The notes under the pieces are model-generated. The model did no database searches. It was not told the origin of the DNA and saw only the letters and a list, made by a program, of their open reading frames with translations. Shown here one piece after another: positions 1 to 64,000 of a DNA stretch of 64,000 bases. Made by a program: the position numbers and the translations under genes. The stretch's first letter is position 1. Each line of letters starts with the position of its first letter. Origin of the DNA: Aquimarina megaterium XH134 (GTDB taxonomy: Bacteria > Bacteroidota > Bacteroidia > Flavobacteriales > Flavobacteriaceae); assembly GCF_000520975.1 (NCBI RefSeq), contig NZ_JACB01000010.1, positions 1 to 64,000 on the forward strand, given 5' to 3'.

Positions 1-1
1 T

Positions 2-34
2 GAAATTAGAATGCCCTACAAAAAGAAATATTAA
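2..34 (+). CDS. C-terminal end of a LytS-type histidine kinase paralogue (partial)
   Basis: The first bases read in frame as EIRMPYKKKY followed by a TAA stop. The complete kinase at 215-2059 ends EIRMPYQKEY, so this is the last part of a second, tandem copy of the same kinase whose body lies before the window. Only about ten residues are visible, so no domain can be checked. The assignment rests on the near-identical C-terminus and the adjacent same-strand position. Confidence 0.7.
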   Translation, partial: EIRMPYKKKY

Positions 35-39
35 TCCTG

Positions 40-105
40 TTCACAAACCCAAATTGAGTTTCACAAACTCATTTGTACTCTTCTATATAGTCATCTGTAT
101 TCTTG
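40..105. repeat. 66-bp intergenic element, copy A
   Basis: A 66-bp stretch that aligns without gaps to 2591-2656, with about 54 of 66 positions identical by eye. It holds two TCACAAAC boxes starting 20 bp apart (41 and 61), and the block TCTGTATTCTTG closes both copies. It sits between the stop of the upstream kinase copy and the kinase gene at 215, where a promoter or operator would be expected. Read on the minus strand, the better box (TGAGTTTGT) fits the published LytTR half-site at 8 of 9 positions. Regulatory function is inference. Confidence 0.5.
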
Positions 106-214
106 TTGAAGATTATATGTAGATGAATTTAACCTACATCTATATAAACACTTAATATAAACTTCAAAAAAAGGTAAAACTTTTAGTAATTAATCCAGTG
201 GCAATAATTTTTTT

Positions 215-2059
215 ATGAAGGTTATTACAATTTCTTTACTACTCATTATTCAGATAACATACGCGCAAGAAAAAGAATTAGATAGTATCAAAAGGAGGGT
301 AGATACTTATCTTCAAAGAGATTCTACGAGAGTTCAACTTTTAAACCAATTAACCAAGTATTACACACTTCGGGATATCTCAAAAAGTAAAGCTTTACTT
401 CTAGAAGCTATAGAGATTAGCAAAGAGATTGGTTATATAAGTGGATTAGGTAGCTCATATACGGGTTATAGTATTTTTCATACTCAATCAGGTAACTATG
501 ATAAAGGTCTTGTTTATGCCTTAAAAGCAAAAAAAATTCAAGATAGTATTAATGATGTGTCTGGCTTATTATTAACCAATAATTGTATGGCTAGAATATA
601 CATTCATTTAAAAAAATCAAAAAAGGCAATCAAAATTCAATTAGAAAATTTAGAGCTTTTAAAGAACCAACCGCTTAGCCCCCAAAAAGCCGGGATACAT
701 TTTTATTTGGCTAATGCCTATGGTGATATAAATAATTTTGAAGAAGCAGAATTTCATTACAAGAAAGCCAAATATATTGCCAAGGAAACCAAATTTACAA
801 CAGGAGTGTATATTGCAAATTCATCATTGGGTGTATTAGCAAATAGGAGAGGTGAGTTTAAAGAAGCAATTCATTATTTGAAACCAACTTTGAAGTTTTA
901 TGAAGAAAATAATCAATTGGCAAATATTGCACATACTAATTTAGAAATGGCAAAGTCCTATGCCAATTTAGGAAATGTTAATAAAGCAATAGAGTTCACT
1001 AGCAAAGCAATACGAATTTATAAAAACCAAAAAAATCTAAAATCATTACAATCTGCATACTTAAACCAAAGTAACTTCTATAAACGAATTAATAATTATT
1101 TAAAAGCTAATAAGTTTTTAGAAGATCACTATAAGATTAAGGATAGCCTTTTCTCTTATGACAATAAAGTCGTAATGGAAGAAATGCAAGTTAAGTATGA
1201 AACAGAAAAAATAAAAAAGGACAAAGAATTAGCAGAACAAAAAGCAATTGTAGTTATTGCCCAAAAAAGACAGAATAAAGAATATTTCATTATCACTTTG
1301 GCAGGAATAGGTTTCTTATTCCTACTTTCATTGTTTTATTTTGAAAGAACTAAAATAAAAAGAAAAGCAATATTTCTTTCACGAGAATTAGAAGAAACCC
1401 AAAAACGACTAGAGATAGAAAAGCAATATAAAGAAAGTGAATTAAAAGCTTTAAAGTCTCAGATGAATCCTCATTTTATATTTAATTCTCTCAATTCTAT
1501 TCAGGATCTAATCCTTCAGCAAAATACAGATTCTTCTTATGATTATATTGTTTTGTTTGCTCAATTGGTTAGAAACACCTTAAACTATTCTAGTAAAAAT
1601 TTTATAGTGATAGAAAAAGAACTTGAGTTTTTAGATGTATATCTTCAACTAGAGAAATTAAGATTTGAAGATGATTTTACATACACTATACAAAGCATAA
1701 ATACAGAGGGTTTATCTGTACTTTCTCTAATGGTTCAACCTTTTATAGAAAATGCATTACTGCATGGTTTGCTGCATAAAGCTGGTAAAAAACAACTTAC
1801 TATAGATTTTACTTTTACAGATCACTTGTTATGTACGATCATCGATAATGGTATTGGTAGAAAGGAAGCAAAGAAGATACAGGAGCGACAAGGTAATCAC
1901 CATGAATCTTTTGCCTTAAATGCTATACAACAGCGATTAGAAATCTTAAAAGATCAGTATGGTACAGATGTGGGATATCAGATATTTGATTTATATAATG
2001 ATCAATTGGCTATGGGTACCAGAGTAGAAATCAGAATGCCATATCAAAAAGAGTATTAA
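215..2059 (+). CDS. TPR-containing LytS-type sensor histidine kinase
   Basis: A 614-residue membrane sensor. The signal peptide (residues 1-17, ending YAQ) precedes about seven tetratricopeptide repeats in the periplasm (roughly 30-330). A single transmembrane helix lies near 357-375, followed by a coiled coil and a His_kinase domain (PF06580). The phospho-acceptor is H420 in MNPHFIFNSLNSIQ. The ATP-binding part shows an N-box near 511 (FIENALLHGL) and the DNGIGRK motif near 547. Kinases of this family usually pass phosphate to LytTR response regulators. None is adjacent here, and the nearest is at 38808-39563. A tandem paralogue ends at position 34. The ligand sensed by the TPR part is unknown. 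Confidence 0.9.
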   Translation: MKVITISLLLIIQITYAQEKELDSIKRRVDTYLQRDSTRVQLLNQLTKYYTLRDISKSKALLLEAIEISKEIGYISGLGSSYTGYSIFHTQSGNYDKGLVYALKAKKIQDSINDVSGLLLTNNCMARIYIHLKKSKKAIKIQLENLELLKNQPLSPQKAGIHFYLANAYGDINNFEEAEFHYKKAKYIAKETKFTTGVYIANSSLGVLANRRGEFKEAIHYLKPTLKFYEENNQLANIAHTNLEMAKSYANLGNVNKAIEFTSKAIRIYKNQKNLKSLQSAYLNQSNFYKRINNYLKANKFLEDHYKIKDSLFSYDNKVVMEEMQVKYETEKIKKDKELAEQKAIVVIAQKRQNKEYFIITLAGIGFLFLLSLFYFERTKIKRKAIFLSRELEETQKRLEIEKQYKESELKALKSQMNPHFIFNSLNSIQDLILQQNTDSSYDYIVLFAQLVRNTLNYSSKNFIVIEKELEFLDVYLQLEKLRFEDDFTYTIQSINTEGLSVLSLMVQPFIENALLHGLLHKAGKKQLTIDFTFTDHLLCTIIDNGIGRKEAKKIQERQGNHHESFALNAIQQRLEILKDQYGTDVGYQIFDLYNDQLAMGTRVEIRMPYQKEY

Positions 2060-2187
2060 TTGGTGATGTAGTTCTATGTACTGTAATAAAAAACGGATTA
2101 CAGAAAATTAAAATCAGCTTGAGAGGTATGTATATGCATTATCAGGATAAGAACTAAATGATATTATACCATACAAAATAGGCTAAA

Positions 2188-2451
2188 CCCCACTTGCCTA
2201 AGTGGGGGAGGGTACTTATATAAGTGGATAAGTTGATGGCATATATGTTATAGGGGTACTTATGGTAGTGGGTGCTGCTACCTGTAACTCTGGTTAGGGG
2301 TACTTCGATTAGTGGGAGGGGGTACTTAAAAGAGAGGTGTGCCCTATGTTTAACAGAGGAAGTACCTGTGTTGAACATAGGATGTCCCTGTGTTTGCACA
2401 CGGGGAGGGGTACTTCTGCAGTAGGGGAAGGGTACTTGATAAGTACCCCCC
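2188..2451. repeat. Tandem array of about twelve 22-bp imperfect palindromic units
   Basis: Units start every 22 bp from 2188 to 2430. The octamer GGGTACTT occurs at 2210, 2254, 2298, 2320, 2408 and 2430, all separated by exact multiples of 22 (44, 44, 22, 88, 22). Several units are dyads: CCCCACTT/AAGTGGGG at 2188, CCCTGTGT/ACACGGGG at 2386 and GGGTACTT/AAGTACCC at 2430-2448. A further inverted pair, CCTATGTTTAAC/GTTGAACATAGG, spans two units (2343-2382). There are no unique spacers, so this is not CRISPR. The period is not a multiple of three, so it is not a protein repeat. It lies in a long non-coding gap, and its function is unknown. Confidence 0.8.
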
Positions 2452-2590
2452 AGGTATCCTATTTTATCCTAAAAAAGTTTAAACGACTTCATTTTTTATA
2501 GCTTTTAAAATATAGATTGCCAATTCATTTATATAATAGTATACTTCATATTATCAGTAGTATACCTTCTTTTTTATAGCAAACTTTCCA

Positions 2591-2656
2591 TTCACAAACT
2601 CAAATAGCGTTTCACAAACTCATTTGTTTGCTTCTGCCTGGTTGTCTGTATTCTTG
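2591..2656. repeat. 66-bp intergenic element, copy B
   Basis: The second copy of the element at 40-105, with two TCACAAACTC boxes starting at 2592 and 2612 (20 bp apart), and the shared TCTGTATTCTTG end at 2645-2656. It lies about 250 bp upstream of the first cadherin-NHL lipoprotein gene. The same element before a sensor kinase and before a surface lipoprotein suggests shared control, but the sequence alone does not prove that it binds a regulator. Confidence 0.5.
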
Positions 2657-2908
2657 CCAATGATTAGTAATTCAAAAAATTAAAATATGGTAAAACAACT
2701 ACTCCGATTTCAATATTTATTTCAGAATGTATTGCGCTTTTCTAAACCAAAACATAGCTATATCGCTGTTTTAGTAATTGGTAACTATTTGGAAACAAAA
2801 CATTCTTAAAAAACTATTAGAAGGAATCCCTTCCTTTTCTAACACTCTCAAGTATACATCGAAAACAAACATCAAAAAAAGTAACCCATAATAATGAGAA
2901 ACTGTACT
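2657..2908 (+). other. Leader region before the lipoprotein cluster
   Basis: About 250 AT-rich bases without a convincing gene. A 40-codon open frame (2687-2809, beginning MVKQLLRFQYLF) is present but has no recognisable family or ribosome-binding site, so it is not called. A weak hairpin (AGAAGGAA with TTCCTTTTCT, about 2818-2841) precedes the lipoprotein start. Confidence 0.3.
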
Positions 2909-4570
2909 ATGAAAACAATTAAATTACTTTTGCTAGGTATAGTAATACTAGCACTATCTTGTAGTAAAGATGATGATGCTACACCACCAGTTAATAAAGC
3001 GCCAGAGATCAAGGCGCAATCCTTTACCGTATCAGAATCAGCGACAGATACAGATGTATTTGGTACCGTAAAAGCAACCGATCCAGACAAAGATGCATTA
3101 AGTTATAGTATTACCGCAAACAGTGATAACCTATTCGAGATCACAAAAGCAGGAGCACTAAGTTTGGTAGCAGGAAAAACATTAGATTTTGAAACCAAAA
3201 CGACTTATGAAATCACTGTAGAAGTAACTGATGGTAAAGCCAAAGCATCTGCAAAAATAACAATTACCGTGACAGATGTAAACGAAAATCAATCACCAGT
3301 AATTGATGATCAAACATTTACAGTAGCCGAAGATGTTACAAATTCTGTTATTGATGTCGTAACAGCAACAGATCCAGAAGGAGATACATTAACCTATAGA
3401 ATTAAAGATAATGATGATAACCTATTTGAAGTTGCAGGAGATGGGATACTAAGTCTTGCTCCTAATAAAGTTTTGGATTACGAATCAAGGACTAACTATG
3501 CAATTACGATAACAGTTTCTGATGGAAATGGAGGAGAAAGTTCGGCTAGAATATATATTAATATAACCGATGTTTTAGAAACGGGAGATCAAGGACTAAG
3601 AGTTCGTACTTTGGCAGGTAATGGAACGTTTGGTTTTACAAACGGTACAGGGACATCAGCACAGTTTTCAACTCCAATAGGGGTAGATGTTGATAGTAAT
3701 GGTAATATCTATGTAGCAGATCGAAACAATAATGTTATTCGCAAAATTACTCCTGCAGGGGTAGTGAGCACTTTTGCAGGAAGTACTTTTGGATACGCAG
3801 ATGGTACGGGTACTGCTGCTAAATTTAATAGCCCTTATGGCATAGCTATAGATGCAAATGATAATATATATGTAGGAGATTATATAAATCATCGCATTCG
3901 TAAAATTACTCCGGCAGGTGTGGTGACTACATTGGCAGGTTCTGGCGTTGCAGGTTCTGCAGATGGTACGGGTACCGCTGCACAGTTTAATGAACCTTAT
4001 GGATTGGATGTAGATAGTAATGGCAATGTTTATGTAGCAGATTATGGAAACAACCGTATTCGTAAAATTACTCCCGCTGGTGTAGTGACTACACTTGCAG
4101 GAAGTTCTCGTGGTTTCGCAGATGGCACAGGTACTGCAGCCATGTTTAAAGCTCCACATGATGTTGCTGTAGATAATAATGATAACGTATACGTAACAGA
4201 TGGCTTTAATCACCGTATTCGTAAAGTCACTCCAGCAGGTGTAGTTACTACGTTTGCAGGAACTAATCAAGGTTTTGCAGATGGTACAGGTACGCAAGCA
4301 AGGTTTAATATTCCAGAAGGTATAACTATTGATAATTCAGGAAATCTATACGTAACAGATAGGAGTAATCACTGTATCCGTAAGATTACATCTGCAGGTG
4401 TTGTAAGTATTCTTGCAGGATCTAATGATTTTGGATTTGTAAATGGTACAGGAGCTACAGCTCGATTCAGACAACCCTCAGGGATTACAGTAAATGCATC
4501 CGGAGTTTTTTATGTAACAGATGAGTCTAATCACAGTGTTCGTAAAATAGAACCTTTTTCAAATAATTAA
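2909..4570 (+). CDS. Surface lipoprotein with cadherin-like domains and NHL propeller (paralogue 1)
   Basis: The lipoprotein signal peptide ends LALSC, followed by SKDDD, the acidic signal that sends Bacteroidota lipoproteins to the cell surface. Two cadherin-like domains follow (roughly residues 30-125 and 130-225, with DxNxxP-type linkers). After them come six NHL repeats with the pattern P-x-G-[IV]-x-[IV]-D-x-x-[GD]-N-[IVL]-Y-V-[AT]-D and RIRKITPAGVV, predicting a six-bladed propeller. An ATG five codons upstream (2894) is possible. The start at 2909 (MKTIKLLLL) is chosen because paralogues 2 and 4 begin identically. Only 10 bp separate it from the next gene, so the two are probably co-transcribed. 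A binding or adhesion role is likely; the ligand is unknown. Confidence 0.85.
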   Translation: MKTIKLLLLGIVILALSCSKDDDATPPVNKAPEIKAQSFTVSESATDTDVFGTVKATDPDKDALSYSITANSDNLFEITKAGALSLVAGKTLDFETKTTYEITVEVTDGKAKASAKITITVTDVNENQSPVIDDQTFTVAEDVTNSVIDVVTATDPEGDTLTYRIKDNDDNLFEVAGDGILSLAPNKVLDYESRTNYAITITVSDGNGGESSARIYINITDVLETGDQGLRVRTLAGNGTFGFTNGTGTSAQFSTPIGVDVDSNGNIYVADRNNNVIRKITPAGVVSTFAGSTFGYADGTGTAAKFNSPYGIAIDANDNIYVGDYINHRIRKITPAGVVTTLAGSGVAGSADGTGTAAQFNEPYGLDVDSNGNVYVADYGNNRIRKITPAGVVTTLAGSSRGFADGTGTAAMFKAPHDVAVDNNDNVYVTDGFNHRIRKVTPAGVVTTFAGTNQGFADGTGTQARFNIPEGITIDNSGNLYVTDRSNHCIRKITSAGVVSILAGSNDFGFVNGTGATARFRQPSGITVNASGVFYVTDESNHSVRKIEPFSNN

Positions 4571-4580
4571 AAAACATAGT

Positions 4581-6488
4581 ATGAAAACAATAAAACTACT
4601 GTTGCTATGTACAGCAATATTACTACTATCCTGTAGTAAAGATGATGATGCAACGACCCCCCTGGCTAATAAAGCACCAGAGATTAAGACACAATCTTTT
4701 AACGTGTCAGAATCGGCAGCAGATACAGATATATTTGGTACTGTAAAAGCTACCGATGCAGACCAAGATGAGTTAAGCTATAGCATTACTGCAAACAGTG
4801 ATGATCTATTCGAAATCACTAAAGCAGGAGCACTAAGCCTGGTGGCAGGTAAGACACTTGATTTTGAAACCAAAACGACTCATGAGATTACGGTTGAAGT
4901 AACCGATGGAAAGGCCAAAGCAGCTGCAAAAATAACGATTGCTGTTATCGATGTAGATGAAAACATGCCGCCTGTTATTGCAGCACAAAGTTTTACTATT
5001 GCAGAAAACAGCTCTTTTAATACAGTTGTTGGTTCTGTGGTTGCTACAGATCCCGATGGTGATACGCTAACGTATACACTTACTAACTCTATTGGTACAG
5101 TAGCTACATTTGAAATTGTAGGTAATGAGATCAAACTAAAATCAGGTGTTTTAAATTATGAAGATTTTACAAAACATAATGTTACTATTACTGTAGACGA
5201 TGGTACACTTACGGCATCGGCACAGGTTACCATAAATGTTACTGATGTAAATGAAGCACCAACATTCGCAGATCGGAATTATACTTTTAGTCAACCAGAA
5301 GATATCGATGATACGGTTATTATTGCTACGGTAACGGCTACAGATCCTGAAGGGGATAATCTAATTTATACGCTTAATAATAACCCGGGCAGTCTTTTTG
5401 AAATCAACAGTGATGGTGAAATAAGTTTATCAACAGGAAAATTTCTAGATTACGAAAACCAAACCAGTCATACCATAACAGTACAAGCAACCGATGGAAA
5501 CCTTACAGCCTTGCAACATGGAGTACGTATTAATGTAACCGATGTTACTGATGTAAGTGTAACATCTGTGGGACCTACAGGAGGTTTTGCATTATATAAC
5601 AACCCTACGGGAGTGGCAGTAGATGGATCAGGAAATATATATATTGCAGATTTCAGTAATCATCGTATTCGTAAAATTACCCCAGGAGGAACAGCAAGTA
5701 TTTTTGCAGGAGGCACTCAAGGATTTGCAGATGGTACAGGTGCTGCAGCACGGTTTAATTTTCCTTTTGGAGTAGCAGTAGACGCTGCAGGTAATGTATA
5801 TGTTGCAGATCGAAATAATCACCGTATTCGTAAAATTACACCTAATGGAGTAGTAACTACTGTAGCAGGAGGAACTCAAGGTTATTTTGATGCTACAGGT
5901 ACTGCAGCTCGATTTAATCACCCAGAAGGGGTAGCAATAGATGCCTCAGGAAATGTGTATGTGTCTGATTATCAGAATCACCGTATTCGTAAAATTACAC
6001 CTGCCGGAGTGGTGTCTACTTTTGTAGGATCTACTCAAGGCTTTGCCAATGGGACTGGTACTGCAGCTAGATTTGATAATCCAGCAGGAATAACTATAGA
6101 TACCAATGGAAATCTATATGTAGCTGATGAGCGAAATCATCGTATTCGTAAAATTACTCCAGTAGGTGTAGTAACCACTTTTGCTGGTACTATTGCAGGA
6201 TTTGCAGATAGTAGTTCTCTTATATCAGCTCGGTTTTTTTCACCTACCGGGGTAGCAGTGGATGCATCGGGAAATGTATACGTAGCCGATAGACTAAACC
6301 ATCGTATTCGTAAGATTACTCCTGCTGGAGTAGTATCGACTATAGCAGGATCTAGTCAGGGATTTGCAGATGGTACAGGTTCGGTAGCTAGATTTAGACA
6401 TCCTTCGGGAGTGGCGGTAGATGCATCGGGGAATGTATATGTAGCCGATGAACGCAATAACCGTATCCGTAAGATCATCATTCAATAA
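4581..6488 (+). CDS. Surface lipoprotein with cadherin-like domains and NHL propeller (paralogue 2)
   Basis: A 635-residue lipoprotein starting MKTIKLLLL with a lipobox ending LLSC and the export signal SKDDD. It has three cadherin-like domains (about residues 30-330), one more than paralogue 1, then six NHL repeats (about 335-635). The repeats here are the most uniform of the four paralogues, with ASGNVYVADxxNHRIRKI recurring, which suggests recent repeat homogenisation. There is no T9SS sorting domain, so it should be lipid-anchored on the surface. It follows paralogue 1 by 10 bp and is followed by a hairpin at 6500-6538. Confidence 0.85.
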   Translation: MKTIKLLLLCTAILLLSCSKDDDATTPLANKAPEIKTQSFNVSESAADTDIFGTVKATDADQDELSYSITANSDDLFEITKAGALSLVAGKTLDFETKTTHEITVEVTDGKAKAAAKITIAVIDVDENMPPVIAAQSFTIAENSSFNTVVGSVVATDPDGDTLTYTLTNSIGTVATFEIVGNEIKLKSGVLNYEDFTKHNVTITVDDGTLTASAQVTINVTDVNEAPTFADRNYTFSQPEDIDDTVIIATVTATDPEGDNLIYTLNNNPGSLFEINSDGEISLSTGKFLDYENQTSHTITVQATDGNLTALQHGVRINVTDVTDVSVTSVGPTGGFALYNNPTGVAVDGSGNIYIADFSNHRIRKITPGGTASIFAGGTQGFADGTGAAARFNFPFGVAVDAAGNVYVADRNNHRIRKITPNGVVTTVAGGTQGYFDATGTAARFNHPEGVAIDASGNVYVSDYQNHRIRKITPAGVVSTFVGSTQGFANGTGTAARFDNPAGITIDTNGNLYVADERNHRIRKITPVGVVTTFAGTIAGFADSSSLISARFFSPTGVAVDASGNVYVADRLNHRIRKITPAGVVSTIAGSSQGFADGTGSVARFRHPSGVAVDASGNVYVADERNNRIRKIIIQ

Positions 6489-6499
6489 ACATAGGTATG

Positions 6500-6538
6500 C
6501 AACCCTCATCTCAGGTTTTAGAACTTGAGATGAGGTTG
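6500..6538 (+). terminator. Hairpin after lipoprotein paralogue 2
   Basis: An imperfect 17-18 bp stem: CAACCCTCATCTCAGGTT pairs with AACTTGAGATGAGGTTG around a short loop, 12 bp after the stop codon. There is no strong T-run, so it may act as a weak terminator or an mRNA-stabilising hairpin. The core (CATCTCA ... TGAGATG) recurs after paralogue 4 at 10263-10294. Confidence 0.6.
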
Positions 6539-6584
6539 ATGTTTAGTAAAACGATGATATACCCAAAATTTAGACTATAACACA

Positions 6585-8513
6585 ATGAAAAAAATATCCA
6601 AAGCCCTCATGCTTTTTACTATTGGAGTAGTATTACTTCTTAATAGTTGTAGCAAAGATGATGAGGCAACAACTCCTGTAGAGCCTCCCAAAAATATCGC
6701 TCCAGAAATTAAGGCACAATCTTTTAACGTATCAGAAACTGCAGCCAATACAGATGTATTTGGTATGGTAAAAGCTACCGATGCAGACAAAGATGAGTTA
6801 AGTTATAGCATTACTGCAAATAGTGATGATGTATTTGAAATTACTAAAGCAGGAGCACTAAGCCTGGTAGCAGGAAAAACATTGGATTTTGAAACCAAAA
6901 CTACTCATGAAATTACGGTAGAAGTAACCGATGGTAAAGCCAAAGCATCTGCAAAAATAACGATTACTGTTATTGATGTAGACGAAAACATGCCACCGGT
7001 AATTACGGCACAAAGTTTTACCATTGCAGAGAATAGCTCTTTTAATACAATTGTAGGTAGTGTAGTGGCTAGTGATCCTGATAATGATAACCTTACATAT
7101 ACCATGACTAATCTTGCAGGTGCTGTAGCCGAATTTGAAATGACGGGCAATGAGATCAAACTAAAATCAGGATTCTTGGATTATGAAACGCTTACCAGTC
7201 ATACCGCAACAGTTACAGTAAACGATGGTACATTTACAACATCTGCGCAGGTTACTATTACAGTTACAAATGTAAATGAAGCGCCTGTTTTTGGGAATAG
7301 CTCTACTACATTTACTGCTGCCGAAAATATAGCAGAAACTGTTGTTATAGGTACTTTGAGTGCAATAGATCCAGAGGCTGATGCGGTTAGCTATAGGTTG
7401 GCTAATAATGTACACAGTGATAATTTTGAAATTGATGTGAATACTGGTGAAATAAGCCTAAAATCCAGAGGGAGTTTAGATTTTGAAACCAGAACAAGTT
7501 ACTCGTTCCAAGCTCATGTAAGTGACGGAACGTTAAGCGCGACCCCCGTTACAGTAACCATAAACATTACTAACGTTTCTGATGTAAATGTAGGGAGCAT
7601 TTTAGCTCTTAATAAACTGCAAACGGGAATAGTAGTAGATGCCTCGGGAAATATATATGTAGCAGATACTCGTAAAGATCGTATTCTTAAATACCTTTCT
7701 TCGGGAGGAACGACAGTTCTGGCAGGATCTGGTGTTGCAGGGTTTGCAGATGGTCCTGGTATAACTGCTCAGTTTGATAACCCTAATGGTTTGGCAATAG
7801 ATACAGCAGGAAACATTTATGTTGCTGATACTGGTAATCATCGAATTAGAAAAATTACTCCTGCGGGTGTTGTATCTACTATTGCAGGATCGGGTATTAG
7901 CGGTTTTGTAAATGGTACAGGTATCGCGGCTCAGTTTGATTCTCCGTATGGGATAGATGTGCATGCAAATGGTGATCTATATGTAGCAGATACAGGCAAT
8001 CATAGTATCCGTTATATTAATACAGCTGGTGTAGTATATACTCACGCAGGTACTGGTGCTAGTGGTTTGGTTAATGGGAACACTACCACAGCCCAGTTTA
8101 ATGAACCTATTGATGTAGTTATTGGTCTATCCACAAACCTATATATAGCAGATGCTTCGAATCATGTAATTCGCCAGATTACCGATACGGGATCAGTGCT
8201 CACTCTTGCAGGGTCTTCACAGGGGTATGCAGATGGTGCTGGTGCGACAGCGCAGTTTAGTTCTCCGTATGGAGTTACCCGAGATACCAGCGGTAATATA
8301 TATGTAGCTGATAAAGATAATCATCGTATTCGTAAAATTACTCCTGCAGGAGTCGTGTCTACCTATGCCGGTTCTGGTACTATGGGCTTTGCCAATGGTA
8401 ATGCTAATGTTGCTCAATTTAATGAGCCGATTAATCTGTGTATAGATGGTTCGGGAACTATTTATGTCACCGATTATCAAAATGATTATATCCGAAAAAT
8501 ATTTGTTCAATAA
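6585..8513 (+). CDS. Surface lipoprotein with cadherin-like domains and NHL propeller (paralogue 3)
   Basis: A 642-residue protein with a slightly different signal peptide (MKKISKALMLF ... LLNSC) followed by SKDDE. It has three cadherin-like domains, then six NHL repeats. The first and fourth repeats are degenerate: the fourth has lost the usual DxxGN turn, reading IGLSTNLYIADASNH. The first cadherin domain is nearly identical to that of its neighbours, whereas the second half is more diverged, as expected for tandem duplicates whose propellers evolve toward different partners. It is flanked by hairpins at 6500 and 8525, so it may be its own transcription unit. Confidence 0.85.
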   Translation: MKKISKALMLFTIGVVLLLNSCSKDDEATTPVEPPKNIAPEIKAQSFNVSETAANTDVFGMVKATDADKDELSYSITANSDDVFEITKAGALSLVAGKTLDFETKTTHEITVEVTDGKAKASAKITITVIDVDENMPPVITAQSFTIAENSSFNTIVGSVVASDPDNDNLTYTMTNLAGAVAEFEMTGNEIKLKSGFLDYETLTSHTATVTVNDGTFTTSAQVTITVTNVNEAPVFGNSSTTFTAAENIAETVVIGTLSAIDPEADAVSYRLANNVHSDNFEIDVNTGEISLKSRGSLDFETRTSYSFQAHVSDGTLSATPVTVTINITNVSDVNVGSILALNKLQTGIVVDASGNIYVADTRKDRILKYLSSGGTTVLAGSGVAGFADGPGITAQFDNPNGLAIDTAGNIYVADTGNHRIRKITPAGVVSTIAGSGISGFVNGTGIAAQFDSPYGIDVHANGDLYVADTGNHSIRYINTAGVVYTHAGTGASGLVNGNTTTAQFNEPIDVVIGLSTNLYIADASNHVIRQITDTGSVLTLAGSSQGYADGAGATAQFSSPYGVTRDTSGNIYVADKDNHRIRKITPAGVVSTYAGSGTMGFANGNANVAQFNEPINLCIDGSGTIYVTDYQNDYIRKIFVQ

Positions 8514-8524
8514 ATAATAACACA

Positions 8525-8563
8525 AATAGGGTTTACTGTAAAAGTTTTACAGTAAACCCTATT
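8525..8563 (+). terminator. Long perfect hairpin after lipoprotein paralogue 3
   Basis: AATAGGGTTTACTGTA (8525-8540) and its exact complement TACAGTAAACCCTATT (8548-8563) flank a 7-base loop, 11 bp after the stop. The stem is strong, but the following bases (CAACTT) are not a T-tract. It may therefore be a transcript-end stabiliser rather than a classical intrinsic terminator. Confidence 0.7.
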
Positions 8564-8584
8564 CAACTTAAATAAGATGATATT

Positions 8585-10246
8585 ATGAAAACTATAAAAC
8601 TACTGTTGCTATGTACAGCAATAATACTACTATCGTGTAGTAAAGATGATGACCCTGCTATTACACCGGTTAATAATGCCCCAGAGATCAAAGCACAATC
8701 TTTTAATGCTTCAGAGTCGGTAACAGATACAGATGTATTAGGTACTGTAGAAGCTACCGATGCAGATAAAGAGGAGCTAAGCTATAGCATTACTGCAAAC
8801 AGCGATAATCTATTCGAAATCACTAAAGCAGGAGCATTAAGTTTGGTAACAGGAAAAACATTAGATTTTGAAACCAAAACTACACATGAAATCACTGTAG
8901 AAGTAACCGATGGTAAAGCTAAAGCAGCTGCAAAAATAACAATTACGGTTATCGATGTAGATGAAAATATGCCCCCTGTTATTGCAGATCAAACTTTTAG
9001 TGTGGCAGAAAATATAAATACAACAGATGTAATAGGTACTATTGTAGCAACTGATCCAGATGGCGATAATTTGACTTATACACTTACTAACCCAGATAAT
9101 CCTACGACGGCATTTATTATTGAAGATGATAAGATAAAACTATCCCAAGGAGAGTCGTTAGATTTTGAAACTACAACTAGTCATGTTGTAACCATTACCG
9201 CAAGTGATGGAACACTTACAGCATCTGCACAGATTACTATTAATGTTACTGATGTAGTAGAAACAAGTACCGTAACAGTGAGTACTTTTGCTGGGAGCTT
9301 TTCTGGGTATGTCGATGCTACAGGTACCGCGGCAAGATTTGCTCTTCCTTCGGGGTGTGCAGTAGATAGTCATGGTAATCTCTTTGTCGCAGATGTTTCT
9401 AATCAACGTATTCGTAAAATTACCCCGGCAGGAGTAGTAACTACCTTTGCAGGGAGCACTTTTGGATATGCAGATGGTACAGGTACTGCGGCACAATTTA
9501 ATGCCCCATATGATATTGCTATAGATGCAAATGATAATCTTTATATTGCAGATTCTAATAATAATCGTATTCGTAAAATTACTCCGGCAGGAGTAGTAAC
9601 CACGCTTGCAGGTTCTGGGATATCTGGTTCTGCAAATGGTACAGGTACAGCAGCAAGATTTAATGGCCCTAGAGGGGTAGCAGTTGATGCTTCAGGAAAT
9701 GTCTATGTTTCAGACTATGGTAATCATCGTATTCGTAAAGTTACTCCAACGGGAGTAGTAACAAATCTTGCAGGAGGGTCTCCAGGTTTTGCAGATGGTA
9801 CAGGACTTAATGCAAGGTTTAATCACCCATCTGGATTAACAGTAAACAGTAACGGAGATATATACGTATGTGATAATGCTAATCATCGCGTTCGTAAAAT
9901 TACTCCAGCAGGAGTAGTAGCTACTATTGTAGGGAATGGTACCGCAGGTTTTCTTGATAATACAGGTACTTCTGCAAGATTTAGCTACCCTAGAGATATC
10001 ACCGTAGATGCCAATGATAATTTGTATGTGACAGATTTTGGTAATCGTAGAGTTCGTAAAATTACTCCTGCTAAAGTAGTTACTACTTTAGCAGGTAATG
10101 GATCTACAGGTTCTACAGATGGTGATGGGACAGTTGCAACATTTAATTCAGCATATGGGATCGCTTCTGCTGGTTCAGGAATTTTTTATGTAACCGATAA
10201 TGGAAGTAGCCGTATTCGTAAAATTGTTATTTCTAATAATCGTTAA
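8585..10246 (+). CDS. Surface lipoprotein with cadherin-like domains and NHL propeller (paralogue 4)
   Basis: A 553-residue lipoprotein (MKTIKLLLL, lipobox LLSC, then SKDDD) with two cadherin-like domains and six NHL repeats, the same layout as paralogue 1. The final repeat is worn, having lost the central D in IASAGSGIFYVTDNG. The start codon matches paralogues 1 and 2 exactly. Same-strand tandem arrangement and the shared first cadherin domain show that the family grew by local duplication. Its role is probably recognition or adhesion at the cell surface; no enzyme motif is visible. Confidence 0.85.
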   Translation: MKTIKLLLLCTAIILLSCSKDDDPAITPVNNAPEIKAQSFNASESVTDTDVLGTVEATDADKEELSYSITANSDNLFEITKAGALSLVTGKTLDFETKTTHEITVEVTDGKAKAAAKITITVIDVDENMPPVIADQTFSVAENINTTDVIGTIVATDPDGDNLTYTLTNPDNPTTAFIIEDDKIKLSQGESLDFETTTSHVVTITASDGTLTASAQITINVTDVVETSTVTVSTFAGSFSGYVDATGTAARFALPSGCAVDSHGNLFVADVSNQRIRKITPAGVVTTFAGSTFGYADGTGTAAQFNAPYDIAIDANDNLYIADSNNNRIRKITPAGVVTTLAGSGISGSANGTGTAARFNGPRGVAVDASGNVYVSDYGNHRIRKVTPTGVVTNLAGGSPGFADGTGLNARFNHPSGLTVNSNGDIYVCDNANHRVRKITPAGVVATIVGNGTAGFLDNTGTSARFSYPRDITVDANDNLYVTDFGNRRVRKITPAKVVTTLAGNGSTGSTDGDGTVATFNSAYGIASAGSGIFYVTDNGSSRIRKIVISNNR

Positions 10247-10262
10247 AAATAGATGAATCAAG

Positions 10263-10294
10263 CACCATCTCAAGTTCTAAGATTTGGGATGGTG
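10263..10294 (+). terminator. Hairpin after lipoprotein paralogue 4
   Basis: CACCATCTCAA pairs with TTGGGATGGTG (one G-T wobble) around a 10-base loop, 16 bp after the stop codon. It resembles the hairpin at 6500-6538, so the duplicated unit probably included its 3' hairpin. Confidence 0.6.
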
Positions 10295-10346
10295 TTACTA
10301 TGTTACCTATAATTTTTAATACAGTAATTACTATAAAAAAACTAAA

Positions 10347-11360
10347 ATGAAAAAAATCACAATCTTAGGATTATGCATATTATTTTTTAGCTATAACCTA
10401 AAAGCGCAAGGAGGGATAAAACATCAAACCCAACAATTAGAATCTATACAGGTAGGAAATTATACCGCGTATTTAACACAGCAGAGCAGTAGTGGTACCT
10501 ATGAAGGAGGCTTGGATGTATTGCTATATAAAATTACCAATTTTAAAGAGTATACAGTTCAACCTGGTGTTCATAAGGAGGTATATATGCTGTTCGGAGA
10601 AGATCCTGATCGTCCTGATGATCATAAAGAAACCATGTTTTTACCAGATAATGAAGCATTCCCGATAACCTATGTTCAAAAAGTTTATGAAGGAAGCCCG
10701 GCTATGCAAAAAGAGATAGGATATTCTCCTAGAATTAATAGACTGTCTGATGGAAATCGAATAGTTTTTATTGATGGTAAAATTTTTATGATTGAAGATT
10801 GGGTTGATAAGGATAATTATGAGCTTAAAGCTGTATTAGAGTATCAAGCTAAAAAAATGGGAGGATTAAAAAAGATGAAGGAAGTGATGAAATCTCCTAA
10901 AAAAATGAAGGCGATGCAGCCGCATAAAACCCTTCAGGAATATTTAGACAATGCATATCATAAACAACAAGAAGTATATGCAAAATGGATAAAGAGTCCT
11001 AAAAACGCAGCACTTATTGAAAATATAGACCAGATTAGAGAATTTATAATAGGAGCGATTAATAAGCAAAGAGATGACTGGTATAATTCTGCAGAGTATA
11101 AGCGTATTAAAGAAAGAAATGCATCTGCAAGACAAAGCAGTCTCGAAAGCGAAGTGACTATTAGCAATAATACAGGAAAAGATATTTATATTTATGAAGA
11201 AGGTTCTAGCAATGGATCACGAGTTTCAGCAAATGGAAGAGGTACTTTTAATTGTAAGAAAAACCAATACTATAGTTTTAGTGGAAATTCATCTGCAAGT
11301 AATGGAACCTTAATTGTTGGAGCAAACCAAAACTGTGGTACAACGGTAAATGTAAATTAA
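10347..11360 (+). CDS. Secreted protein of unknown function
   Basis: A 337-residue protein with a clear signal peptide (residues 1-20, ending LKAQ). The middle is rich in Lys and Met (KKMGGLKKMKEVMK) and is predicted helical. The last 65 residues change to a Ser/Gly/Asn-rich beta part with two cysteines (near 308 and 331), reminiscent of small beta-sandwich tails. No T9SS sorting signature or known domain could be recognised. It follows the cadherin-NHL cluster on the same strand and is closed by a strong terminator at 11458, but nothing in the sequence ties it functionally to the cluster. Confidence 0.7.
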   Translation: MKKITILGLCILFFSYNLKAQGGIKHQTQQLESIQVGNYTAYLTQQSSSGTYEGGLDVLLYKITNFKEYTVQPGVHKEVYMLFGEDPDRPDDHKETMFLPDNEAFPITYVQKVYEGSPAMQKEIGYSPRINRLSDGNRIVFIDGKIFMIEDWVDKDNYELKAVLEYQAKKMGGLKKMKEVMKSPKKMKAMQPHKTLQEYLDNAYHKQQEVYAKWIKSPKNAALIENIDQIREFIIGAINKQRDDWYNSAEYKRIKERNASARQSSLESEVTISNNTGKDIYIYEEGSSNGSRVSANGRGTFNCKKNQYYSFSGNSSASNGTLIVGANQNCGTTVNVN

Positions 11361-11457
11361 AGACACTTGTTGTTGTCTTTACAAGTAATCATCCTACCCT
11401 GATTTGAATTTGTTTTTAGAAGATAAAACTTTTCTAGAACAATTGAAATGGATAACC

Positions 11458-11486
11458 AGAGGCAGACGTAATAATCGTCTGCCTCT
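11458..11486 (+). terminator. Intrinsic terminator
   Basis: A perfect 11-bp stem, AGAGGCAGACG with CGTCTGCCTCT, has a 7-base loop and is followed by TTGTTATTT. It lies about 100 bp after the secreted-protein gene. The remaining gap up to 11687 is AT-rich and holds the upstream region of trxB; a loose TAnnTTTG-like box (TACTTTTAC) lies at about 11659-11667. Confidence 0.8.
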
Positions 11487-11687
11487 TTGTTATTTATAAT
11501 GAAAATATTTATGCTTTTTATGTTGATATACTATTGCAAAAGTAGTTGTTGTAATTGGTAGCTGTAGTAAATTCAATATATAAAGCTTAGATATAAGATG
11601 TCTATATAGATATAACAATTCTTAATAACTTTACTGTAAGGTTTATGATCAAATTGCTACTTTTACATCATATAAAATGATGAGAAT

Positions 11688-12656
11688 ATGTCTGATACAA
11701 TAGAAAGAATAAAGTGTCTTATTATAGGTTCGGGTCCTGCAGGATATACTGCAGCAATATATGCAGCAAGAGCAGATCTTAAACCCATTATGTACACTGG
11801 TATGGAACCAGGTGGCCAATTAACAACTACAACAGAAGTAGATAATTTCCCCGGATACCCAGAAGGAATTGATGGGCCAACAATGATGGTACAATTACAA
11901 CAACAAGCAGAGCGTTTTGGTACAGAGGTACGTATTGGGATGGTAACTGCTGTTGATTTTAGTAAAGAAGTTGGAGGAATCCATAAAGTAACCGTGGATA
12001 ACGCTACGCAGATTGAAGCAGAGACCGTTATTATCTCTACGGGAGCTACGGCAAAATACCTGGGATTACCTAGCGAACAAAAATTACGAGGTGGTGGAGT
12101 ATCGGCATGTGCGGTATGCGATGGGTTCTTTTACAAAGGACAGGATGTAGCAATTGTCGGAGCAGGGGATACTGCAGCAGAAGAGGCTACATACCTAGCT
12201 AATATATGTACTAATGTTACGATGTTGGTTCGTAAAGATCATATGAGAGCTTCTAAAGCTATGCAACATCGAGTAAATAATACATCCAATATTAAGGTGA
12301 TGTATAATACTGAAGTTGATGAGGTATTAGGAGATCAGGTGGTAGAAGGATTACGAATGGTAAATAATCAGACAGGTAATAAAGAAGAGATCGAGATTAC
12401 TGGTTTGTTTATCGCTATTGGTCATAAACCAAATACAGATATCTTTAAAGGACAATTAGATATGGATGATACCGGATATTTGATTACCGAAGGTAAGTCT
12501 ACAAAGACGAATATTCCGGGAGTGTTTGCCTCAGGAGATGTTCAGGATAAAGAATACAGACAAGCTGTTACTGCTGCAGGAACAGGATGTATGGCAGCTC
12601 TGGATGCAGAACGATATCTGGCAACAGTAGAAACTAGTGACGAAGTTTCTGCCTAA
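11688..12656 (+). CDS. trxB: Thioredoxin-disulfide reductase
   Basis: A 322-residue flavoprotein that transfers electrons from NADPH to thioredoxin in the cytoplasm. The FAD-binding GSGPAG lies at residues 14-19. The redox-active CAVC is at 141-144, in the typical SACAVCDGFF context. The NADPH-binding GAGDTAAEEA lies near 157-166, and GVFASGDVQD near the C-terminus binds FAD. Length and motif order fit the low-Mr bacterial enzyme. It stands alone between two hairpins, and OxyR, a regulator of peroxide defence, is encoded about 9 kb away. Confidence 0.97.
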   Translation: MSDTIERIKCLIIGSGPAGYTAAIYAARADLKPIMYTGMEPGGQLTTTTEVDNFPGYPEGIDGPTMMVQLQQQAERFGTEVRIGMVTAVDFSKEVGGIHKVTVDNATQIEAETVIISTGATAKYLGLPSEQKLRGGGVSACAVCDGFFYKGQDVAIVGAGDTAAEEATYLANICTNVTMLVRKDHMRASKAMQHRVNNTSNIKVMYNTEVDEVLGDQVVEGLRMVNNQTGNKEEIEITGLFIAIGHKPNTDIFKGQLDMDDTGYLITEGKSTKTNIPGVFASGDVQDKEYRQAVTAAGTGCMAALDAERYLATVETSDEVSA

Positions 12657-12680
12657 GCCGAAAAAAATATAGCATTAAAA

Positions 12681-12709
12681 AAGAATGTCTCGCTAAACGA
12701 GACATTCTT
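12681..12709. terminator. Bidirectional terminator between trxB and a convergent gene
   Basis: A perfect 12-bp stem, AAGAATGTCTCG with CGAGACATTCTT, flanks a CTAAA loop, preceded by an A-run and followed by a T-run. It can therefore stop transcription from trxB (+) and from the convergent GIN-domain gene (-) whose stop is at 12712. Confidence 0.9.
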
Positions 12710-12711
12710 TT

Positions 12712-13569
12712 TTAATTTAACCTAAACCTACTAGGAACGTAGTCTATATTTTTCTTATACAAAATAGCTTCATTGGCAAAGGTGTTTATGATGACCTTTG
12801 GTTCACCAAGCAGGTAAATTTCGGTTTTATCTTTAGCTTCAATACTAATTTCTTCGTTGGTCAAAATATAACAATCACTGGCACCTTCTGCGATTAATGT
12901 AGTTTTGGCAACACTCAATTTTTCACCATAAAAATCGGTGTCGCTATCTACTCGTACTAACATCGATTTTACTTCTCCTTCAAGTTTAGCATATCCTTTT
13001 TGGTATAAATCTACTTTAAGACTATCGGTTGTAATAATTCCTTTTATTTCTGAACTTTCATTTATTTGATAAGTAACTTCCTGAGCTGTAACATGTAACT
13101 CTACTATCGATTTTCCATTGATTATGCAATCTACTTCATTGGCATCAGCTGTAAGAAATACTTCGGCATTATCATTTGCATTTACAATTAGTTTAGTAGT
13201 GTTTATAGGAGACAATGATCTAACATTTACTTTGTCATATAGTATAATTTTCTTTAATTCTGAAGCATAAGAGATATCGAGATTTAATGCTTTTGCACGT
13301 CGCATATCCCGATCCGACTTGATTGTTAAAACACTATCTACAACTTCTACCTGTATAACCTCTTGCAGATTACTATCTGCTTCGATCTTTACTTGATTAT
13401 CATTACTTTCATCTAGTGTAACTTCGAAACCTTCATGAATTTCTATGGTATGGAAGTCTTCAACGTCTAGTTGTTCTGTGCTAACAATTTTGTTGCCTTT
13501 AATTTTTTCCTTTTGTCCATAAGTGTTTCCCAATACCAGAAATGCCAATAATAACAATAGTGCTCTCAT
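12712..13569 (-). CDS. GIN-domain (DUF2807-like) exported protein
   Basis: A 285-residue protein with a signal peptide (residues 1-18, ending TYG). The body alternates short beta strands typical of the head-GIN/DUF2807 fold (FHTIEIHEGFEVTLDES, then VKIEADSNLQEVIQVEV, then LTIKSDRDM). This right-handed beta-solenoid family is common in Bacteroidota envelopes, and its molecular function is not established. It is convergent with trxB and shares the terminator at 12681. A second member, with a more regular repeat, is at 14828-15547. Confidence 0.8.
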   Translation of the reverse strand: MRALLLLLAFLVLGNTYGQKEKIKGNKIVSTEQLDVEDFHTIEIHEGFEVTLDESNDNQVKIEADSNLQEVIQVEVVDSVLTIKSDRDMRRAKALNLDISYASELKKIILYDKVNVRSLSPINTTKLIVNANDNAEVFLTADANEVDCIINGKSIVELHVTAQEVTYQINESSEIKGIITTDSLKVDLYQKGYAKLEGEVKSMLVRVDSDTDFYGEKLSVAKTTLIAEGASDCYILTNEEISIEAKDKTEIYLLGEPKVIINTFANEAILYKKNIDYVPSRFRLN

Positions 13570-13743
13570 ATTTGTGCGAAATTTATATACTAATAAACAG
13601 TTTTTTTTGCCTTTAAGTATAGTTCTGTATAAAACTTGTTACAAATATAAATAGAGAAGTGGTATAAATTATTTCAGATTAAAAAATAATAGAGCGTCAT
13701 TCTTTGGTATTATATGTTTATGAAATATTTTGTTATTACTAAA

Positions 13744-13769
13744 AGAAGGTTGCTATATGGCAACCTTCT
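13744..13769 (-). terminator. Terminator of the lipoprotein gene at 13799
   Basis: AGAAGGTTGC and GCAACCTTCT form a perfect 10-bp stem with a 6-base loop, about 30 bp beyond the stop of the minus-strand lipoprotein gene. The minus strand continues into TTTTA. Confidence 0.75.
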
Positions 13770-13798
13770 AAAATATCAAATGTTTTTACCTAAAATGA

Positions 13799-14569
13799 TT
13801 AATTATGAACATCGGTATACCCTTTCCAATGTTCTCCAAAAGGAGCGAAGCGATATGAACCTCTTCTTTTTCCAAAGGTACTTGATGCTCCTTTTACTGC
13901 CCACCATCCTGGTTGTATAGTATGTTCTTTGTGTTTATGTTTATTTTTACCCCAGGTAAGGTGAGCACTTACACTCCCATTACTATCATGAAAAACCGAT
14001 GTATACATTTGTATAAACTTCCATGTAGCAGATGATTGATAACGTCTACTAGTCGTTTGACTATTATAACATTGCTCTGCACCTGGAAAATTATGACAGA
14101 AGGCTTTGGTCTCTAAATTAAGATTTGTGGTCATTAATTTTACAGGGAATTCTTTTATAGAAAAAACCGAGTGATCTAATTTTTCTACTATCGATCTGTT
14201 ACTTGATACCTTTGCTTTTTCATCAGAGCTAGCAAAATCTATTAGAGCTTTAGGTACAGGAGTACCTTCGGGAGTAAGAGATAAGTATACCTTGAGCATA
14301 GAGTTATTTTTAAAATCAATAAACATCTTGGTGTCATTAGGACCAGATTCTAAAGTAGCGATATATGGGTCTGATTCTTCATATCCTTTACTCATGGTTA
14401 AACTAATTCCGTTAGAGAAATTGAAGGTTGCCAAATCAATTTCTTCGACTTCTGAGATGTCATTTGTTATAGTATCTTCTTGGATATCCTGATCTTCTTC
14501 TTGACAGGAGATAATAACAAGTGTAAAACATGCAATGAGCACGAATTTTGCGGCATTTAAATACTTCAT
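13799..14569 (-). CDS. Lipoprotein of unknown function
   Basis: The ATG at 14569 (MKYLNAAKF) is preferred over an upstream in-frame start because it directly begins a lipoprotein signal peptide with lipobox VIISC, followed by QEEDQD, a likely surface-export signal. The mature protein is about 235 residues. Its second half contains two Cys (FCHNFPGAEQCYNSQ) and is rich in aromatic, His and Gly residues (HLTWGKNKHKHKEHTIQPGWW). No domain was recognised. A 19-bp perfect inverted repeat lies about 60 bp upstream of its start. Confidence 0.75.
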   Translation of the reverse strand: MKYLNAAKFVLIACFTLVIISCQEEDQDIQEDTITNDISEVEEIDLATFNFSNGISLTMSKGYEESDPYIATLESGPNDTKMFIDFKNNSMLKVYLSLTPEGTPVPKALIDFASSDEKAKVSSNRSIVEKLDHSVFSIKEFPVKLMTTNLNLETKAFCHNFPGAEQCYNSQTTSRRYQSSATWKFIQMYTSVFHDSNGSVSAHLTWGKNKHKHKEHTIQPGWWAVKGASSTFGKRRGSYRFAPFGEHWKGYTDVHN

Positions 14570-14626
14570 TTTGTGATTTTTTAAGTTTGTTAATATTTGA
14601 AGCAAACTTAATACTGTCAAATTATG

Positions 14627-14667
14627 AAGTGTCCTGATTTTTTGATTTTCAAAAAATCAGGACACTT
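14627..14667. repeat. Perfect 19-bp inverted repeat
   Basis: The arm 14627-14645 (AAGTGTCCTGATTTTTTGA) is the exact reverse complement of 14649-14667, with a TTT loop. It lies between the end of the GIN gene (14828) and the start of the lipoprotein gene (14569), both minus strand. It could terminate the first or be an operator of the second. The flanks do not decide between them. Confidence 0.8.
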
Positions 14668-14827
14668 TCTTGTATTTTTATACTCTATAAGAAGAGAGGA
14701 AGTATTTTTAACTAGATTTAAAAGGAACAGGGGTCTTATAAAAAAACTGCCCGGAAAGCATTGGTTGGTTAGTGTTGCTTTCTCAGACAGCTTAGTTTTG
14801 GTTGATTATTGATTGGGTTGTTAGCTC

Positions 14828-15547
14828 TTAGTGGCCTCTAACATCTCCACCAGAGTTATCTGTTTCAGATACTTTTTCTGGATTTCCGTAGTAAACAACA
14901 TCTGCACCACTTGTTGCTTTCCCGGTAAACTCATTTTTTGCATGGATTTTAATAGAAGCACCACTTGTTGCTCTTGCTTCGGATACTAAACTTAACAAAT
15001 CTTCTGCACGAATATCTGCACCACTGGTAGCATTTGCTTTATGATTGTTTACTTTTCCGGTTAAATTCATCATGGCACCGCTGGTAACAGAAGTTGTTAT
15101 TGTTTCGGCTTTTACCTTTAATTTAATATCTGCACCACTAGTAGCACTAAGATCAAGTTCTTTTTGAACTACAGGCTCATTAGAAGAGACACTTGCACCA
15201 CTATTAACATGAACTTTATTGATTTTGTCATAGGACACAAATACATTTTTTTCGTCAGCAAAGTATATATTTTCATCAGAAGTAACGTATAGCGTATTGC
15301 CTTCTACATATACTTCGATATGATCGTGTAAGTTTTTATTGGCTTCTACGATTACTTTTTGATCAGAATCATCTACCAGGATAACATCTAAACCTCTACT
15401 TGCTTTAATAGCGTTAAAGTCCTGGTTAATAGTTCTTTCTTTTCTAATTACTTCTCCCTGGCCTTTAACCCCATTAAAGACAACATTACAAGAGCAGCAT
15501 AAAGCTGATAAGCAAAAGGTGATAATAATTTTGGCTAGTGTGGTCAT
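14828..15547 (-). CDS. GIN-domain (DUF2807) lipoprotein with TSGA repeats
   Basis: A 239-residue protein with a signal sequence ending LCCSC (probable lipoprotein). After the head-GIN start (FNAIKASRGLDVILVDDS) the motif [AV]TSGA[DS] recurs about every 15-20 residues (near 138, 155, 174, 194 and 213), as expected for a regular beta-solenoid with one motif per turn. It lies just downstream of the PspC-domain gene on the same strand (63 bp gap), so the PadR/PspC/GIN genes may form one unit. GIN proteins beside PspC are a common Bacteroidota arrangement; an envelope-stress role is inference. Confidence 0.85.
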   Translation of the reverse strand: MTTLAKIIITFCLSALCCSCNVVFNGVKGQGEVIRKERTINQDFNAIKASRGLDVILVDDSDQKVIVEANKNLHDHIEVYVEGNTLYVTSDENIYFADEKNVFVSYDKINKVHVNSGASVSSNEPVVQKELDLSATSGADIKLKVKAETITTSVTSGAMMNLTGKVNNHKANATSGADIRAEDLLSLVSEARATSGASIKIHAKNEFTGKATSGADVVYYGNPEKVSETDNSGGDVRGH

Positions 15548-15610
15548 AATTGTTTGTTTTGATATGTTTAACTGTTCGTTTTTTGATTAGTCTGCCAGAA
15601 GCAGATTGAT

Positions 15611-17365
15611 TTAATTTTCGGTTTTTATTTCTATTCCGTCCTCGTCTATTTTTACTTTTACGGGTTCATTATTTAGTTCTACTCCGTCTTCTCCGATTTT
15701 TAATTTAAAATCGTTGTCTTCAGAGTTTATATTTATGTTTACGCTATCATCGTCTTCGTCCCATTCGTTATATTCCCAATCATTATCATCTTCTGGGCAT
15801 TCTTCACATTCGAATTTCCCATCAACTAATTTGATGTATTCTCCTTCTTTACCATCAATAGAGATATAATCATCGTATTTCCATGAGTTATTAAATCCAG
15901 AAGTGTTATCATTTGCATACACGGTAATTCCTTCTGGTAGTGTTAGGGTTACTTTTATTTCCTGATCTCTGTATTTGTTAGCATAATCAGTAATTGCGTA
16001 TCCATCTAATAAGAGTGTATTACCATGCACTTCATACCCGTATTTGAGTTCTTCGGCTCTTTTAGAAGCTTCTTCATAGGATCTTCCTTCTGCATTTTTT
16101 TCTATTGTAATTCGTACTGTCGAATCTCTTTTAGAAGCTTTTAAATATACTTCTATATCCTGGATAACGATTACTCGATTTCCTTGGTCATCTCTTTTGA
16201 TTTTATAATCATTTCTATGATATAGATGTTTGGTATATCTGTTATTTCCCTCCATTTTAATGGTTAGCGTATCGTTGCTTGTGATAGGAAGTACTTTTTG
16301 CTCCATAATCACTTCTGCGTCATACGCTTCGAGTGTAGCTTGTCTAACTCCAAGAATTCCTAACCCGATAAGAGAAAATATCCATACACCTAATAAACCT
16401 AATTTGGCTGGTGTTCCGATAGATTTTAGGTTTTTTATCAGAATTTTTAGACCAAGAATAAACAGGAAGAAAAAAGGTATTCCTACGGCAAAAAATGTTA
16501 CTAATGATACTAACCATAGTGGAACTTCGGGATGGCTGCCTACTTCAATATATTCTACCCAGGGAGCATCCATAAATCCAAATGTTCCTATCGTAAACAG
16601 ACCAACAAATAAACTAATAAGAGTAACTCCGGCCACTATAATAAGAATCACACCTATAAATTTCACAAAAATCTTTAAGAAGAATAGTAATACATCGCCT
16701 AAAGCTTCAAAAAAAGTAGTAGAACTGCTTTTTACTTTGCTGCTATATTTTTGATAATCTACATTTTTTACAGTATCTGCTACACCATCAAATCCTTCTT
16801 TAATTTTCTTTTCTATATTACTAATATTAACAGCTTCACCTTTCATTGCCAAAAAATCGGCTGTTGTTTTTGCTTCTGGTACAAAAATCCAAAATGCGAT
16901 ATAGATCAGAACAAATGCTCCACTAGAGAAAACGGTAAACAATACCCAAGCTAATCTAATCCAAATTGGTTCAATCCCCAGATAGTGACTTAAACCAGAA
17001 CTTACTCCTCCAACATAAGAGTTTGTTGTATCTCTAAATAGTTGTCTTGATGCTTTCGTTTTTTGATATGATGCTTTTGGTTCATCTTCGAAGATTTCTT
17101 CATCTAATCTATAATCTTCTGGCTGTCCCATTACAGTAATTACTTCTTCTACTTCTTTGTTTCCGATAACCTGTCGTTCATCCTTTATTTTTTCACTGAA
17201 CAATTCTGCTATTCTGGCTTCTATATCAGATATAATCTCATCTCTCCCTTGTGAATCGGTAAATGAGCGTTTTATAGCGCTGAGATAGCGTTGCAGTTTT
17301 AAGTAAGCGTTTTCGTCTATATGAAAAAATATGCCTGCTAAATTTATATTAACTGTCTTATTCAT
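15611..17365 (-). CDS. PspC-domain membrane protein
   Basis: A 584-residue protein. A PspC domain lies at about residues 105-165 (RQLFRDTTNSYVGGVSSGLS, then one membrane helix). Further helices follow near 225-250, 285-310 and 320-340. The long C-terminal part is extracytoplasmic and very acidic near its end (ECEECPEDDNDWEYNEWDED). PspC proteins belong to the phage-shock envelope-stress family. The gene begins 1 bp after the PadR-type regulator, so the two are certainly co-transcribed, and the regulator probably controls it. Confidence 0.88.
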   Translation of the reverse strand: MNKTVNINLAGIFFHIDENAYLKLQRYLSAIKRSFTDSQGRDEIISDIEARIAELFSEKIKDERQVIGNKEVEEVITVMGQPEDYRLDEEIFEDEPKASYQKTKASRQLFRDTTNSYVGGVSSGLSHYLGIEPIWIRLAWVLFTVFSSGAFVLIYIAFWIFVPEAKTTADFLAMKGEAVNISNIEKKIKEGFDGVADTVKNVDYQKYSSKVKSSSTTFFEALGDVLLFFLKIFVKFIGVILIIVAGVTLISLFVGLFTIGTFGFMDAPWVEYIEVGSHPEVPLWLVSLVTFFAVGIPFFFLFILGLKILIKNLKSIGTPAKLGLLGVWIFSLIGLGILGVRQATLEAYDAEVIMEQKVLPITSNDTLTIKMEGNNRYTKHLYHRNDYKIKRDDQGNRVIVIQDIEVYLKASKRDSTVRITIEKNAEGRSYEEASKRAEELKYGYEVHGNTLLLDGYAITDYANKYRDQEIKVTLTLPEGITVYANDNTSGFNNSWKYDDYISIDGKEGEYIKLVDGKFECEECPEDDNDWEYNEWDEDDDSVNININSEDNDFKLKIGEDGVELNNEPVKVKIDEDGIEIKTEN

Positions 17366-17366
17366 T

Positions 17367-17702
17367 TTACTTCTTTTTTTGTTTGGTTACCAGATTTACA
17401 GCATTCCGTAATTCGTCCCAAGTGGTATTTAATTCGCTAAGAAACAATTTTCCTGTTTCTGTGAGTCCGTAATATTTTCGTGGTGGTCCCGACGTAGATT
17501 CTTCCCAGCGATAACTCAGTAATCCAGCGTTTTTGAGTCTAGTTAATAAGGGATATATCGTGCCTTCTACCACAAGCATCTTTGCGTCTTTAAGGGTTTC
17601 TAAAATTTCAGCTACATAGGCATCATCGTCCTTAAGGATAGAAAGTATGCAATATTCCAGAACACCTTTGCGCATTTGCGCTTTTGTGTTTTCGATCTTC
17701 AT
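17367..17702 (-). CDS. PadR-family transcriptional regulator
   Basis: A 111-residue winged-helix repressor. It begins MKIENTKAQMRKGVLEYCIL with the PadR hallmarks LEYCILSIL, EGTIYPLLTRLKNAGLL and YGLTETGK. It is short, as in the PadR subfamily that heads PspC operons in Bacteroidota. The gene lies 1 bp before the PspC gene and is therefore its likely local regulator. The signal that releases it is unknown. Confidence 0.92.
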   Translation of the reverse strand: MKIENTKAQMRKGVLEYCILSILKDDDAYVAEILETLKDAKMLVVEGTIYPLLTRLKNAGLLSYRWEESTSGPPRKYYGLTETGKLFLSELNTTWDELRNAVNLVTKQKKK

Positions 17703-17768
17703 AAAACTAATTTTTAAAAGTTAAACTGTTCATTTTTTGATTGATGTTTAGTATTTGATGATTGATGA

Positions 17769-18302
17769 TTATTTTAAAAAATATTGATCAGAGAGTACTA
17801 CACCGGCAATAAAAACAGAGGTTAAAATATAATTGATTAGGTTAAATTTTGAACTATATCCCTGTTCTTTTGACGTTTTTATAACAAGAAAAAATAAAGT
17901 AAAACATACAATTAACGGTAGTATCCATTGTCCAAGTCCGAGCCATTGGCTTATTCGAGCTTCATCATTAGGGTTAAAAATTGATACAATCATGGCCATT
18001 AACCTAAATGAAAATGCAAAGAATAAGAATGGATACCAATATGTGTTTTTTGTATTTCTGATCACATAAAAAAACACAAATGCTGTTAGTATAGTAAAAA
18101 TAGGCCCTGATGCGCTTACCAAATATTCATGCCATACTGATGTATACTCTCCCTCTGCTAAGAAAGCCGAATTAAGTGTCATCTTCATAGGATATCCTAA
18201 TAACTTTCCTGTAAGTAAATGTGCCAATTCATGAAAAAAGAAGGACAACAGAACAGCAAGAGCAGTTATCAAAATATATTTTATGTTAATTGTTTGCTTC
18301 AT
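17769..18302 (-). CDS. Membrane protein with HELAH motif (M50-like)
   Basis: A 177-residue protein with about five membrane helices. The sequence HELAHLLTGKLLGYP near residues 25-39 has the HExxH zinc-protease motif inside a membrane helix, as in site-2-protease-like M50 peptidases. The usual second motif (NxxPxxxLDG) is absent in this short protein, so activity is uncertain; the small M50-like or DUF3267-type families are closest. The gene ends 66 bp before the PadR gene and lies 4 bp after the DUF4870 gene, on the same strand. Confidence 0.65.
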   Translation of the reverse strand: MKQTINIKYILITALAVLLSFFFHELAHLLTGKLLGYPMKMTLNSAFLAEGEYTSVWHEYLVSASGPIFTILTAFVFFYVIRNTKNTYWYPFLFFAFSFRLMAMIVSIFNPNDEARISQWLGLGQWILPLIVCFTLFFLVIKTSKEQGYSSKFNLINYILTSVFIAGVVLSDQYFLK

Positions 18303-18306
18303 TATA

Positions 18307-18759
18307 TTATTTTATAAATCGTATAGATAATGGGTATCTGTAACTTTCTCCTTTGTTTGCTTTTAAAGCAGCAGTGATAACAAAAATTATTTCCAGAAAA
18401 AAACCGATTAGTGCTATAATTCCGATAAACGATGCTCCCATAAGAGTTCTAAAACCTCCTGCATCAGAAAAATTGATAGAAAAATCATTAAAATGAAATA
18501 AATCTGTAATGGTAGCATCTCCAAAGACATGAAAGATAAAAAACGGAAAAGAAAATATTCCCAGTATTACAGTATATAATAGAATACTTAATTGAAAATT
18601 GATGGCTTCCTTACCATGATCATCTATAAAATCCGATTTATCCTTATTGGTAGTCCATAGTAATATCGGAACTATGTAATTTCCAAAAGGAATAAAGTAT
18701 TTTGAGAATGCACCTAGATGCATAAACGTTGCGATATTTTTGTGATTTTTGATTGACAT
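18307..18759 (-). CDS. DUF4870 (Tic20-like) membrane protein
   Basis: A 150-residue membrane protein. The ATG at 18759 (MSIKNHKNIATFMHLGAF) is chosen because the only upstream in-frame start is a TTG. Features of DUF4870 are visible: FMHLGAFSKYFIPFGNYIVP, the conserved DDHGKEAINFQLS at about 57-69 and a C-terminal helix followed by YRYPLSIRFIK. The function of the family is unknown. It reads 4 bp into the HELAH-protein gene, so both are probably translated from one mRNA. Confidence 0.85.
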   Translation of the reverse strand: MSIKNHKNIATFMHLGAFSKYFIPFGNYIVPILLWTTNKDKSDFIDDHGKEAINFQLSILLYTVILGIFSFPFFIFHVFGDATITDLFHFNDFSINFSDAGGFRTLMGASFIGIIALIGFFLEIIFVITAALKANKGESYRYPLSIRFIK

Positions 18760-18912
18760 TGTAAAAGTATATAATAGTTTCTTATGCAAATATATGGTTA
18801 AAAAAAGGTATTATGCAAAACATAGTACCATAATTTAACATAAATTTAAGATTTTCTGCTCTTTTCTTGACTATTTCTTTTACCTATATTGTGAGAACTA
18901 AAAATAAAACTC

Positions 18913-19374
18913 ATGGATATTACTCCTAGAAAACTTAATGCATTCTTATTATTTAAGTTACCCTCTGCATGGCTATGTGGTGTAAGGGTTAAAAATATAG
19001 ATACAACAAGCTGTACTGTTAGTGTAAAACATCGATGGATAAACCAAAACCCTTTTAAATCTATGTTTTGGGCAGTGCAGGGAATGGCGGCAGAATTAAC
19101 TACCGGAGCCTTGGTAACAGGATATATAAGAGACAGTGGAAAAAAGATATCAATGCTGGTAGCAAGCAATAATGCTACATATACTAAAAAAGCTACAGGT
19201 AGAATCACTTTTGTGTGTACCGATGGACATTTGGTAGCGGATGCGATTAAAAAAACAATTGAAACAGGTGAGGGGCAAACGGTTTGGATGAAATCAATAG
19301 GAACTAATCAGGACGGTATTGAAGTTTCTACGTTTAATTTTGAATGGACAGTTAAAGTAAAGAATGAAAAGTGA
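18913..19374 (+). CDS. DUF4442 hotdog-fold protein
   Basis: A 153-residue cytoplasmic protein that matches the DUF4442 family, distant relatives of hotdog thioesterases. Recognisable segments are LPSAWLCGVRV, HRWINQNPFKSMFWAVQGMA (residues 42-61) and ATGRITFVCTDG. The substrate is unknown. The gene is transcribed divergently from the DUF4870 gene and is followed about 100 bp later by the AIM24 gene on the same strand. Confidence 0.8.
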   Translation: MDITPRKLNAFLLFKLPSAWLCGVRVKNIDTTSCTVSVKHRWINQNPFKSMFWAVQGMAAELTTGALVTGYIRDSGKKISMLVASNNATYTKKATGRITFVCTDGHLVADAIKKTIETGEGQTVWMKSIGTNQDGIEVSTFNFEWTVKVKNEK

Positions 19375-19475
19375 AAATTTTACAACAAAAAATGATTAGA
19401 CTGTAACACTTTATGAAATTCGTTTACTCATAAAGAAACTATTCATTAATCATATACTATAAACATTTAAAAAAT

Positions 19476-20276
19476 ATGACAGCACACGAAATCGACTACG
19501 AAATTATAGGGGAAGAAATGCAGTATGTAGAAATAGAACTGGATCCACAAGAAGGAGTGATTGCAGAAGCAGGAAGTTTTATGATGATGGATGACGGTAT
19601 AAAGATGGACACGATTTTTGGTGATGGTTCTGCAAAAGATACTGGAGTTCTTGGCAAAATATTTGGAGCCGGTAAACGATTACTAACAGGGGAAAGCTTG
19701 TTTATGACCGCTTTTTATAATCAGGTGGGTGGAAAAAAGAAAGTAAGTTTTGCTTCTCCGTATCCGGGAAAGATTATACCTGTAGATCTAACTAATTATG
19801 GAGGGAAATTTATTTGCCAAAAAGATGCATTTTTATGTGCAGCCAAAGGAGTTTCTGTAGGAATAGAGTTTTCTAGAAAATTAGGTAGAGGATTATTTGG
19901 TGGCGAAGGTTTTATTATGCAGAAATTAGAAGGTGATGGTATGGCCTTTGTTCATGCAGGAGGAACTACTTCTCGAAAAGAACTACAGCCAGGCGAAAAA
20001 CTAAAGGTAGATACAGGTTGTATTATTGGATTTTCTAAGGGAGTACAATATGATATAGAATTTGTAGGAGGGATTAAGAATACTATTTTTGGAGGAGAAG
20101 GATTGTTTTTTGCTACATTAACTGGTCCAGGAGTTGTGTATATACAATCTTTACCATTTAGCAGACTTGCTAATAGAGTATTGGCATTGGCCCCCAGAGG
20201 AGGAGGGAAAAGTAAAGGCGAAGGCAGTATTCTAGGTGGTTTAGGAGATCTTTTAGATGGCGATAATAGTTTTTAA
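19476..20276 (+). CDS. TIGR00266/AIM24-family protein
   Basis: A 266-residue soluble protein of the AIM24 family (PF01987). The family's features are EAGSFMMMDDGIKMDT near residues 31-46, FITCQKDAFLCA-like at about 110 and HAGGTTSRKELQPGEKLKVD at about 161-180. The Gly-rich tail (RGGGKSKGEGSILGGLGDLL) is typical. In bacteria the function is unknown; a beta-sandwich, possibly oligomeric, structure is known for the family. It forms a possible pair with the upstream DUF4442 gene. Confidence 0.88.
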   Translation: MTAHEIDYEIIGEEMQYVEIELDPQEGVIAEAGSFMMMDDGIKMDTIFGDGSAKDTGVLGKIFGAGKRLLTGESLFMTAFYNQVGGKKKVSFASPYPGKIIPVDLTNYGGKFICQKDAFLCAAKGVSVGIEFSRKLGRGLFGGEGFIMQKLEGDGMAFVHAGGTTSRKELQPGEKLKVDTGCIIGFSKGVQYDIEFVGGIKNTIFGGEGLFFATLTGPGVVYIQSLPFSRLANRVLALAPRGGGKSKGEGSILGGLGDLLDGDNSF

Positions 20277-20411
20277 CACTGTTAAATATGCGCTAAAAGA
20301 CTGTTTTTTTGGTTTTATTTACATATATTAGCTAGAACAACTTTAAAAACTATAAGATTATTCCTACAATTACTTGTTTAAACCTAACATTTTTTAAACC
20401 CCTATTAATTT

Positions 20412-20609
20412 ATGGCTAGAGCAATGTTTGATTACACAAAAACTGTGCTTAAAAAAGTAAGTTTTGATGTTAATCTTTTTACTAAGGAAGTTTTAAAAGC
20501 ACTAAACAGACTACTTCCTCACGAGATTGAAGAATTAAAAATCTGGATTCAATCATTAACAGTTAAACAACCAGAATTGCAATCTTGTTTAATCTATTTA
20601 AAATCATAA
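20412..20609 (+). CDS. Small conserved helical protein
   Basis: A 65-residue protein starting MARAMFDYTKTVLKKVSF. It has an amphipathic helical pattern and no cysteine or membrane segment (LTKEVLKALNRLLPHEIEEL-type composition). The clear terminator 3 bp after the stop and the regular codon use support a real gene. Similar small proteins occur in Flavobacteriaceae, as far as I recall, but I cannot assign a function. Confidence 0.75.
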   Translation: MARAMFDYTKTVLKKVSFDVNLFTKEVLKALNRLLPHEIEELKIWIQSLTVKQPELQSCLIYLKS

Positions 20610-20611
20610 AA

Positions 20612-20636
20612 AAAAAGCGACTTTCTAGTCGCTTTT
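20612..20636. terminator. Terminator between the small protein gene and oxyR
   Basis: AAAAAGCGACT and AGTCGCTTTTT flank a TTCT loop, with A and T runs on both sides, so it can serve both converging genes. The last codons of oxyR lie inside the hairpin. Confidence 0.85.
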
Positions 20637-21575
20637 TATTTTTGCCATAGGGCTAATGATTTTTACATTTTGAAAAGTAATCGCTCCTTTTACAACACCA
20701 GCAATAGTAGAATGCAAAGCATCAATAATTTGCATTTTAAGTTCACTTTTATTAAAAATTAAACTCACTTCTCTCGCAGGAGAAGGCTCGTTAAAGTAAT
20801 GAAGATTACTTTTTTCACCATTCTTTATATCTAAAGTATGCAAATAGGGTAGAAGTGTCATTCCCAGACCTTCATTAGCAAGCTTTATAAGAGTCTCAAA
20901 ACTACCGCTTTCTAATTGAAAATGATCTTCCTCATAACTTTTCTTAGTCTTACACAGGTTAATAATTCCATCTCTAAAACAATGACCGTCCTCAAGAAGA
21001 AGCATATCATCGATATCAAGATCAGTAATATCAATTTTGTTCTTTTGATTTAGTCTATGAGTAGAAGGAATATATCCTACAAATGGTTCGTAGTATAAAA
21101 CACGCTCTTTTATATTTTCGTTTTCTAAAGGAGTTGCTGCAATTGCCGCATCCAGGTGACCATCTAGAAGACGTTCAATTATAGCTTCTGTATGTAACTC
21201 CTCTATTTTTAATTTTACCTTTGGATATTTTTTTATAAAATTGTTTAAAAACATAGGTAAAAGAGTAGGCATTACGGTAGGAATAACCCCTAATTTAAAT
21301 TCACCACCAATGAACCCTTTTTGTTGATCTACAATATCCTGAATTCGTTCGCTCTCGTTTACGATATTTTTTGCTTGTTGAACAAGTTTGTTGCCAACTT
21401 CTGTAAGTTCAATAGGTTTTTTACTACGATCAAAGATGAGAATATCTAACTCTTCTTCAAGCTTTTGAATTTGCATACTTAGTGTAGGTTGAGTCACAAA
21501 AGTTTTCTCTGCAGCCTTCGTAAAATTTTTGTGTTCTGCTACCGCTAAAACATATTTTAATTGTGTTATGGTCAT
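20625..21575 (-). CDS. oxyR: LysR-type hydrogen peroxide sensor
   Basis: A 316-residue regulator. The helix-turn-helix occupies residues 1-60 (MTITQLKYVLAVAEHKNFTK), followed by a LysR substrate domain. The peroxide-sensing cysteines are at C199 and C208 in LLEDGHCFRDGIINLC, the same spacing and numbering as in E. coli OxyR. This separates it from other LysR proteins. The ATG at 21575 is used rather than the upstream TTG. Oxidation would form the C199-C208 disulfide and activate antioxidant genes. Cu/Zn SOD and thioredoxin reductase are encoded elsewhere in the window, but no OxyR site was verified near them. Confidence 0.95.
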   Translation of the reverse strand: MTITQLKYVLAVAEHKNFTKAAEKTFVTQPTLSMQIQKLEEELDILIFDRSKKPIELTEVGNKLVQQAKNIVNESERIQDIVDQQKGFIGGEFKLGVIPTVMPTLLPMFLNNFIKKYPKVKLKIEELHTEAIIERLLDGHLDAAIAATPLENENIKERVLYYEPFVGYIPSTHRLNQKNKIDITDLDIDDMLLLEDGHCFRDGIINLCKTKKSYEEDHFQLESGSFETLIKLANEGLGMTLLPYLHTLDIKNGEKSNLHYFNEPSPAREVSLIFNKSELKMQIIDALHSTIAGVVKGAITFQNVKIISPMAKIKSD

Positions 21576-21668
21576 GGTCTGTGTTTTGGGGAACAAAAAT
21601 ATAAAAGCTATTGATATTATTTATTAAATAATTATTAAAAATTTGTTTTATCTATTGTTTTTGAAACA

Positions 21669-21705
21669 AAAAAGGAATAGCATAGATGAGATGCAATTCC
21701 TTTTT
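21669..21705 (-). terminator. Terminator of the DUF2141 gene
   Basis: AAAAAGGAAT pairs with ATTCCTTTTT, and an inner GCAT/ATGC extends the stem. It lies about 50 bp beyond the stop of the minus-strand DUF2141 gene and upstream of oxyR. Confidence 0.75.
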
Positions 21706-21752
21706 AAATATACCTGTTAGTTAGGTTTTGATTGATGAATATAGATTTCTAA

Positions 21753-22175
21753 TTACATTCTAATTTCTAGTTCCAGGTTTTCTGAGTTTACTTCGAATTT
21801 GGCTTCACCCCATAATGGTGGACCATAACTCATATTGTTATTAGATACACCATAATCTTCTTTTGGCATTCCGCCAGGTTCAAAATCCATTCGATTATTT
21901 CCATTCACATCATGAAAACATGTAATAGCAAATACTCCTTCGGGAACATTAGAAAAAGTAATTTTTGCTACACCATCTACAATTGTGCTTTTTTCACCTT
22001 TGATTGGTGCAGCTTTCATAAAAGTATTTTCATCATAAAGCCCAAAAATAACTTCTCCTTCAGAACTTGTTATGTTGGGAACGGTTACTGTAATGGTTAC
22101 TCCTTTAGTTTTTTCTTGAGCGTGAAGAAGAAAGTTAGAAACTAAAAGCGCGGCTAATAATGCTAGAGTTTTCAT
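21753..22175 (-). CDS. DUF2141 exported protein (first paralogue)
   Basis: A 140-residue secreted protein with a signal peptide (residues 1-19, ending LHAQ). It matches DUF2141: VTVPNITSSEGEVIFGLYDE, then FSNVPEGVFAITCFHDVNGN, DFEPGGMPKEDYGVSNN and a C-terminal FEVNSENLELEIRM. A Ca2+-like DxNGNxxMD stretch is present near 95-105. Function is unknown. The gene follows the HupE cassette on the same strand, about 190 bp away. A paralogue lies beside a TonB-dependent receptor at 43132-43554. Confidence 0.9.
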   Translation of the reverse strand: MKTLALLAALLVSNFLLHAQEKTKGVTITVTVPNITSSEGEVIFGLYDENTFMKAAPIKGEKSTIVDGVAKITFSNVPEGVFAITCFHDVNGNNRMDFEPGGMPKEDYGVSNNNMSYGPPLWGEAKFEVNSENLELEIRM

Positions 22176-22366
22176 ATGATAAAGTTTTATAGTTATTTGT
22201 TTTTTGATGAGTCAAAAGTCTATAAATCTTTATTTGAGAACAATAAGAAACTCCTCAGTTGTCATTTTTATAGGATGAAATGTAATTTAAAAATAACTAT
22301 GTGGGATAAAGAGCTGTGAAATTATATGTCCAGTGGGTTGAAGATGGTAATCAGAAATCCAAAGTT

Positions 22367-23011
22367 TTATTTATCAAATAGCTTGTATTGCCCTTTTAAT
22401 CTTATCGTTATGATAATATCTTCTTTGTTGTTGTTTCTGAAATACCAACCGTGTTTACCTTCAAAAGGGGCTGTAAATGTTCCAGCCATATTGTTAGAGT
22501 ATGCCAGAGTATAACTCTCATAAAATACATTTTCGGGAGGATTTTCTTGTTTTACTTCTCCATGAAAATCTATATAAACAATAGCATCACTTGCAGTACT
22601 CCATTCATATTTTATACTTCCATATTTTAATGCTTTAAACTTGTATTCTATACCTTTTCCTGCAGGAACAGTAACATGAATAGTATCATTTTGTTCTGTA
22701 AATTGTTCTAATGGTGGTGGATTGTTTGCTTCTACAGGTTTAGGTACGTTAGGTGCAGAACCTAATTTTTCTAATTTCAGTTTCTTGAAATTTAATTGAG
22801 ATACTGGTTCTGTATCTATTGTCTCTATTTTTTCAGTATCATTTACATACAATCGACTAAACCCAAAGAGTTTTCCTGTTCCTAGCGGGTCTATATTATA
22901 TTCTGCAGGTAAAACTGCTGTTATAAGCACGACAAAACCAATAAACAACGCTATAAAAATTGATTTTATAAGTTGCTTTTTATTCATTATGTGAGTATTA
23001 TTTGTTGTCAT
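22367..23011 (-). CDS. Membrane-anchored protein of the HupE cassette
   Basis: A 214-residue protein with one N-terminal membrane helix (about residues 16-34), then VLPAEYNIDPLGTGKLFGFS, a motif of membrane-anchor proteins that accompany HupE/UreJ genes. After a Pro-rich linker comes an extracytoplasmic beta domain (VPAGKGIEYKFKALKYGSIK, VYIDFHGEVKQE, then GKHGWYFRNNN). Two ATG starts are possible, 23011 and 22987; the first gives a short cytoplasmic tail like that of its relatives. It follows hupE by 9 bp, so they are one operon. The anchor domain may deliver or sense a metal, which is inference. Confidence 0.75.
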   Translation of the reverse strand: MTTNNTHIMNKKQLIKSIFIALFIGFVVLITAVLPAEYNIDPLGTGKLFGFSRLYVNDTEKIETIDTEPVSQLNFKKLKLEKLGSAPNVPKPVEANNPPPLEQFTEQNDTIHVTVPAGKGIEYKFKALKYGSIKYEWSTASDAIVYIDFHGEVKQENPPENVFYESYTLAYSNNMAGTFTAPFEGKHGWYFRNNNKEDIIITIRLKGQYKLFDK

Positions 23012-23020
23012 AATTTAGTG

Positions 23021-23707
23021 TTATGTCATAAAATATCCTGTCATTTGAAATCCAAACAATAGAAAACCTGCTGCCATGAGAAGTATATTGGTGAGATTAG
23101 AAAATTTAACATAACTGTTATATCTTCTCCAGATTCCTAAAAGTATAAGAACTAATCCTAAAGCCAAAAACTGCCCTATTTCTACCCCAATATTAAAACC
23201 GATTAGATTTACAAATAACCCTTCTTTATCAAACTTAAATTCTTGTAATTTGGTTGCTAGTCCAAAACCATGAAACAATCCAAAAATTAATACGGCTATT
23301 TTAGTATTGGGTTGTTTCTTAAAAAATTGTTTAAACCCTCCCAGGTTATCAAACCCTTTATATACAATCGATAAAGCGATAATAGCATCTATTAAAAAAG
23401 CATTTACATTAATATCTGCCATGACGCCAAGTAATAGGGTAAGACTATGACCGATTGTAAAAAAACTTATGTATAATAGTATTTCTTTTGTTCTGTACAA
23501 AAAGAAAATGACCCCTACCAAAAAAAGTAGGTGGTCATATCCCGTTATCATATGTTTTGCGCCAATGTATAGAAAGGGACCAAAAGCGATTCCTTTATTT
23601 CCTAATAAAAAAGACTGTGTCTCATCATCAACACCATGTGCATTTGCTGTTATTGAAACCAACACAAGCACTAGAAATGTAAAGAATGTTGTAGTGTTTT
23701 TAAACAT
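23021..23707 (-). CDS. HupE/UreJ-family membrane protein
   Basis: A 228-residue protein with a signal peptide ending NAHG and about six membrane helices. The family hallmarks are GAKHMITGYDHLLFLVGVIFFLY-like at about residues 48-70 and GLFHGFGLATKLQEF at about 150. His and Asp in these helices resemble metal-transport residues. HupE/UreJ members near hydrogenase or urease genes handle nickel, but neither enzyme is encoded nearby, so the metal is open. The gene is co-transcribed with the small lipoprotein upstream (14 bp) and the anchor protein downstream (9 bp). Confidence 0.88.
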   Translation of the reverse strand: MFKNTTTFFTFLVLVLVSITANAHGVDDETQSFLLGNKGIAFGPFLYIGAKHMITGYDHLLFLVGVIFFLYRTKEILLYISFFTIGHSLTLLLGVMADINVNAFLIDAIIALSIVYKGFDNLGGFKQFFKKQPNTKIAVLIFGLFHGFGLATKLQEFKFDKEGLFVNLIGFNIGVEIGQFLALGLVLILLGIWRRYNSYVKFSNLTNILLMAAGFLLFGFQMTGYFMT

Positions 23708-23721
23708 TGTTGCAATATAGA

Positions 23722-23925
23722 TTAATGTGCGTGTCCGTGTTCTTTTACTTGTCGGATACTATCTAATCTTGCTTTTTCAGCTTCGTCAACCTCTGTTGTT
23801 GATTCTTGAGTAGCTTCTACTTTAGCAGGATCTGTGCTTTCTTCTTTTTTTTCTTTTTTCTCTGTACAAGCCCCTAAAATTGCTAAAGCTAAAACGGCTG
23901 TGATCATTGATTTTTTAATTGTCAT
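23722..23925 (-). CDS. Small charged lipoprotein with His-rich tail
   Basis: A 67-residue precursor with lipobox LGAC. The mature part is highly charged (TEKKEKKEESTD) and ends VKEHGHAH, three histidines in the last five residues that could bind a metal. It is the first gene of the HupE operon. No family was recognised. Its length, position and His tail suggest a periplasmic metal-handling accessory, which is inference. Confidence 0.75.
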   Translation of the reverse strand: MTIKKSMITAVLALAILGACTEKKEKKEESTDPAKVEATQESTTEVDEAEKARLDSIRQVKEHGHAH

Positions 23926-24350
23926 GTTTGTGTTTTTTAGATGAGTTAATTCTAATAAGTTTCTTTTAATTTTTTGAAGTAATACTATTTAACTAACTTA
24001 ATTTTTTGATTAAAAATGTATCTTCTCCTTAATTTCTAAAACAAAAAATCATCATTTTTAGTATGTATGATTTAATAAGTAAAAATAGTGTTGCTTACAT
24101 GGTAAATATAGTTTTTTTCTAAGATTGCCACAAAGAATGTATATCTCTTAGTGGTATGAATATTCTATAAAAATAGAAAACAGAAAATAATGATTTTATA
24201 GTTGCATAGGTAGTAAACAAATTCTAATTAAAGAAGCTTTTTTTGTATTGATTTAGAGTACCTATTTTTAGTATTGCTCTCGAAATTTTTAATGCATATT
24301 TTGGGAGTATATAATTCAAATATATTCTATTTGGGAATGAAATAAGTTTC
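23926..24350. other. AT-rich intergenic region
   Basis: About 425 bases between the HupE operon and the ankyrin gene, both minus strand. The part near 23926 should hold the operon promoter. I see no open frame of note, no strong hairpin and no repeat. Confidence 0.5.
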
Positions 24351-25334
24351 TTATTTAATTTTCATTAGTTCTTTAGTAATGATTTCTTTGTTAAGGTATT
24401 CACTATATAGATTCATAAAAAGTTCTGATGCTTTTTTACTATCATCATAAACGGCGCCAGCAGCAATAATGAGTGCAGCATTTTTTTCATTTTCGGCATA
24501 ATAGAGAGGAGGGTGGCCATCATTATCTTTGATATTTAGATCGACCTCTTTTGTTTTGAGTATTTTTTTTAAAACCGATATGTTTCGGTTAAATGCTGCA
24601 TGATGCATTATGGTTTTACCATTTGCATCAACTGCATTAATATTGGGAGCCGCATTTAGTAATTGGATTGTCAAAACATTATTTTGATCTTGAGCAGCAA
24701 GATGCAGAACAGATATTCCTTCACCATTCTTTAGCATTACATCTGCATTATTTGTTATAAGGTATTTTACCAAACTTTTACTATAAACATACCCACCATT
24801 AATTGCAAAATGTAAAGCCCCAATATCTTTATGATACATACTATTATATCTATTATCGATGTTGGCACCGTTTGCTAATAAAATATCAGCACATTCTATT
24901 TGATTAAAACAAATGGCTTCATTAAAAGGTGTACTTTTATGATTACTCAACTCATCTACTTTTGCACCATTTACCAGTAATAGTTTAACTAGATTATGTA
25001 ACCCTTTACGGGCAGCATAATGAAGGGCAGAGAATCCATCATACTTTTTTCCTTCTTTACTAGTAACATTAGCACCGTTTTCAATAAGATATTGGCTAAT
25101 TTCTTCATTTCTGTCTGAAGCTTTTATCAGTGCGGTTGCACCATTACTATTTACTGCATTGATATTAATACCTTCTTCAATAAGTAATTTAACAACATCT
25201 ATTTCCTGATAATAAGCAGCCTTGTGAAGCATAGTTTCACCATAGGAGTCGGTTATATTAATATCAATTCCTTGAGCAATTTTCTCTTTAATTTGATTAA
25301 TATCTGATATGTCTAAACTGTTAAATTCTGTCAT
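24351..25334 (-). CDS. Ankyrin-repeat protein
   Basis: A 327-residue cytoplasmic protein without a signal peptide. It is composed of about nine ankyrin repeats of some 33 residues (GETMLHKAAYYQEIDVVKLL, then GATALIKASDRNEEI, GFSALHYAARKGLHNLVKLL, GISVLHLAAQDQ, GKTIMHHAAFNRN). It has no enzymatic domain, so it is a protein-binding scaffold whose partner is unknown. It stands alone, about 110 bp from the DUF58 operon on the same strand. Confidence 0.93.
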   Translation of the reverse strand: MTEFNSLDISDINQIKEKIAQGIDINITDSYGETMLHKAAYYQEIDVVKLLIEEGININAVNSNGATALIKASDRNEEISQYLIENGANVTSKEGKKYDGFSALHYAARKGLHNLVKLLLVNGAKVDELSNHKSTPFNEAICFNQIECADILLANGANIDNRYNSMYHKDIGALHFAINGGYVYSKSLVKYLITNNADVMLKNGEGISVLHLAAQDQNNVLTIQLLNAAPNINAVDANGKTIMHHAAFNRNISVLKKILKTKEVDLNIKDNDGHPPLYYAENEKNAALIIAAGAVYDDSKKASELFMNLYSEYLNKEIITKELMKIK

Positions 25335-25443
25335 AATTTTTTATAGATTAGCACAGCGGCTATCCTTCTTTATTAGTATCTAATATCTGATCAAAAATTA
25401 ATATAAAAACATTACATTTTGTAGAGAAGGTAGGTTTCTAAAA

Positions 25444-26778
25444 TTATAATAACCCCCTGGCTTTGATCTCAAGGTATTTATTAATAGTATTAACGGTAAG
25501 GTTTTCTGGGGTAGTTAATACCGTTTGTATCCCATGTTTTTGTAACTCTTTTACCATTACTTTTTTGTCATATGCAAATTGTTGTGCAATAGTTTGATCA
25601 TAAATGGTTTGTAGATCCTCGGCATTTTGTTCAATAAGATGATCAAGCTCTGTATTCTGAAAGAAAATCACTACCAATACATGTTTTTTTGCTAATGCCC
25701 GTAAATACGGAAGTTGCCTTTTTAAAGAGGATAGATGTTCAAAATTAGTATATAACAAAAGTAAACTTCTGTGATTTATTTGTCGTTTAACATGAGTATA
25801 TAGCAATCCATAATCAGAATCAAGAAATTGGGTCTTAACATTATAAAGGGTTTCAGAAATCGTATTGATGTATGTTTTTTTTCCGCTAGACGGCAAAAAA
25901 TCATTTACTGTATTAGAAAAAGATAACATCCCAACTTTATCATGTTTTTTTAAGGCAATATTAGAAAAAGCCAGTGTACTATTAACTGCATAATCCAGGA
26001 GACTTAATTCTTTAAAAGGCATTTTCATAACACGACTGGCATCGATTATAGAATATATAGGTTGAGATTTTTCATCCTGAAATTGATTAATCATTAAGTT
26101 ACCGTGTTTTGCCGAAGCTTTCCAGTTAATGGTACGAACATCATCACCGATTACATATTCTTTGATTTGCTCAAACTCCATTGTATGTCCAATACGTCGT
26201 ATTTTTTTAAGTCCTATTTGAGTCAACTTATTATCAATAGCCAAAAAATCATACTTTTTCATCTGGATAAAAGAAGGATATACTTTTACCATTGCAGCTT
26301 TATCAAAACTATAACGACGTTTTGCAAGGCCTATTCTGGTCATGGCATATACATATAAATTTCCGAAGATATATTCTCCTCGTTTTACAGGGCGTAATGA
26401 GTATTCGAAATCTAAAATTGACTTAGGAGAGATGCTTCCTTTTTTAAGGAAATCACGTTTTTGAAATTGCACAGGGATCTCATCGATAACCTCTACATAG
26501 GTCGAAAATTTATAATTACTTTTTATTCGTACTGGAACAGCATTAAAATCACTATTAGAAAACTTATTTGGTAAAATCCTATTGGCATGAATTCCATTTC
26601 TAGTATTATATAAAGCCACAATATCAAACAGAAAAACAATTATTAATCCCCATACCAATAACCAGACAATTGGATATATTGGAGTAAACCAGTATGATAA
26701 TAAAAACAATACTGATATTAGCGTGAGTATATAAAATACTCTGGAGCTTAGATATAGTGATTTTAAAAATTGGATCAA
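25444..26778 (-). CDS. DUF58 domain protein of the MoxR cluster
   Basis: A 444-residue protein with two N-terminal membrane helices (about 12-50). The DUF58 core lies near residues 205-245 (GDDVRTINWKASAKHGNLMI) and leads into a von Willebrand A-like fold (IYSIIDASRVM). The start is the TTG at 26776-26778: reading upstream in this frame there is no ATG before a stop. It begins 2 bp after the stop of the MoxR gene, consistent with translational coupling. DUF58 proteins act with MoxR ATPases in assembly of extracytoplasmic complexes; the client here is unknown. Confidence 0.9.
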   Translation of the reverse strand: MIQFLKSLYLSSRVFYILTLISVLFLLSYWFTPIYPIVWLLVWGLIIVFLFDIVALYNTRNGIHANRILPNKFSNSDFNAVPVRIKSNYKFSTYVEVIDEIPVQFQKRDFLKKGSISPKSILDFEYSLRPVKRGEYIFGNLYVYAMTRIGLAKRRYSFDKAAMVKVYPSFIQMKKYDFLAIDNKLTQIGLKKIRRIGHTMEFEQIKEYVIGDDVRTINWKASAKHGNLMINQFQDEKSQPIYSIIDASRVMKMPFKELSLLDYAVNSTLAFSNIALKKHDKVGMLSFSNTVNDFLPSSGKKTYINTISETLYNVKTQFLDSDYGLLYTHVKRQINHRSLLLLYTNFEHLSSLKRQLPYLRALAKKHVLVVIFFQNTELDHLIEQNAEDLQTIYDQTIAQQFAYDKKVMVKELQKHGIQTVLTTPENLTVNTINKYLEIKARGLL

Positions 26779-26780
26779 AA

Positions 26781-27821
26781 CTAGCGTGGTATTTCTACAG
26801 ATTGCAGGATCATTTCTATAACATTTTCTGTCGTCATTCCTTCCATTTCACGTTCTGGTGATAAAATCAAACGATGACGTAACACAGGGAAAAGAGATTT
26901 TTTTATATCCTCTGGGGTAACAAAATCTCTCCCGTTAATTGCAGCAAAAGCTTTTGAGGCATTCATAACAGCAATTGATGCCCGTGGAGAACCTCCTAAA
27001 TATAAATGTGGATGAGTTCTGGTTTTGGTGACAATCTCGGCAATATATCCCAGGATTTTCTCTTCGATGATTACATCTTGTGTTTTTGCTTTAAATTCTA
27101 GTAATTGCTTTGGAGTAATTACCGGGTCAACCATCTCTAAAGGTTTTGCTGTTTTTCTCTCATGATGGGTTTTTAAGATATTTACTTCATCTTCAAAAGT
27201 AGGGTAATCTACCTTTATTTTAAATAAAAACCGATCTAATTGTGCTTCTGGCAAGGCATAAGTTCCTTCTTGTTCTACGGGATTTTGGGTTGCTAATACC
27301 ATAAAAGGAGGATCCATAGGGTATCGAATACCATCTATAGTTACTTGTCTTTCTTCCATTACTTCAAACAAAGCTGCCTGAGTTTTGGCGGGAGCACGAT
27401 TAATTTCATCAATAAGAACCATATTAGAAAAAATAGGCCCTTTTTTAAATTCAAAGTCACTTGTTTTCATATTAAGTACAGAAGTTCCTAATACATCACT
27501 TGGCATAAGATCTGGAGTGAATTGAATTCGATTAAAATCAGTCTTTAGTGTTTTTGCAAATAATTTGGCAGTTACCGTTTTTGCAATCCCAGGTACTCCT
27601 TCGATTAAAACATGACCATTAGATAACAGGGATACAATTAATAACTCGATAAAATCCTGCTGCCCCACAATTACCTTTGCCAATTCTGCCTTTAGTTTTT
27701 CTACAGATTGTTGTAGTTCACTAAGATCTATCCTGTTCTGAAAACTTAGGTTTTGCTCTTGAGAGGCTGCCTCAGAAGCTTGCTCCGGGTTTGTGTTATT
27801 TTTAATTTCTTCGTTTTCCAT
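26781..27821 (-). CDS. MoxR-family AAA+ ATPase
   Basis: A 346-residue ATPase. Walker A is GVPGIAKT at 75-82 and Walker B is VLIDEINR at 135-142. The sensor region reads VLATQNPVEQEGTYALPEAQ and the lid has GGSPRASIAVMNASKA. The first 30 residues are an acidic, Gln-rich extension. MoxR proteins are chaperone-like ATPases for vWA-domain or metalloprotein complexes. It lies between the DUF4350 gene (30 bp upstream) and DUF58 (2 bp downstream) in one operon. Confidence 0.95.
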   Translation of the reverse strand: MENEEIKNNTNPEQASEAASQEQNLSFQNRIDLSELQQSVEKLKAELAKVIVGQQDFIELLIVSLLSNGHVLIEGVPGIAKTVTAKLFAKTLKTDFNRIQFTPDLMPSDVLGTSVLNMKTSDFEFKKGPIFSNMVLIDEINRAPAKTQAALFEVMEERQVTIDGIRYPMDPPFMVLATQNPVEQEGTYALPEAQLDRFLFKIKVDYPTFEDEVNILKTHHERKTAKPLEMVDPVITPKQLLEFKAKTQDVIIEEKILGYIAEIVTKTRTHPHLYLGGSPRASIAVMNASKAFAAINGRDFVTPEDIKKSLFPVLRHRLILSPEREMEGMTTENVIEMILQSVEIPR

Positions 27822-27851
27822 TTATGATTCGTTTAAATGATATATCGTTTT

Positions 27852-29063
27852 TTAAGATCGGCTTTTGAATATGCTTATTAACTCATAAAGCTTTAATAAA
27901 TCTTCTTTTTCGATTTTTACTTTTTTATTTAGTTCATCAAAATATTTAAATAATATTTTGGTATCCTCTATGCTATTATTACTTCTGGCAGCAATATCGA
28001 TTATTGTTTTTTCATTGAGTTCATTTGTCGGAATTCTAAGCACGTTACGTACATAATCCAAAAATAGGAGGTTTTGCTTCGTAGCAATTTCTTTATGCTT
28101 CCCTTTTTCAAAATACATTCCGCTAATCGTCTTTGTAAAAGATAAAGTCTGATTTTTTAAAGGTTCTATAATCGGAATACTACGTTGTTTTCGTTTTCCT
28201 TCAAAAATTACAAAAAGTACTACTCCAATAAGCACAAAGTAGTATGCCCATTTGAGGTAGCGATTATTTAAAAGCAAGAAAAGTGGAGAGGTATAAAATG
28301 TTTTTCCTGATTTATAATAATTATCCCATAGTATTTTTTGATTGGGATTTATATATGCCAAAAGGTTTTGAGTATATTGATAATTCTTGTCTGTTAGCAT
28401 AAAATAATTCCCAAAGGCCTCGGGAAAAGTATGTAATAGAATTTTCCCTTTACCAAAAGATTGTTGTATATAGTTTACTTTTGGGTCTTTGACCTTTAAT
28501 GTATCATTATATAATTGTGTAACTCCTAAAATAGTAGCATTTATCGTATCTAATTCATTAAAATATGGATTATAAATATCTTGATCATACAAAAAGGGAG
28601 ACTGCGTTTTAAGCTCTTTATTAACCAATTCAATAAGAGGTTTAGTAGATATGTTATCTATAGATATAAGATTATCTGTCTCAATATTAAGAGTGTCTAA
28701 TAATCGATTTTCTATAGTTTTTGCCGATACAAATAATGTGTTCCCGTTTTCAACCCATTTTAATAGGGTATTTAGCTCATTTTTATCAAAGTTGATCGAT
28801 CCATTAATAAAAAAGTAAGTTCCGGATATAGAATCATTATCGTTAAGAAACTCGTAAGGAGGTTGGTTTATATCTTGTAATCCTTGGGTATCAAAAGATT
28901 CCTTTATTAAATTATAAGATACAAAGGAGCCCAAAGGAATTTTATCTGTCTTTGCATAACTGGGATACCAGTTTACAGGTTCGGGTTCACTAGCTTCAAT
29001 ATAGGTGAGTATACCAATAGCTGCTATAATGATGATGATTAATATTTTAGAGCTTTTGGTCAT
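27852..29063 (-). CDS. DUF4350 membrane protein
   Basis: About 403 residues. Helix one is at about 8-24, and the long extracytoplasmic part carries a GATase-like DUF4350 fold (DSISGTYFFINGSINFDKNE, GKGKILLHTFPEAFGNYF). A second helix lies near residues 268-285, followed by a cytoplasmic tail. The ATG at 29063 is preceded by an adjacent GTG (29066) that could also start translation. The gene is typically found in MoxR/DUF58 operons of Bacteroidota, as here, and starts 4 bp after the DUF4129 stop. Its function is not known. Confidence 0.85.
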   Translation of the reverse strand: MTKSSKILIIIIIAAIGILTYIEASEPEPVNWYPSYAKTDKIPLGSFVSYNLIKESFDTQGLQDINQPPYEFLNDNDSISGTYFFINGSINFDKNELNTLLKWVENGNTLFVSAKTIENRLLDTLNIETDNLISIDNISTKPLIELVNKELKTQSPFLYDQDIYNPYFNELDTINATILGVTQLYNDTLKVKDPKVNYIQQSFGKGKILLHTFPEAFGNYFMLTDKNYQYTQNLLAYINPNQKILWDNYYKSGKTFYTSPLFLLLNNRYLKWAYYFVLIGVVLFVIFEGKRKQRSIPIIEPLKNQTLSFTKTISGMYFEKGKHKEIATKQNLLFLDYVRNVLRIPTNELNEKTIIDIAARSNNSIEDTKILFKYFDELNKKVKIEKEDLLKLYELISIFKSRS

Positions 29064-29067
29064 CACA

Positions 29068-29817
29068 TTAACGTTGGATAAGATGGGTTATTGAAGTAAA
29101 CTCTTTTTCAGCTTTCAGGTATAATTTTTCATTAACCTCAAAGCTACCGTACCAGATAAAATCATATAATTTGGTGATGGATTTAAATTGACGTTGTACC
29201 GAGTCGTCTGCTAACTCCTTGATATAATCAGTATTAGTTTTTTGAGCTTCCCATTGAATTAATTCTACATCGGATAACTTTTTTAGTACAAATAGATAAT
29301 AATATCGAATTGCCAATCTATAATTTTTATGCTGCAAAGCCTGATCAATCAATTGTTGAATATCTTGATTTTGAATAATATCTTCATCTTCTGTTAGTTC
29401 TATCTGCGGGGCAAGTTGTTTTTCAAGAAGCATATCCGATGGATTCACTTTCATAAACAACCAACCTAATAAAAATAATACACCTATAATCAAAAGATAG
29501 GGGAGTAGTCTAAAAACTATAGCCCAGAATCCGGTTACTTTTTCTGTACCAAATAGCCACGAGATAAATCGATTCCAGAGTTGAGTCACCCAGTTCTTAA
29601 ACTGCGTCCACCAATTATCAGGTTCTTGATATTCGGTATAATCAAAATCATCTTGTGTTTTAAACTCCTCTATTTTTTGATGATCAAACTGTGGTGCTTT
29701 TTGCTGAGAGTCGAGATCATAAACTAACTCCTGGGGATTAGATATTGCAGTACTATCCTGAACTCTTGCTGATAAAAAGAGTGGTAGAAAAAATAAGACG
29801 TAGTAAAGAATTTTCAA
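29068..29817 (-). CDS. DUF4129 membrane protein
   Basis: A 249-residue protein with an N-terminal signal or anchor, an extracytoplasmic Trp-rich linker (NWWTQFKNWVTQLWNRFISW), a central membrane helix near 108-125 and a cytoplasmic DUF4129 domain (YRLAIRYYYLFVLKKLSDVE, DFIWYGSFEVNEKLY). The start is the TTG at 29815-29817, one base after the stop of the preceding gene, because the frame has no upstream ATG before a stop. This is the second TTG start in the operon. It is part of the MoxR/DUF58 cluster. Confidence 0.82.
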   Translation of the reverse strand: MKILYYVLFFLPLFLSARVQDSTAISNPQELVYDLDSQQKAPQFDHQKIEEFKTQDDFDYTEYQEPDNWWTQFKNWVTQLWNRFISWLFGTEKVTGFWAIVFRLLPYLLIIGVLFLLGWLFMKVNPSDMLLEKQLAPQIELTEDEDIIQNQDIQQLIDQALQHKNYRLAIRYYYLFVLKKLSDVELIQWEAQKTNTDYIKELADDSVQRQFKSITKLYDFIWYGSFEVNEKLYLKAEKEFTSITHLIQR

Positions 29818-29818
29818 T

Positions 29819-30691
29819 TTATTCTGATTTACCTAAAGAATCAATTTGTTCTAATGCGCCTGTAGCGTGTTTTCTTTCATTCAAATTATAATATATAAAT
29901 GCAGTAGAAATTGCGGTGATAATATATAGTATATATTGAGCTGCTGATGATAAGGTGTTTAAGGCGATAAAAACCCAATCAAACATAGTAGATGGATCAG
30001 CCAAAGATCCTTCTGAAGCAGCAGTAAATGTTTTTGTAAAGGTATAGATTAATGCTGGAATAGAAAATACAAAGCCTATTACTCCTATAAGGATAGCAAT
30101 AATGAAAAGTGTGGCAAAGGTAATCCACCATTCGTTTTTTACGAGAAGGAAACTATCATTGATCGCATCAGAAATACTAGTACCCCGAAATACCAGAATT
30201 GAAAAAACCAAGCTCATAGGGACATATAAATAAATACCAGGAATAGCACAAAGCATAAAACCAAAAAAGGTAATCAATCCCGAAAGAATTCCTAATCCGA
30301 TAATATTTCCAAAATCTTTTTTTACTCCATGTAATATAACTTCAAGATCGACATTACCTTTGTTGTCTATATAATTTTTAATATAGTGTAAAACGGTACC
30401 AAAAAGTAATGCATAAAATACGAGTAACGTTGCCAACATTGCAAAAAGAGCAATAATAAGGGTTCCCGAATTATACATTCCACCATTTCTAATACTCACC
30501 GGATCAAAAATATTGGCAGAAGAATGCGTGTAATATGCAGAAGCAAGTAAGAGCAATATAAAGGGGATTCCCGAAGTTTTTAACAAAACAGATAGCAATG
30601 ATTTACCATTTTGTCGTATAAAAGCAAAAGTATCTGTTAGGATATCTCCTAATTCTCTTTTTTTCTTAAATTCTATGTAGTTATTATTCAT
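29819..30691 (-). CDS. Multi-pass membrane protein of the MoxR cluster
   Basis: A 290-residue protein with about six membrane helices. An N-terminal cytoplasmic stretch (YIEFKKKRELGDILTDTFAF) resembles the start of glycerophosphodiester phosphodiesterase-type membrane-domain proteins. A conserved-looking GIYLYVPMSLVFSILVF lies near residues 150-166. There are no catalytic motifs. Its stop overlaps the DUF4129 junction and its start overlaps the end of the SpoIIM-like gene by 8 bp, so it is an integral part of the operon. Confidence 0.75.
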   Translation of the reverse strand: MNNNYIEFKKKRELGDILTDTFAFIRQNGKSLLSVLLKTSGIPFILLLLASAYYTHSSANIFDPVSIRNGGMYNSGTLIIALFAMLATLLVFYALLFGTVLHYIKNYIDNKGNVDLEVILHGVKKDFGNIIGLGILSGLITFFGFMLCAIPGIYLYVPMSLVFSILVFRGTSISDAINDSFLLVKNEWWITFATLFIIAILIGVIGFVFSIPALIYTFTKTFTAASEGSLADPSTMFDWVFIALNTLSSAAQYILYIITAISTAFIYYNLNERKHATGALEQIDSLGKSE

Positions 30692-31646
30692 TTTTTAGTC
30701 TGTTATAAAGTTGTCTGGGGTAAATTACATAATAAAACAAGATTAGGGCTAACGACCCAGATATGATTAAAATAGCCAGCCAATCGGGCATTTCTGTATG
30801 TCTGGTGACAAAGCCTTCTAAAAACCCTGCTAATATAAAAAAGGGAACTGTGCTAATCACAATTTTTAACCCTGCTTTAATTCCTTTAACAAAAGAAGTA
30901 AGTCGAGTATACGTTTTTGGAAATAAAATAGAGTTTCCTACAACCAGACCTGCACATCCTGCAATAATAATCACAGAAATTTCAATCGTACCATGAATCC
31001 ATATTGTGCGGGCACTCTCCCAAAGCAATCCTTTCTCGTAGAAAAAATACTGAAAAGAACCTAGCATTATAAAATTTTGCATCAGCATATATATAGTTCC
31101 TATCCCGAATAGTACTCCTAGAATAAAGCAATTAAGTGCTACTTTGATATTGTTAAGGGTTATCCCCAAAAACATATTGGTTTCTCCCATTTGTTTGTAT
31201 ACTGCCATGGGATCTTCGTTAGCAATATTCTCTAAGGTCATATTTACATAAGCATCACCTAAGATTGATCTTACAAAAGCTCCGTCTGTAGCAGAAGAAT
31301 ATGCTCCTATGGCCGTAAATAAAACAGAAATTAGAAATGCAATGAGTAAGTGTTTTTGATATTGATAGAATTCTAAAGGAAATTCTTTAACCCAAAAAGA
31401 ATACAACCGATTTTTTTTCTCTTTTTTTGTTTTATAGATTTTTTGGTGAGCACTAGATGCTAAACCATTTAAATAATTAAGAGTTTGACTATTTGGATAA
31501 AATGTCTGAGCATAACTAAGGTGATCAGTTATCTCTATATATAAATTAGAAAGCTCATCTGGAGTTATTTGAGCATTATTAACCAGAACACTTTCAAATT
31601 TTAACCATTTATCTTTATTTTGCCTCACAAAAGCCGCCTCACGCAT
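30684..31646 (-). CDS. SpoIIM-family (stage II sporulation M-like) membrane protein
   Basis: A 320-residue protein. The cytoplasmic N-terminal helical part (residues 1-100) begins MREAAFVRQNKDKWLKFES. About five membrane helices follow with SpoIIM-family features (NNIKVALNCFILGVLFGIGT, WIHGTIEISVIIIAGCAGL, then PFFILAGFLEGFVTRH). The organism does not sporulate; in Bacteroidota this family is a partner of RDD proteins and MoxR operons. It is the first gene of the minus-strand operon, 36 bp from the divergent RDD gene. Confidence 0.9.
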   Translation of the reverse strand: MREAAFVRQNKDKWLKFESVLVNNAQITPDELSNLYIEITDHLSYAQTFYPNSQTLNYLNGLASSAHQKIYKTKKEKKNRLYSFWVKEFPLEFYQYQKHLLIAFLISVLFTAIGAYSSATDGAFVRSILGDAYVNMTLENIANEDPMAVYKQMGETNMFLGITLNNIKVALNCFILGVLFGIGTIYMLMQNFIMLGSFQYFFYEKGLLWESARTIWIHGTIEISVIIIAGCAGLVVGNSILFPKTYTRLTSFVKGIKAGLKIVISTVPFFILAGFLEGFVTRHTEMPDWLAILIISGSLALILFYYVIYPRQLYNRLKNE

Positions 31647-31682
31647 GTATCGAAGATTAAGAGGCTCAAAGAAACATAATTA

Positions 31683-32399
31683 ATGGATAATTTTCAAATA
31701 GAAACTGCTCAAAATGTTAGTATACAGCAAAATGCTGCCGGAATTGGAGAGCGTATTCTAGCGTATCTTATTGATCTTTTGATTATCATAACATATTTTA
31801 TCATTGCTATATTTATGATTGGAGCATTAAGCCTTGATTATGGAGATGAATGGGCTTTTTGGTTAATTTTAAGTTTACCTCCGTTCTTATATTTTATACT
31901 ATGGGAAACATTTTGGGATGGTAAAACTCCGGGTAAAGCAACGATGAAAATAAAAGTGGCCCGTATGGATGGGGCAAGACCTGCTTTTTCGAATTACCTG
32001 GTGCGATGGTTACTTCGTTTATTAGATATTACTTTGGCATTTGGTGGTGTTGCCGTTGTCTCTATTTTATTAAATGGTAAAGGACAACGCCTGGGAGATA
32101 TGGCAGCAGGTACTACTGTGATTAGTGAGCGGCAACGTGTACGATTTAACCAAACCATATTAGTCGATATCCCAGAAGACTATGTGGCCATGTATCCCCA
32201 GGTTACTGTTTTTAGTGATGCAGAGATGCGTAAAATAAAAACTATTTATACAGAGGCAAGACGAGATGCAGATCATAATATCATTCTCGAACTTTCTAAA
32301 AAAGTAAGTGCTTTGATGGATGTTACTCCACAAGAAAAACCATTACAATTCGTAGATCGCGTAATTGCCGATTATAATTATTATACACAGAAGTTGTAA
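31683..32399 (+). CDS. RDD-family membrane protein
   Basis: A 238-residue protein with the RDD signature: R24 in GERILAYLIDLLI, D31 in the first helix and a later D in the third helix (RLLDITLAFG), with the GKTPGKATMKIKV loop between helices. The C-terminal 90 residues are soluble (ETARRDADHNIILELSKK-like). It is divergent from the SpoIIM-type gene with a 36-bp gap, so the promoters must overlap. Such RDD-SpoIIM pairs are common and suggest a joint membrane complex. Confidence 0.9.
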   Translation: MDNFQIETAQNVSIQQNAAGIGERILAYLIDLLIIITYFIIAIFMIGALSLDYGDEWAFWLILSLPPFLYFILWETFWDGKTPGKATMKIKVARMDGARPAFSNYLVRWLLRLLDITLAFGGVAVVSILLNGKGQRLGDMAAGTTVISERQRVRFNQTILVDIPEDYVAMYPQVTVFSDAEMRKIKTIYTEARRDADHNIILELSKKVSALMDVTPQEKPLQFVDRVIADYNYYTQKL

Positions 32400-32536
32400 T
32401 TTTTAGATAGCCTAATTAATGAAACTCTTAGAGCATATTGAGCTAGTTGTTTATCCCTTCAGCTTTCATAAAAATGCTTTCTTTTTCTAAGTACCTTTTT
32501 TTGTCTTGAATTACCCATAAGGATGTAATAAAAATA

Positions 32537-32577
32537 GAAGTTAAGATTTATAAATTGATAAGTTAAGATTTATAAAT
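32537..32577. promoter_or_regulatory. Direct repeat resembling a LytTR operator, upstream of the peptide gene
   Basis: The 18-mer AAGTTAAGATTTATAAAT occurs twice (32538-32555 and 32560-32577), 22 bp apart. The 9-mer TAAGTTAAG (32559-32567) fits the published LytTR half-site consensus [TA][AC][CA]GTTN[AG][TG] at every position, and GAAGTTAAG (32537-32545) fits at eight. The 13-bp spacing between them is also that of LytTR operators. The site is about 160 bp before the double-glycine peptide gene at 32733. Binding by a LytTR regulator, such as the one at 38808, is a hypothesis. Confidence 0.5.
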
Positions 32578-32654
32578 GCTTAGTACCACACCTTTCAATA
32601 CAGTATACTGTTACCGTATCTTTATAACACACAACATGTTATGATGTTGTAAAA

Positions 32655-32670
32655 TATTTTCGCGAAAATA
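32655..32670. repeat. Perfect 16-bp palindrome upstream of the peptide gene
   Basis: TATTTTCGCGAAAATA is its own reverse complement, 63 bp before the peptide start. A looser inverted pair, CAACAT/ATGTTG, lies just before it (about 32632-32649), and AGTCG/CGACT follows. It could be an operator or part of a structured leader. No regulator can be named. The rest of the 32400-32732 gap holds only the direct repeat at 32537. Confidence 0.5.
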
Positions 32671-32732
32671 GTCGTAAAAGTTGTAAGCGACTTTAAAAAA
32701 CAACCAACAAATTAATTCTTAAAACAATAATC

Positions 32733-32924
32733 ATGTTAAAATCTATTTTAAAAATTAATGGCGTTAAATCATTAACCAGAAGTAACCTAAAACGTGTATC
32801 AGGAGGAAAAATGAGAGGAACAGATTGTAGTGTAGTATTTGCTGCATGTGATGAACAACACCCGACAAATGATAATAAATTTGAAAAGTGTCTGAATTAC
32901 AGTGGTTGTGGTCCTGCTTTCTAA
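32733..32924 (+). CDS. Double-glycine leader peptide 1, four cysteines
   Basis: A 63-residue precursor. The leader (residues 1-25, hydrophobic LKSILKINGV and ending LKRVSGG) has the shape cut by peptidase-containing ABC transporters. The 38-residue core has cysteines at 32, 39, 53 and 59. It is followed about 50 bp later by a strong terminator, so it is transcribed alone. Bacteriocin-like or signalling peptides of this type are frequent in Flavobacteriaceae and largely uncharacterised. No modification enzyme is encoded nearby, so simple disulfides are the likeliest modification. Confidence 0.75.
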   Translation: MLKSILKINGVKSLTRSNLKRVSGGKMRGTDCSVVFAACDEQHPTNDNKFEKCLNYSGCGPAF

Positions 32925-32976
32925 GATGATAATACCAACGGTAATCATCATAAAAGAAGTATTTAAAACTTACTTT

Positions 32977-33001
32977 AAAAAGCCCTTTCACAGGGCTTTT
33001 T
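32977..33001 (+). terminator. Terminator of peptide gene 1
   Basis: AAAAAGCCCT and AGGGCTTTTT form a 10-bp stem around TTCAC, followed by a long T-rich run. Confidence 0.85.
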
Positions 33002-33167
33002 CTTTTTTAATAAACAGGAATAAACTTAGGTCTAGCTAGATACTGCAAAACCAATTTCTCCTTTGTTTTATTCCTTCTCTTCAGTTTTTATCAAAATAGT
33101 TTCTTTTTTAGGGTAACAATTTTTTTTCTTGTTGATATGATGGTATAAATCATAAAACTTTTATAAC

Positions 33168-33329
33168 ATGAAAAAAATGAATTTTAAAAAATTAGAATTA
33201 AACAAAAAGACTATTGCACAGGTAAAAGGCGGGTTGGCACACCCTATGGGACCGTATAAGGAACGTGTAAAGTGGGCCGTGGGAACACATAACACATGTC
33301 AATGCGAGACTATTGCTGCACCGTGCTAA
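33168..33329 (+). CDS. Double-glycine leader peptide 2, lanthipeptide-like
   Basis: A 53-residue precursor beginning MKKMNFKKLELNKKTIAQVK, with a GG at 21-22. The core ends THNTCQCETIAAPC, with cysteines at 44, 46 and 53 next to threonines. The LNKKTIAxV leader and the Thr/Cys tail resemble class I lanthipeptide precursors of Bacteroidota. No LanB/LanC dehydratase or cyclase is in the window, so modification would depend on enzymes elsewhere, or the resemblance is superficial. It has its own terminator 7 bp after the stop. Confidence 0.72.
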   Translation: MKKMNFKKLELNKKTIAQVKGGLAHPMGPYKERVKWAVGTHNTCQCETIAAPC

Positions 33330-33335
33330 ATTTTT

Positions 33336-33359
33336 AAAAGCGGACTTAGGTCCGCTTTT
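33336..33359 (+). terminator. Terminator of peptide gene 2
   Basis: AAAAGCGGAC and GTCCGCTTTT flank a TTAG loop and are followed by a T-rich run, 7 bp after the stop codon. Confidence 0.9.
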
Positions 33360-33382
33360 TTCTTTTTCTTGTTTGGGATTTT

Positions 33383-33466
33383 ACTCGATAATCGAGATTT
33401 AAATGCTCCGAGGCTTGCCTCGAAATCTAAATCATTTTTCAATCCAATGCCTCATGGGCTTACCCT
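33383..33466. repeat. Cluster of short palindromes between convergent genes
   Basis: The segment holds TCGATAATCGA (about 33384-33394), CGAGG-CTTG-CCTCG (about 33410-33423) and a bulged CCTCATGGG/CCCTGAGG pair (about 33451-33472). It lies between the peptide 2 terminator and the end of the convergent cyclophilin gene, where it may serve as the terminator of the latter. GC content is higher than in the surroundings. Confidence 0.45.
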
Positions 33467-33474
33467 GAGGTAGT

Positions 33475-34233
33475 TTACTTAATCACTTCTGCTTTTATAA
33501 AAATATTTTCTTTTGGCCATTCGCTGCCATCTGTAGGAACATTAGAGATTTTATCGGCCACATCCATTCCTTTTACAACTTTTCCAAAAATCGTATGCTC
33601 TCCATCTAGATGAAAAGCTCCATTTTTGGCAATTACAATAAAGAATTCGAATGGAGTGGAGCGATTTGATGGATTATCTACCCATTGTTTGGATAAAGCA
33701 ACAGTTCCTCTGGTGTGTCTTAAACCTTTTACAGGTTCCTGCGGAATGGTATAGTCTCCAATTTCATGGCGTTTGTTTGCCATTTGTTGGCGATCACTAT
33801 TACCTCCCTGGATCACAAAACCTTTGGCGACACGATAGAAAAAAGTTTCATCAAAATATTTCTGTTTTACCAGGTAAATAAAATTTGCTCTGTGTATAGG
33901 TGTCTTTTTGTATAATTTGATATGAATATCACCGTGTATAGTTTTTATATTAACTAATGTTTCTGGATTTTCTTTACCATAATTAGTCAGGAATTCCTCT
34001 AAATTATCATTAGTGAGTCTAAATGGCTCTTCTTCAGTATCTTTATTTTCGTTATCCGATTTTTTTTCATTCTGCGCTGCTGTGGTATCTTCTTTTCCCT
34101 TTTTGTCATTTACAGAAATTGAATCTGTATTTGTTTTTACATCCTGTTTATTTTTCTTAGAATGTGTATCTTCACAACTAGAGAATATGAAAATAGATAC
34201 GCAAAAGCATAAAATTGATTTGGTAAATGACAT
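33475..34233 (-). CDS. Cyclophilin-type peptidylprolyl isomerase lipoprotein
   Basis: About 252 residues with lipobox FSSC, then a 60-residue charged linker (KKNKQDVKTNTDSISVND) that lifts the enzyme from the membrane. A cyclophilin domain follows with TPIHRANFIYLVKQKYFDET, FYRVAKGFVIQGGN and HTIFGKVVKGMDVADKIS. It catalyses cis-trans isomerisation of prolyl bonds during folding of envelope proteins. The ATG at 34233 is preferred, but one at 34242 (three more codons) is possible. Either way, its first codons overlap the divergent NUDIX gene. Confidence 0.92.
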   Translation of the reverse strand: MSFTKSILCFCVSIFIFSSCEDTHSKKNKQDVKTNTDSISVNDKKGKEDTTAAQNEKKSDNENKDTEEEPFRLTNDNLEEFLTNYGKENPETLVNIKTIHGDIHIKLYKKTPIHRANFIYLVKQKYFDETFFYRVAKGFVIQGGNSDRQQMANKRHEIGDYTIPQEPVKGLRHTRGTVALSKQWVDNPSNRSTPFEFFIVIAKNGAFHLDGEHTIFGKVVKGMDVADKISNVPTDGSEWPKENIFIKAEVIK

Positions 34234-34871
34234 TTGAAACATTTAAGAATTTAATCCCAAAAATAGAAAAAATGTCAGTACCGGGAGAATCTTCCCATTT
34301 TATTATGGCTCCAGAAGCTCGTATGAAAGCATTGAATCATCTTAAAATTGAAGAGAGAAGCCCTAGAAATGCAGCAGTGATGATGTTTTTTTACCCAAAG
34401 AATACCATAACTCATCTTGTACTGATTTTACGACCCGAATACGAAGGAGTACATTCGGGGCAGATTGCATTGCCGGGAGGAAAAGTAGAGATGTATGATG
34501 TAAACTATACAGAGACAGCACTACGAGAAACTCATGAAGAAGTAGGAGTAAAGCCTAATACTGTTACTATTATTAAATCCCTAACAAAAGTATATATCCC
34601 TCCTTCTAATTTTTGGGTACATCCGTTTTTAGGTTTTTCTGACAGAAGACCCAATTTTATCCGCCAGAAAGAAGAAGTTGCAAAAGTTATTGAGGTTCCG
34701 TTAACAGAACTTCTTAATGAAGATAATGTTGTTTTTAAAAAATTAACTACTTCTTATGCAAAGAATATAGAGGTACCTTCCTTTGAACTAAACGGTTACG
34801 TAGTCTGGGGGGCAACTGCAATGATGTTAAGTGAGCTTAAAATGCTTTTAAAGACGTCAATAGCATTATGA
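34227..34871 (+). CDS. NUDIX hydrolase, CoA pyrophosphatase-like
   Basis: A 214-residue enzyme. The Nudix motif is in GGKVEMYDVNYTETALRE and continues THEEVGV, near residues 86-110. The MAPEARMK and ILRPEYEGVHSGQIALPGG segments are those of the CoA pyrophosphatase (NudL/YeaB) subgroup, which hydrolyses coenzyme A derivatives. The start at 34227 is kept because relatives begin with a similar F-x-x-F-x-x-x-x-P-K-I-E segment. The start codon region overlaps that of the divergent cyclophilin gene by at least 7 bp. Confidence 0.88.
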   Translation: MTFETFKNLIPKIEKMSVPGESSHFIMAPEARMKALNHLKIEERSPRNAAVMMFFYPKNTITHLVLILRPEYEGVHSGQIALPGGKVEMYDVNYTETALRETHEEVGVKPNTVTIIKSLTKVYIPPSNFWVHPFLGFSDRRPNFIRQKEEVAKVIEVPLTELLNEDNVVFKKLTTSYAKNIEVPSFELNGYVVWGATAMMLSELKMLLKTSIAL

Positions 34872-34913
34872 TTTTGTATATTTGGCATTCCTAATACAAC
34901 CGGTTTTCTACAT

Positions 34914-35717
34914 ATGGGATTATTTAAAAGAAATCCATTTGGACATATATTATTTTTAAAAAAATGGCTTATCCGTATTATGGGTGGGTTAACGCATAGT
35001 CGTTATAGAGGTTTTAATGAATTACAAATTGAAGGAAGCGAAATTTTTAAAAACCTTCCTGATAATAATGTGTTATTTGTTTCTAATCATCAAACTTATT
35101 TTGCTGATGTAGTAGCAATGTTTCATGTTTTTAATGCAAGCCTAAGTGGTCGTACAGACTCTATTAAGAATGTAGGGTATTTATGGCAACCCAAGCTTAA
35201 TTTGTATTATGTGGCTGCAAAAGAAACGATGAGAGCCGGATTATTAGCAAGAATTCTTGCGTATGCCGGAGCTATAACCGTAGAGCGTACCTGGAGAGAG
35301 AAAGGGAAAGATGTGAATCGCCAGGTAAAAATGAGTGACATTACTAATATTTCTAGAGCATTAGATGATGGGTGGGTGATTACATTTCCGCAGGGAACTA
35401 CAAAACCTTTTAAGCCTATTCGTAAAGGAACGGCTCATATCATTCGAAAATATAAACCCATAGTAATTCCTATTGTAATAGACGGTTTTAGAAGATCTTT
35501 TGATAAAAAAGGTATTCGTATTAAAAAACGAGGAATATTACAATCTATGGTGATAAAAAAACCACTAGATATTGATTATGAAAATGATTCTATCGATGAT
35601 ATCGTAAGTAAATTAGAGTTTGCTATAGAACAACATCCATCTTTTCTTAAAGTAATTCCGAAGGAAGAATTAGAAGCCGAGGAAGAACTTAATAAGAAAA
35701 GACAGTGGGAATACTAA
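34914..35717 (+). CDS. Lysophospholipid acyltransferase family protein (PlsC-like)
   Basis: A 267-residue membrane-associated enzyme. The acyltransferase motif I is NHQTYFAD near residues 59-66 (NHx4D). The conserved TFPQGTTKPFKPIRKGTAHI near 160-180 is motif III (EGTR-like, here QGTT). It probably transfers a fatty acyl group to a lysophosphatidic or related acceptor in phospholipid synthesis. It follows the NUDIX gene after 42 bp on the same strand and may be co-transcribed. Replacement of the usual E in motif III by Q is seen in some Bacteroidota relatives. Confidence 0.88.
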   Translation: MGLFKRNPFGHILFLKKWLIRIMGGLTHSRYRGFNELQIEGSEIFKNLPDNNVLFVSNHQTYFADVVAMFHVFNASLSGRTDSIKNVGYLWQPKLNLYYVAAKETMRAGLLARILAYAGAITVERTWREKGKDVNRQVKMSDITNISRALDDGWVITFPQGTTKPFKPIRKGTAHIIRKYKPIVIPIVIDGFRRSFDKKGIRIKKRGILQSMVIKKPLDIDYENDSIDDIVSKLEFAIEQHPSFLKVIPKEELEAEEELNKKRQWEY

Positions 35718-35815
35718 TCTTTTTAGTAGTTTATTACGCTCCCTCTCTCAAAAAAAGCCAAGAGATCATTCGACCTTTTGACTTTTTGTTAGTTCAATTT
35801 GCATGAAAAAATCTA

Positions 35816-35998
35816 CTAGGCTATTTGGCACATTCCCCAAAAACAAAAGAATTCTTCGTGCTCAAAACCAGGTATCGAATTTAAAACATTACAATCAGCA
35901 TGATTATAACAACGCATACCTGTGTTACCTCCATTAATAGATTTTTGCTCTTTTTTATTTAAAACTAGAGCTCCTTTTAATTGCATTATTTTTTTCAT
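35816..35998 (-). CDS. Double-glycine leader peptide 3, four cysteines
   Basis: A 60-residue precursor. The ATG at 35998 (MKKIMQLKGALVLNKKEQKS) is preferred over an earlier start because the leader then has the length of its neighbours. The leader ends INGG (21-24). The core has cysteines at 30, 36, 52 and 57 and is acidic and aromatic (FEHEEFFCFWGMC). It lies 126 bp downstream of peptide gene 4 on the same strand. Bacteriocin-like or signalling function is inferred from the leader only. Confidence 0.72.
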   Translation of the reverse strand: MKKIMQLKGALVLNKKEQKSINGGNTGMRCYNHADCNVLNSIPGFEHEEFFCFWGMCQIA

Positions 35999-36123
35999 TT
36001 TGTTAAAAATTAGTTGTTTTATAGTAGCAAACATTTTAAGACAGTTGCAGTTTTCTGTCTATTATCCTGATAACTTCTTGTTTTTTAATCTTTACATGTT
36101 GTTCCAAAAATAGAACCAGGTGT

Positions 36124-36324
36124 TTAGGTAAATGAACATATAGAAAGTGTAACTACGTTTCCGTTTATAATTTTTTCTACTCCACAACTTCCTGAACAGC
36201 AATCATTATCTTCTGTACATTTTCTTGCTACATTTTGACATCCATAAGTACCACCATGAATCGATTTCTGATGCTGTTTTTTAAGTATCGTAACTCCTTT
36301 TACTTTTAAAATTTTAAGAATCAT
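36124..36324 (-). CDS. Double-glycine leader peptide 4 with cystine-knot-like spacing
   Basis: A 66-residue precursor. The leader, beginning MILKILKVKG and ending SIHGG, covers residues 1-25. The core has six cysteines at 29, 36, 42, 43, 47 and 63, that is C-x6-C-x5-CC-x3-C-x15-C, with CTEDNDCCSGSC in the middle. This is the C-C-CC-C-C framework of inhibitor cystine knots (knottins, conotoxin framework VI/VII), which is unusual for a bacterial leader peptide. The stop lies just after SFT. The fold is predicted from spacing only. Confidence 0.75.
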   Translation of the reverse strand: MILKILKVKGVTILKKQHQKSIHGGTYGCQNVARKCTEDNDCCSGSCGVEKIINGNVVTLSICSFT

Positions 36325-36358
36325 TTTTAGTGTTTTAAATTAGAAATACAATAAAAAA

Positions 36359-36377
36359 CCTAAGGATTAGTCTTAGG
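36359..36377 (-). terminator. Terminator of peptide gene 5
   Basis: CCTAAG and CTTAGG pair around a 7-base loop. On the minus strand the stem is followed by TTTTTTATTG, 11 bp after the peptide 5 stop. Confidence 0.75.
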
Positions 36378-36388
36378 AAAAGTAATAT

Positions 36389-36541
36389 TTAATCTAACTG
36401 CTCAAAACAACGTCCAAAAGAACAATGACCGCCACAAAGGCTAAGACATTGATCGCCATAGTATGTGCCAGCTTTGATTGTTTGTTGTTCGTTTTTGCTC
36501 AATTGAGTTGCTCCTTTTAAATCTAAAATGTTATTAATCAT
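36389..36541 (-). CDS. Double-glycine-type leader peptide 5, four cysteines
   Basis: A 50-residue precursor (MINNILDLKGATQLSKNEQQ...). The leader ends TIKAG, with Ala-Gly instead of Gly-Gly, a variant accepted by many peptidase domains. The 25-residue core is compact, with cysteines at 32, 36, 40 and 45 (C-x3-C-x3-C-x4-C) in a Gly/Ser/Tyr background. It has its own terminator. The leader motif L-x-L-K-G-[AV]-x-x-L-[ST]-K-x-[EQ]-Q matches peptides 3 and 4, so the array arose by duplication of one unit. Confidence 0.7.
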   Translation of the reverse strand: MINNILDLKGATQLSKNEQQTIKAGTYYGDQCLSLCGGHCSFGRCFEQLD

Positions 36542-36670
36542 GATGATAAGTTTTAATTACCTACTCTGTTAGATAAGGTTTTCGGCTGCCCCTTTATCAA
36601 AATTAATCGCTGTAGATAATTTTGATTCTGAAACTAAAGTATGTAGCAATTAGGGGGATTAAAAATGAAG

Positions 36671-36698
36671 TATGGCCATTTTAAACAAAATAGCCATA
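36671..36698. repeat. Palindromic element, copy 1
   Basis: TATGGC-CATTTT and AAAAT-AGCCATA form an inverted repeat. Its reverse complement is almost identical to the element at 37019-37045 (TATGGCTA ... TGTTTAAAAT ... GCCAT). The two copies bracket peptide gene 6. Copy 1 lies directly beyond the peptide 6 terminator. Confidence 0.55.
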
Positions 36699-36703
36699 AA
36701 AAA

Positions 36704-36723
36704 ACCCTGCATATTAGCAGGGT
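36704..36723 (-). terminator. Terminator of peptide gene 6
   Basis: ACCCTGC and GCAGGGT flank a 6-base loop. On the minus strand the stem is followed by TTTTTTTA, 24 bp beyond the stop of the peptide gene. Confidence 0.8.
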
Positions 36724-36747
36724 AATACATATTTTGAAAAGTAATAT

Positions 36748-36909
36748 TTATTTTTCGTTATAACAATAATCGATTATCCTTCCGTTTACTTCTGCAATAT
36801 CACTTGTTAAAACACTGGATCCTCCTTCTATTTTTTTCATAGAACCTAAGTTGATCCTTGCTATTGTTAACTTTTTGAGATTGATTTTTCGTGTTACGTC
36901 TTTTTTCAT
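36748..36909 (-). CDS. Double-glycine leader peptide 6, one cysteine
   Basis: A 53-residue precursor (MKKDVTRKINLKKLTIARIN...). Its leader is Lys-rich and ends SMKKIEGG at residues 23-30, with a 23-residue core (SSVLTSDIAEVNGRIIDYCY) carrying a single cysteine. The leader is of the LNLKKLTIA type, closer to peptide 2 than to peptides 3-5. With one Cys, an intramolecular disulfide is impossible; it may be a linear signal or a dimer. It lies 139 bp after the TPR-AraC regulator gene on the same strand. Confidence 0.65.
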   Translation of the reverse strand: MKKDVTRKINLKKLTIARINLGSMKKIEGGSSVLTSDIAEVNGRIIDYCYNEK

Positions 36910-37018
36910 TTTTAAGGTGATTTAGTTATTGATAAGCTTTTTTCTTAAGTATATAAGAATCTAGAAAAATGTATTTCATTAGAAATATATTTTATTTTAG
37001 GAGCTTATAATAATTACT

Positions 37019-37045
37019 TATGGCTAAATTGTTTAAAATAGCCAT
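37019..37045. repeat. Palindromic element, copy 2
   Basis: ATGGCTA and TAGCCAT flank an AT-rich centre (AATTGTTTAAAA). The whole is nearly the reverse complement of the element at 36671-36698. It sits 4 bp beyond the stop of the TPR-AraC gene, so it may end that transcript. Its similarity to copy 1 suggests a mobile or regulatory palindrome rather than a chance terminator. Confidence 0.55.
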
Positions 37046-37048
37046 GAG

Positions 37049-38671
37049 TTATATACTAATTTTTGAGTCTAAATGTTGCTTATCTAAACTCTTAATATAA
37101 TAGGACGGATTGATGCCTGTTTTTGCTTTAAAATGTTTCACCAGAGAGTAACTGCTTTTATATCCAATTTCTGAAGCAATGGATTGAATAGAAAATGACC
37201 TGAATTTTTTATCATCCTTTAATCTTTTTAGAACATATTCAATTCTAAGATCATTGATGTAATCCGTAAAGTTTTTTTCTTTGTGAATGTTTATTATTTT
37301 AGATAAATATGTGGCATTGGTTTTTAACTTTTTTGCCATGGACCGTAAATTACATTCTGACTTTAAAAAATATTCTTGAATTTCTAATTTTTCTAAACCT
37401 TTAATGATCTCGTTGATTTTCTGATCGTCAATAATGATTTCTTTAGACGATTCTTTCTTGTTGATCGTAGTTTGTTTAATAAATTCTAAATCGTTAATTT
37501 CTTTCATTAATTTATTAAACAAAGTTTTATTGGATCGTTGTTTTTTGATATATATAAAAACAATACAAGCTAGTGTCGTTAATGTGATTAAAAGGATCCA
37601 GAATATTAGGTTTTTTGCTTGCTTATCTTTGGTTTGGCTTGCTTTAAGAGTTACTATTTCTTTTTGAAGCCTATTCGTTTCTTTTTCGTGAATAATATCT
37701 ACTGTTTGATCCTTATCTTTTTGATAAGATTCATTTAGCTTAACATATTTGTTACTCCACAGATTTGCTTTTTTGTGTTCTTTTTTTTCATTGTAACAAT
37801 GAGCTAGAAGTAAATGAGATCTAATCGCTGGAGGTTTTAAGGAATCATTTTCTGAAAAGTTATTTATACTATTCGTTAATACATTAATTGCTTTATCATA
37901 AAATTTTTGCTGATAATAGCAACTTGCAATGAAATAATTAGTATTGATTACAGGATAAGTTTTGTTGTTAATCTCTTGTTGGGATAGAATATTTTTTGCT
38001 TTAAATAAAAAATCTAAAGATGTATCATATTTTTTTTGGTAATAATATACCATTCCTTTTTTTATGTATAAGTCCAAAATGGCCTCTTTATATCCTAGCT
38101 CTTTGCTTATATCTAGTCCTTTTTCTATATAATATAATGTAGAATCATATTGTTCTTTATCTAAATATACCTCGCTAGTAAGAATCAAAATACTAGCATG
38201 AGCCCCTTTTTTATAAAGATTAGTATTCGGAATTAATTTAAGTGAGCGACGTGCAATTTTTAAAGCTTTGTCTAATCTGTTCATTCTTTTGAGAATAACA
38301 ATGAGCCCCGAATTCGCCTTAATTTCAATTTCTTTATGCCCTGTTAATTCTGTAATATCTAATGCTTTTGAATAGGCATCAAGTGCATCTTTGTTTTTTC
38401 CATCTCTAAGATGTATATGACCTTTTCTAGCATATATAATAGATAATAAAGAGTCGTGGTGTGATTTTTTAGCTATTTGTTCGGCCTTGTCATAATAAAA
38501 CATGCTTTTTTCATAATCTTCGTTGTCGTAAAGTAACCCAGCTTGTTTAATATATGCTATCGCGTCTTGACTATCATTTTCTTGAGCAGAAATACAAAAG
38601 GGGTTGAATACAAGAATAAATAAGGATAAAATAAGGTATTTACCTAATAAAGGTTTATAGTGGGTTGTCAT
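37049..38671 (-). CDS. TPR membrane sensor with AraC-type DNA-binding domain
   Basis: A 540-residue one-component regulator. A signal peptide (about 1-29, ending SAQ) and seven to eight tetratricopeptide repeats lie outside the cytoplasmic membrane (about 30-330). A transmembrane helix lies near 356-376, and a cytoplasmic linker leads to an AraC-type double helix-turn-helix (about 435-535: LRSMAKKLKTNATYLSKIIN, then SIQSIASEIGYKSSYSLVKH). The architecture is common in Flavobacteriaceae. It is co-directional with and just upstream of four leader-peptide genes, so it is a candidate regulator of them; each peptide gene appears to have its own terminator. Confidence 0.92.
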   Translation of the reverse strand: MTTHYKPLLGKYLILSLFILVFNPFCISAQENDSQDAIAYIKQAGLLYDNEDYEKSMFYYDKAEQIAKKSHHDSLLSIIYARKGHIHLRDGKNKDALDAYSKALDITELTGHKEIEIKANSGLIVILKRMNRLDKALKIARRSLKLIPNTNLYKKGAHASILILTSEVYLDKEQYDSTLYYIEKGLDISKELGYKEAILDLYIKKGMVYYYQKKYDTSLDFLFKAKNILSQQEINNKTYPVINTNYFIASCYYQQKFYDKAINVLTNSINNFSENDSLKPPAIRSHLLLAHCYNEKKEHKKANLWSNKYVKLNESYQKDKDQTVDIIHEKETNRLQKEIVTLKASQTKDKQAKNLIFWILLITLTTLACIVFIYIKKQRSNKTLFNKLMKEINDLEFIKQTTINKKESSKEIIIDDQKINEIIKGLEKLEIQEYFLKSECNLRSMAKKLKTNATYLSKIINIHKEKNFTDYINDLRIEYVLKRLKDDKKFRSFSIQSIASEIGYKSSYSLVKHFKAKTGINPSYYIKSLDKQHLDSKISI

Positions 38672-38777
38672 TATGAAAGAATGTGTGCTATCAAATGTAA
38701 GTAATACTTTTATTTTTCCAGAATATTTACATCACATACTCATAAATGGTTAAATTTGGTGACAGACAAATAGTTAA

Positions 38778-38802
38778 ACCAAGAGAAAATATTACTCTTG
38801 GT
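38778..38802 (-). terminator. Terminator after the LytTR regulator gene
   Basis: ACCAAGAG and CTCTTGGT pair around a 9-base loop, 6 bp beyond the stop of the response regulator gene, where the 2TM operon ends. The minus strand continues TTTAACTATTT. Confidence 0.65.
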
Positions 38803-38807
38803 CTCTA

Positions 38808-39563
38808 TCATTCTAACCACAATTTAAAATCTTTTACCCGTTCTCTAGCTACGATAATTTCTTGTTCGTTAAAATGATTAAGTTTGATTTGTAATCTCGA
38901 ATTGGTATACGATATAATATCTTGTATCGCATTTATATTGATGTAAAACTTTCTGCTTGCTCTAAAAAACTGCTGTGGATTTAGTTCATCTTCAAGAGAT
39001 TCTAGAGTGGTATCGATCAGATAATTTCTATTATCTGTTGTATGCAGATATGTTCCTTTGTTTTCAGAATAAAAACATTCGATATCTTCTACCGAAAATA
39101 TTTTTAAATGCTGTCCAACCTTGGTTGTAAATCGCTTTTTATACGTGCGATCCATAGGATTTATGAGCAGCTTTTTAATATCTTCAAAATCTACCTGAAG
39201 CTGTTGTTTTTTTGGTAATTGCTCTTTGTATTTTTGTACAGCAACTTCTAATTCTTCGTCATCTATTGGTTTTAACAGGTAATCGATACTATTTAATTTA
39301 AAAGCTTTGAGCGCATATTCATCATAAGCAGTCGTAAATATGATGGAACTTTTTATGGTAATTGCATCAAATATTTCAAAAGATAACCCATCACTAAGTT
39401 GAATATCTAGAAAAATCAAATCAGGATGTTCGTTTGTACTAAACCATTCTATAGATTCTTGTACAGAATGTAACATAGTATGCACTTTTATATTTAACTC
39501 ACCAAGCATTCTGTTAAGACGTCTGGCTGCAGGTTTTTCATCTTCAATAATTATAATGTTCAT
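38808..39563 (-). CDS. LytTR-type response regulator
   Basis: A 251-residue regulator. The receiver domain (residues 1-120) has the acidic pair E7/D8, phospho-acceptor D53 in LIFLDIQL and K98 in LLKPIDDEE. A LytTR DNA-binding domain (about 145-250) carries YKKRFTTKVGQHLKIFSVED, FYSENKGTYLHT and FRASRKFYININAI. It is the last gene of the operon that starts with the histidine kinase at 41000-42352, its probable partner. LytTR proteins bind paired 9-bp direct repeats; a candidate site is at 32537-32567. Confidence 0.95.
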   Translation of the reverse strand: MNIIIIEDEKPAARRLNRMLGELNIKVHTMLHSVQESIEWFSTNEHPDLIFLDIQLSDGLSFEIFDAITIKSSIIFTTAYDEYALKAFKLNSIDYLLKPIDDEELEVAVQKYKEQLPKKQQLQVDFEDIKKLLINPMDRTYKKRFTTKVGQHLKIFSVEDIECFYSENKGTYLHTTDNRNYLIDTTLESLEDELNPQQFFRASRKFYININAIQDIISYTNSRLQIKLNHFNEQEIIVARERVKDFKLWLE

Positions 39564-39659
39564 TCTTTTATAGTTAGTTAGTTTTAAAGTTTTAAAGAGG
39601 TAAAGGATTCATCCTTAGGTGTATGTCACTTCTGATTTTACACTTTGATAGTATCATTT

Positions 39660-39968
39660 TTATTCCCAACGTTGTTGCTCCTGATTTTGTTCCTCGTCCA
39701 TGTATTCTCTAATCTTACGTTCTTCCCAATTTTTATCAAACATAGGATTTATTCTATAGGCTTTGACTGCATGAAAAGCTAAACCAATTCCCCATCCAAA
39801 TGCTGCCCATAAAAACCAGGCATAATGCCATTCATTTTGATAATAATTTAATCCGGCCAGAAACCCAATAACAATAATATAAGAGAATAGATTATTATAG
39901 AATTTTTTTAATTCTTCTACACGCTCTTTTGCTCGTTCATATCTTTTTTCTTTATCAAAATCTTTCAT
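39660..39968 (-). CDS. 2TM-domain protein (a)
   Basis: A 102-residue protein with the 2TM domain (PF13239). It has an N-terminal Arg/Lys/Glu helix (KRYERAKERVEELKKFYNNL), two membrane helices around a short loop with NYYQNEWHYAWFLW, and the C-terminal DKNWEERKIREYMDEEQ. The sequence is very close to the protein at 40327 and to the C-terminal domain of the kinase at 41000. It probably associates with that kinase in the membrane; the exact role is unknown. Confidence 0.88.
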   Translation of the reverse strand: MKDFDKEKRYERAKERVEELKKFYNNLFSYIIVIGFLAGLNYYQNEWHYAWFLWAAFGWGIGLAFHAVKAYRINPMFDKNWEERKIREYMDEEQNQEQQRWE

Positions 39969-40011
39969 AATGTATTCGTTTTATAATTTGATACTATATT
40001 TTTTGACCTTC

Positions 40012-40305
40012 TTAATCATCATTTTTACCTAAAAGCAGAGATTCACCAAGAATTAGCAAACCATGAAGCAGTAAAATTATCCCCCAAAGTACTGGGATGA
40101 TAAGCATGATCCTATCAAACCAACTTTTTATGATTTCTTGATTCTCTGTAGTAACCGTACTGCTAAAAACCAGATATTCTCCTTTTAAGAATAATAGTGC
40201 GATATTAACAACTACAAAAATCGATAGATGATAATAAAACCTTTTCTCTTTTTGTACCTTTATTTTGGCTAGATTAAATATGTTTTGTCTTTCAAAATCT
40301 TTCAT
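40012..40305 (-). CDS. 2TM-domain protein (b)
   Basis: A 97-residue member with diverged sequence. It starts MKDFERQNIFNLAKIKVQKE, has two helices (HLSIFVVVNIALLFL and IMLIIPVLWGIILLLHGLLI) and an extended loop between them. The family's C-terminal DWEERKI signature is lost and replaced by SLLLGKNDD, so it is a truncated or specialised member. It is co-transcribed with its neighbours (21 bp and 43 bp gaps). Confidence 0.8.
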   Translation of the reverse strand: MKDFERQNIFNLAKIKVQKEKRFYYHLSIFVVVNIALLFLKGEYLVFSSTVTTENQEIIKSWFDRIMLIIPVLWGIILLLHGLLILGESLLLGKNDD

Positions 40306-40326
40306 GATGGTTTTACTTAAAAAGAT

Positions 40327-40614
40327 TTAAAAATTATCATTATGCATAAATTCTTTGATCTTACGTTCTTCCCAATTTTTATTATATAAAGGGTTTATTC
40401 CGTATGTTTTTATAGCATGAATGATTAAACCGATTCCCCAACCAAATGCTACCCATAAAAACCATGCATGTCTCCATTCATTTTCGTAATAATTTAATCC
40501 TGCTAGAAAACTTATGACGATGATGTAAACGGATAGTTTGGTATAGAACTTTTTTAATCCTTCTACTCGTTCTTTTGCTCGTTCATATCTTTTTACTTTT
40601 TCGAAATCTTTCAT
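40327..40614 (-). CDS. 2TM-domain protein (c)
   Basis: A 95-residue 2TM protein. The ATG at 40614 (MKDFEKVKRYERAKERVEGL) is used because copies (a) and (b) start alike; a GTG two codons earlier is possible. Its two membrane helices surround NYYENEWRHAWFLW. It ends NKNWEERKIKEFMHNDNF. It is about 80 percent like copy (a) by eye, which marks recent duplication. Confidence 0.88.
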   Translation of the reverse strand: MKDFEKVKRYERAKERVEGLKKFYTKLSVYIIVISFLAGLNYYENEWRHAWFLWVAFGWGIGLIIHAIKTYGINPLYNKNWEERKIKEFMHNDNF

Positions 40615-40653
40615 AATCACTAATTTTAAAGTTCTTGATGGTTTTTTAAAGAA

Positions 40654-41007
40654 TTAAAATTTATCCTTGTCCATAAATTCTTTGATTTTACGTTCTTCCC
40701 AATCTTTACTGAAAATAGATTTTTTAAAGAATTTTTTCAAAAAGAACCTCTCTTTAAATACCCATAATCCATGTCCGAGTAATGCTATTCCCCATACTAC
40801 AGGAGTTAAAAAGGTGTTCCAGAATCTCCAGTTTTTAAAACCAGAATCATTAGGATCTGCTCCAATAAATACTGTTAGTTTAGACATAAAAAACAGTAGA
40901 GCAATATTGATTACAATATACACGGCAAGGTGAGAATAGAACCCTTTTTCTTCTTCAAGTCTTTTCTTTGCTTTTTCGTAAGCTTTTTCTTCGTTATAAT
41001 CATTCAT
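40654..41007 (-). CDS. 2TM-domain protein (d)
   Basis: A 117-residue 2TM protein (MNDYNEEKAYEKAKKRLEEE). It has a longer loop between its helices (KLTVFIGADPNDSGFKNWRF) and the C-terminal SKDWEERKIKEFMDKDKF. The start at 41007 is chosen by similarity to the other copies. A start at 41019 also exists, and either overlaps the end of the kinase gene (8 or 20 bp), so translation is coupled to it. Confidence 0.85.
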   Translation of the reverse strand: MNDYNEEKAYEKAKKRLEEEKGFYSHLAVYIVINIALLFFMSKLTVFIGADPNDSGFKNWRFWNTFLTPVVWGIALLGHGLWVFKERFFLKKFFKKSIFSKDWEERKIKEFMDKDKF

Positions 41008-42352
41008 GATAGCTGTCATTTGATTCGTTCATATATTTTCTAATTTTTTTCTCCTCCCAGTCTTTTCCTAATATGGGATGATACCCATAAGCTTCAGAAT
41101 AGTGAAATATGAGTCCAATTCCCCAACCTACAATAGGAAATATAACCCAGGGGATACCAAATCCGGTGGTTTTATAGTTTAATATTGCCAACCCGGGAAT
41201 AACAATCATATAAGCAATCAGGTTTCCATAAAATTCTTTGATTTTTTGTACACGTTCTTTTGCTCTTTTATACTTTATACTTTTTGTGTGTTCTATATTT
41301 TGTGAAATTGTCATATCTGCTGATTTTATTTGTTTTGTTAATATTGGAAGTTCTGCGATAAATGCATTCTCTGTTTTATATACAGAAAACTTCCTTTTTG
41401 TCAATAAACCATATCGTTGTTGTACATTTCCTAATCCCACGCCACTACTTTGTTTAATGACTTCTTTGGGTTGAAGATTATTCTCAACGATGAGAAAATT
41501 ATCTTTTTCATAAATTTTGATGTGCAACGGATTCTCTGGCATCACTATATTATGTTTTACAGTATTCTCAAGTAAAATTTGTAATGATAGTGGTACTACT
41601 CTGGCTTCAGGATTTAATGCTTGCTCAGGAATCTCAAAAATAATACTGTCTTCAAAGCGTAATTGTATCAAGGTCATATACGTTCGAGCAAACTTTAACT
41701 CTTCGTCTACAGTAACCAATTCTTTATCTTTTTGTTCTAAAACATATCGATATACTTTTGATAACGATGTTGTAAATTTTTGAGCCATTTTTGGATTTTC
41801 CTCAATTAGTGAGGTCAATACATTAAGGCTGTTAAACAAAAAATGAGGATCTAATTGATTCTTTAATGCTGCAAATTTTGCAGAAACAGTTCCTGCTATA
41901 ATCTTTTGCTCGGTAACTTTATTCTCTTGTAATGCTTTATAGAAATATACCGTATGAAAGAATAGCGAAATAATAACTGTTAGTAATAATGGAAACAGGT
42001 AATCTTTAAAGGATTGATTGGCAATAAACTCTGAGCTTGTTTGGGTTTTAAGAATGACTACAGCAACAACAAATTGGCATATTGCATATCCCACCATTGT
42101 TATGATGATAGAACCTCCGGCTCCAATTAAAACTCTTTGTAACCCCTTGTTTTTCCATTCGAATTTATTATTTAAAATGCTAAAATAAAGAGAGTTTAGA
42201 TAGGTTAGAATGAAACAATACATATAGGCAATGGTCCACCATTTTACAGTAAGGATTCGGTCAAAATTAAATCCATTTACTAATAAAGTTACTAATGCAA
42301 CTATTGCAGAAACTACTAGTGAAACAATGGCTATTTTTTTTAAATCATTCAT
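41000..42352 (-). CDS. LytS-type histidine kinase fused to a C-terminal 2TM domain
   Basis: A 450-residue protein. Four N-terminal membrane helices (about 8-26, 40-60, 75-100, 118-138) form the sensor. The His_kinase domain carries H170 in LDPHFLFNSLN and an N-box near 259-268 (ILLENTVKHN). The ATPase G-box is SSGVGLGNVQQRYG at 302-315. After the kinase comes a complete 2TM domain (about 358-443, ending GKDWEEKKIRKYM), like the four separate 2TM genes that follow. Kinase and 2TM are one open frame. The likely partner is the LytTR regulator at the operon end. Confidence 0.92.
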   Translation of the reverse strand: MNDLKKIAIVSLVVSAIVALVTLLVNGFNFDRILTVKWWTIAYMYCFILTYLNSLYFSILNNKFEWKNKGLQRVLIGAGGSIIITMVGYAICQFVVAVVILKTQTSSEFIANQSFKDYLFPLLLTVIISLFFHTVYFYKALQENKVTEQKIIAGTVSAKFAALKNQLDPHFLFNSLNVLTSLIEENPKMAQKFTTSLSKVYRYVLEQKDKELVTVDEELKFARTYMTLIQLRFEDSIIFEIPEQALNPEARVVPLSLQILLENTVKHNIVMPENPLHIKIYEKDNFLIVENNLQPKEVIKQSSGVGLGNVQQRYGLLTKRKFSVYKTENAFIAELPILTKQIKSADMTISQNIEHTKSIKYKRAKERVQKIKEFYGNLIAYMIVIPGLAILNYKTTGFGIPWVIFPIVGWGIGLIFHYSEAYGYHPILGKDWEEKKIRKYMNESNDSYHE

Positions 42353-42402
42353 ATACCTCTTTTTATTTTAATATGATCAAGGGCTAATTTTTGATTTTAA
42401 AA

Positions 42403-43026
42403 TTATCCTTTACAGTTTTCCTGAACACGTTTTACCTGATCTTTGCCCCATTTTGGGTAAAATGGAATATCATGTGATTCGTTTTCAAAATACAAGATAG
42501 CTTTTTCTACCTCAGGACAAAAGACTTTTGGGTCTTTGCCGAAGAATTTTGCACCTCCCATTTTCCATTCGGCATGGTATAAAGTCGCTCTGGGGTTTTT
42601 AGGTTCTAATACCTTAGCCTTTTGGTATAGTTGTTCAACTTTGGCAGACAATGTCATCCCATATACCGAAGGATTATATGCAACATATGCTGTGTTAAGC
42701 AATGCTTCCATGATTAGTATTTCGGCATTGTCACTTGTGTATATTTTTGCTTCATTAAGATAATCCTGAGCTTTTTTTAATCTGGATTCTATAGCTTCTG
42801 CATCTTTTATACTAAAAGTAGTAATAATATGAACCTGAGCAGCATAATAATAAGGTAACCAATTTTCTTTTTCGGCTTTCGCAATACGTTCAAAAAGATT
42901 GATAGCTTCATCAGGGTTTTTATTTCCCCATAATTCAAAAGCTTTAGTCATTCCTTTTTCATATGATGATTGAGCGTTGGTAGCAGTAATAGTAAAAAAA
43001 GCAAGTATAATAACTATTGTTTTCAT
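42403..43026 (-). CDS. Exported TPR-like protein
   Basis: A 207-residue protein with a signal peptide (residues 1-18, ending TNAQ). It is composed of TPR-like helical pairs (WGNKNPDEAINLFERIAKAE, WLPYYYAAQVHI, LEPKNPRATLYHAEWKMG). Two cysteines lie near the C-terminus (VFCPEVEK and QENCKG). It is co-directional with the kinase operon (50 bp gap) and with the DUF2141 and TonB-receptor genes. In Flavobacteriaceae such a gene regularly accompanies this cluster. Its partner is unknown. Confidence 0.8.
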   Translation of the reverse strand: MKTIVIILAFFTITATNAQSSYEKGMTKAFELWGNKNPDEAINLFERIAKAEKENWLPYYYAAQVHIITTFSIKDAEAIESRLKKAQDYLNEAKIYTSDNAEILIMEALLNTAYVAYNPSVYGMTLSAKVEQLYQKAKVLEPKNPRATLYHAEWKMGGAKFFGKDPKVFCPEVEKAILYFENESHDIPFYPKWGKDQVKRVQENCKG

Positions 43027-43131
43027 GATGGTTTAATTTTTAATTTATAGTGTAAAGATCATGAGGTAACTGATCTTTTTAAAGTATTTATGACCGAAGT
43101 GTATTTTTTAATGGATGAAATGTAAATGCAT

Positions 43132-43554
43132 TTATAATTTGATAGATTGTACGATTGCTTTATCCGAAATAGAGAACCTGGCATCTTCCCATTTTGGAGG
43201 CCCGAACCTTCCTTTTGCATTATTACTAACCCCATAAGGCTCTGTAGGAATCCTAAGAAAGGTGTTAAGTCTTTGGTTCTCATCGGTATCATGATATAAT
43301 GAAATAGCATATTCTCCTTTAGGGACATTTTTGAAAATAACCTCAACACTTCCGGTTTTGGCTTTTGTACTAATAGATTGGTATATTGTATTCAAGAAAT
43401 TACCTTTACTGTTATAGAGTCCTACTTGTATCGTCCCCTGGTTAGATTCTATATTGGTGACAATAACGGTAAGAGAATGTTTCGATTCTTGAGCAATCCC
43501 TGTTTTTATGCATAACACAAGCAATAGAATAACTGTATATTTTAAAGTTTTCAT
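43132..43554 (-). CDS. DUF2141 exported protein (second paralogue)
   Basis: A 140-residue protein with a signal peptide (ending GIAQ) and the DUF2141 pattern: VTNIESNQGTIQVGLYNSKG, FKNVPKGEYAISLYHDTDEN, then PTEPYGVSNNAKGRFGPPKW. It is the same length as the paralogue at 21753-22175 and aligns along its length. It lies 29 bp downstream of a TonB-dependent receptor, so the two are co-transcribed. A role as a periplasmic or surface partner of the receptor is inferred from position. Confidence 0.9.
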   Translation of the reverse strand: MKTLKYTVILLLVLCIKTGIAQESKHSLTVIVTNIESNQGTIQVGLYNSKGNFLNTIYQSISTKAKTGSVEVIFKNVPKGEYAISLYHDTDENQRLNTFLRIPTEPYGVSNNAKGRFGPPKWEDARFSISDKAIVQSIKL

Positions 43555-43583
43555 AATAGTATAGATTATAGTTTTACCAAGTT

Positions 43584-45737
43584 TTATAGATTGTCTAATT
43601 GGTTATCGGTTTTATTATCACTGATGGTCCAGAAAAAACCAACGATAAAAAAGCGATCTGCATTAGGTCTTATAGCACGTCTGGAGAAGTTTCCGTCGAT
43701 ATTAGGAGTATTTGCATATTGATAGTTAAAAACATTATCAAACCCCAGAACATTAGAAACCGAGAAGTATAGGATCTTTTGTTGACTAATAAGGTATGCC
43801 CAACTCAAATTGACTGAATTATAAGTTTTTGTCTTTTTATTTTGAAATACTGACTGATTAGGATCATTATAGGGTCTGCCAGAAGCAAAATTGTAGGTGG
43901 CACTCATTAATGATTTCCAATCTTCGATCCAGTATTTTGTGACCAGAGAAAGGTTGTGTTTTGCGGCAAAATTTGGAGTCGCTTTATTAGGATAATTTTT
44001 GTAATCTCTTTTGGTATCTAGATAAGAATAGCTAGCCCAATACTCAAGATTCTTGATAGACCTGTTATCTCTCCAGAAGATATCTAATCCAGCTGCATAA
44101 CCACTTCCGTTATTAGTGTATAAACTGGTAAACTCTGGGAGATCTGTATCAAATTTAACGAGTTCTTCATAAGATTTATAATAGGCTTCGGCTCTAAAAG
44201 TCCTTCGATTATTTTGATATAAGTAATTAAAAATATAATGCGATGATTTTTCGGGTTCTAGAGTTTCATTATATTTTAAAACATCTTGTTGTGGTGCCTG
44301 GTAAAAATCACCATAGGCTAATGATACCTGAGATTTTGATGATGTTTTGTAGGCTAAAGAAGCTCTGGGTGAGATCTTGGTATACTCTAATAACGTATTA
44401 TGAACTCCTCGAACTCCTATCTGCATCGCTAGTTTTTTGCTAAAAAACACATTAGCTTCAGTAAAGGCTGCAGTACTATTATTATCGAATGAGCTTTTAA
44501 AAGTATTGGCATTAGGAACAGAAACGTTTTCTGAAAATGCACTTACATATTGTTCTGCACCAAAATTTAATTTAAAACGATTGCTAAATCTCTTTCTTAA
44601 TTTCAGTTTAAAATGAAAGCTATTCTCATTATTATCAACATTAGTATTTACAATTTTAATATCGTTATGATCATTTGCAAAACTAGTCCCGGTTGCAATA
44701 GTCCAATCGTTGCCCAGGCGTCCTTTATAGGAAGTATTGAGGTATAAATTTCTGTTTTTAAGTCCAAAATTAACTCCTTCAGGTGTATTGATATCTTCTT
44801 GAACAAGATCAAATTCGGCATAGTTTAAACCTCCGTATACCTTTAAAAGTCCTTTTTCAAATGTATGGCGGTATACCGCTTCTCCTGATAGTGATTCGTA
44901 TGGTTTTTTCCAATCTACCCGTTGTGAAATGATTTCCTGATATGGTTTTAGGTTTAGATAAAAAGCATTAATACTTAGCGAGTTCTTTTTCCATTTTTGT
45001 GTATTCCCTACACCAAGACCAACACTAATAAACGATAAATCTGTTTTTTCCTGATCGGGTTCATCGATGGTATTTAATAATAAAACACTAGATAAAGCAT
45101 CACCATATTCTGCAGAATACCCCCCGGTAGAAAAGTTAGTACCTTTAAAAAGAAAAGGCGAAAATCTTCCACGAGTAGGAATATTATTTGTGGTTGCTGC
45201 AAAGGGTTGAAAAACTCTAAGTCCGTCGATATAGATATTAGTTTCATTAGCATCTCCACCGCGTACAAAAAGTCTACCGTCTTCGGCAACGGTAGAAGTT
45301 CCTGGTAACGTTTGAAAAGCACCAATATAATCCCCTGCAGCACCTGCTGTAGTAACAATGTCTAAAGGAGAGAGTACAGAAGCCTTGCTGTTATCTCCTG
45401 CAGAAAATGTACCGGCATTAAGAACGACGCTACCCAAAGAATTTACATCTTCTCGTAGTACAATTTTTAAGTTATTCATTGCAGAGACGTCGGTTAACAC
45501 CGTATACGTTTCAAAAGAAAGAAAAGAAACCAGTAAGGTTTGAGGCCCTGTTTCTGAAGTAGAGAAAGAAAAAGCTCCATTGGTATCAGAGGATCCTCCA
45601 TCATAAGTTCCGTCTAGATAGACATTTGCTCCTTCGATAGGGATTCCCGATGCATCAGTCACATTTCCTGTAATAGCTGTTTGGGCGTTTGTTGATAATA
45701 GAATTGTGATAAAGACAAAGGTTAGTGCTAATTTCAT
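43584..45737 (-). CDS. TonB-dependent outer-membrane receptor
   Basis: A 717-residue protein. A signal peptide (1-18) is followed by a carboxypeptidase-regulatory-like domain (residues 19-100, ITGNVTDASGIPIEGANVYL), a plug domain (about 115-225, with LFVRGGDANETNIYIDGLRV) and a 22-strand beta-barrel to the end (FFIVGFFWTISDNK). It probably takes up a metal complex or small organic ligand with energy from TonB/ExbBD; the substrate cannot be read from the sequence. It is the first gene of the co-directional DUF2141-TPR-kinase-2TM set, which suggests control by that two-component system. Confidence 0.93.
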   Translation of the reverse strand: MKLALTFVFITILLSTNAQTAITGNVTDASGIPIEGANVYLDGTYDGGSSDTNGAFSFSTSETGPQTLLVSFLSFETYTVLTDVSAMNNLKIVLREDVNSLGSVVLNAGTFSAGDNSKASVLSPLDIVTTAGAAGDYIGAFQTLPGTSTVAEDGRLFVRGGDANETNIYIDGLRVFQPFAATTNNIPTRGRFSPFLFKGTNFSTGGYSAEYGDALSSVLLLNTIDEPDQEKTDLSFISVGLGVGNTQKWKKNSLSINAFYLNLKPYQEIISQRVDWKKPYESLSGEAVYRHTFEKGLLKVYGGLNYAEFDLVQEDINTPEGVNFGLKNRNLYLNTSYKGRLGNDWTIATGTSFANDHNDIKIVNTNVDNNENSFHFKLKLRKRFSNRFKLNFGAEQYVSAFSENVSVPNANTFKSSFDNNSTAAFTEANVFFSKKLAMQIGVRGVHNTLLEYTKISPRASLAYKTSSKSQVSLAYGDFYQAPQQDVLKYNETLEPEKSSHYIFNYLYQNNRRTFRAEAYYKSYEELVKFDTDLPEFTSLYTNNGSGYAAGLDIFWRDNRSIKNLEYWASYSYLDTKRDYKNYPNKATPNFAAKHNLSLVTKYWIEDWKSLMSATYNFASGRPYNDPNQSVFQNKKTKTYNSVNLSWAYLISQQKILYFSVSNVLGFDNVFNYQYANTPNIDGNFSRRAIRPNADRFFIVGFFWTISDNKTDNQLDNL

Positions 45738-45828
45738 GTATATAATAGTTTTTTGATTGTGAGGTCAAAAATGGTCTATCTATACAAAAACCGAAATTGA
45801 ATTTTACCGAACTGTAGAATTTTAAGGA

Positions 45829-46212
45829 TTAATTGTAATGTTGTTTTTTTCTTTTATGTCTTGTATTAAAATTTAAAGGAATAGTAACAACGGCTTGAAA
45901 AGTTAATGCTCCTATAGCATTTGCTCCCATGTCACCCCAGGACGCATAATGATTTGATGATGTACTATCAACAGCTTCCTTTAAACTGCCTATAATTATG
46001 GTGGTAGAAAGAGAAATTAATCGTTTTTGCAATTCGGGAAGGTTTTTATGTTTTGGATGAATCGATAAATATGTATAAGTAATAGTACTTATACCAAAAG
46101 ATCCAACACTATGCATAATTTTATCTTTTTGCCAAAAATCAGTGTTGTTTGTGTTTTGTGCCATCACTTCTGCACATAATAGGATAGTAATAAAAAGTAA
46201 TATTCTTTTCAT
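45829..46212 (-). CDS. Small exported protein, DUF2279/YfiM-like
   Basis: A 127-residue protein with a signal peptide (ending VMAQ). It contains WQKDKIMHSVGSFGIS (about 27-42), then LKEAVDSTSSNHYASWGDMG and ANAIGALTF, the D-K-x-x-H ... K-E-x-x-D ... D-x-x-x-N-x-x-G pattern of the DUF2279/YfiM family and VanZ-like proteins. It has about three hydrophobic segments and a basic C-terminus (RHKRKKQHYN). Function is unknown. It lies about 90 bp before the TonB-receptor gene start on the same strand. Confidence 0.65.
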   Translation of the reverse strand: MKRILLFITILLCAEVMAQNTNNTDFWQKDKIMHSVGSFGISTITYTYLSIHPKHKNLPELQKRLISLSTTIIIGSLKEAVDSTSSNHYASWGDMGANAIGALTFQAVVTIPLNFNTRHKRKKQHYN

Positions 46213-46253
46213 GATCTTTAGGTTTTAGGATGTTAGTAGCACTGCGAAGTCAT

Positions 46254-46625
46254 ATGAACTTCTGTATCACCATTCTGTTTTATGAAAAAGAGTATCGGAT
46301 AGGCTTTTATAATAAATATCTCGAACTTAAAACAGATATTTCGATATGGCTATAGATCCAAATTACTTATATAAGCAGTGAGATTCCTGAAGAATTCGTC
46401 GAGATGTTTTTTAGTATGGCTCAATGGTTTTCTATAAGCGATGAAGGTAAATTGCTTTATTGATTTATATTATTCGAAAGCGATGATGCTTTTCATAAGA
46501 TTGTTTATAGCTTTTTCTACTTTATTGTAGTTAATGCTATGAACACAAACATTGTCTTACCTACCGAAAGATTAGAGTATGGTGAAGAAGTTATGAAAAA
46601 GAAAATTAAAGTGCTTTTGTACTAA
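46254..46625 (+). pseudogene. Decayed gene with two in-frame stops
   Basis: Reading one frame from the ATG at 46254 gives 124 codons ending in TAA (46623-46625), interrupted by TAG at 46353-46355 and TGA at 46461-46463. The three pieces (for example KEYRIGFYNKYLELKTDI, SSEIPEEFVEMFFSMAQW and FILFESDDAFHKIVYSFFYF) have protein-like composition, rich in E, K, D and aromatic residues. In such AT-rich DNA about nine stops would be expected by chance. No family is recognised. It fills an otherwise empty 476-bp gap. A frameshift near 46340-46370 is an alternative reading. Confidence 0.45.
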
Positions 46626-46688
46626 TCAAACATTAAAGTACTAGAAACGTACTTGTCATTCTATTCTCAAGTATAGAGTATAACAGCA

Positions 46689-47984
46689 CTACACTCGTTC
46701 TATAGTATTTTCCTTATTCTTAAAAGGTCTAACAATTAATCTTGCTGCTTTATCATAATTAATATAATTATATACCCAATTAAAAAAGGTAACAAATCGA
46801 TTTCTAAAACCTACCAGGAACCATAAATGAATAAACATCCAGATAAACCAGGCAAAGAACCCTCCGAATTTAAATTTCCCGATATCAACTACAGCTTTAT
46901 TACGACCAATGGTAGCCATAGATCCTTTGTCAAAATACTTAAAAGGGATCATGTCTTTGCCTCTAAGGTAGCGTTTTAAGTTTTTGGCAAGATGGCTTCC
47001 TTGTTGTATTGCTGGTTGTGCCACCATTGGATGCCCTTTGGGATATTTTTTAGTTTCCATTACAGAGATATCCCCAATAGCAAAAATATTTTTGTACCCA
47101 TCGACCTGATTGAATTCATTCACTTTATATCGATTGGCTCTTGGTATTAGAGATTTTGCATCTATTCCCGATACAGGAGCCCCGGTTACACCAGCAGACC
47201 ATATAAAAGTTGCAGTTTTAAGAGATAAATCAGTATTCGTACTTACTATGTTATTTTCATAATGTTGTACTTGTGTATTGGTATGAATATGTACTCCTAA
47301 TTTTTTTAAGAATTTAGCCGCTTTTTCTGATGCATGTTCGCTCATAGGAGGGAGTACACGAGGTGCACCTTCTATCAAATGAATTTCCATATCATCAAAA
47401 TTCATATCGGGATAATCTCTGGGAAGCACATTTAATTTTAATTCTGCAATTCCTCCCGCTAGTTCAACCCCTGTTGGACCGGCACCTGCAAGTACAAAAC
47501 GCAGAAGCTCTTTCCTTTCTTCTGGATCTGTGGTAATTACTGCCTGCTCAAGATTCTCAAGCATTAAACTACGTAAATTTAATGCTTGTGGCAGATTTTT
47601 CATTCGCATTGCATTATTTTCTATAGTAGTATTTCCAAAAAAATTGGTTCGTGCACCTGTAGCAATAACAAGATAATCATAAGAAATGCTACCGATATTG
47701 GTATGTATATTTTGAATATCTGGATCAATAGCTGTTACTTCTGCCATTCTAAAAAAAGTATTTTTACCTCTTTTAACAATTTTACGAAGTGGATATGCAA
47801 TAGAATCTGGTTCTAATGATGATGTAGATACTTGATAAAGAAGTGGTTGAAAAGTGTGGTAATTATGTCTGTCTAGTAAGACCAGTTGTACATCTTCTTT
47901 AACCATTTTTCTTGCTAATGCAACTCCGGCAAAACCCCCGCCAATTACGACTAATCTGGGTAAATTGGTATGTGGAATATTCAT
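46689..47984 (-). CDS. ndh: Type II NADH dehydrogenase (NDH-2)
   Basis: A 431-residue flavoenzyme that oxidises NADH and reduces quinone at the inner membrane without pumping protons. The FAD-binding GGGFAG is at about 16-21, the second dinucleotide site (VLAGAGPTGVELAGGIAEL) near 162-180 and the quinone-site AQPAIQQGSHLAKNLKRYL near 318. A hydrophobic C-terminus (about 374-396, FAWFIWMFIHLWFLVGF) anchors it to the membrane. The gene symbol rests on the NDH-2 pattern. It stands as a single unit. Confidence 0.9.
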   Translation of the reverse strand: MNIPHTNLPRLVVIGGGFAGVALARKMVKEDVQLVLLDRHNYHTFQPLLYQVSTSSLEPDSIAYPLRKIVKRGKNTFFRMAEVTAIDPDIQNIHTNIGSISYDYLVIATGARTNFFGNTTIENNAMRMKNLPQALNLRSLMLENLEQAVITTDPEERKELLRFVLAGAGPTGVELAGGIAELKLNVLPRDYPDMNFDDMEIHLIEGAPRVLPPMSEHASEKAAKFLKKLGVHIHTNTQVQHYENNIVSTNTDLSLKTATFIWSAGVTGAPVSGIDAKSLIPRANRYKVNEFNQVDGYKNIFAIGDISVMETKKYPKGHPMVAQPAIQQGSHLAKNLKRYLRGKDMIPFKYFDKGSMATIGRNKAVVDIGKFKFGGFFAWFIWMFIHLWFLVGFRNRFVTFFNWVYNYINYDKAARLIVRPFKNKENTIERV

Positions 47985-48129
47985 AAGATATATGTTGTAT
48001 TACAAAGATAAAGTGATAAAATTATATACCCTACAGAATACTTGGATTTATGACTAAAATTATCATACTTTTATTTTTATTTGTAACATAAATGTTTTCT
48101 TGACTACATATAAGAAGTAACCGACCAAA

Positions 48130-48624
48130 GTGAATAAAGAATTAGAACATAGTTTTGTAACCAATCTTGAGCAAAATCAGAATATTGTGCACAAGGTATG
48201 TCGAATATATACCAGTGATCCAGATTCACATAATGATTTGTTTCAGGAAATAACGATTCAGCTTTGGAAAGCATATCCTAAGTTTAGAGGAGACGCAAAA
48301 TTTAGTACATGGATGTATAGAGTTGCATTAAATACGGCTATAACATTATACAGAAGATCCAAAAGAAGTATTAAGACCGCAGATCTTGATACGATGAATT
48401 TTAAGATAAAAGCTGAAGAATATGATGACGAGGTAGAGCAGCAACTTAAACTAATGTATGCAGCAGTAAAACAATTAAATGATATAGAGAAAGCTTTGGT
48501 TTTCTTATATCTTGAAGATAAATCATATCGAGAAATAGCTGATACCATGGGTATTAGCGAGGTAAATGCCCGAGTAAAGATGAATAGAGTAAAAACGAAG
48601 TTGAAAAAAATATTAAATCCGTAA
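48130..48624 (+). CDS. ECF-type RNA polymerase sigma factor
   Basis: A 164-residue sigma-70 family protein of the ECF type. Region 2 (about 20-85) holds DLFQEITIQLWKAYPKFRGD and FSTWMYRVALNTA. Region 4 (about 112-160) holds EKALVFLYLEDKSYREIADT, then MGISEVNARVKMNRVKTKLK. The start codon is GTG (48130). It is followed 4 bp later by a membrane protein, the usual place of an anti-sigma factor. Its regulon is unknown. Confidence 0.93.
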   Translation: MNKELEHSFVTNLEQNQNIVHKVCRIYTSDPDSHNDLFQEITIQLWKAYPKFRGDAKFSTWMYRVALNTAITLYRRSKRSIKTADLDTMNFKIKAEEYDDEVEQQLKLMYAAVKQLNDIEKALVFLYLEDKSYREIADTMGISEVNARVKMNRVKTKLKKILNP

Positions 48625-48628
48625 CCCC

Positions 48629-49252
48629 ATGGATGAATTAGAACTATTAAAGAAAGACTGGAAGAAGCAGGAAGATGTGCTTCCTAGATTGTCTTATAAG
48701 GAAATATATAAAATGATACTAAAGAAATCTTCTTCTATTGTAAGATGGATTTTTATCATTAGTATTTTAGAATTTCTATTATGGGCTTCTTTGGATGTCG
48801 TATTTAGACTAAACGGAATGTATTCGAAGGTAGAAAAGGTAGATATGGGGTCATTCTCCTTGATAGCTTCGATTGTTTCTTACGGTATTTTGCTATATTT
48901 TATTACTCGTTTTTATATAAATTATAAGAAAATAAAGGCTACTGATTCTGCTAAAGTATTAATGGAAAATATTATAAAAACCAGAAGAACAGTAAAACGA
49001 TATATCTGGGTAAACATTAGCTTTTTTGCATTAGCGATGATTGCTACTATGAGTTATGCGCTTATATTTACAGAAACATTTCAGAATAGATCTGCCGAAA
49101 ATCAATTGCCAGTATGGTTGGTCGTAGTGGTTACTTTATTTGTTACTTCAATATTTATAGGAATAATAGCATTATTCTACAGGGTTATTTATGGGATTTT
49201 TACCCGAAGATTGAAAAGGAATTATGGGGAACTTAAAAAACTTGAGATATAA
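48629..49252 (+). CDS. Membrane protein, probable anti-sigma partner
   Basis: A 207-residue protein. The cytoplasmic N-terminus (residues 1-35, MDELELLKKDWKKQEDVLPR) is of the size of an anti-sigma interaction helix, followed by four membrane helices (about 40-60, 72-92, 125-147, 163-187). It starts 4 bp after the sigma-factor gene. The combination suggests that it holds the sigma factor at the membrane. The canonical zinc anti-sigma motif is absent, so the role is inferred from position. Its stop abuts the stop of the convergent LETM1-like gene. Confidence 0.72.
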   Translation: MDELELLKKDWKKQEDVLPRLSYKEIYKMILKKSSSIVRWIFIISILEFLLWASLDVVFRLNGMYSKVEKVDMGSFSLIASIVSYGILLYFITRFYINYKKIKATDSAKVLMENIIKTRRTVKRYIWVNISFFALAMIATMSYALIFTETFQNRSAENQLPVWLVVVVTLFVTSIFIGIIALFYRVIYGIFTRRLKRNYGELKKLEI

Positions 49253-50437
49253 TTATTTATTCTCATTAAATGCAGATGGTAATAGCTGAGGAATAAATTT
49301 TACCAGTAAAGGCAATAGTAAACTTCCACCTGGTAGAATAAAAATAGCCAAAGAAGGTATCGTTTTGCAGATATCAAGGAGTTGTTTTTTTACTTGTTGT
49401 TTTTCTTCTTTAGATAAATCCCGCATGGTAGACTGCCCTAATAAAATCATTAGATCTTTACTTTCAGAGATTTCTTTAATTAATCTTTTTTTATTCCTTA
49501 ATATCAATATACTTACCGTTCGCGAGGTTTGCTGATAAAAATGTAATGCAGGATTCGAGTAATTAAAAAATGAAATATTTTCTTTATGTTCATTAATGAA
49601 CGATTGTACCAAATCGATCGATTCTGCTATTACTGTATGAGGTAGTTCAAGTTCTGTCCCAAGAGCCAGCATAAAACTCTGTTCTCCTGTATCTACTTCT
49701 CTATCATTCCAAACAGCTAAACTGGTAAGATCCAGGATATATTTTTTTTCAATTTCGTCTGTATATGGATCTAGTTCTATATAATCAAAACTAGCTTCTT
49801 CTTCTGTAGAAATACTAGTATACCGTACAGATGAGGAGAATAACTTAACCAAAAGCTTGTCATATTCATCTTGCTCTTTTTTAGAGTTTAGTGCAAGAAA
49901 AACAGTATTTGTTAAGGTTTCCTCTAATTTGGCAGCGTACCCAAAAGGATCTTTGTCATGTATAAGAAAATACTCAAAAGCTAATACATCAATAAATAAT
50001 AATGCATTTGTTAATAAATGACTAAAGTTTTTCCTAAAAACAGATTCATTGGTTTGTATACGGGCATGTATAATTTTTTCGAGCTTTTCATTTTTATTCC
50101 CAGGAAGTATATTCCCCAAAGAAAAAATAGATTTTTTGGTATCTAAAAAACCATAGAACTGTACAAGTGCATCAACACAATCATTTTTATCAGCATTTTC
50201 GATTGTATCATAGTAGGTAATTACTAGTGCAGCAAATAAATTGATTTTTGTCTTTTCTTCTTCAGAATAAACAATATCAGAATCATTAACTATAATAGTA
50301 TCTATAGAAGTACCATAGATAAAACCTATTCGTCTTAAATCGAGATATAGCTCATCAAATGACCATTGAGGTAAATTAGGGTCACTATCGAGATCTCGTA
50401 AAAATTTTTCTATCCAACCCGAAGTAGAAGGATTCAT
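49253..50437 (-). CDS. LETM1-like protein
   Basis: A 394-residue, mostly helical protein (WSFDELYLDLRRIGFIYG at the start). The C-terminal 75 residues match the LETM1-related part: STMRDLSKEEKQQVKKQLLD, then PSLAIFILPGGSLLLPLLVK and PQLLPSAFNENK. Bacteroidota homologues are called LETM1-related biofilm-associated proteins; their function is not established, and an ion-exchange role would be extrapolation from mitochondrial LETM1. One hydrophobic C-terminal helix could insert in the membrane. It is convergent with the sigma/anti-sigma pair and abuts it. Confidence 0.8.
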   Translation of the reverse strand: MNPSTSGWIEKFLRDLDSDPNLPQWSFDELYLDLRRIGFIYGTSIDTIIVNDSDIVYSEEEKTKINLFAALVITYYDTIENADKNDCVDALVQFYGFLDTKKSIFSLGNILPGNKNEKLEKIIHARIQTNESVFRKNFSHLLTNALLFIDVLAFEYFLIHDKDPFGYAAKLEETLTNTVFLALNSKKEQDEYDKLLVKLFSSSVRYTSISTEEEASFDYIELDPYTDEIEKKYILDLTSLAVWNDREVDTGEQSFMLALGTELELPHTVIAESIDLVQSFINEHKENISFFNYSNPALHFYQQTSRTVSILILRNKKRLIKEISESKDLMILLGQSTMRDLSKEEKQQVKKQLLDICKTIPSLAIFILPGGSLLLPLLVKFIPQLLPSAFNENK

Positions 50438-50738
50438 TGATTAATGATTTGTTACAAAGTTAATTTTATTTTAGTGAAATGCTATTTTGAAAAGTTATTA
50501 AAATGTATAAAGAAAAATGAAATTTCGAGAACACAATAATGGTACGGGAACAAGTCTTATGTAGCATGTAGCATATCAAAAGATAGTAAAATTGTATTAG
50601 AATACAAGATTATTAAGTTACAGCAGAACATTTATATTAATAACAACGCAAGAAACGGGTTTTGAGAACCTGATAATTATAAGAGTTTTACGATTTCAGA
50701 GAAAAGTATGAATAAAAACATGTAGAGGCGCAAAAACG
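50438..50738. other. Intergenic region before the 2OG oxygenase gene
   Basis: About 300 AT-rich bases between divergent genes. Apart from a short duplication (ATGTAGC ATGTAGC near 50558-50573), I see no hairpin, repeat or convincing frame. It must hold the promoters for both neighbours. Confidence 0.4.
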
Positions 50739-51452
50739 GTGAAAGAAATACAACGTAAAATAGAAACTATAGATTGGCAAATAATAATTGATAAAATGAA
50801 TAAAAGAGGATATGCCATTATCCCAGAATTTCTTTCAGAAAACCAATGCAGTGAAATGGTAAGCCAATACGATAATCCGAAAGGTTATCGTAAAACAGTA
50901 GTGATGGAACGATACAGATTTGGCTTGGGAGAGTACAAATATTTTGATTACCCATTACCAGATGCCGTACAGGCTATAAGAGAAAAGATATATCCAAAAC
51001 TTGTTCCAATTGCTAATTTGTGGATGAGAGTATTAAAAATAGATAAAATCTTTCCTAAAACACTTCGGGAGTTACGGGCACTATGCCATTCGAATAACCA
51101 GGTAAAACCGACGCCGTTGATTTTGAAATATGGAGTAGGAGGGTTTAATACGCTACATCAGGATATGTATGGAGATGTGTATTTTCCTCTCCAAACTGTT
51201 TTGTTTTTAAGCGAACCTGATGAAGATTATACAGGGGGAGAATTTGTAATAACACAACAAATCCCAAGAGCTCAGTCTAAAGCTATTGTTTTAAAACCTA
51301 AAAAAGGAGATATGCTTATTTTTACAACTAATTTTAGACCTGTAAAAGGAACAAAAGGGTATTATAGGGTAAATATGAAACATGGAGTGAGCGAGTTACA
51401 TAGTGGTAAGAGGTATACCTTAGGAGTAATTTTTCATGATGCTGTTAGTTAG
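50739..51452 (+). CDS. 2-oxoglutarate/Fe(II)-dependent dioxygenase
   Basis: A 237-residue enzyme of the prolyl-4-hydroxylase-like 2OG-Fe(II) family. The iron ligands are H140 and D142 (LHQDMYGDVY) and H215 (MKHGVSEL), with R225 binding 2-oxoglutarate (GKRYTLGVIFHDA). The start is a GTG at 50739, since no closer ATG preserves the N-terminal helix; M20 is an alternative. It is 3 bp upstream of the Ada-like gene, in one operon with alkB, so alkylation or oxidative-damage repair is likely. Its substrate is not known. Confidence 0.85.
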   Translation: MKEIQRKIETIDWQIIIDKMNKRGYAIIPEFLSENQCSEMVSQYDNPKGYRKTVVMERYRFGLGEYKYFDYPLPDAVQAIREKIYPKLVPIANLWMRVLKIDKIFPKTLRELRALCHSNNQVKPTPLILKYGVGGFNTLHQDMYGDVYFPLQTVLFLSEPDEDYTGGEFVITQQIPRAQSKAIVLKPKKGDMLIFTTNFRPVKGTKGYYRVNMKHGVSELHSGKRYTLGVIFHDAVS

Positions 51453-51455
51453 AAA

Positions 51456-51701
51456 ATGATACAACACAAGGAAATAGGAAATATAGACTTACGAAAAAAA
51501 ATAAAGCAAAAAGAAATTTGCTTTGGCGGTAACCGAAAACTTAAAATTTATGGAACTTTGAAATGTCGGTCGGGTAAGAGAATGAAACGAGAAAACCGAG
51601 TGTTTTTTGGGTCAGAAAATGAAGCAAAGAGTCATGGATACAGACCCTGCGGACATTGTATGAAAAATGAATATAAAAAATGGAAGAATGGATTTATTTA
51701 G
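51456..51701 (+). CDS. Stand-alone Ada-type zinc-binding protein
   Basis: An 81-residue protein resembling the N-terminal zinc domain of Ada, the methylphosphotriester sensor. KCRSGKRMKRENRVFFGSEN then GYRPCGHCMKNE follow the Ada pattern. Cysteines are at 22, 37, 65 and 68. By alignment, C37 equals Ada C42 and C65/C68 equal C69/C72, but the position of the methyl-accepting Ada C38 is G33. It may therefore bind zinc and DNA without methyl transfer, unless C22 substitutes. It overlaps the alkB start by 14 bp. Confidence 0.8.
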   Translation: MIQHKEIGNIDLRKKIKQKEICFGGNRKLKIYGTLKCRSGKRMKRENRVFFGSENEAKSHGYRPCGHCMKNEYKKWKNGFI

Positions 51702-52305
51702 TCATATTATAGATCATGAAAAAAATATATTGCCTTATGATGGAATTGTAAATTATTATGGGAAATTGATGTTATCACAGCAAGCACATCATTATTTTAA
51801 TCGTTTATTAGAAAATATAGAATGGAAAAATGATGAGGCTATTATTTATGGTAAACGAATCATAACCAAACGTAAAGTGGCATGGTATGGAGAAAAACCA
51901 TTTGAATATACATACTCAAATACTACAAAATTGGCATTACCCTGGATACCAGAATTGTTAGAGTTAAAAGGGCTTATCGAACAAAAAACTAGTGAAACAT
52001 TCAATTCTTGCTTGCTTAATTTGTATCATACAGGTAGCGAAGGAATGGCTTGGCATAGTGATGCCGAAAAGGATCTTAAAAAGAACGGAGCAATTGCATC
52101 ATTAAGCTTTGGAGCAGAGCGAAAATTTGCCTTTAAGCATAAGGTTACAAAAGAAAAAAGAGCATTGGTTTTAGAAAATGGGAGCTTGTTAATAATGAAA
52201 GATACAACACAAACTAATTGGTTGCACCGTTTGCCTCCTACAAAAATGATAAACACCCCAAGGATTAATTTAACTTTTAGAACTATAATTGAAAAAGATG
52301 CATAA
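51688..52305 (+). CDS. alkB: AlkB-like DNA alkylation repair dioxygenase
   Basis: A 205-residue 2OG-Fe(II) dioxygenase that removes methyl groups from N1-methyladenine and N3-methylcytosine in DNA. The start MDLFSHII (51688) is chosen because relatives begin similarly; an ATG at 51667 is also possible. The iron ligands are H123 and D125 (GMAWHSDAEKD) and H180 (WLHRLP). 2-Oxoglutarate is bound by the arginines of PRINLTFR. It overlaps the Ada-like gene, and the three genes from 50739 form one operon ended by the terminator at 52304. Confidence 0.92.
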   Translation: MDLFSHIIDHEKNILPYDGIVNYYGKLMLSQQAHHYFNRLLENIEWKNDEAIIYGKRIITKRKVAWYGEKPFEYTYSNTTKLALPWIPELLELKGLIEQKTSETFNSCLLNLYHTGSEGMAWHSDAEKDLKKNGAIASLSFGAERKFAFKHKVTKEKRALVLENGSLLIMKDTTQTNWLHRLPPTKMINTPRINLTFRTIIEKDA

Positions 52306-52347
52306 AACAAAAAGAGGCTATTTTATAAAATAGCCTCTTTTTGTTTT
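52304..52347. terminator. Bidirectional terminator between alkB and sodC
   Basis: A perfect 22-bp inverted repeat (AAAACAAAAAGAGGCTATTT and its complement) with GC-rich inner stem AGAGGCTA and A/T-runs at both ends. It can stop the alkB operon (+) and the convergent superoxide dismutase gene (-). Confidence 0.9.
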
Positions 52348-52361
52348 TATAAAATAAATTT

Positions 52362-52961
52362 TTATTGGATAATACCTCCACAACTCACTCTGCTACCAGC
52401 AGCACCAGAAGGTTGAGAAGTAAAATCATCGATACCTTGATGCACGATAATTGCTTTACCTACAATGTTCTTTTTATCATCATCACAACCAATACACCAT
52501 TCGTTAGTAGCAAAAGTAATATTACCATTACCACTTGCATCAGCTTTAAAGTTTCCTATATCTCCCTTATGATATCCTTCTTTAGCACCCCATTTCCCAT
52601 GTGGTTCCATAGTTGGATTCCAATGTCCTCCTGTAGATTTACCATCAGCCGACGTACAATCTGCTTTTTCATGAATATGGATAGCATGCTCTCCTTCGTC
52701 AAGCCCTGTTAATTCTGCTACCATATTTACCATACCTTCAGATTCGGTAAAAATAACTTTACCCGAAACCTTACTGTCACTTTTTGGTTCTAGAGCAAAC
52801 GCTATAGTCTTTGTGATATTCTCTTCTTCTTTTTCCTGATCCGTAATAGTATCTACATTTTCTTTAGTATTCTCCTGATCTGTTGCTTCTTTCTTTTCTC
52901 CTTTACAACCAAATACAGCTATTGATAAGAAAGCTAACACTACCAATTTTAACGTTTTCAT
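52362..52961 (-). CDS. sodC: Copper/zinc superoxide dismutase lipoprotein
   Basis: A 199-residue enzyme that dismutates superoxide in the envelope. Lipobox FGC is followed by a charged Lys/Glu linker to about residue 50. The metal ligands are H-x-H in HAIHIHEKADC, H in GGHWNP, H in GKWGAKEGYHKGDIG and the late H in AIIVHQGIDDF. The C-terminal PSGAAGSRVSCGGI carries the catalytic Arg and the second disulfide Cys. A short cysteine pair (WCIGCDDDKK) is an extra loop compared with classical SodC. It stands convergent with alkB, with a promoter box at 52987-52994. Confidence 0.93.
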   Translation of the reverse strand: MKTLKLVVLAFLSIAVFGCKGEKKEATDQENTKENVDTITDQEKEEENITKTIAFALEPKSDSKVSGKVIFTESEGMVNMVAELTGLDEGEHAIHIHEKADCTSADGKSTGGHWNPTMEPHGKWGAKEGYHKGDIGNFKADASGNGNITFATNEWCIGCDDDKKNIVGKAIIVHQGIDDFTSQPSGAAGSRVSCGGIIQ

Positions 52962-52986
52962 AATTTTATGATTTGTATGTCATTTA

Positions 52987-52994
52987 CAAACGTA
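52987..52994 (-). promoter_or_regulatory. sodC: Bacteroidota -7 promoter box for sodC
   Basis: On the minus strand the sequence TACGTTTG fits the TAnnTTTG consensus exactly, 26 bp before the sodC start codon. A TTG further upstream is about 24 bp away, slightly more than the usual spacer, so the -33 part is uncertain. Confidence 0.4.
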
Positions 52995-53064
52995 ATATAA
53001 TGCAGTTTTAGTTTATGACAAAAAAATTAAATAAGAAATCCCAAAGCATTATAAAATAAGTAAA

Positions 53065-53547
53065 TTATATTCTTTTTACGAGTTCTTTATTATCCCGTAT
53101 ACCTCGTTTTAGATTTTCGGTAATAATTAGAGCTTTATCAATTCGAGACTGAGAGTTTTTTATTTTCAGAATATAGTAAATTAAACTTCGCTTTTTCCCA
53201 TCGGTTAAAGATTCGAAAATCTCAAAAGCTTCCAGATCACTTTGTAAAACAGCATCAAATTCTTCCGGCATTTCTACTCCATATTTGGTAGTGTCTTCGT
53301 GTAATGTAACTTCAAAAAAATCTGTAGGAAAGACTTCCAATTTTTTTTGATTTTGTTTGTTAAAAGTAATATGGTAATTATTTTTCCATTTTTGTAAAGC
53401 CGCATGATATTGTATCGACACCGTATTAAAAGTAATTTCTACAATCACCCTTTTATGTCCTTCTTCTATAAGGTATTGTGCAATTTTATTAGGTACAATA
53501 ATACTATGACTAGAATAGAGTGAAGTTTTAAAAATATGAGTTTTCAT
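53065..53547 (-). CDS. YdeI/OmpD-associated, DUF1905-type protein
   Basis: A 160-residue cytoplasmic protein. The ATG at 53547 (MKTHIFKTSL) is used because the only upstream alternative is a TTG. The N-terminal half matches DUF1905 (SHSIIVPNKIAQYLIEEGHK). The C-terminal half matches the YdeI/OmpD-associated helical domain (MPEEFDAVLQSDLEAFEIFE, then DGKKRSLIYYILKIKNSQSR). The function is not established. It stands alone, convergent with nothing, and ends 103 bp from the sodC start on the same strand. Confidence 0.78.
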   Translation of the reverse strand: MKTHIFKTSLYSSHSIIVPNKIAQYLIEEGHKRVIVEITFNTVSIQYHAALQKWKNNYHITFNKQNQKKLEVFPTDFFEVTLHEDTTKYGVEMPEEFDAVLQSDLEAFEIFESLTDGKKRSLIYYILKIKNSQSRIDKALIITENLKRGIRDNKELVKRI

Positions 53548-53567
53548 TGCTTTCGAATTTACCAAAA

Positions 53568-53592
53568 AAATAAAACAAAGTTTGTTTTATTT
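53568..53592. repeat. Perfect inverted repeat in the leader of the YdeI-like gene
   Basis: AAATAAAACAAA and TTTGTTTTATTT (12-bp arms around a single G) lie 21 bp upstream of the ATG at 53547. The position fits an operator, but the sequence is so AT-rich that chance cannot be excluded. Confidence 0.4.
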
Positions 53593-53960
53593 TTAGAATA
53601 TCTTGTTTAATGTTTTTGTAATAGTGTTAATCAAATTTGATATTTAGTAAAGATAACTAACGTTAGTTTTAGAAAAAAATGATATTAAATTCGATGCTTT
53701 TTCCGTAATGCAGAAAAGGGATTCGTATCCTTCTCTTTTTTTAGGTAAATTTTTGGGTAAAAAATATTTTGATCTTAGAACCTGTATTTATAATAGCTAA
53801 GCAAAGTATTATGAATAACAAAAAGTGCTACAATGTAGATATTGAACATATTTCAATAGAATTGTTAAATTTCGAGTGTTTTATGAGGTATTTTCATTTG
53901 TTTTTATAGATGCTTTAATTTTTGTTAATTTTATAGAACACAAACTCAAAATTTTATTTT
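53593..53960. other. Intergenic region with palindrome and orphan hairpin
   Basis: About 370 bases. A 14-bp perfect palindrome, AACTAACGTTAGTT, is at 53655-53668. A GGAT/ATCC-cored hairpin followed by seven T residues is at about 53717-53742, terminator-like although no gene precedes it on the + strand. A 32-codon frame at 53810-53908 is too short to call. The last 50 bases are the A/T-rich leader of the protease gene. Confidence 0.4.
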
Positions 53961-56900
53961 ATGAAAAAAGGTTACTCGTTTGTCATTCTATTATTATTAA
54001 TAGGGCAAACAATTCTTGCACAAAATTCGAACGCTCTCGTTCGAAATCACTTCAGTGATATTGCCAAAAATGAATCCTCAAAAACGTTCAATACTGATTT
54101 TTCAGAATGGAGAATAACAGATGAGGTTCCTTCATTAAAACCTGGTATTACACATGTATATGTTAATCAACTTTATAATGGGATTCCTATTGTAGACGGG
54201 GCATATAAGTTAACAGTTAATAATGGCAAAATTACTTATGAAATTGATCAATTTATTAAAGGAGTAAAATCAAAAGTAACTTCTACTAAAGCATCTTCTA
54301 CAGAAATTTCGGCAATAAATGCAGTTATACGAGCACATAACCTGCCTTCTGCCAAAAGATTATCTAAGACCGTAAGTAAATCTAACGGAAATGATGTTTC
54401 GCATTTTATGGATTCTGGAATCACAGCAGATAATGAACCCATAAAAGTTAGCAAAGTCTATAAATTACACAATAATGAATTACGTCTTTGCTGGAATGTG
54501 AATTTATATGAAAAAAATGGCCATAATTGGTGGAGTAGTTATGTCGATACTAAAACAGGCGAAATTATTTATGAAGATAACTGGGTAGTAAAATGTACTT
54601 TTGAAGGTGCTGATCATAAATCACATAGTGATGAATCTGTACTTTTTGAAACTAAGCCACTAGTAACAGTTGCAGAAGCACCAACGGCAGCTTTGGCGCC
54701 TGATTCGTATAATGTACTTGCAATGCCAGTAGAAAGCCCAATACATGGTAGTCGTTCTATAGTTACAAATCCGGCAAATGCTACTGCATCTCCTTTTGGA
54801 TGGCATGATACTAATGGAAGTAATGGAGCAGAATACACCATTACAAGAGGTAATAATGTATGGGCACAGGATGATATTAATGGAAATAATGGTACAGGTT
54901 CTTCTCCTGATGGAGGATCAAGCCTTGACTTTGATTTTCCATTAAATCTTAATCAGGATCCCAGCAATTATAGAGATGCAGCTATAACTAATTTATTTTA
55001 CTGGAATAATATTATACATGATGTATTCTACCAATATGGTTTTAATGAAGCTAGTGGTAATTTTCAGGAAAATAATTATGGTAAAGGAGGAGCAGGAAGC
55101 GATTCTGTAAACGCCGATGCTCAGGATGGTAGTGTTACTTGTAATGATCCAAGAACCAATTGTATCAATAATGCAAATTTTGGTACTCCACCAGATGGAA
55201 GTAACCCAAGAATGCAAATGTTCTTATGGAATAGAACAACTCCTAAGAGAGATGGAGATTTTGATAATGGGATTATAGCTCATGAGTATGGACATGGAAT
55301 TTCTACTCGATTAGTAGGAGGACCTTCTTCTAATGTTTTAGGAGGATCTGAGCAAATGGGAGAAGGCTGGTCTGACTTTTTTGGATTAATACTTACGATG
55401 AAAGCGGGTGACGTAGGTACAGATGGAAGAGGTGTTGGTACATATGCGCTTGGCCAACCAACTTCTGGAAACGGAATTCGACCAACTCGATATTCTACAG
55501 ATACATCTATTAATAGTACAGATTATGGAGACATAAATAATCTACGTGTACCACATGGAGTTGGTTATGCATTCGCAACAATTCTTTGGGATATGACCTG
55601 GGCTTTAATAGATCAGGAAGGTTTTGATGCCGATTTTTATAATGGAACTGGTGGGAATAATATTGCTATGGCCCTTGTTATCGAAGGATTAAAGAATACA
55701 GCTAATAACCCGGGATTTGTTTCGGGTAGAGATGGAATTCTTCAGGCAGATAAAGACCTGTATAACGAAAAATATAAGTGTTTGATCTGGAAAGCTTTTG
55801 CAGCACGTGGAGTAGGACAAGATGCTAACGAAAATAATAACGGAGGTTCTAATAGTAATACAGACCAAACGGTTTCTTTTGTGAATCCTTGTGATGACCC
55901 AGGTCCAGGGCCTGGTAATTGTTCTGGCGATGTGACTTCATTCCCGTTCTCAGAAAGTTTCGAAACTAATTTGGGAGAATGGGCACAGGCAACATCGGGA
56001 GATGATCTAAACTGGACCAGAAATTCTGGAACTACTCCTTCTACAGGAACAGGACCAAGTAGTGCTGCAGATGGTACGTTCTACCTATATGTAGAAGCTT
56101 CAGGTAACGGAACAGGATATCCTAATAAAAGAGCTATTTTAAATTCTCCTTGTTTAAACTTTAGTAGTTTAACAACTCCTAAACTTGCATTCCAATACCA
56201 TATGGTAGGAAGTGCCATAAATACTTTGGTTGTCGAAGCAAGAACCGATAATACAGGAAACTGGACAAGTGTATTCTCTAAAACAGGTGCTCAGGGTACC
56301 AATTGGAATACAGCAGATGTAGATCTATCTGCATATGCTGGTAACGCAAGTGTGCAATTACGATTTAATGTAGTTACAGGTAGTGGTACTAGCGGGTGGC
56401 AAAGTGATATTGCCATAGATGCCGTAAGTATTCAAAATGGTACCACAAATCCACCTGTGTGTGATGCATTGAATTTTAACGATTTCCAGATTAATGCATT
56501 CTCTAATCAAGATAGTGCAGGTAATTTCTCAATCGTAAGTGGTGGAGCTGGATTATCAATGCAGAATAATACATGGAAATATATTAGCCTTAACTATACT
56601 GTTACAGCAAATACAGTAATAGAATTTGATTTTAGCAGTACTTCTCAAGGTGAAATCCACGCAGTTGGTTTTGAAAATGATAATTCATTGACTTCTTCTA
56701 GATATTTTAAAGTTCACGGTACTCAAAATTATGGAGTAACCAACTTTGATAATTATGCTAGCGGAACCAAGAAATATGTTATTCCTGTGGGTGATTTTTA
56801 TACAGGTAGCATGGATCGTTTAGTATTTATAAATGATAATGATGCTGGTAGCGGAAATAACTCAATATTCTCTAATGTTAAAATTTATGAAGGATCTTGT

Positions 56901-57230
56901 GGTGGATCGTTAGTAGCAGAAACACTTGCAGCATTTGGAAGTATGACTCCAATTTTAGGTGATGAAGATGAAGGTGAGGTATCGACCATTAGAATTGCAC
57001 CAAACCCATTGAAGAAAGGAAACTTACTTCGAGTGTTTGTTCCTAGTAAAGAAATATCAAATACATCATACTCGATTATAAATATTATGGGACAAGTAGT
57101 TGGAGAAGGAAGGCTTAATAATAATGGCTTTATCAATCTTGATCGTTTGGGTGCAGGTATGTATATACTTAAAATCCAAAATTCTGAAAGAAAAGAAAAA
57201 GATACAATAAAGCGTTTTATTATTGAATAA
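53961..57230 (+). CDS. Secreted M36-family (fungalysin-like) metalloprotease with T9SS sorting domain
   Basis: A 1089-residue secreted zinc protease. After the signal peptide (1-20, ILAQ) comes an FTP-type propeptide (about 40-210). The catalytic domain follows, with HEYGH at 441-445 binding zinc and E468 in GEGWSDFF as third ligand. Next are a jelly-roll domain (about 665-830) and a second beta-domain (about 835-980). The C-terminal T9SS type A sorting domain begins about 1008 (IRIAPNPLKKGNLLRVFV) and ends KRFIIE. It degrades extracellular protein, probably for nutrition. It is a single gene with its own terminator. Confidence 0.93.
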   Translation: MKKGYSFVILLLLIGQTILAQNSNALVRNHFSDIAKNESSKTFNTDFSEWRITDEVPSLKPGITHVYVNQLYNGIPIVDGAYKLTVNNGKITYEIDQFIKGVKSKVTSTKASSTEISAINAVIRAHNLPSAKRLSKTVSKSNGNDVSHFMDSGITADNEPIKVSKVYKLHNNELRLCWNVNLYEKNGHNWWSSYVDTKTGEIIYEDNWVVKCTFEGADHKSHSDESVLFETKPLVTVAEAPTAALAPDSYNVLAMPVESPIHGSRSIVTNPANATASPFGWHDTNGSNGAEYTITRGNNVWAQDDINGNNGTGSSPDGGSSLDFDFPLNLNQDPSNYRDAAITNLFYWNNIIHDVFYQYGFNEASGNFQENNYGKGGAGSDSVNADAQDGSVTCNDPRTNCINNANFGTPPDGSNPRMQMFLWNRTTPKRDGDFDNGIIAHEYGHGISTRLVGGPSSNVLGGSEQMGEGWSDFFGLILTMKAGDVGTDGRGVGTYALGQPTSGNGIRPTRYSTDTSINSTDYGDINNLRVPHGVGYAFATILWDMTWALIDQEGFDADFYNGTGGNNIAMALVIEGLKNTANNPGFVSGRDGILQADKDLYNEKYKCLIWKAFAARGVGQDANENNNGGSNSNTDQTVSFVNPCDDPGPGPGNCSGDVTSFPFSESFETNLGEWAQATSGDDLNWTRNSGTTPSTGTGPSSAADGTFYLYVEASGNGTGYPNKRAILNSPCLNFSSLTTPKLAFQYHMVGSAINTLVVEARTDNTGNWTSVFSKTGAQGTNWNTADVDLSAYAGNASVQLRFNVVTGSGTSGWQSDIAIDAVSIQNGTTNPPVCDALNFNDFQINAFSNQDSAGNFSIVSGGAGLSMQNNTWKYISLNYTVTANTVIEFDFSSTSQGEIHAVGFENDNSLTSSRYFKVHGTQNYGVTNFDNYASGTKKYVIPVGDFYTGSMDRLVFINDNDAGSGNNSIFSNVKIYEGSCGGSLVAETLAAFGSMTPILGDEDEGEVSTIRIAPNPLKKGNLLRVFVPSKEISNTSYSIINIMGQVVGEGRLNNNGFINLDRLGAGMYILKIQNSERKEKDTIKRFIIE

Positions 57231-57248
57231 CTGATTTGTAGAGTAATA

Positions 57249-58136
57249 CTAAAGACCGTTCTTTCGAACGGTCTTTTTTGTTAGAGATGTATTAAATATT
57301 GTTTTGTCTTTTAAAACTAATATGGTAATAAATGGCACTAAACCATGAGGAAGACGATATAATACTTCGTAAAGGTTTTGATGAACAGATTGCAAAGGAA
57401 AATCAATATAAAAATTAGCGATAATTCTGGCAAATGCGGTAGCCAAACCCCATATTAGTGCATACCACAAAGTATATATAGCCGTTTTTGGAACAAAAAT
57501 TAAAGCAGCAATTACAAAATCCAGAATACCGGCGATGTATAAAAAGGTGATAGCCGCAGATTCTGAGCACCCAATAATTTGAATAACCATATCTACAAAT
57601 TTTCCGGGAACAGGATAAAACCCAAAAGCGTATAGTCCATGCGAAAAAAAAGTAACTGCAATTAATATTTTTAGAGTAAGGATAAACCTTTTAGAAGTAA
57701 AATTATCAGTATAGGTATAGAGTAAAACAAAAGGTAAACCAAATTGGATGCTATGTTCAAAAAATTGAGCCGTATGATAAAACTTTTCTTTAGTGAGAAG
57801 AACGGCCAGAATTGTTAAAGAAACTCCTCCTGCCAGTATAGGAAAACGCACCCATTTTTTATTACTTATAGTAAAACCTAATGCGCAAAATGCAGCTATT
57901 AGATAGAGTATACCATTACTTCTAATAATAGCTTGAATTGTATTATCTGTCGTGCTACTTGTCACATAATCTTTCCATGAAATATTAAAAAAAACCTCGA
58001 TCACAGGTTTTAAAAGAGCTTCATCCCAAAAGAAAGACCGATATGGAGCATCCCAGAACAAATGCTGCCATGCTCTGCCAATGAAAATCAGAAAAACTGA
58101 TATTTTAAGAATACGTAATGCTTTAGGATTTTTCAT
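57249..58136 (-). CDS. Multi-pass membrane protein, DoxX-like in part
   Basis: A 295-residue protein with about eight membrane helices. It starts KNPKALRILKISVFLIFIGR and has an aromatic first loop (WQHLFWDAPYRSFFWDEALL). The helix-rich middle (SHGLYAFGFYPVPGKFVDMV) resembles DoxX-type membrane proteins. No catalytic motif is visible. Its last codons (KKTVRKNGL) lie inside the terminator hairpin of the convergent protease gene, so the two transcripts overlap. Confidence 0.75.
   Translation of the reverse strand: MKNPKALRILKISVFLIFIGRAWQHLFWDAPYRSFFWDEALLKPVIEVFFNISWKDYVTSSTTDNTIQAIIRSNGILYLIAAFCALGFTISNKKWVRFPILAGGVSLTILAVLLTKEKFYHTAQFFEHSIQFGLPFVLLYTYTDNFTSKRFILTLKILIAVTFFSHGLYAFGFYPVPGKFVDMVIQIIGCSESAAITFLYIAGILDFVIAALIFVPKTAIYTLWYALIWGLATAFARIIANFYIDFPLQSVHQNLYEVLYRLPHGLVPFITILVLKDKTIFNTSLTKKTVRKNGL
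57252..57275 (+). terminator. Terminator of the M36 protease gene
   Basis: AAGACCGTTC and GAACGGTCTT form a perfect 10-bp stem around TTTC, followed by TTTTTT. It lies 21 bp after the protease stop and overlaps the 3' end of the convergent membrane-protein gene. Confidence 0.85.
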
Positions 58137-58265
58137 GATACAAATTAAAAGTAATCAATGTTAATAGGATCTAAACTCATTGTTATGTTTTGTGAAAGCT
58201 TTTGTTACCTGATTTAATTCTTAATTAAGATTAAAGCAGGTTTAATTTGCAGCTTATCATTAGTT

Positions 58266-58273
58266 TAATTTTG
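58266..58273 (+). promoter_or_regulatory. Bacteroidota -7 promoter box for the first metallophosphoesterase
   Basis: TAATTTTG matches TAnnTTTG exactly, 28 bp before the start codon, and TTG at 58247-58249 could be the -33 element (16-bp spacer, slightly short). Confidence 0.45.
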
Positions 58274-58301
58274 TAATTCATTAACCAAATATTACACAGC
58301 C

Positions 58302-60686
58302 ATGAAAAAAATCTATCTACTTATTGTAGCCCTTATTGGGCTGCAGACTTATGCTTCTAATGATAAATATCGTTTAACCCTACGCGATAACCCAGCCACT
58401 TCTATAGTTATTGGGTGGGATCAGATTTCAGGAAATAACCCTATGGTATATTTTGATACAGTAGACCACGGTACCAATTATACCAATTATAACTATTCGA
58501 AATCTCCAGATCGTATGGTTTATTATCGTGGGATGAATAATCATTTTGTTCGTTTATCAGGATTAACTCCAGATACAGCATACTATTTTGTGATTAAAGA
58601 TAGTGAAGGAGTGAGTAAACGATTTTGGTTTAAAACCGCTCCACAAGAGAATAGCAGATTTTCCTTTATTGCTGGCGGAGATTCTAGAAATAATAGAACA
58701 CCCAGATTAAATGCAAACCGTCTGGTAGCAAAACTAAAACCACATGCGGTACTTTTTGGGGGAGATATGACCGATAATGATAGTGATTCGCAGTGGAGAA
58801 CGTGGTTTGATGATTGGCAGTTAACTATTGCCAACGATGGAAGAATGTTTCCTATTCTTGCAGCTAGAGGAAATCATGAAAAAAGTAATAGTACGATTAT
58901 TAATCTATTCGATGTACCTTCTTCTGGAGTACATTACGCAATTACTTTTGGGCGTAACCTGGTACGCACCTATACATTAAATTCTCTTACAGCCATTTCT
59001 GGAGATCAAACAAACTGGTTAAAGAATGATCTTAATGCCAATCAGGATATTATCTGGAAAATTGCGCAGTATCATTTTCCGATGCTTCCTCATGTATCTT
59101 CTAAGATAGATAACCTTATAGAATATGCAAATTGGGCTCAGTTATTTTATGATAAAGATGTAAAATTGGTAATAGAATGTGATGCACATACAGTAAAAAG
59201 CACATGGCCATTACGGCCTTCTACGAATTCTGGTAATGAAGGTGGATTTGTAAGAGATGAGGATGGGACAGTCTATGTAGGAGAAGGAGGTTGGGGAGCG
59301 CCATTACGAGATAATGATGATATCAAAAGTTGGACAAGGGATTCTGGTAAATTCAATCAATTTAAATGGATCTTTATTGATGAAGTAAAAATTGAAACAC
59401 GAACTATAAAAGTTGATAACGCAATACAAGTAGGAGAAGTTTCTAACCATGATGTATTCGAAATCCCCGATAATCTTGATATCTGGAATCCCTCAAACGG
59501 AAGTGTAATTAAGATTATAAATAAAGCATTTAACGCACCTCAAATTTCTTTTACTACATTACAAGAGGGGCAGCATATTCCTGCGGGAAATACAACGATC
59601 GAAGTAAATGCAACAGATAGTGATGGAGAAATTGATAGAGTCGAATTTTATATAGATGAAAATTTGGCTGATGTGGATACTACTGCTCCGTATAACATCC
59701 TGAAAAATTTAACTAATGGCATTCATAATATTAAAGTAATAGCATATGATGATCATGATCTATGTAGTGAAAAGGAAATAACAGTCAATGTCGGGCAGTT
59801 TTCAGGAAATCTTACTGTACCCGTATCAGATGGATATGATGATGTAGAAGAAAATTTTGTTGGTCAGCTTTATATAGATAGCAGTGATCTAGAATTGGTA
59901 TATGATGCTACAAATCTTATAAGTTTTCAAAAAGTAGGTATTCGCTTTCAGAATATTGTAATACCACGAGGAGCAACTATTAATAGTGCATATATCCAGT
60001 TCACAGCCGATGAAAGTCATCATAAACAAGCAGAACTAGAGTTTTCCTTACATAATAGTGATAATTCACCTCTGTTTTCTAATGAAAATAATGTATCAGG
60101 TAGAAATGTTGTATCTCATAAAGTACGATGGAAACCTAACCCATGGATTGCTGGGCAAAGTGGTAGTGCTCAACGAACTCCAAACCTTAAAGGGATGGTA
60201 CAACAAATAGTAGATAAAGGAGGATGGAATCCCGGTAATAATATGAGTTTTATTATTCGTGGAAAAGGAAAAAGCTCCTGGAGAACTCAATATAAAAGAG
60301 TAGTAAGCGCTTATGAAAGTGGTTCGGATAAAGCGGCTAAATTGATAGTGAATTATACTTTTGGCAGAAATTCGAGAATCGCAGAGCGTAAAGAAGATAA
60401 AATTAGCACTATAACTACGATATCATTAGATACCGAATTACATAAAATTAAAGTATATCCTAATCCATTTGATGAAGCGTTAAATATCACGATTCCTATA
60501 GTACAAGATGTAATACATATTGAAATTTATAGTACTCATGGAAAACTTGTATTTTCTAAGAAAACACAAATCAAAAATAATACTGTAAGTATTCGTCCCG
60601 AAATTCTGGATAAAGGAATATATGTTATTCAGGTGATAGATAAAAACGGATATTCTTTAATGACTAAAAGGGTAGTCAAAAAATAG
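58302..60686 (+). CDS. Secreted metallophosphoesterase with T9SS sorting domain (paralogue 1)
   Basis: A 794-residue exported enzyme. After the signal peptide (1-18) comes an N-terminal fibronectin-like domain (21-115) as in purple acid phosphatases. A calcineurin-type phosphoesterase follows with metal-binding motifs GGDSR (125-129), GGDMTD (153-158), RGNHE (189-193), AQYH (255-258) and CDAHT (293-297). Next are a Big-type Ig domain (about 412-505), a beta-sandwich domain starting SDGYDDVEE (about 510-690) and a T9SS type A sorting domain (about 715-794). It probably hydrolyses phosphate esters outside the cell; the exact substrate is unknown. Confidence 0.9.
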   Translation: MKKIYLLIVALIGLQTYASNDKYRLTLRDNPATSIVIGWDQISGNNPMVYFDTVDHGTNYTNYNYSKSPDRMVYYRGMNNHFVRLSGLTPDTAYYFVIKDSEGVSKRFWFKTAPQENSRFSFIAGGDSRNNRTPRLNANRLVAKLKPHAVLFGGDMTDNDSDSQWRTWFDDWQLTIANDGRMFPILAARGNHEKSNSTIINLFDVPSSGVHYAITFGRNLVRTYTLNSLTAISGDQTNWLKNDLNANQDIIWKIAQYHFPMLPHVSSKIDNLIEYANWAQLFYDKDVKLVIECDAHTVKSTWPLRPSTNSGNEGGFVRDEDGTVYVGEGGWGAPLRDNDDIKSWTRDSGKFNQFKWIFIDEVKIETRTIKVDNAIQVGEVSNHDVFEIPDNLDIWNPSNGSVIKIINKAFNAPQISFTTLQEGQHIPAGNTTIEVNATDSDGEIDRVEFYIDENLADVDTTAPYNILKNLTNGIHNIKVIAYDDHDLCSEKEITVNVGQFSGNLTVPVSDGYDDVEENFVGQLYIDSSDLELVYDATNLISFQKVGIRFQNIVIPRGATINSAYIQFTADESHHKQAELEFSLHNSDNSPLFSNENNVSGRNVVSHKVRWKPNPWIAGQSGSAQRTPNLKGMVQQIVDKGGWNPGNNMSFIIRGKGKSSWRTQYKRVVSAYESGSDKAAKLIVNYTFGRNSRIAERKEDKISTITTISLDTELHKIKVYPNPFDEALNITIPIVQDVIHIEIYSTHGKLVFSKKTQIKNNTVSIRPEILDKGIYVIQVIDKNGYSLMTKRVVKK

Positions 60687-60832
60687 TATACATATAGAAA
60701 ATGAAGGTGACGCTTAGTTACCTATGTTAATTAACCTCTTGTTGTTTGTTATGATTTTTTAAAGTTTATGTTACCAAATTTAATTCTCAATTAATAGTAA
60801 ATCATGATGTATTTAACGTATTCATAATAAAG

Positions 60833-60840
60833 TACTTTTG
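60833..60840 (+). promoter_or_regulatory. Bacteroidota -7 promoter box for the second metallophosphoesterase
   Basis: TACTTTTG fits TAnnTTTG, 33 bp before the start codon. No convincing TTG lies at the -33 distance. Confidence 0.35.
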
Positions 60841-60873
60841 ATTTCTTAATACACTAACCCTAACACACAAATA

Positions 60874-63800
60874 ATGAAAAAACTTATTTTTCTTATTGTA
60901 ATTCTTTTGGGATTACAAACTCAAGCTTCTAATGGGAAATACCGCCTAACTTTACGGGATAATCCGGCCACTTCAATAGTAATTGGGTGGGATCAGACAT
61001 CGGGAAATAGTCCTGTTGTTTACTATGGAACTACTGATTATGGAACAAATTATAGTAGTTACCCAAATTCACAAGCTCCAGACAGAACAGTTTCTTATAA
61101 AGGAATGAATAATAATTTTGCTCGTCTTACAGGATTATCTCCTAACACAGCATATTATTTTGTAATTAGAGATAGCCAGGGAACCAGTGAGCGTTTTTGG
61201 TTTAAAACTGCTCCGGCAGATAATAGTCGATTATCTTTCATAGCAGGAGGTGATTCTCGTAACAATCGTACGCCAAGAAAAAATGCAAATCGCTTAGTCG
61301 CAAAACTAAAACCCCATGCAGTATTATTTGGTGGAGACATGACTAATGGAGATAGTAATTCTGAATGGATTGATTGGTTTAATGACTGGCAACTAACAAT
61401 TGCGAATGATAACAGAATGTTTCCTATTATAGCTACTCGAGGAAATCATGAAGATAGTAACAACAGTATTTATAATCTTTTTGATGTACCGTCATCAAGC
61501 GTATATTATGCGCTAACTTTTGGGAATAATTTGGTAAGAACATATACACTTAATACAGAAATTTCTATTTCAGGAAGCCAAACCACATGGTTGCAAAGTG
61601 ATCTAAATGCCAATCCCAATGTAATCTGGAAAATGGCACAATATCATAAACCCATGCGACCTCACGTTTCTTCTAAAAGAGAAGGAAATAGCCAATACAG
61701 TAACTGGGCACAACTTTTTTATGATAAAGGTGTAAAATTAGTGGTAGAATGTGATGCTCACACCGTAAAAACTACCTGGCCCGTTCGCCCATCTACCGGA
61801 TCTGGTAATGACGAAGGATTTGTAAGAGATGATCAAAACGGAACTGTATACGCAGGAGAAGGTTGTTGGGGAGCTCCGTTACGTTCTAATAATGATAACA
61901 AAACCTGGACTCGTAATTCTGCAATGTTTAATCAATTTAAATGGATCTTTGTAGACGAAAATAAAATTGAAACAAGAACAATTAAGGTGGATAATGCATC
62001 TCAAGTTGGAGAAGTTTCAAACAATAATGTATTTCAAATACCTTCAAATCTAGACATATGGAATCCTTCTAATGGCTCTGTGATAACTATAAACAATACA
62101 AATGTACCGGATAATGAGGCACCTTCAGCACCAACAAACTTAACATCATCTAATATAACTGCAACTTCGGTATCTTTAAGCTGGAACGCATCAACCGATA
62201 ATATAGCGGTTTCAGGATACGATGTATATCAAAATAATACTGTAATAGCTACTACAGCCTCTACAGGATATGCTGTAAACGGGTTATCTCCAAATTCTAC
62301 TTACTCTTTCAAAATTAAAGCAAAAGATGCAGCAGGAAATGTTTCAGGATTTAGTACAACAAAAAGTATTACTACATTAGATGGATCTGCTACACTTTAT
62401 ACACTAGGGATAACAACTATTGGAACCAGCGATTCAAAACACGCTACCCGTAGAGCTATGCCATATACAATGAGTGAAGATGGTATTTTGCAAAGTATTA
62501 CAATGCATATTGCAGGTGGAACCGGAGATGTGCAATTAGGTGTATATGCAGATAACAATGGAGTACCTGGCAATAAGCTGGGGCAAACCAATGTTACTGT
62601 AGTAAGGTCAACCAGGGGGTGGCAAACCGTTTCTTTACAAAGCCCGGTTACTGTAAATAATGGAGATACGATATGGTTGGCCTGGATATTCTCTAACAAT
62701 CCTGGTATCGCTTATGTATCCGGAAGCCCGGGAAGATATCAGGCTACTGGATCAAGTTGGTCTGCAAACGGTAACAATATGCCATCAAGTTATGGTAGTG
62801 GATCTCAAAGTAATTACAGATACTCGGTGTATGCAAATTATATGCGTAATCAATCTTCTACGACCTATACCTTAACTACAAGTACAGTAGGGCAAGGCTC
62901 TATAAGCGGAGGAGGAACTTATAATGATGGGAGTTTGGCTACTGTTACTGCAACTGCAGCATCTGGATGGCAGTTTGATGGATGGAGTGGAGCACTTGCA
63001 GGAACCACAAACCCTGCCACCATTACTATGAATGCTAATAAAAATATTGCTGCTACTTTTAGCGAAACCTCTACAGGAGGGACGCAAACTATAGAAGTTG
63101 CTATTAGCAACGGTAGTGATGATGTAGAAGAGGACAAAAACGGAAGTTTATATACAAATAGTAGTGATTTAGAATTGGTTTATGATAGCAGTAATAATTC
63201 TAGTTACCAGGTTATTGGGTTACGATTCAGATCGATAGGAATACCCAAAAATGCAACCATAACCAATGCTTATCTACAGTTTACGGCAGACGAAAGTCAT
63301 AGTGCGGGAGCTACATTAGAAATATCACTTCATGATAGTAGTAATTCACCCGCATTTTCATCATCTAATAATGTTTCAGGAAGAGTAGTGTTTTCAAATA
63401 AAGTTACCTGGAGTCCACAATCCTGGTCCCGTAATCAAAGTGGAAATGCGCAGCGTTCTCCTGACTTGAAAAGTATGGTGCAAAGTTTGGTCAATAAAAA
63501 CAATTGGTCATCTGGTAACAATGTAAGCTTTATCATTAGAGGGAAGGGAAGTAGTTTAACCAGTACATCAGCAAAGAGAGTAGCAGATTCATATGAAGGA
63601 GGTGCTGCCAAAGCAGCTAGATTAATAGTAGAATATACAACTGTTAGTGCCAGATCTTCTGAAGCTGTTGTAATTGCACAAAAAGAATCTTTTATGGTGC
63701 ATCCTAACCCCTTTACTACAACAATTAATATTTCTACATCTTTACCAGAAAAGAATACATCTTATACAGCTGTCATTTATAACCTGGAAGGAAAAGTAAT

Positions 63801-63942
63801 TTACAAGGAGAAAGTTTTAACAACAGCATCAAATAAAACGATAACAATAACTCCAAAGAGCATTGATTCTGGGATTTACCTACTTTCAATAAAGAATCAA
63901 AACAGTGAGATTGTAAAAACACAACGATTAATAAAACAATGA
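60874..63942 (+). CDS. Secreted metallophosphoesterase with FN3 and T9SS domains (paralogue 2)
   Basis: A 1022-residue paralogue of the preceding gene. The first 410 residues align closely and keep all phosphoesterase motifs (GGDSR, GGDMTN, RGNHE, AQYH, CDAHT). The Ig domain is replaced by a fibronectin type III domain (about 413-500) and a new beta-sandwich domain (about 507-665). An InlB/Flg_new-type repeat (about 668-745, with GWQFDGWSGALAGTTNPATI) follows. The SDDVEE beta domain (about 750-920) and the T9SS sorting domain (about 940-1022) are shared again. This is domain swapping after duplication. Substrate unknown. Confidence 0.9.
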   Translation: MKKLIFLIVILLGLQTQASNGKYRLTLRDNPATSIVIGWDQTSGNSPVVYYGTTDYGTNYSSYPNSQAPDRTVSYKGMNNNFARLTGLSPNTAYYFVIRDSQGTSERFWFKTAPADNSRLSFIAGGDSRNNRTPRKNANRLVAKLKPHAVLFGGDMTNGDSNSEWIDWFNDWQLTIANDNRMFPIIATRGNHEDSNNSIYNLFDVPSSSVYYALTFGNNLVRTYTLNTEISISGSQTTWLQSDLNANPNVIWKMAQYHKPMRPHVSSKREGNSQYSNWAQLFYDKGVKLVVECDAHTVKTTWPVRPSTGSGNDEGFVRDDQNGTVYAGEGCWGAPLRSNNDNKTWTRNSAMFNQFKWIFVDENKIETRTIKVDNASQVGEVSNNNVFQIPSNLDIWNPSNGSVITINNTNVPDNEAPSAPTNLTSSNITATSVSLSWNASTDNIAVSGYDVYQNNTVIATTASTGYAVNGLSPNSTYSFKIKAKDAAGNVSGFSTTKSITTLDGSATLYTLGITTIGTSDSKHATRRAMPYTMSEDGILQSITMHIAGGTGDVQLGVYADNNGVPGNKLGQTNVTVVRSTRGWQTVSLQSPVTVNNGDTIWLAWIFSNNPGIAYVSGSPGRYQATGSSWSANGNNMPSSYGSGSQSNYRYSVYANYMRNQSSTTYTLTTSTVGQGSISGGGTYNDGSLATVTATAASGWQFDGWSGALAGTTNPATITMNANKNIAATFSETSTGGTQTIEVAISNGSDDVEEDKNGSLYTNSSDLELVYDSSNNSSYQVIGLRFRSIGIPKNATITNAYLQFTADESHSAGATLEISLHDSSNSPAFSSSNNVSGRVVFSNKVTWSPQSWSRNQSGNAQRSPDLKSMVQSLVNKNNWSSGNNVSFIIRGKGSSLTSTSAKRVADSYEGGAAKAARLIVEYTTVSARSSEAVVIAQKESFMVHPNPFTTTINISTSLPEKNTSYTAVIYNLEGKVIYKEKVLTTASNKTITITPKSIDSGIYLLSIKNQNSEIVKTQRLIKQ

Positions 63943-64000
63943 TATAATCTAAAAAAAGATTAAATATATATTGATAAGAGTCACTAATTTCATAATAAAT

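Follow-up and report, generated by a model that had tools for sequence, protein, structure and literature searches.

A dispersed intergenic repeat of Aquimarina with a strict 22-bp frame, tentatively read as a phased docking array for a DNA-binding protein

In a stretch of 64,000 nucleotides of Aquimarina megaterium XH134 (the window) we analyzed an intergenic array of 22-bp units, which is one copy of a repeat family dispersed in the genus. The reading we prefer, with somewhat less than even confidence, is that the array acts at the level of DNA as a docking array for a putative oligomeric protein, and that it is dispersed like a small interspersed repeat. It would then belong to a set of small Aquimarina repeats that are dispersed between genes and maintained by vertical descent, each element providing a platform on double-stranded DNA made of degenerate half-sites which are phased at 22 bp and alternately oriented. 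The putative DNA-binding protein would nucleate on the near-perfect palindromes and extend from there over the weaker, equally phased sites between them, leading to a short one-faced nucleoprotein array between genes. We infer the protein binding, the nucleation on palindromes, and that the arrays found in two genera are one kind of thing. As a guess, the job of the elements could be insulating or anchoring the DNA between genes, or ending transcription.

A sequence-only reading had counted about twelve units in the array and noticed a word recurring at exact multiples of 22 bp. Cut from position 2188, the array yields exactly twelve contiguous 22-mers (Table 1), and the word GGGTACTT starts at 2210, 2254, 2298, 2320, 2408 and 2430, with spacings of 44, 44, 22, 88 and 22. 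The identity at lag 22 amounts to 0.483 compared to 0.263 ± 0.029 on average in dinucleotide shuffles (highest 0.372). None of 2000 shuffles was as high, neither at this lag nor at any lag from 10 to 45, and 3 out of 10,623 overlapping 264-bp windows across the 64 kb reach this value. Because the units are just about half alike, Tandem Repeats Finder sees the array as two fragments only (2343-2395 and 2402-2445). The first and the last unit are near-perfect palindromes and represent the best kept units in the Aquimarina loci; an outer inverted repeat just outside the array is, judged by eye, not kept in every copy. A second short 22-bp tandem repeat in the window (32528-32576, 2.2 copies) is A/T-rich and its sequence is unrelated to the array.

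Table 1. Position of the array, its parts and its neighbors in the window.
Feature	Position	Strand	Basis and remarks
Upstream gene, TPR plus His_kinase (PF06580) sensor kinase	215-2059	+	ORF list, domain scan
G026 junction	2089-2093		Here relative G026 has ~1.1 kb extra DNA (another gene) upstream of the element
Outer inverted repeat, left arm	2175-2185		Pair I11, partner 2455-2465, 91% complementary, just outside the array
Window array	2188-2451	+	Twelve 22-bp units, 264 bp; a copy of the dispersed repeat of Aquimarina, homologous to the others over ~2186-2451
5′ end palindrome, CCCCACTT-GCCT-AAGTGGGG	2188-2207		Helix 1: 96% paired, 5/7 pairs invariant; one of the units best conserved in the family
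Unit-joint segment, AAGTGGGGGAGGGTACTT	2200-2217	+	AA-N5-T-nn-A-N5-TT layout in outline, G replacing T and A (by eye; layout from the second genus)
Inner dyad, CCTATGTTTAACAGAGG / CCTGTGTTGAACATAGG	2343-2381		17-nt pair 2343-2359/2365-2381
3′ end palindrome, GGGTACTT-GAT-AAGTACCC	2430-2448		Helix 11: 99% paired, 5/7 pairs invariant
Outer inverted repeat, right arm	2455-2465		Partner of 2175-2185
Downstream gene, NHL + cadherin repeat protein	2894-4570	+	Domain scan; lipoprotein-like start (by eye)

No long ORF runs over the array, with one 81-aa ORF overlapping it on the minus strand. The array is located approximately 130 bp 3′ of the TPR/His_kinase gene and 443 bp 5′ of the NHL/cadherin-repeat gene, both on the forward strand, in agreement with the earlier description of a long non-coding gap between a sensor kinase and a surface-lipoprotein cluster. 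Downstream follows a tandem cluster of related NHL/cadherin-type proteins (2894-11552), and in relative G026 (locus L214) several related kinase copies lie nearby. The word CACAAAC occurs in pairs 20 bp apart (starts 42/62 and 2593/2613, within 40-75 and 2591-2626) ahead of both the His_kinase gene and the lipoprotein-like gene. These pairs account for 4 of its 9 forward-strand occurrences in the window, the 66 bp flanking the two pairs are also similar (82%), and the pairs look like the site of a common regulator, perhaps an operator of LytTR type, which is a guess from the spacing. A DUF805b cis-regulatory RNA (44.9 bits) is found further away on the minus strand (36558-36595).

The sequence-only reading had suggested looking for the unit elsewhere in the genome. 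A search with the window array returned nine places including the window copy and a sequence profile added a tenth (C1:395366), so that ten copies are present in the own genome. The eight others from the first search show 70-78% identity with the window copy, in one case over the first 160 bp only, and have unrelated flanks. A pattern scan of named genomes gave 7 loci, all of them in Aquimarina. With a profile built from 23 copies (R1) the element was found at E 0.001 in 20 of the 66 Aquimarina genomes, in some of them, e.g. G023 and G066, as just a short part; BLAST with one copy at E 1e-4 found it in 12 of the 66. Over 296 genomes of the order R1 retrieved the own genome, plus G322 and G342 weakly. 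The G+C content per 100-bp window is 0.44-0.50 within the array and 0.23-0.37 around it, with G exceeding C on the forward strand; the high G content had been called foreign, which applies to the composition alone, the family being genus-wide. Phages and plasmids gave no match for the window element or for one array of the second genus described below, viral contigs gave no match for the element pattern, and no published description of this repeat was found in the literature under open licence.

Seven copies could be compared to their orthologue in another species, with identities of 0.95, 0.88, 0.87, 0.97, 0.88, 0.89 and 0.95. The downstream 250 bp are recognizable in all seven pairs (0.76-0.96) and the upstream 250 bp in four; in the other three (the window, C41 and C26 sites) the upstream flank is wholly or partly replaced. 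The idea that the element closes a gene slot arises from these breaks. At the window site, G026 (Aq78) possesses the element and directly upstream of it approximately 1.1 kb with another gene, while G001 (AU58) contains neither the element nor this gene, and approximately 195 bp of unrelated DNA instead. The copies are old and have persisted at the same places in different species, yet they are not fixed. Most of the 31 aligned copies have about equal length; the copies of G005 and G008 carry one extra 22-bp unit, and others are short by 21 or 23 bp. Two side observations concern single sites. Right behind the C26 copy a direct repeat of approximately 90 bp (locus L208, 9892-9979 and 12151-12248) brackets approximately 2.2 kb that are absent from G026, as if lost or gained by recombination, and the orthologue of the C15 copy in L055 (G071:C48) is cut off by an apparent insertion of IS3 type (two ORFs, by eye).

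These facts could also be explained by a non-autonomous mobile repeat (MITE- or REP-like) that has no host function, whose copies were spread by a transposase or recombinase working at the end palindromes, the array between them serving as its substrate or arising as a by-product. The ten copies with unrelated flanks in one genome, the ends that are sharply defined in the copy alignment, the window site that is occupied in G000 and G026 and absent in G001, and the three replaced upstream flanks fit such an origin. We nevertheless consider it rather unlikely. Among the features of a MITE, the ends are conserved and the window copy has an outer inverted repeat, but no target-site duplication was seen by eye in the copy alignment, and no clean empty site was found. 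The age of the copies and their conservation at orthologous sites are further arguments against it, as is the fact that the two Y1_Tnp genes of the own genome (the only transposase family searched) adjoin other palindromes. These two loci (L031, L032) are each flanked by palindromes of their own, and one of them lies approximately 1.3 kb from the C7 copy.

A hint towards the docking array arises from a second genus, probably Chryseobacterium, which belongs to another family of the order. Weak hits revealed arrays with the frame A-N5-TT-N4-AA-N5-T plus 2 nt at a pitch of 22 bp, comprising 9 to 21 units each and scoring 37-75 compared to at most 9.9 in shuffles. A model built from 36 windows of these arrays (R2; 20 forward, 16 reverse) found arrays in 64 of 148 genomes of this genus and in 2 of 395 genomes of a phylum sample, both in the family of the second genus. 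In common with Aquimarina these arrays have the 22-bp pitch, the TT-NNNN-AA frame, G/C-rich arms, the intergenic location, and orthologous sites with whole-unit differences. They differ in the A and T outside the arms, in their other vocabulary, in their palindrome, and in 8-22 units being called per array. R2 matches none of the copies in the own genome; the two groups may therefore be only alike, and common descent is not proved.

To describe the arms of the units we used 41 arrays (39 from the second genus, 2 from a sister genus) with 349 strict units. Complementarity of the two arms within a unit was 0.455, compared to 0.447 ± 0.010 for re-paired arms, and with arms taken as 5-nt words and permuted within arrays it was 0.403 compared to 0.394 ± 0.011; mismatches comprised 159 G.U and 215 A.C. 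The two arms of one unit thus vary independently in the second genus. While fully complementary units occur in excess (26 of 349, expected 12.2 ± 3.3), 24 of them represent one palindrome with small variants, and among distinct units no excess is left (6 of 287 compared to 7.0 ± 2.6).

Of 531 TT..AA gaps in a free parse into 1091 half-sites, 366 measured 4 nt and 129 measured 3 nt, and of 519 T-nn-A linkers 454 measured 2 nt. Half-sites on the two sides of the linker are correlated in G/C polarity (r 0.41, n 215; permutation within arrays 0.07 ± 0.065, 0 of 1000 as high), those on the two sides of the gap are not (r −0.03, n 349). Complementarity across the linker lies under the random value (0.42 compared to 0.47 ± 0.01). 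The rigid, polarity-sharing segment in the arrays of the second genus is accordingly AA-N5-T-nn-A-N5-TT, with a length of approximately 18 bp, and what looks like a hairpin is the place where two such segments meet. By eye, the Aquimarina array seems to share the look of this segment. The dyads noticed by the sequence-only reading, which regarded each unit as a degenerate palindrome, are present; the independence of the arms and a rigid segment straddling the unit joint, both found in the second genus, make this view of the unit partly misleading.

One near-identical palindrome, ACCCCCTTACC(C/T/A)AAGGGGG, occurs once in 24 of the 41 arrays, in approximately eleven different make-ups of the array (by eye). 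The conservation of its core is built in by the search pattern, its presence across varied arrays is not. The blocks adjacent to it reach 1.03 and 0.84 bits, those more than 22 bp away 0.27-0.61 bits on average. It is absent from the Aquimarina loci tested. In eight species of the second genus an array is found at one place approximately 80-150 bp from the start of a peptidase M24 gene (L129, L144, L147, L149, L154, L158, L169, L172; M24 by Pfam hits, methionine aminopeptidase by eye). Here whole units were gained or lost in the middle while one end is well kept. A flanking family common to the arrays was not found in the 59 scanned out of 81 listed flanking ORFs: they match 69 Pfam families, the commonest of which, HTH_3, occurs in 4 of the 59. 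Just behind the long array of L110 (approximately 1700-1770) we observed two T-arm-like GGGATTCGAACCC stretches, where ARAGORN reports no tRNA.

A transcribed structured RNA must be weighed as well: successive stem-loops located behind genes would terminate transcription, shield the 3′ ends of mRNAs or hold an RNA-binding protein. Part of its appeal lies in the strands: the same strand is the G-rich one in 31 of 31 Aquimarina copies. With genes predicted by a simple ORF caller, the copies were assigned manually to 24 sites, and we counted 11 convergent and 4 divergent sites, 8 in tandem with the gene direction and 1 in tandem against it. At 19 of the 24 sites the preceding gene is co-directional with the element (binomial by hand 0.003; 14 of the first 18, p 0.015, before six further sites were added), and 8 of the 9 tandem sites run in gene direction (binomial by hand 0.02). 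One must keep in mind that convergent sites are uninformative on direction, which means that location and orientation are both contained in the count of 19 of 24. Excluded were G029, L063 and L069/L084, whose upstream gene is of the same type as at the C26 site, the partial copies L048, L055 and L095, and L091, L093 and L105, whose sites were counted already. In the second genus the orientation is mixed, with 16 ++, 13 −−, 6 convergent (+−) and 5 divergent (−+) among the 41 arrays, one being open, which is at odds with a transcribed element.

The forward strand of the window array also folds better than shuffles (z −4.55), but the minus strand does so too (z −2.94). The structured RNA that the sequence-only reading had considered is backed by the fold and fails in the compensatory changes of conserved stems that characterize a structured RNA family: in the unit stems of Aquimarina (77 pairs in 11 stems) double changes affect 12 pairs compared to 11.7 ± 2.0 expected. 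The percentage of paired positions and the covariation score lie slightly above those of most shuffles, 3 and 8 of which, respectively, were as high out of 500; according to the warning of the tool, such a signal can be caused by relatedness. Long-range RNA pairing was rejected since the consensus fold is almost without covariation (RNAalifold term −0.47). Together with the missing Rfam match for the window array, and the independent arms without excess of G.U in the second genus, this makes an RNA element unlikely in our view.

Still less probable is a DNA-topology site, where gyrase or an HU-like protein would bind DNA that is bent or wrapped. The model is BIME-2 of E. coli, which binds gyrase (PMC2817692), and convergent sites outnumber divergent ones by 11 to 4 among the 24 Aquimarina sites (by hand). 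The second genus lacks such a convergent bias, and an 11-bp rhythm of A/T is absent (lag-11 autocorrelation −0.06 and −0.02 compared to 0.32 and 0.24 at lag 22), which rules against 11-bp wrapping of the DNA.

We give hardly any credit to a partition site, a terminus site, a polar site of KOPS type or a phase-variable VNTR, part of which had been proposed from the sequence. On the forward strand GGGNAGGG, the E. coli KOPS word, is present three times within the array and one time elsewhere in the window, and some copies differ by one unit. But the G-rich strand points towards the terminus in 6 of 15 arrays from four genomes, and in the second genus the 34 sites placed in 12 complete genomes do not cluster relative to dnaA (KS p 0.49 against an even spread). 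Units that are 48% alike, in copies mostly of one length that do not come from strains of one species, give no support to a VNTR. The mixed orientation includes 4 of 4 arrays towards the origin in G005 and 2 of 2 towards the terminus in G019. For the dnaA distances, which were calculated manually, genome lengths were rounded; two DnaA hits are partial and several of the 34 sites orthologous. From Aquimarina, six sites in two genomes were placed relative to origin and terminus.

Returning to the docking array, the arguments for it are the strict 22-bp phase, the family and its orthologues, the lack of excess double changes in the Aquimarina stems, the independent arms, the rigid polar linker, the common palindrome, and the whole-unit differences, with the arm and linker tests coming from the second genus and not from Aquimarina. 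Weighing against it are the folding of both strands, the raw excess of fully complementary units, the slight excess in pairing and covariation, and the lack of R2 matches among the copies of the own genome; the co-directional upstream genes also fit a transcribed element. Among the roles suggested from the sequence, an operator array, taken as such a docking array for a protein, fits best, the bound protein being putative. With more reserve we propose a wider, hitherto undescribed class of arrays dispersed over the chromosomes of Flavobacteriales, in which a conserved palindromic nucleation site would lie amid 8-20 phased degenerate half-site pairs, and a putative filament- or cluster-forming DNA-binding protein would organize intergenic DNA. 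The two families would then have diverged in vocabulary; this is possible, though doubtful. The nucleoid proteins of these bacteria are, to our knowledge, little studied. If the elements are docking platforms, they offer a direct route to a chromosome-organizing or transcription-ending protein. If they are mobile repeats only, what remains is a family of repeats whose 22-bp frame is unusually strict. In either case a natural misreading is corrected, as a hairpin-like appearance of the units does not have to mean RNA.

Compared to known systems, a CRISPR array, which the sequence-only reading had already dismissed, is not supported: the units are contiguous and 48% alike at lag 22 compared to near-identical repeats with unique spacers. 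The iterons of plasmid R6K also measure 22 bp and are repeated in helical phase. Iterons lie next to a rep gene as direct repeats of nearly identical sequence, whereas here half-sites alternate, units are 48% alike, and the plasmid search gave no match. BOX repeats are modular, and we know of no 22-bp chain in BOX or RUP. Both are small interspersed intergenic repeats of Streptococcus pneumoniae, according to PMC3049150; the Aquimarina element shares this property and differs in sequence and organism. BIME-2 elements are described in PMC2817692 as intergenic, dispersed and made of regularly spaced palindromic sites in alternating orientation, with REP/BIME copy numbers usually over 100 per genome. 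The regular spacing and the alternating orientation are found here as well (in the window array and, by the half-site parse, in the second genus). The differences are approximately 10 copies in the own genome and the lack of a RAYT beside the array copies in the sequence, together with the 22-bp pitch and degenerate half-sites; a RAYT-linked REP was rejected as the palindromes beside both Y1_Tnp genes differ from the array (by reading). The Aquimarina element thus represents a new family of repeats. It is built like a phased docking array, resembles BIME in layout and departs from it in two features.
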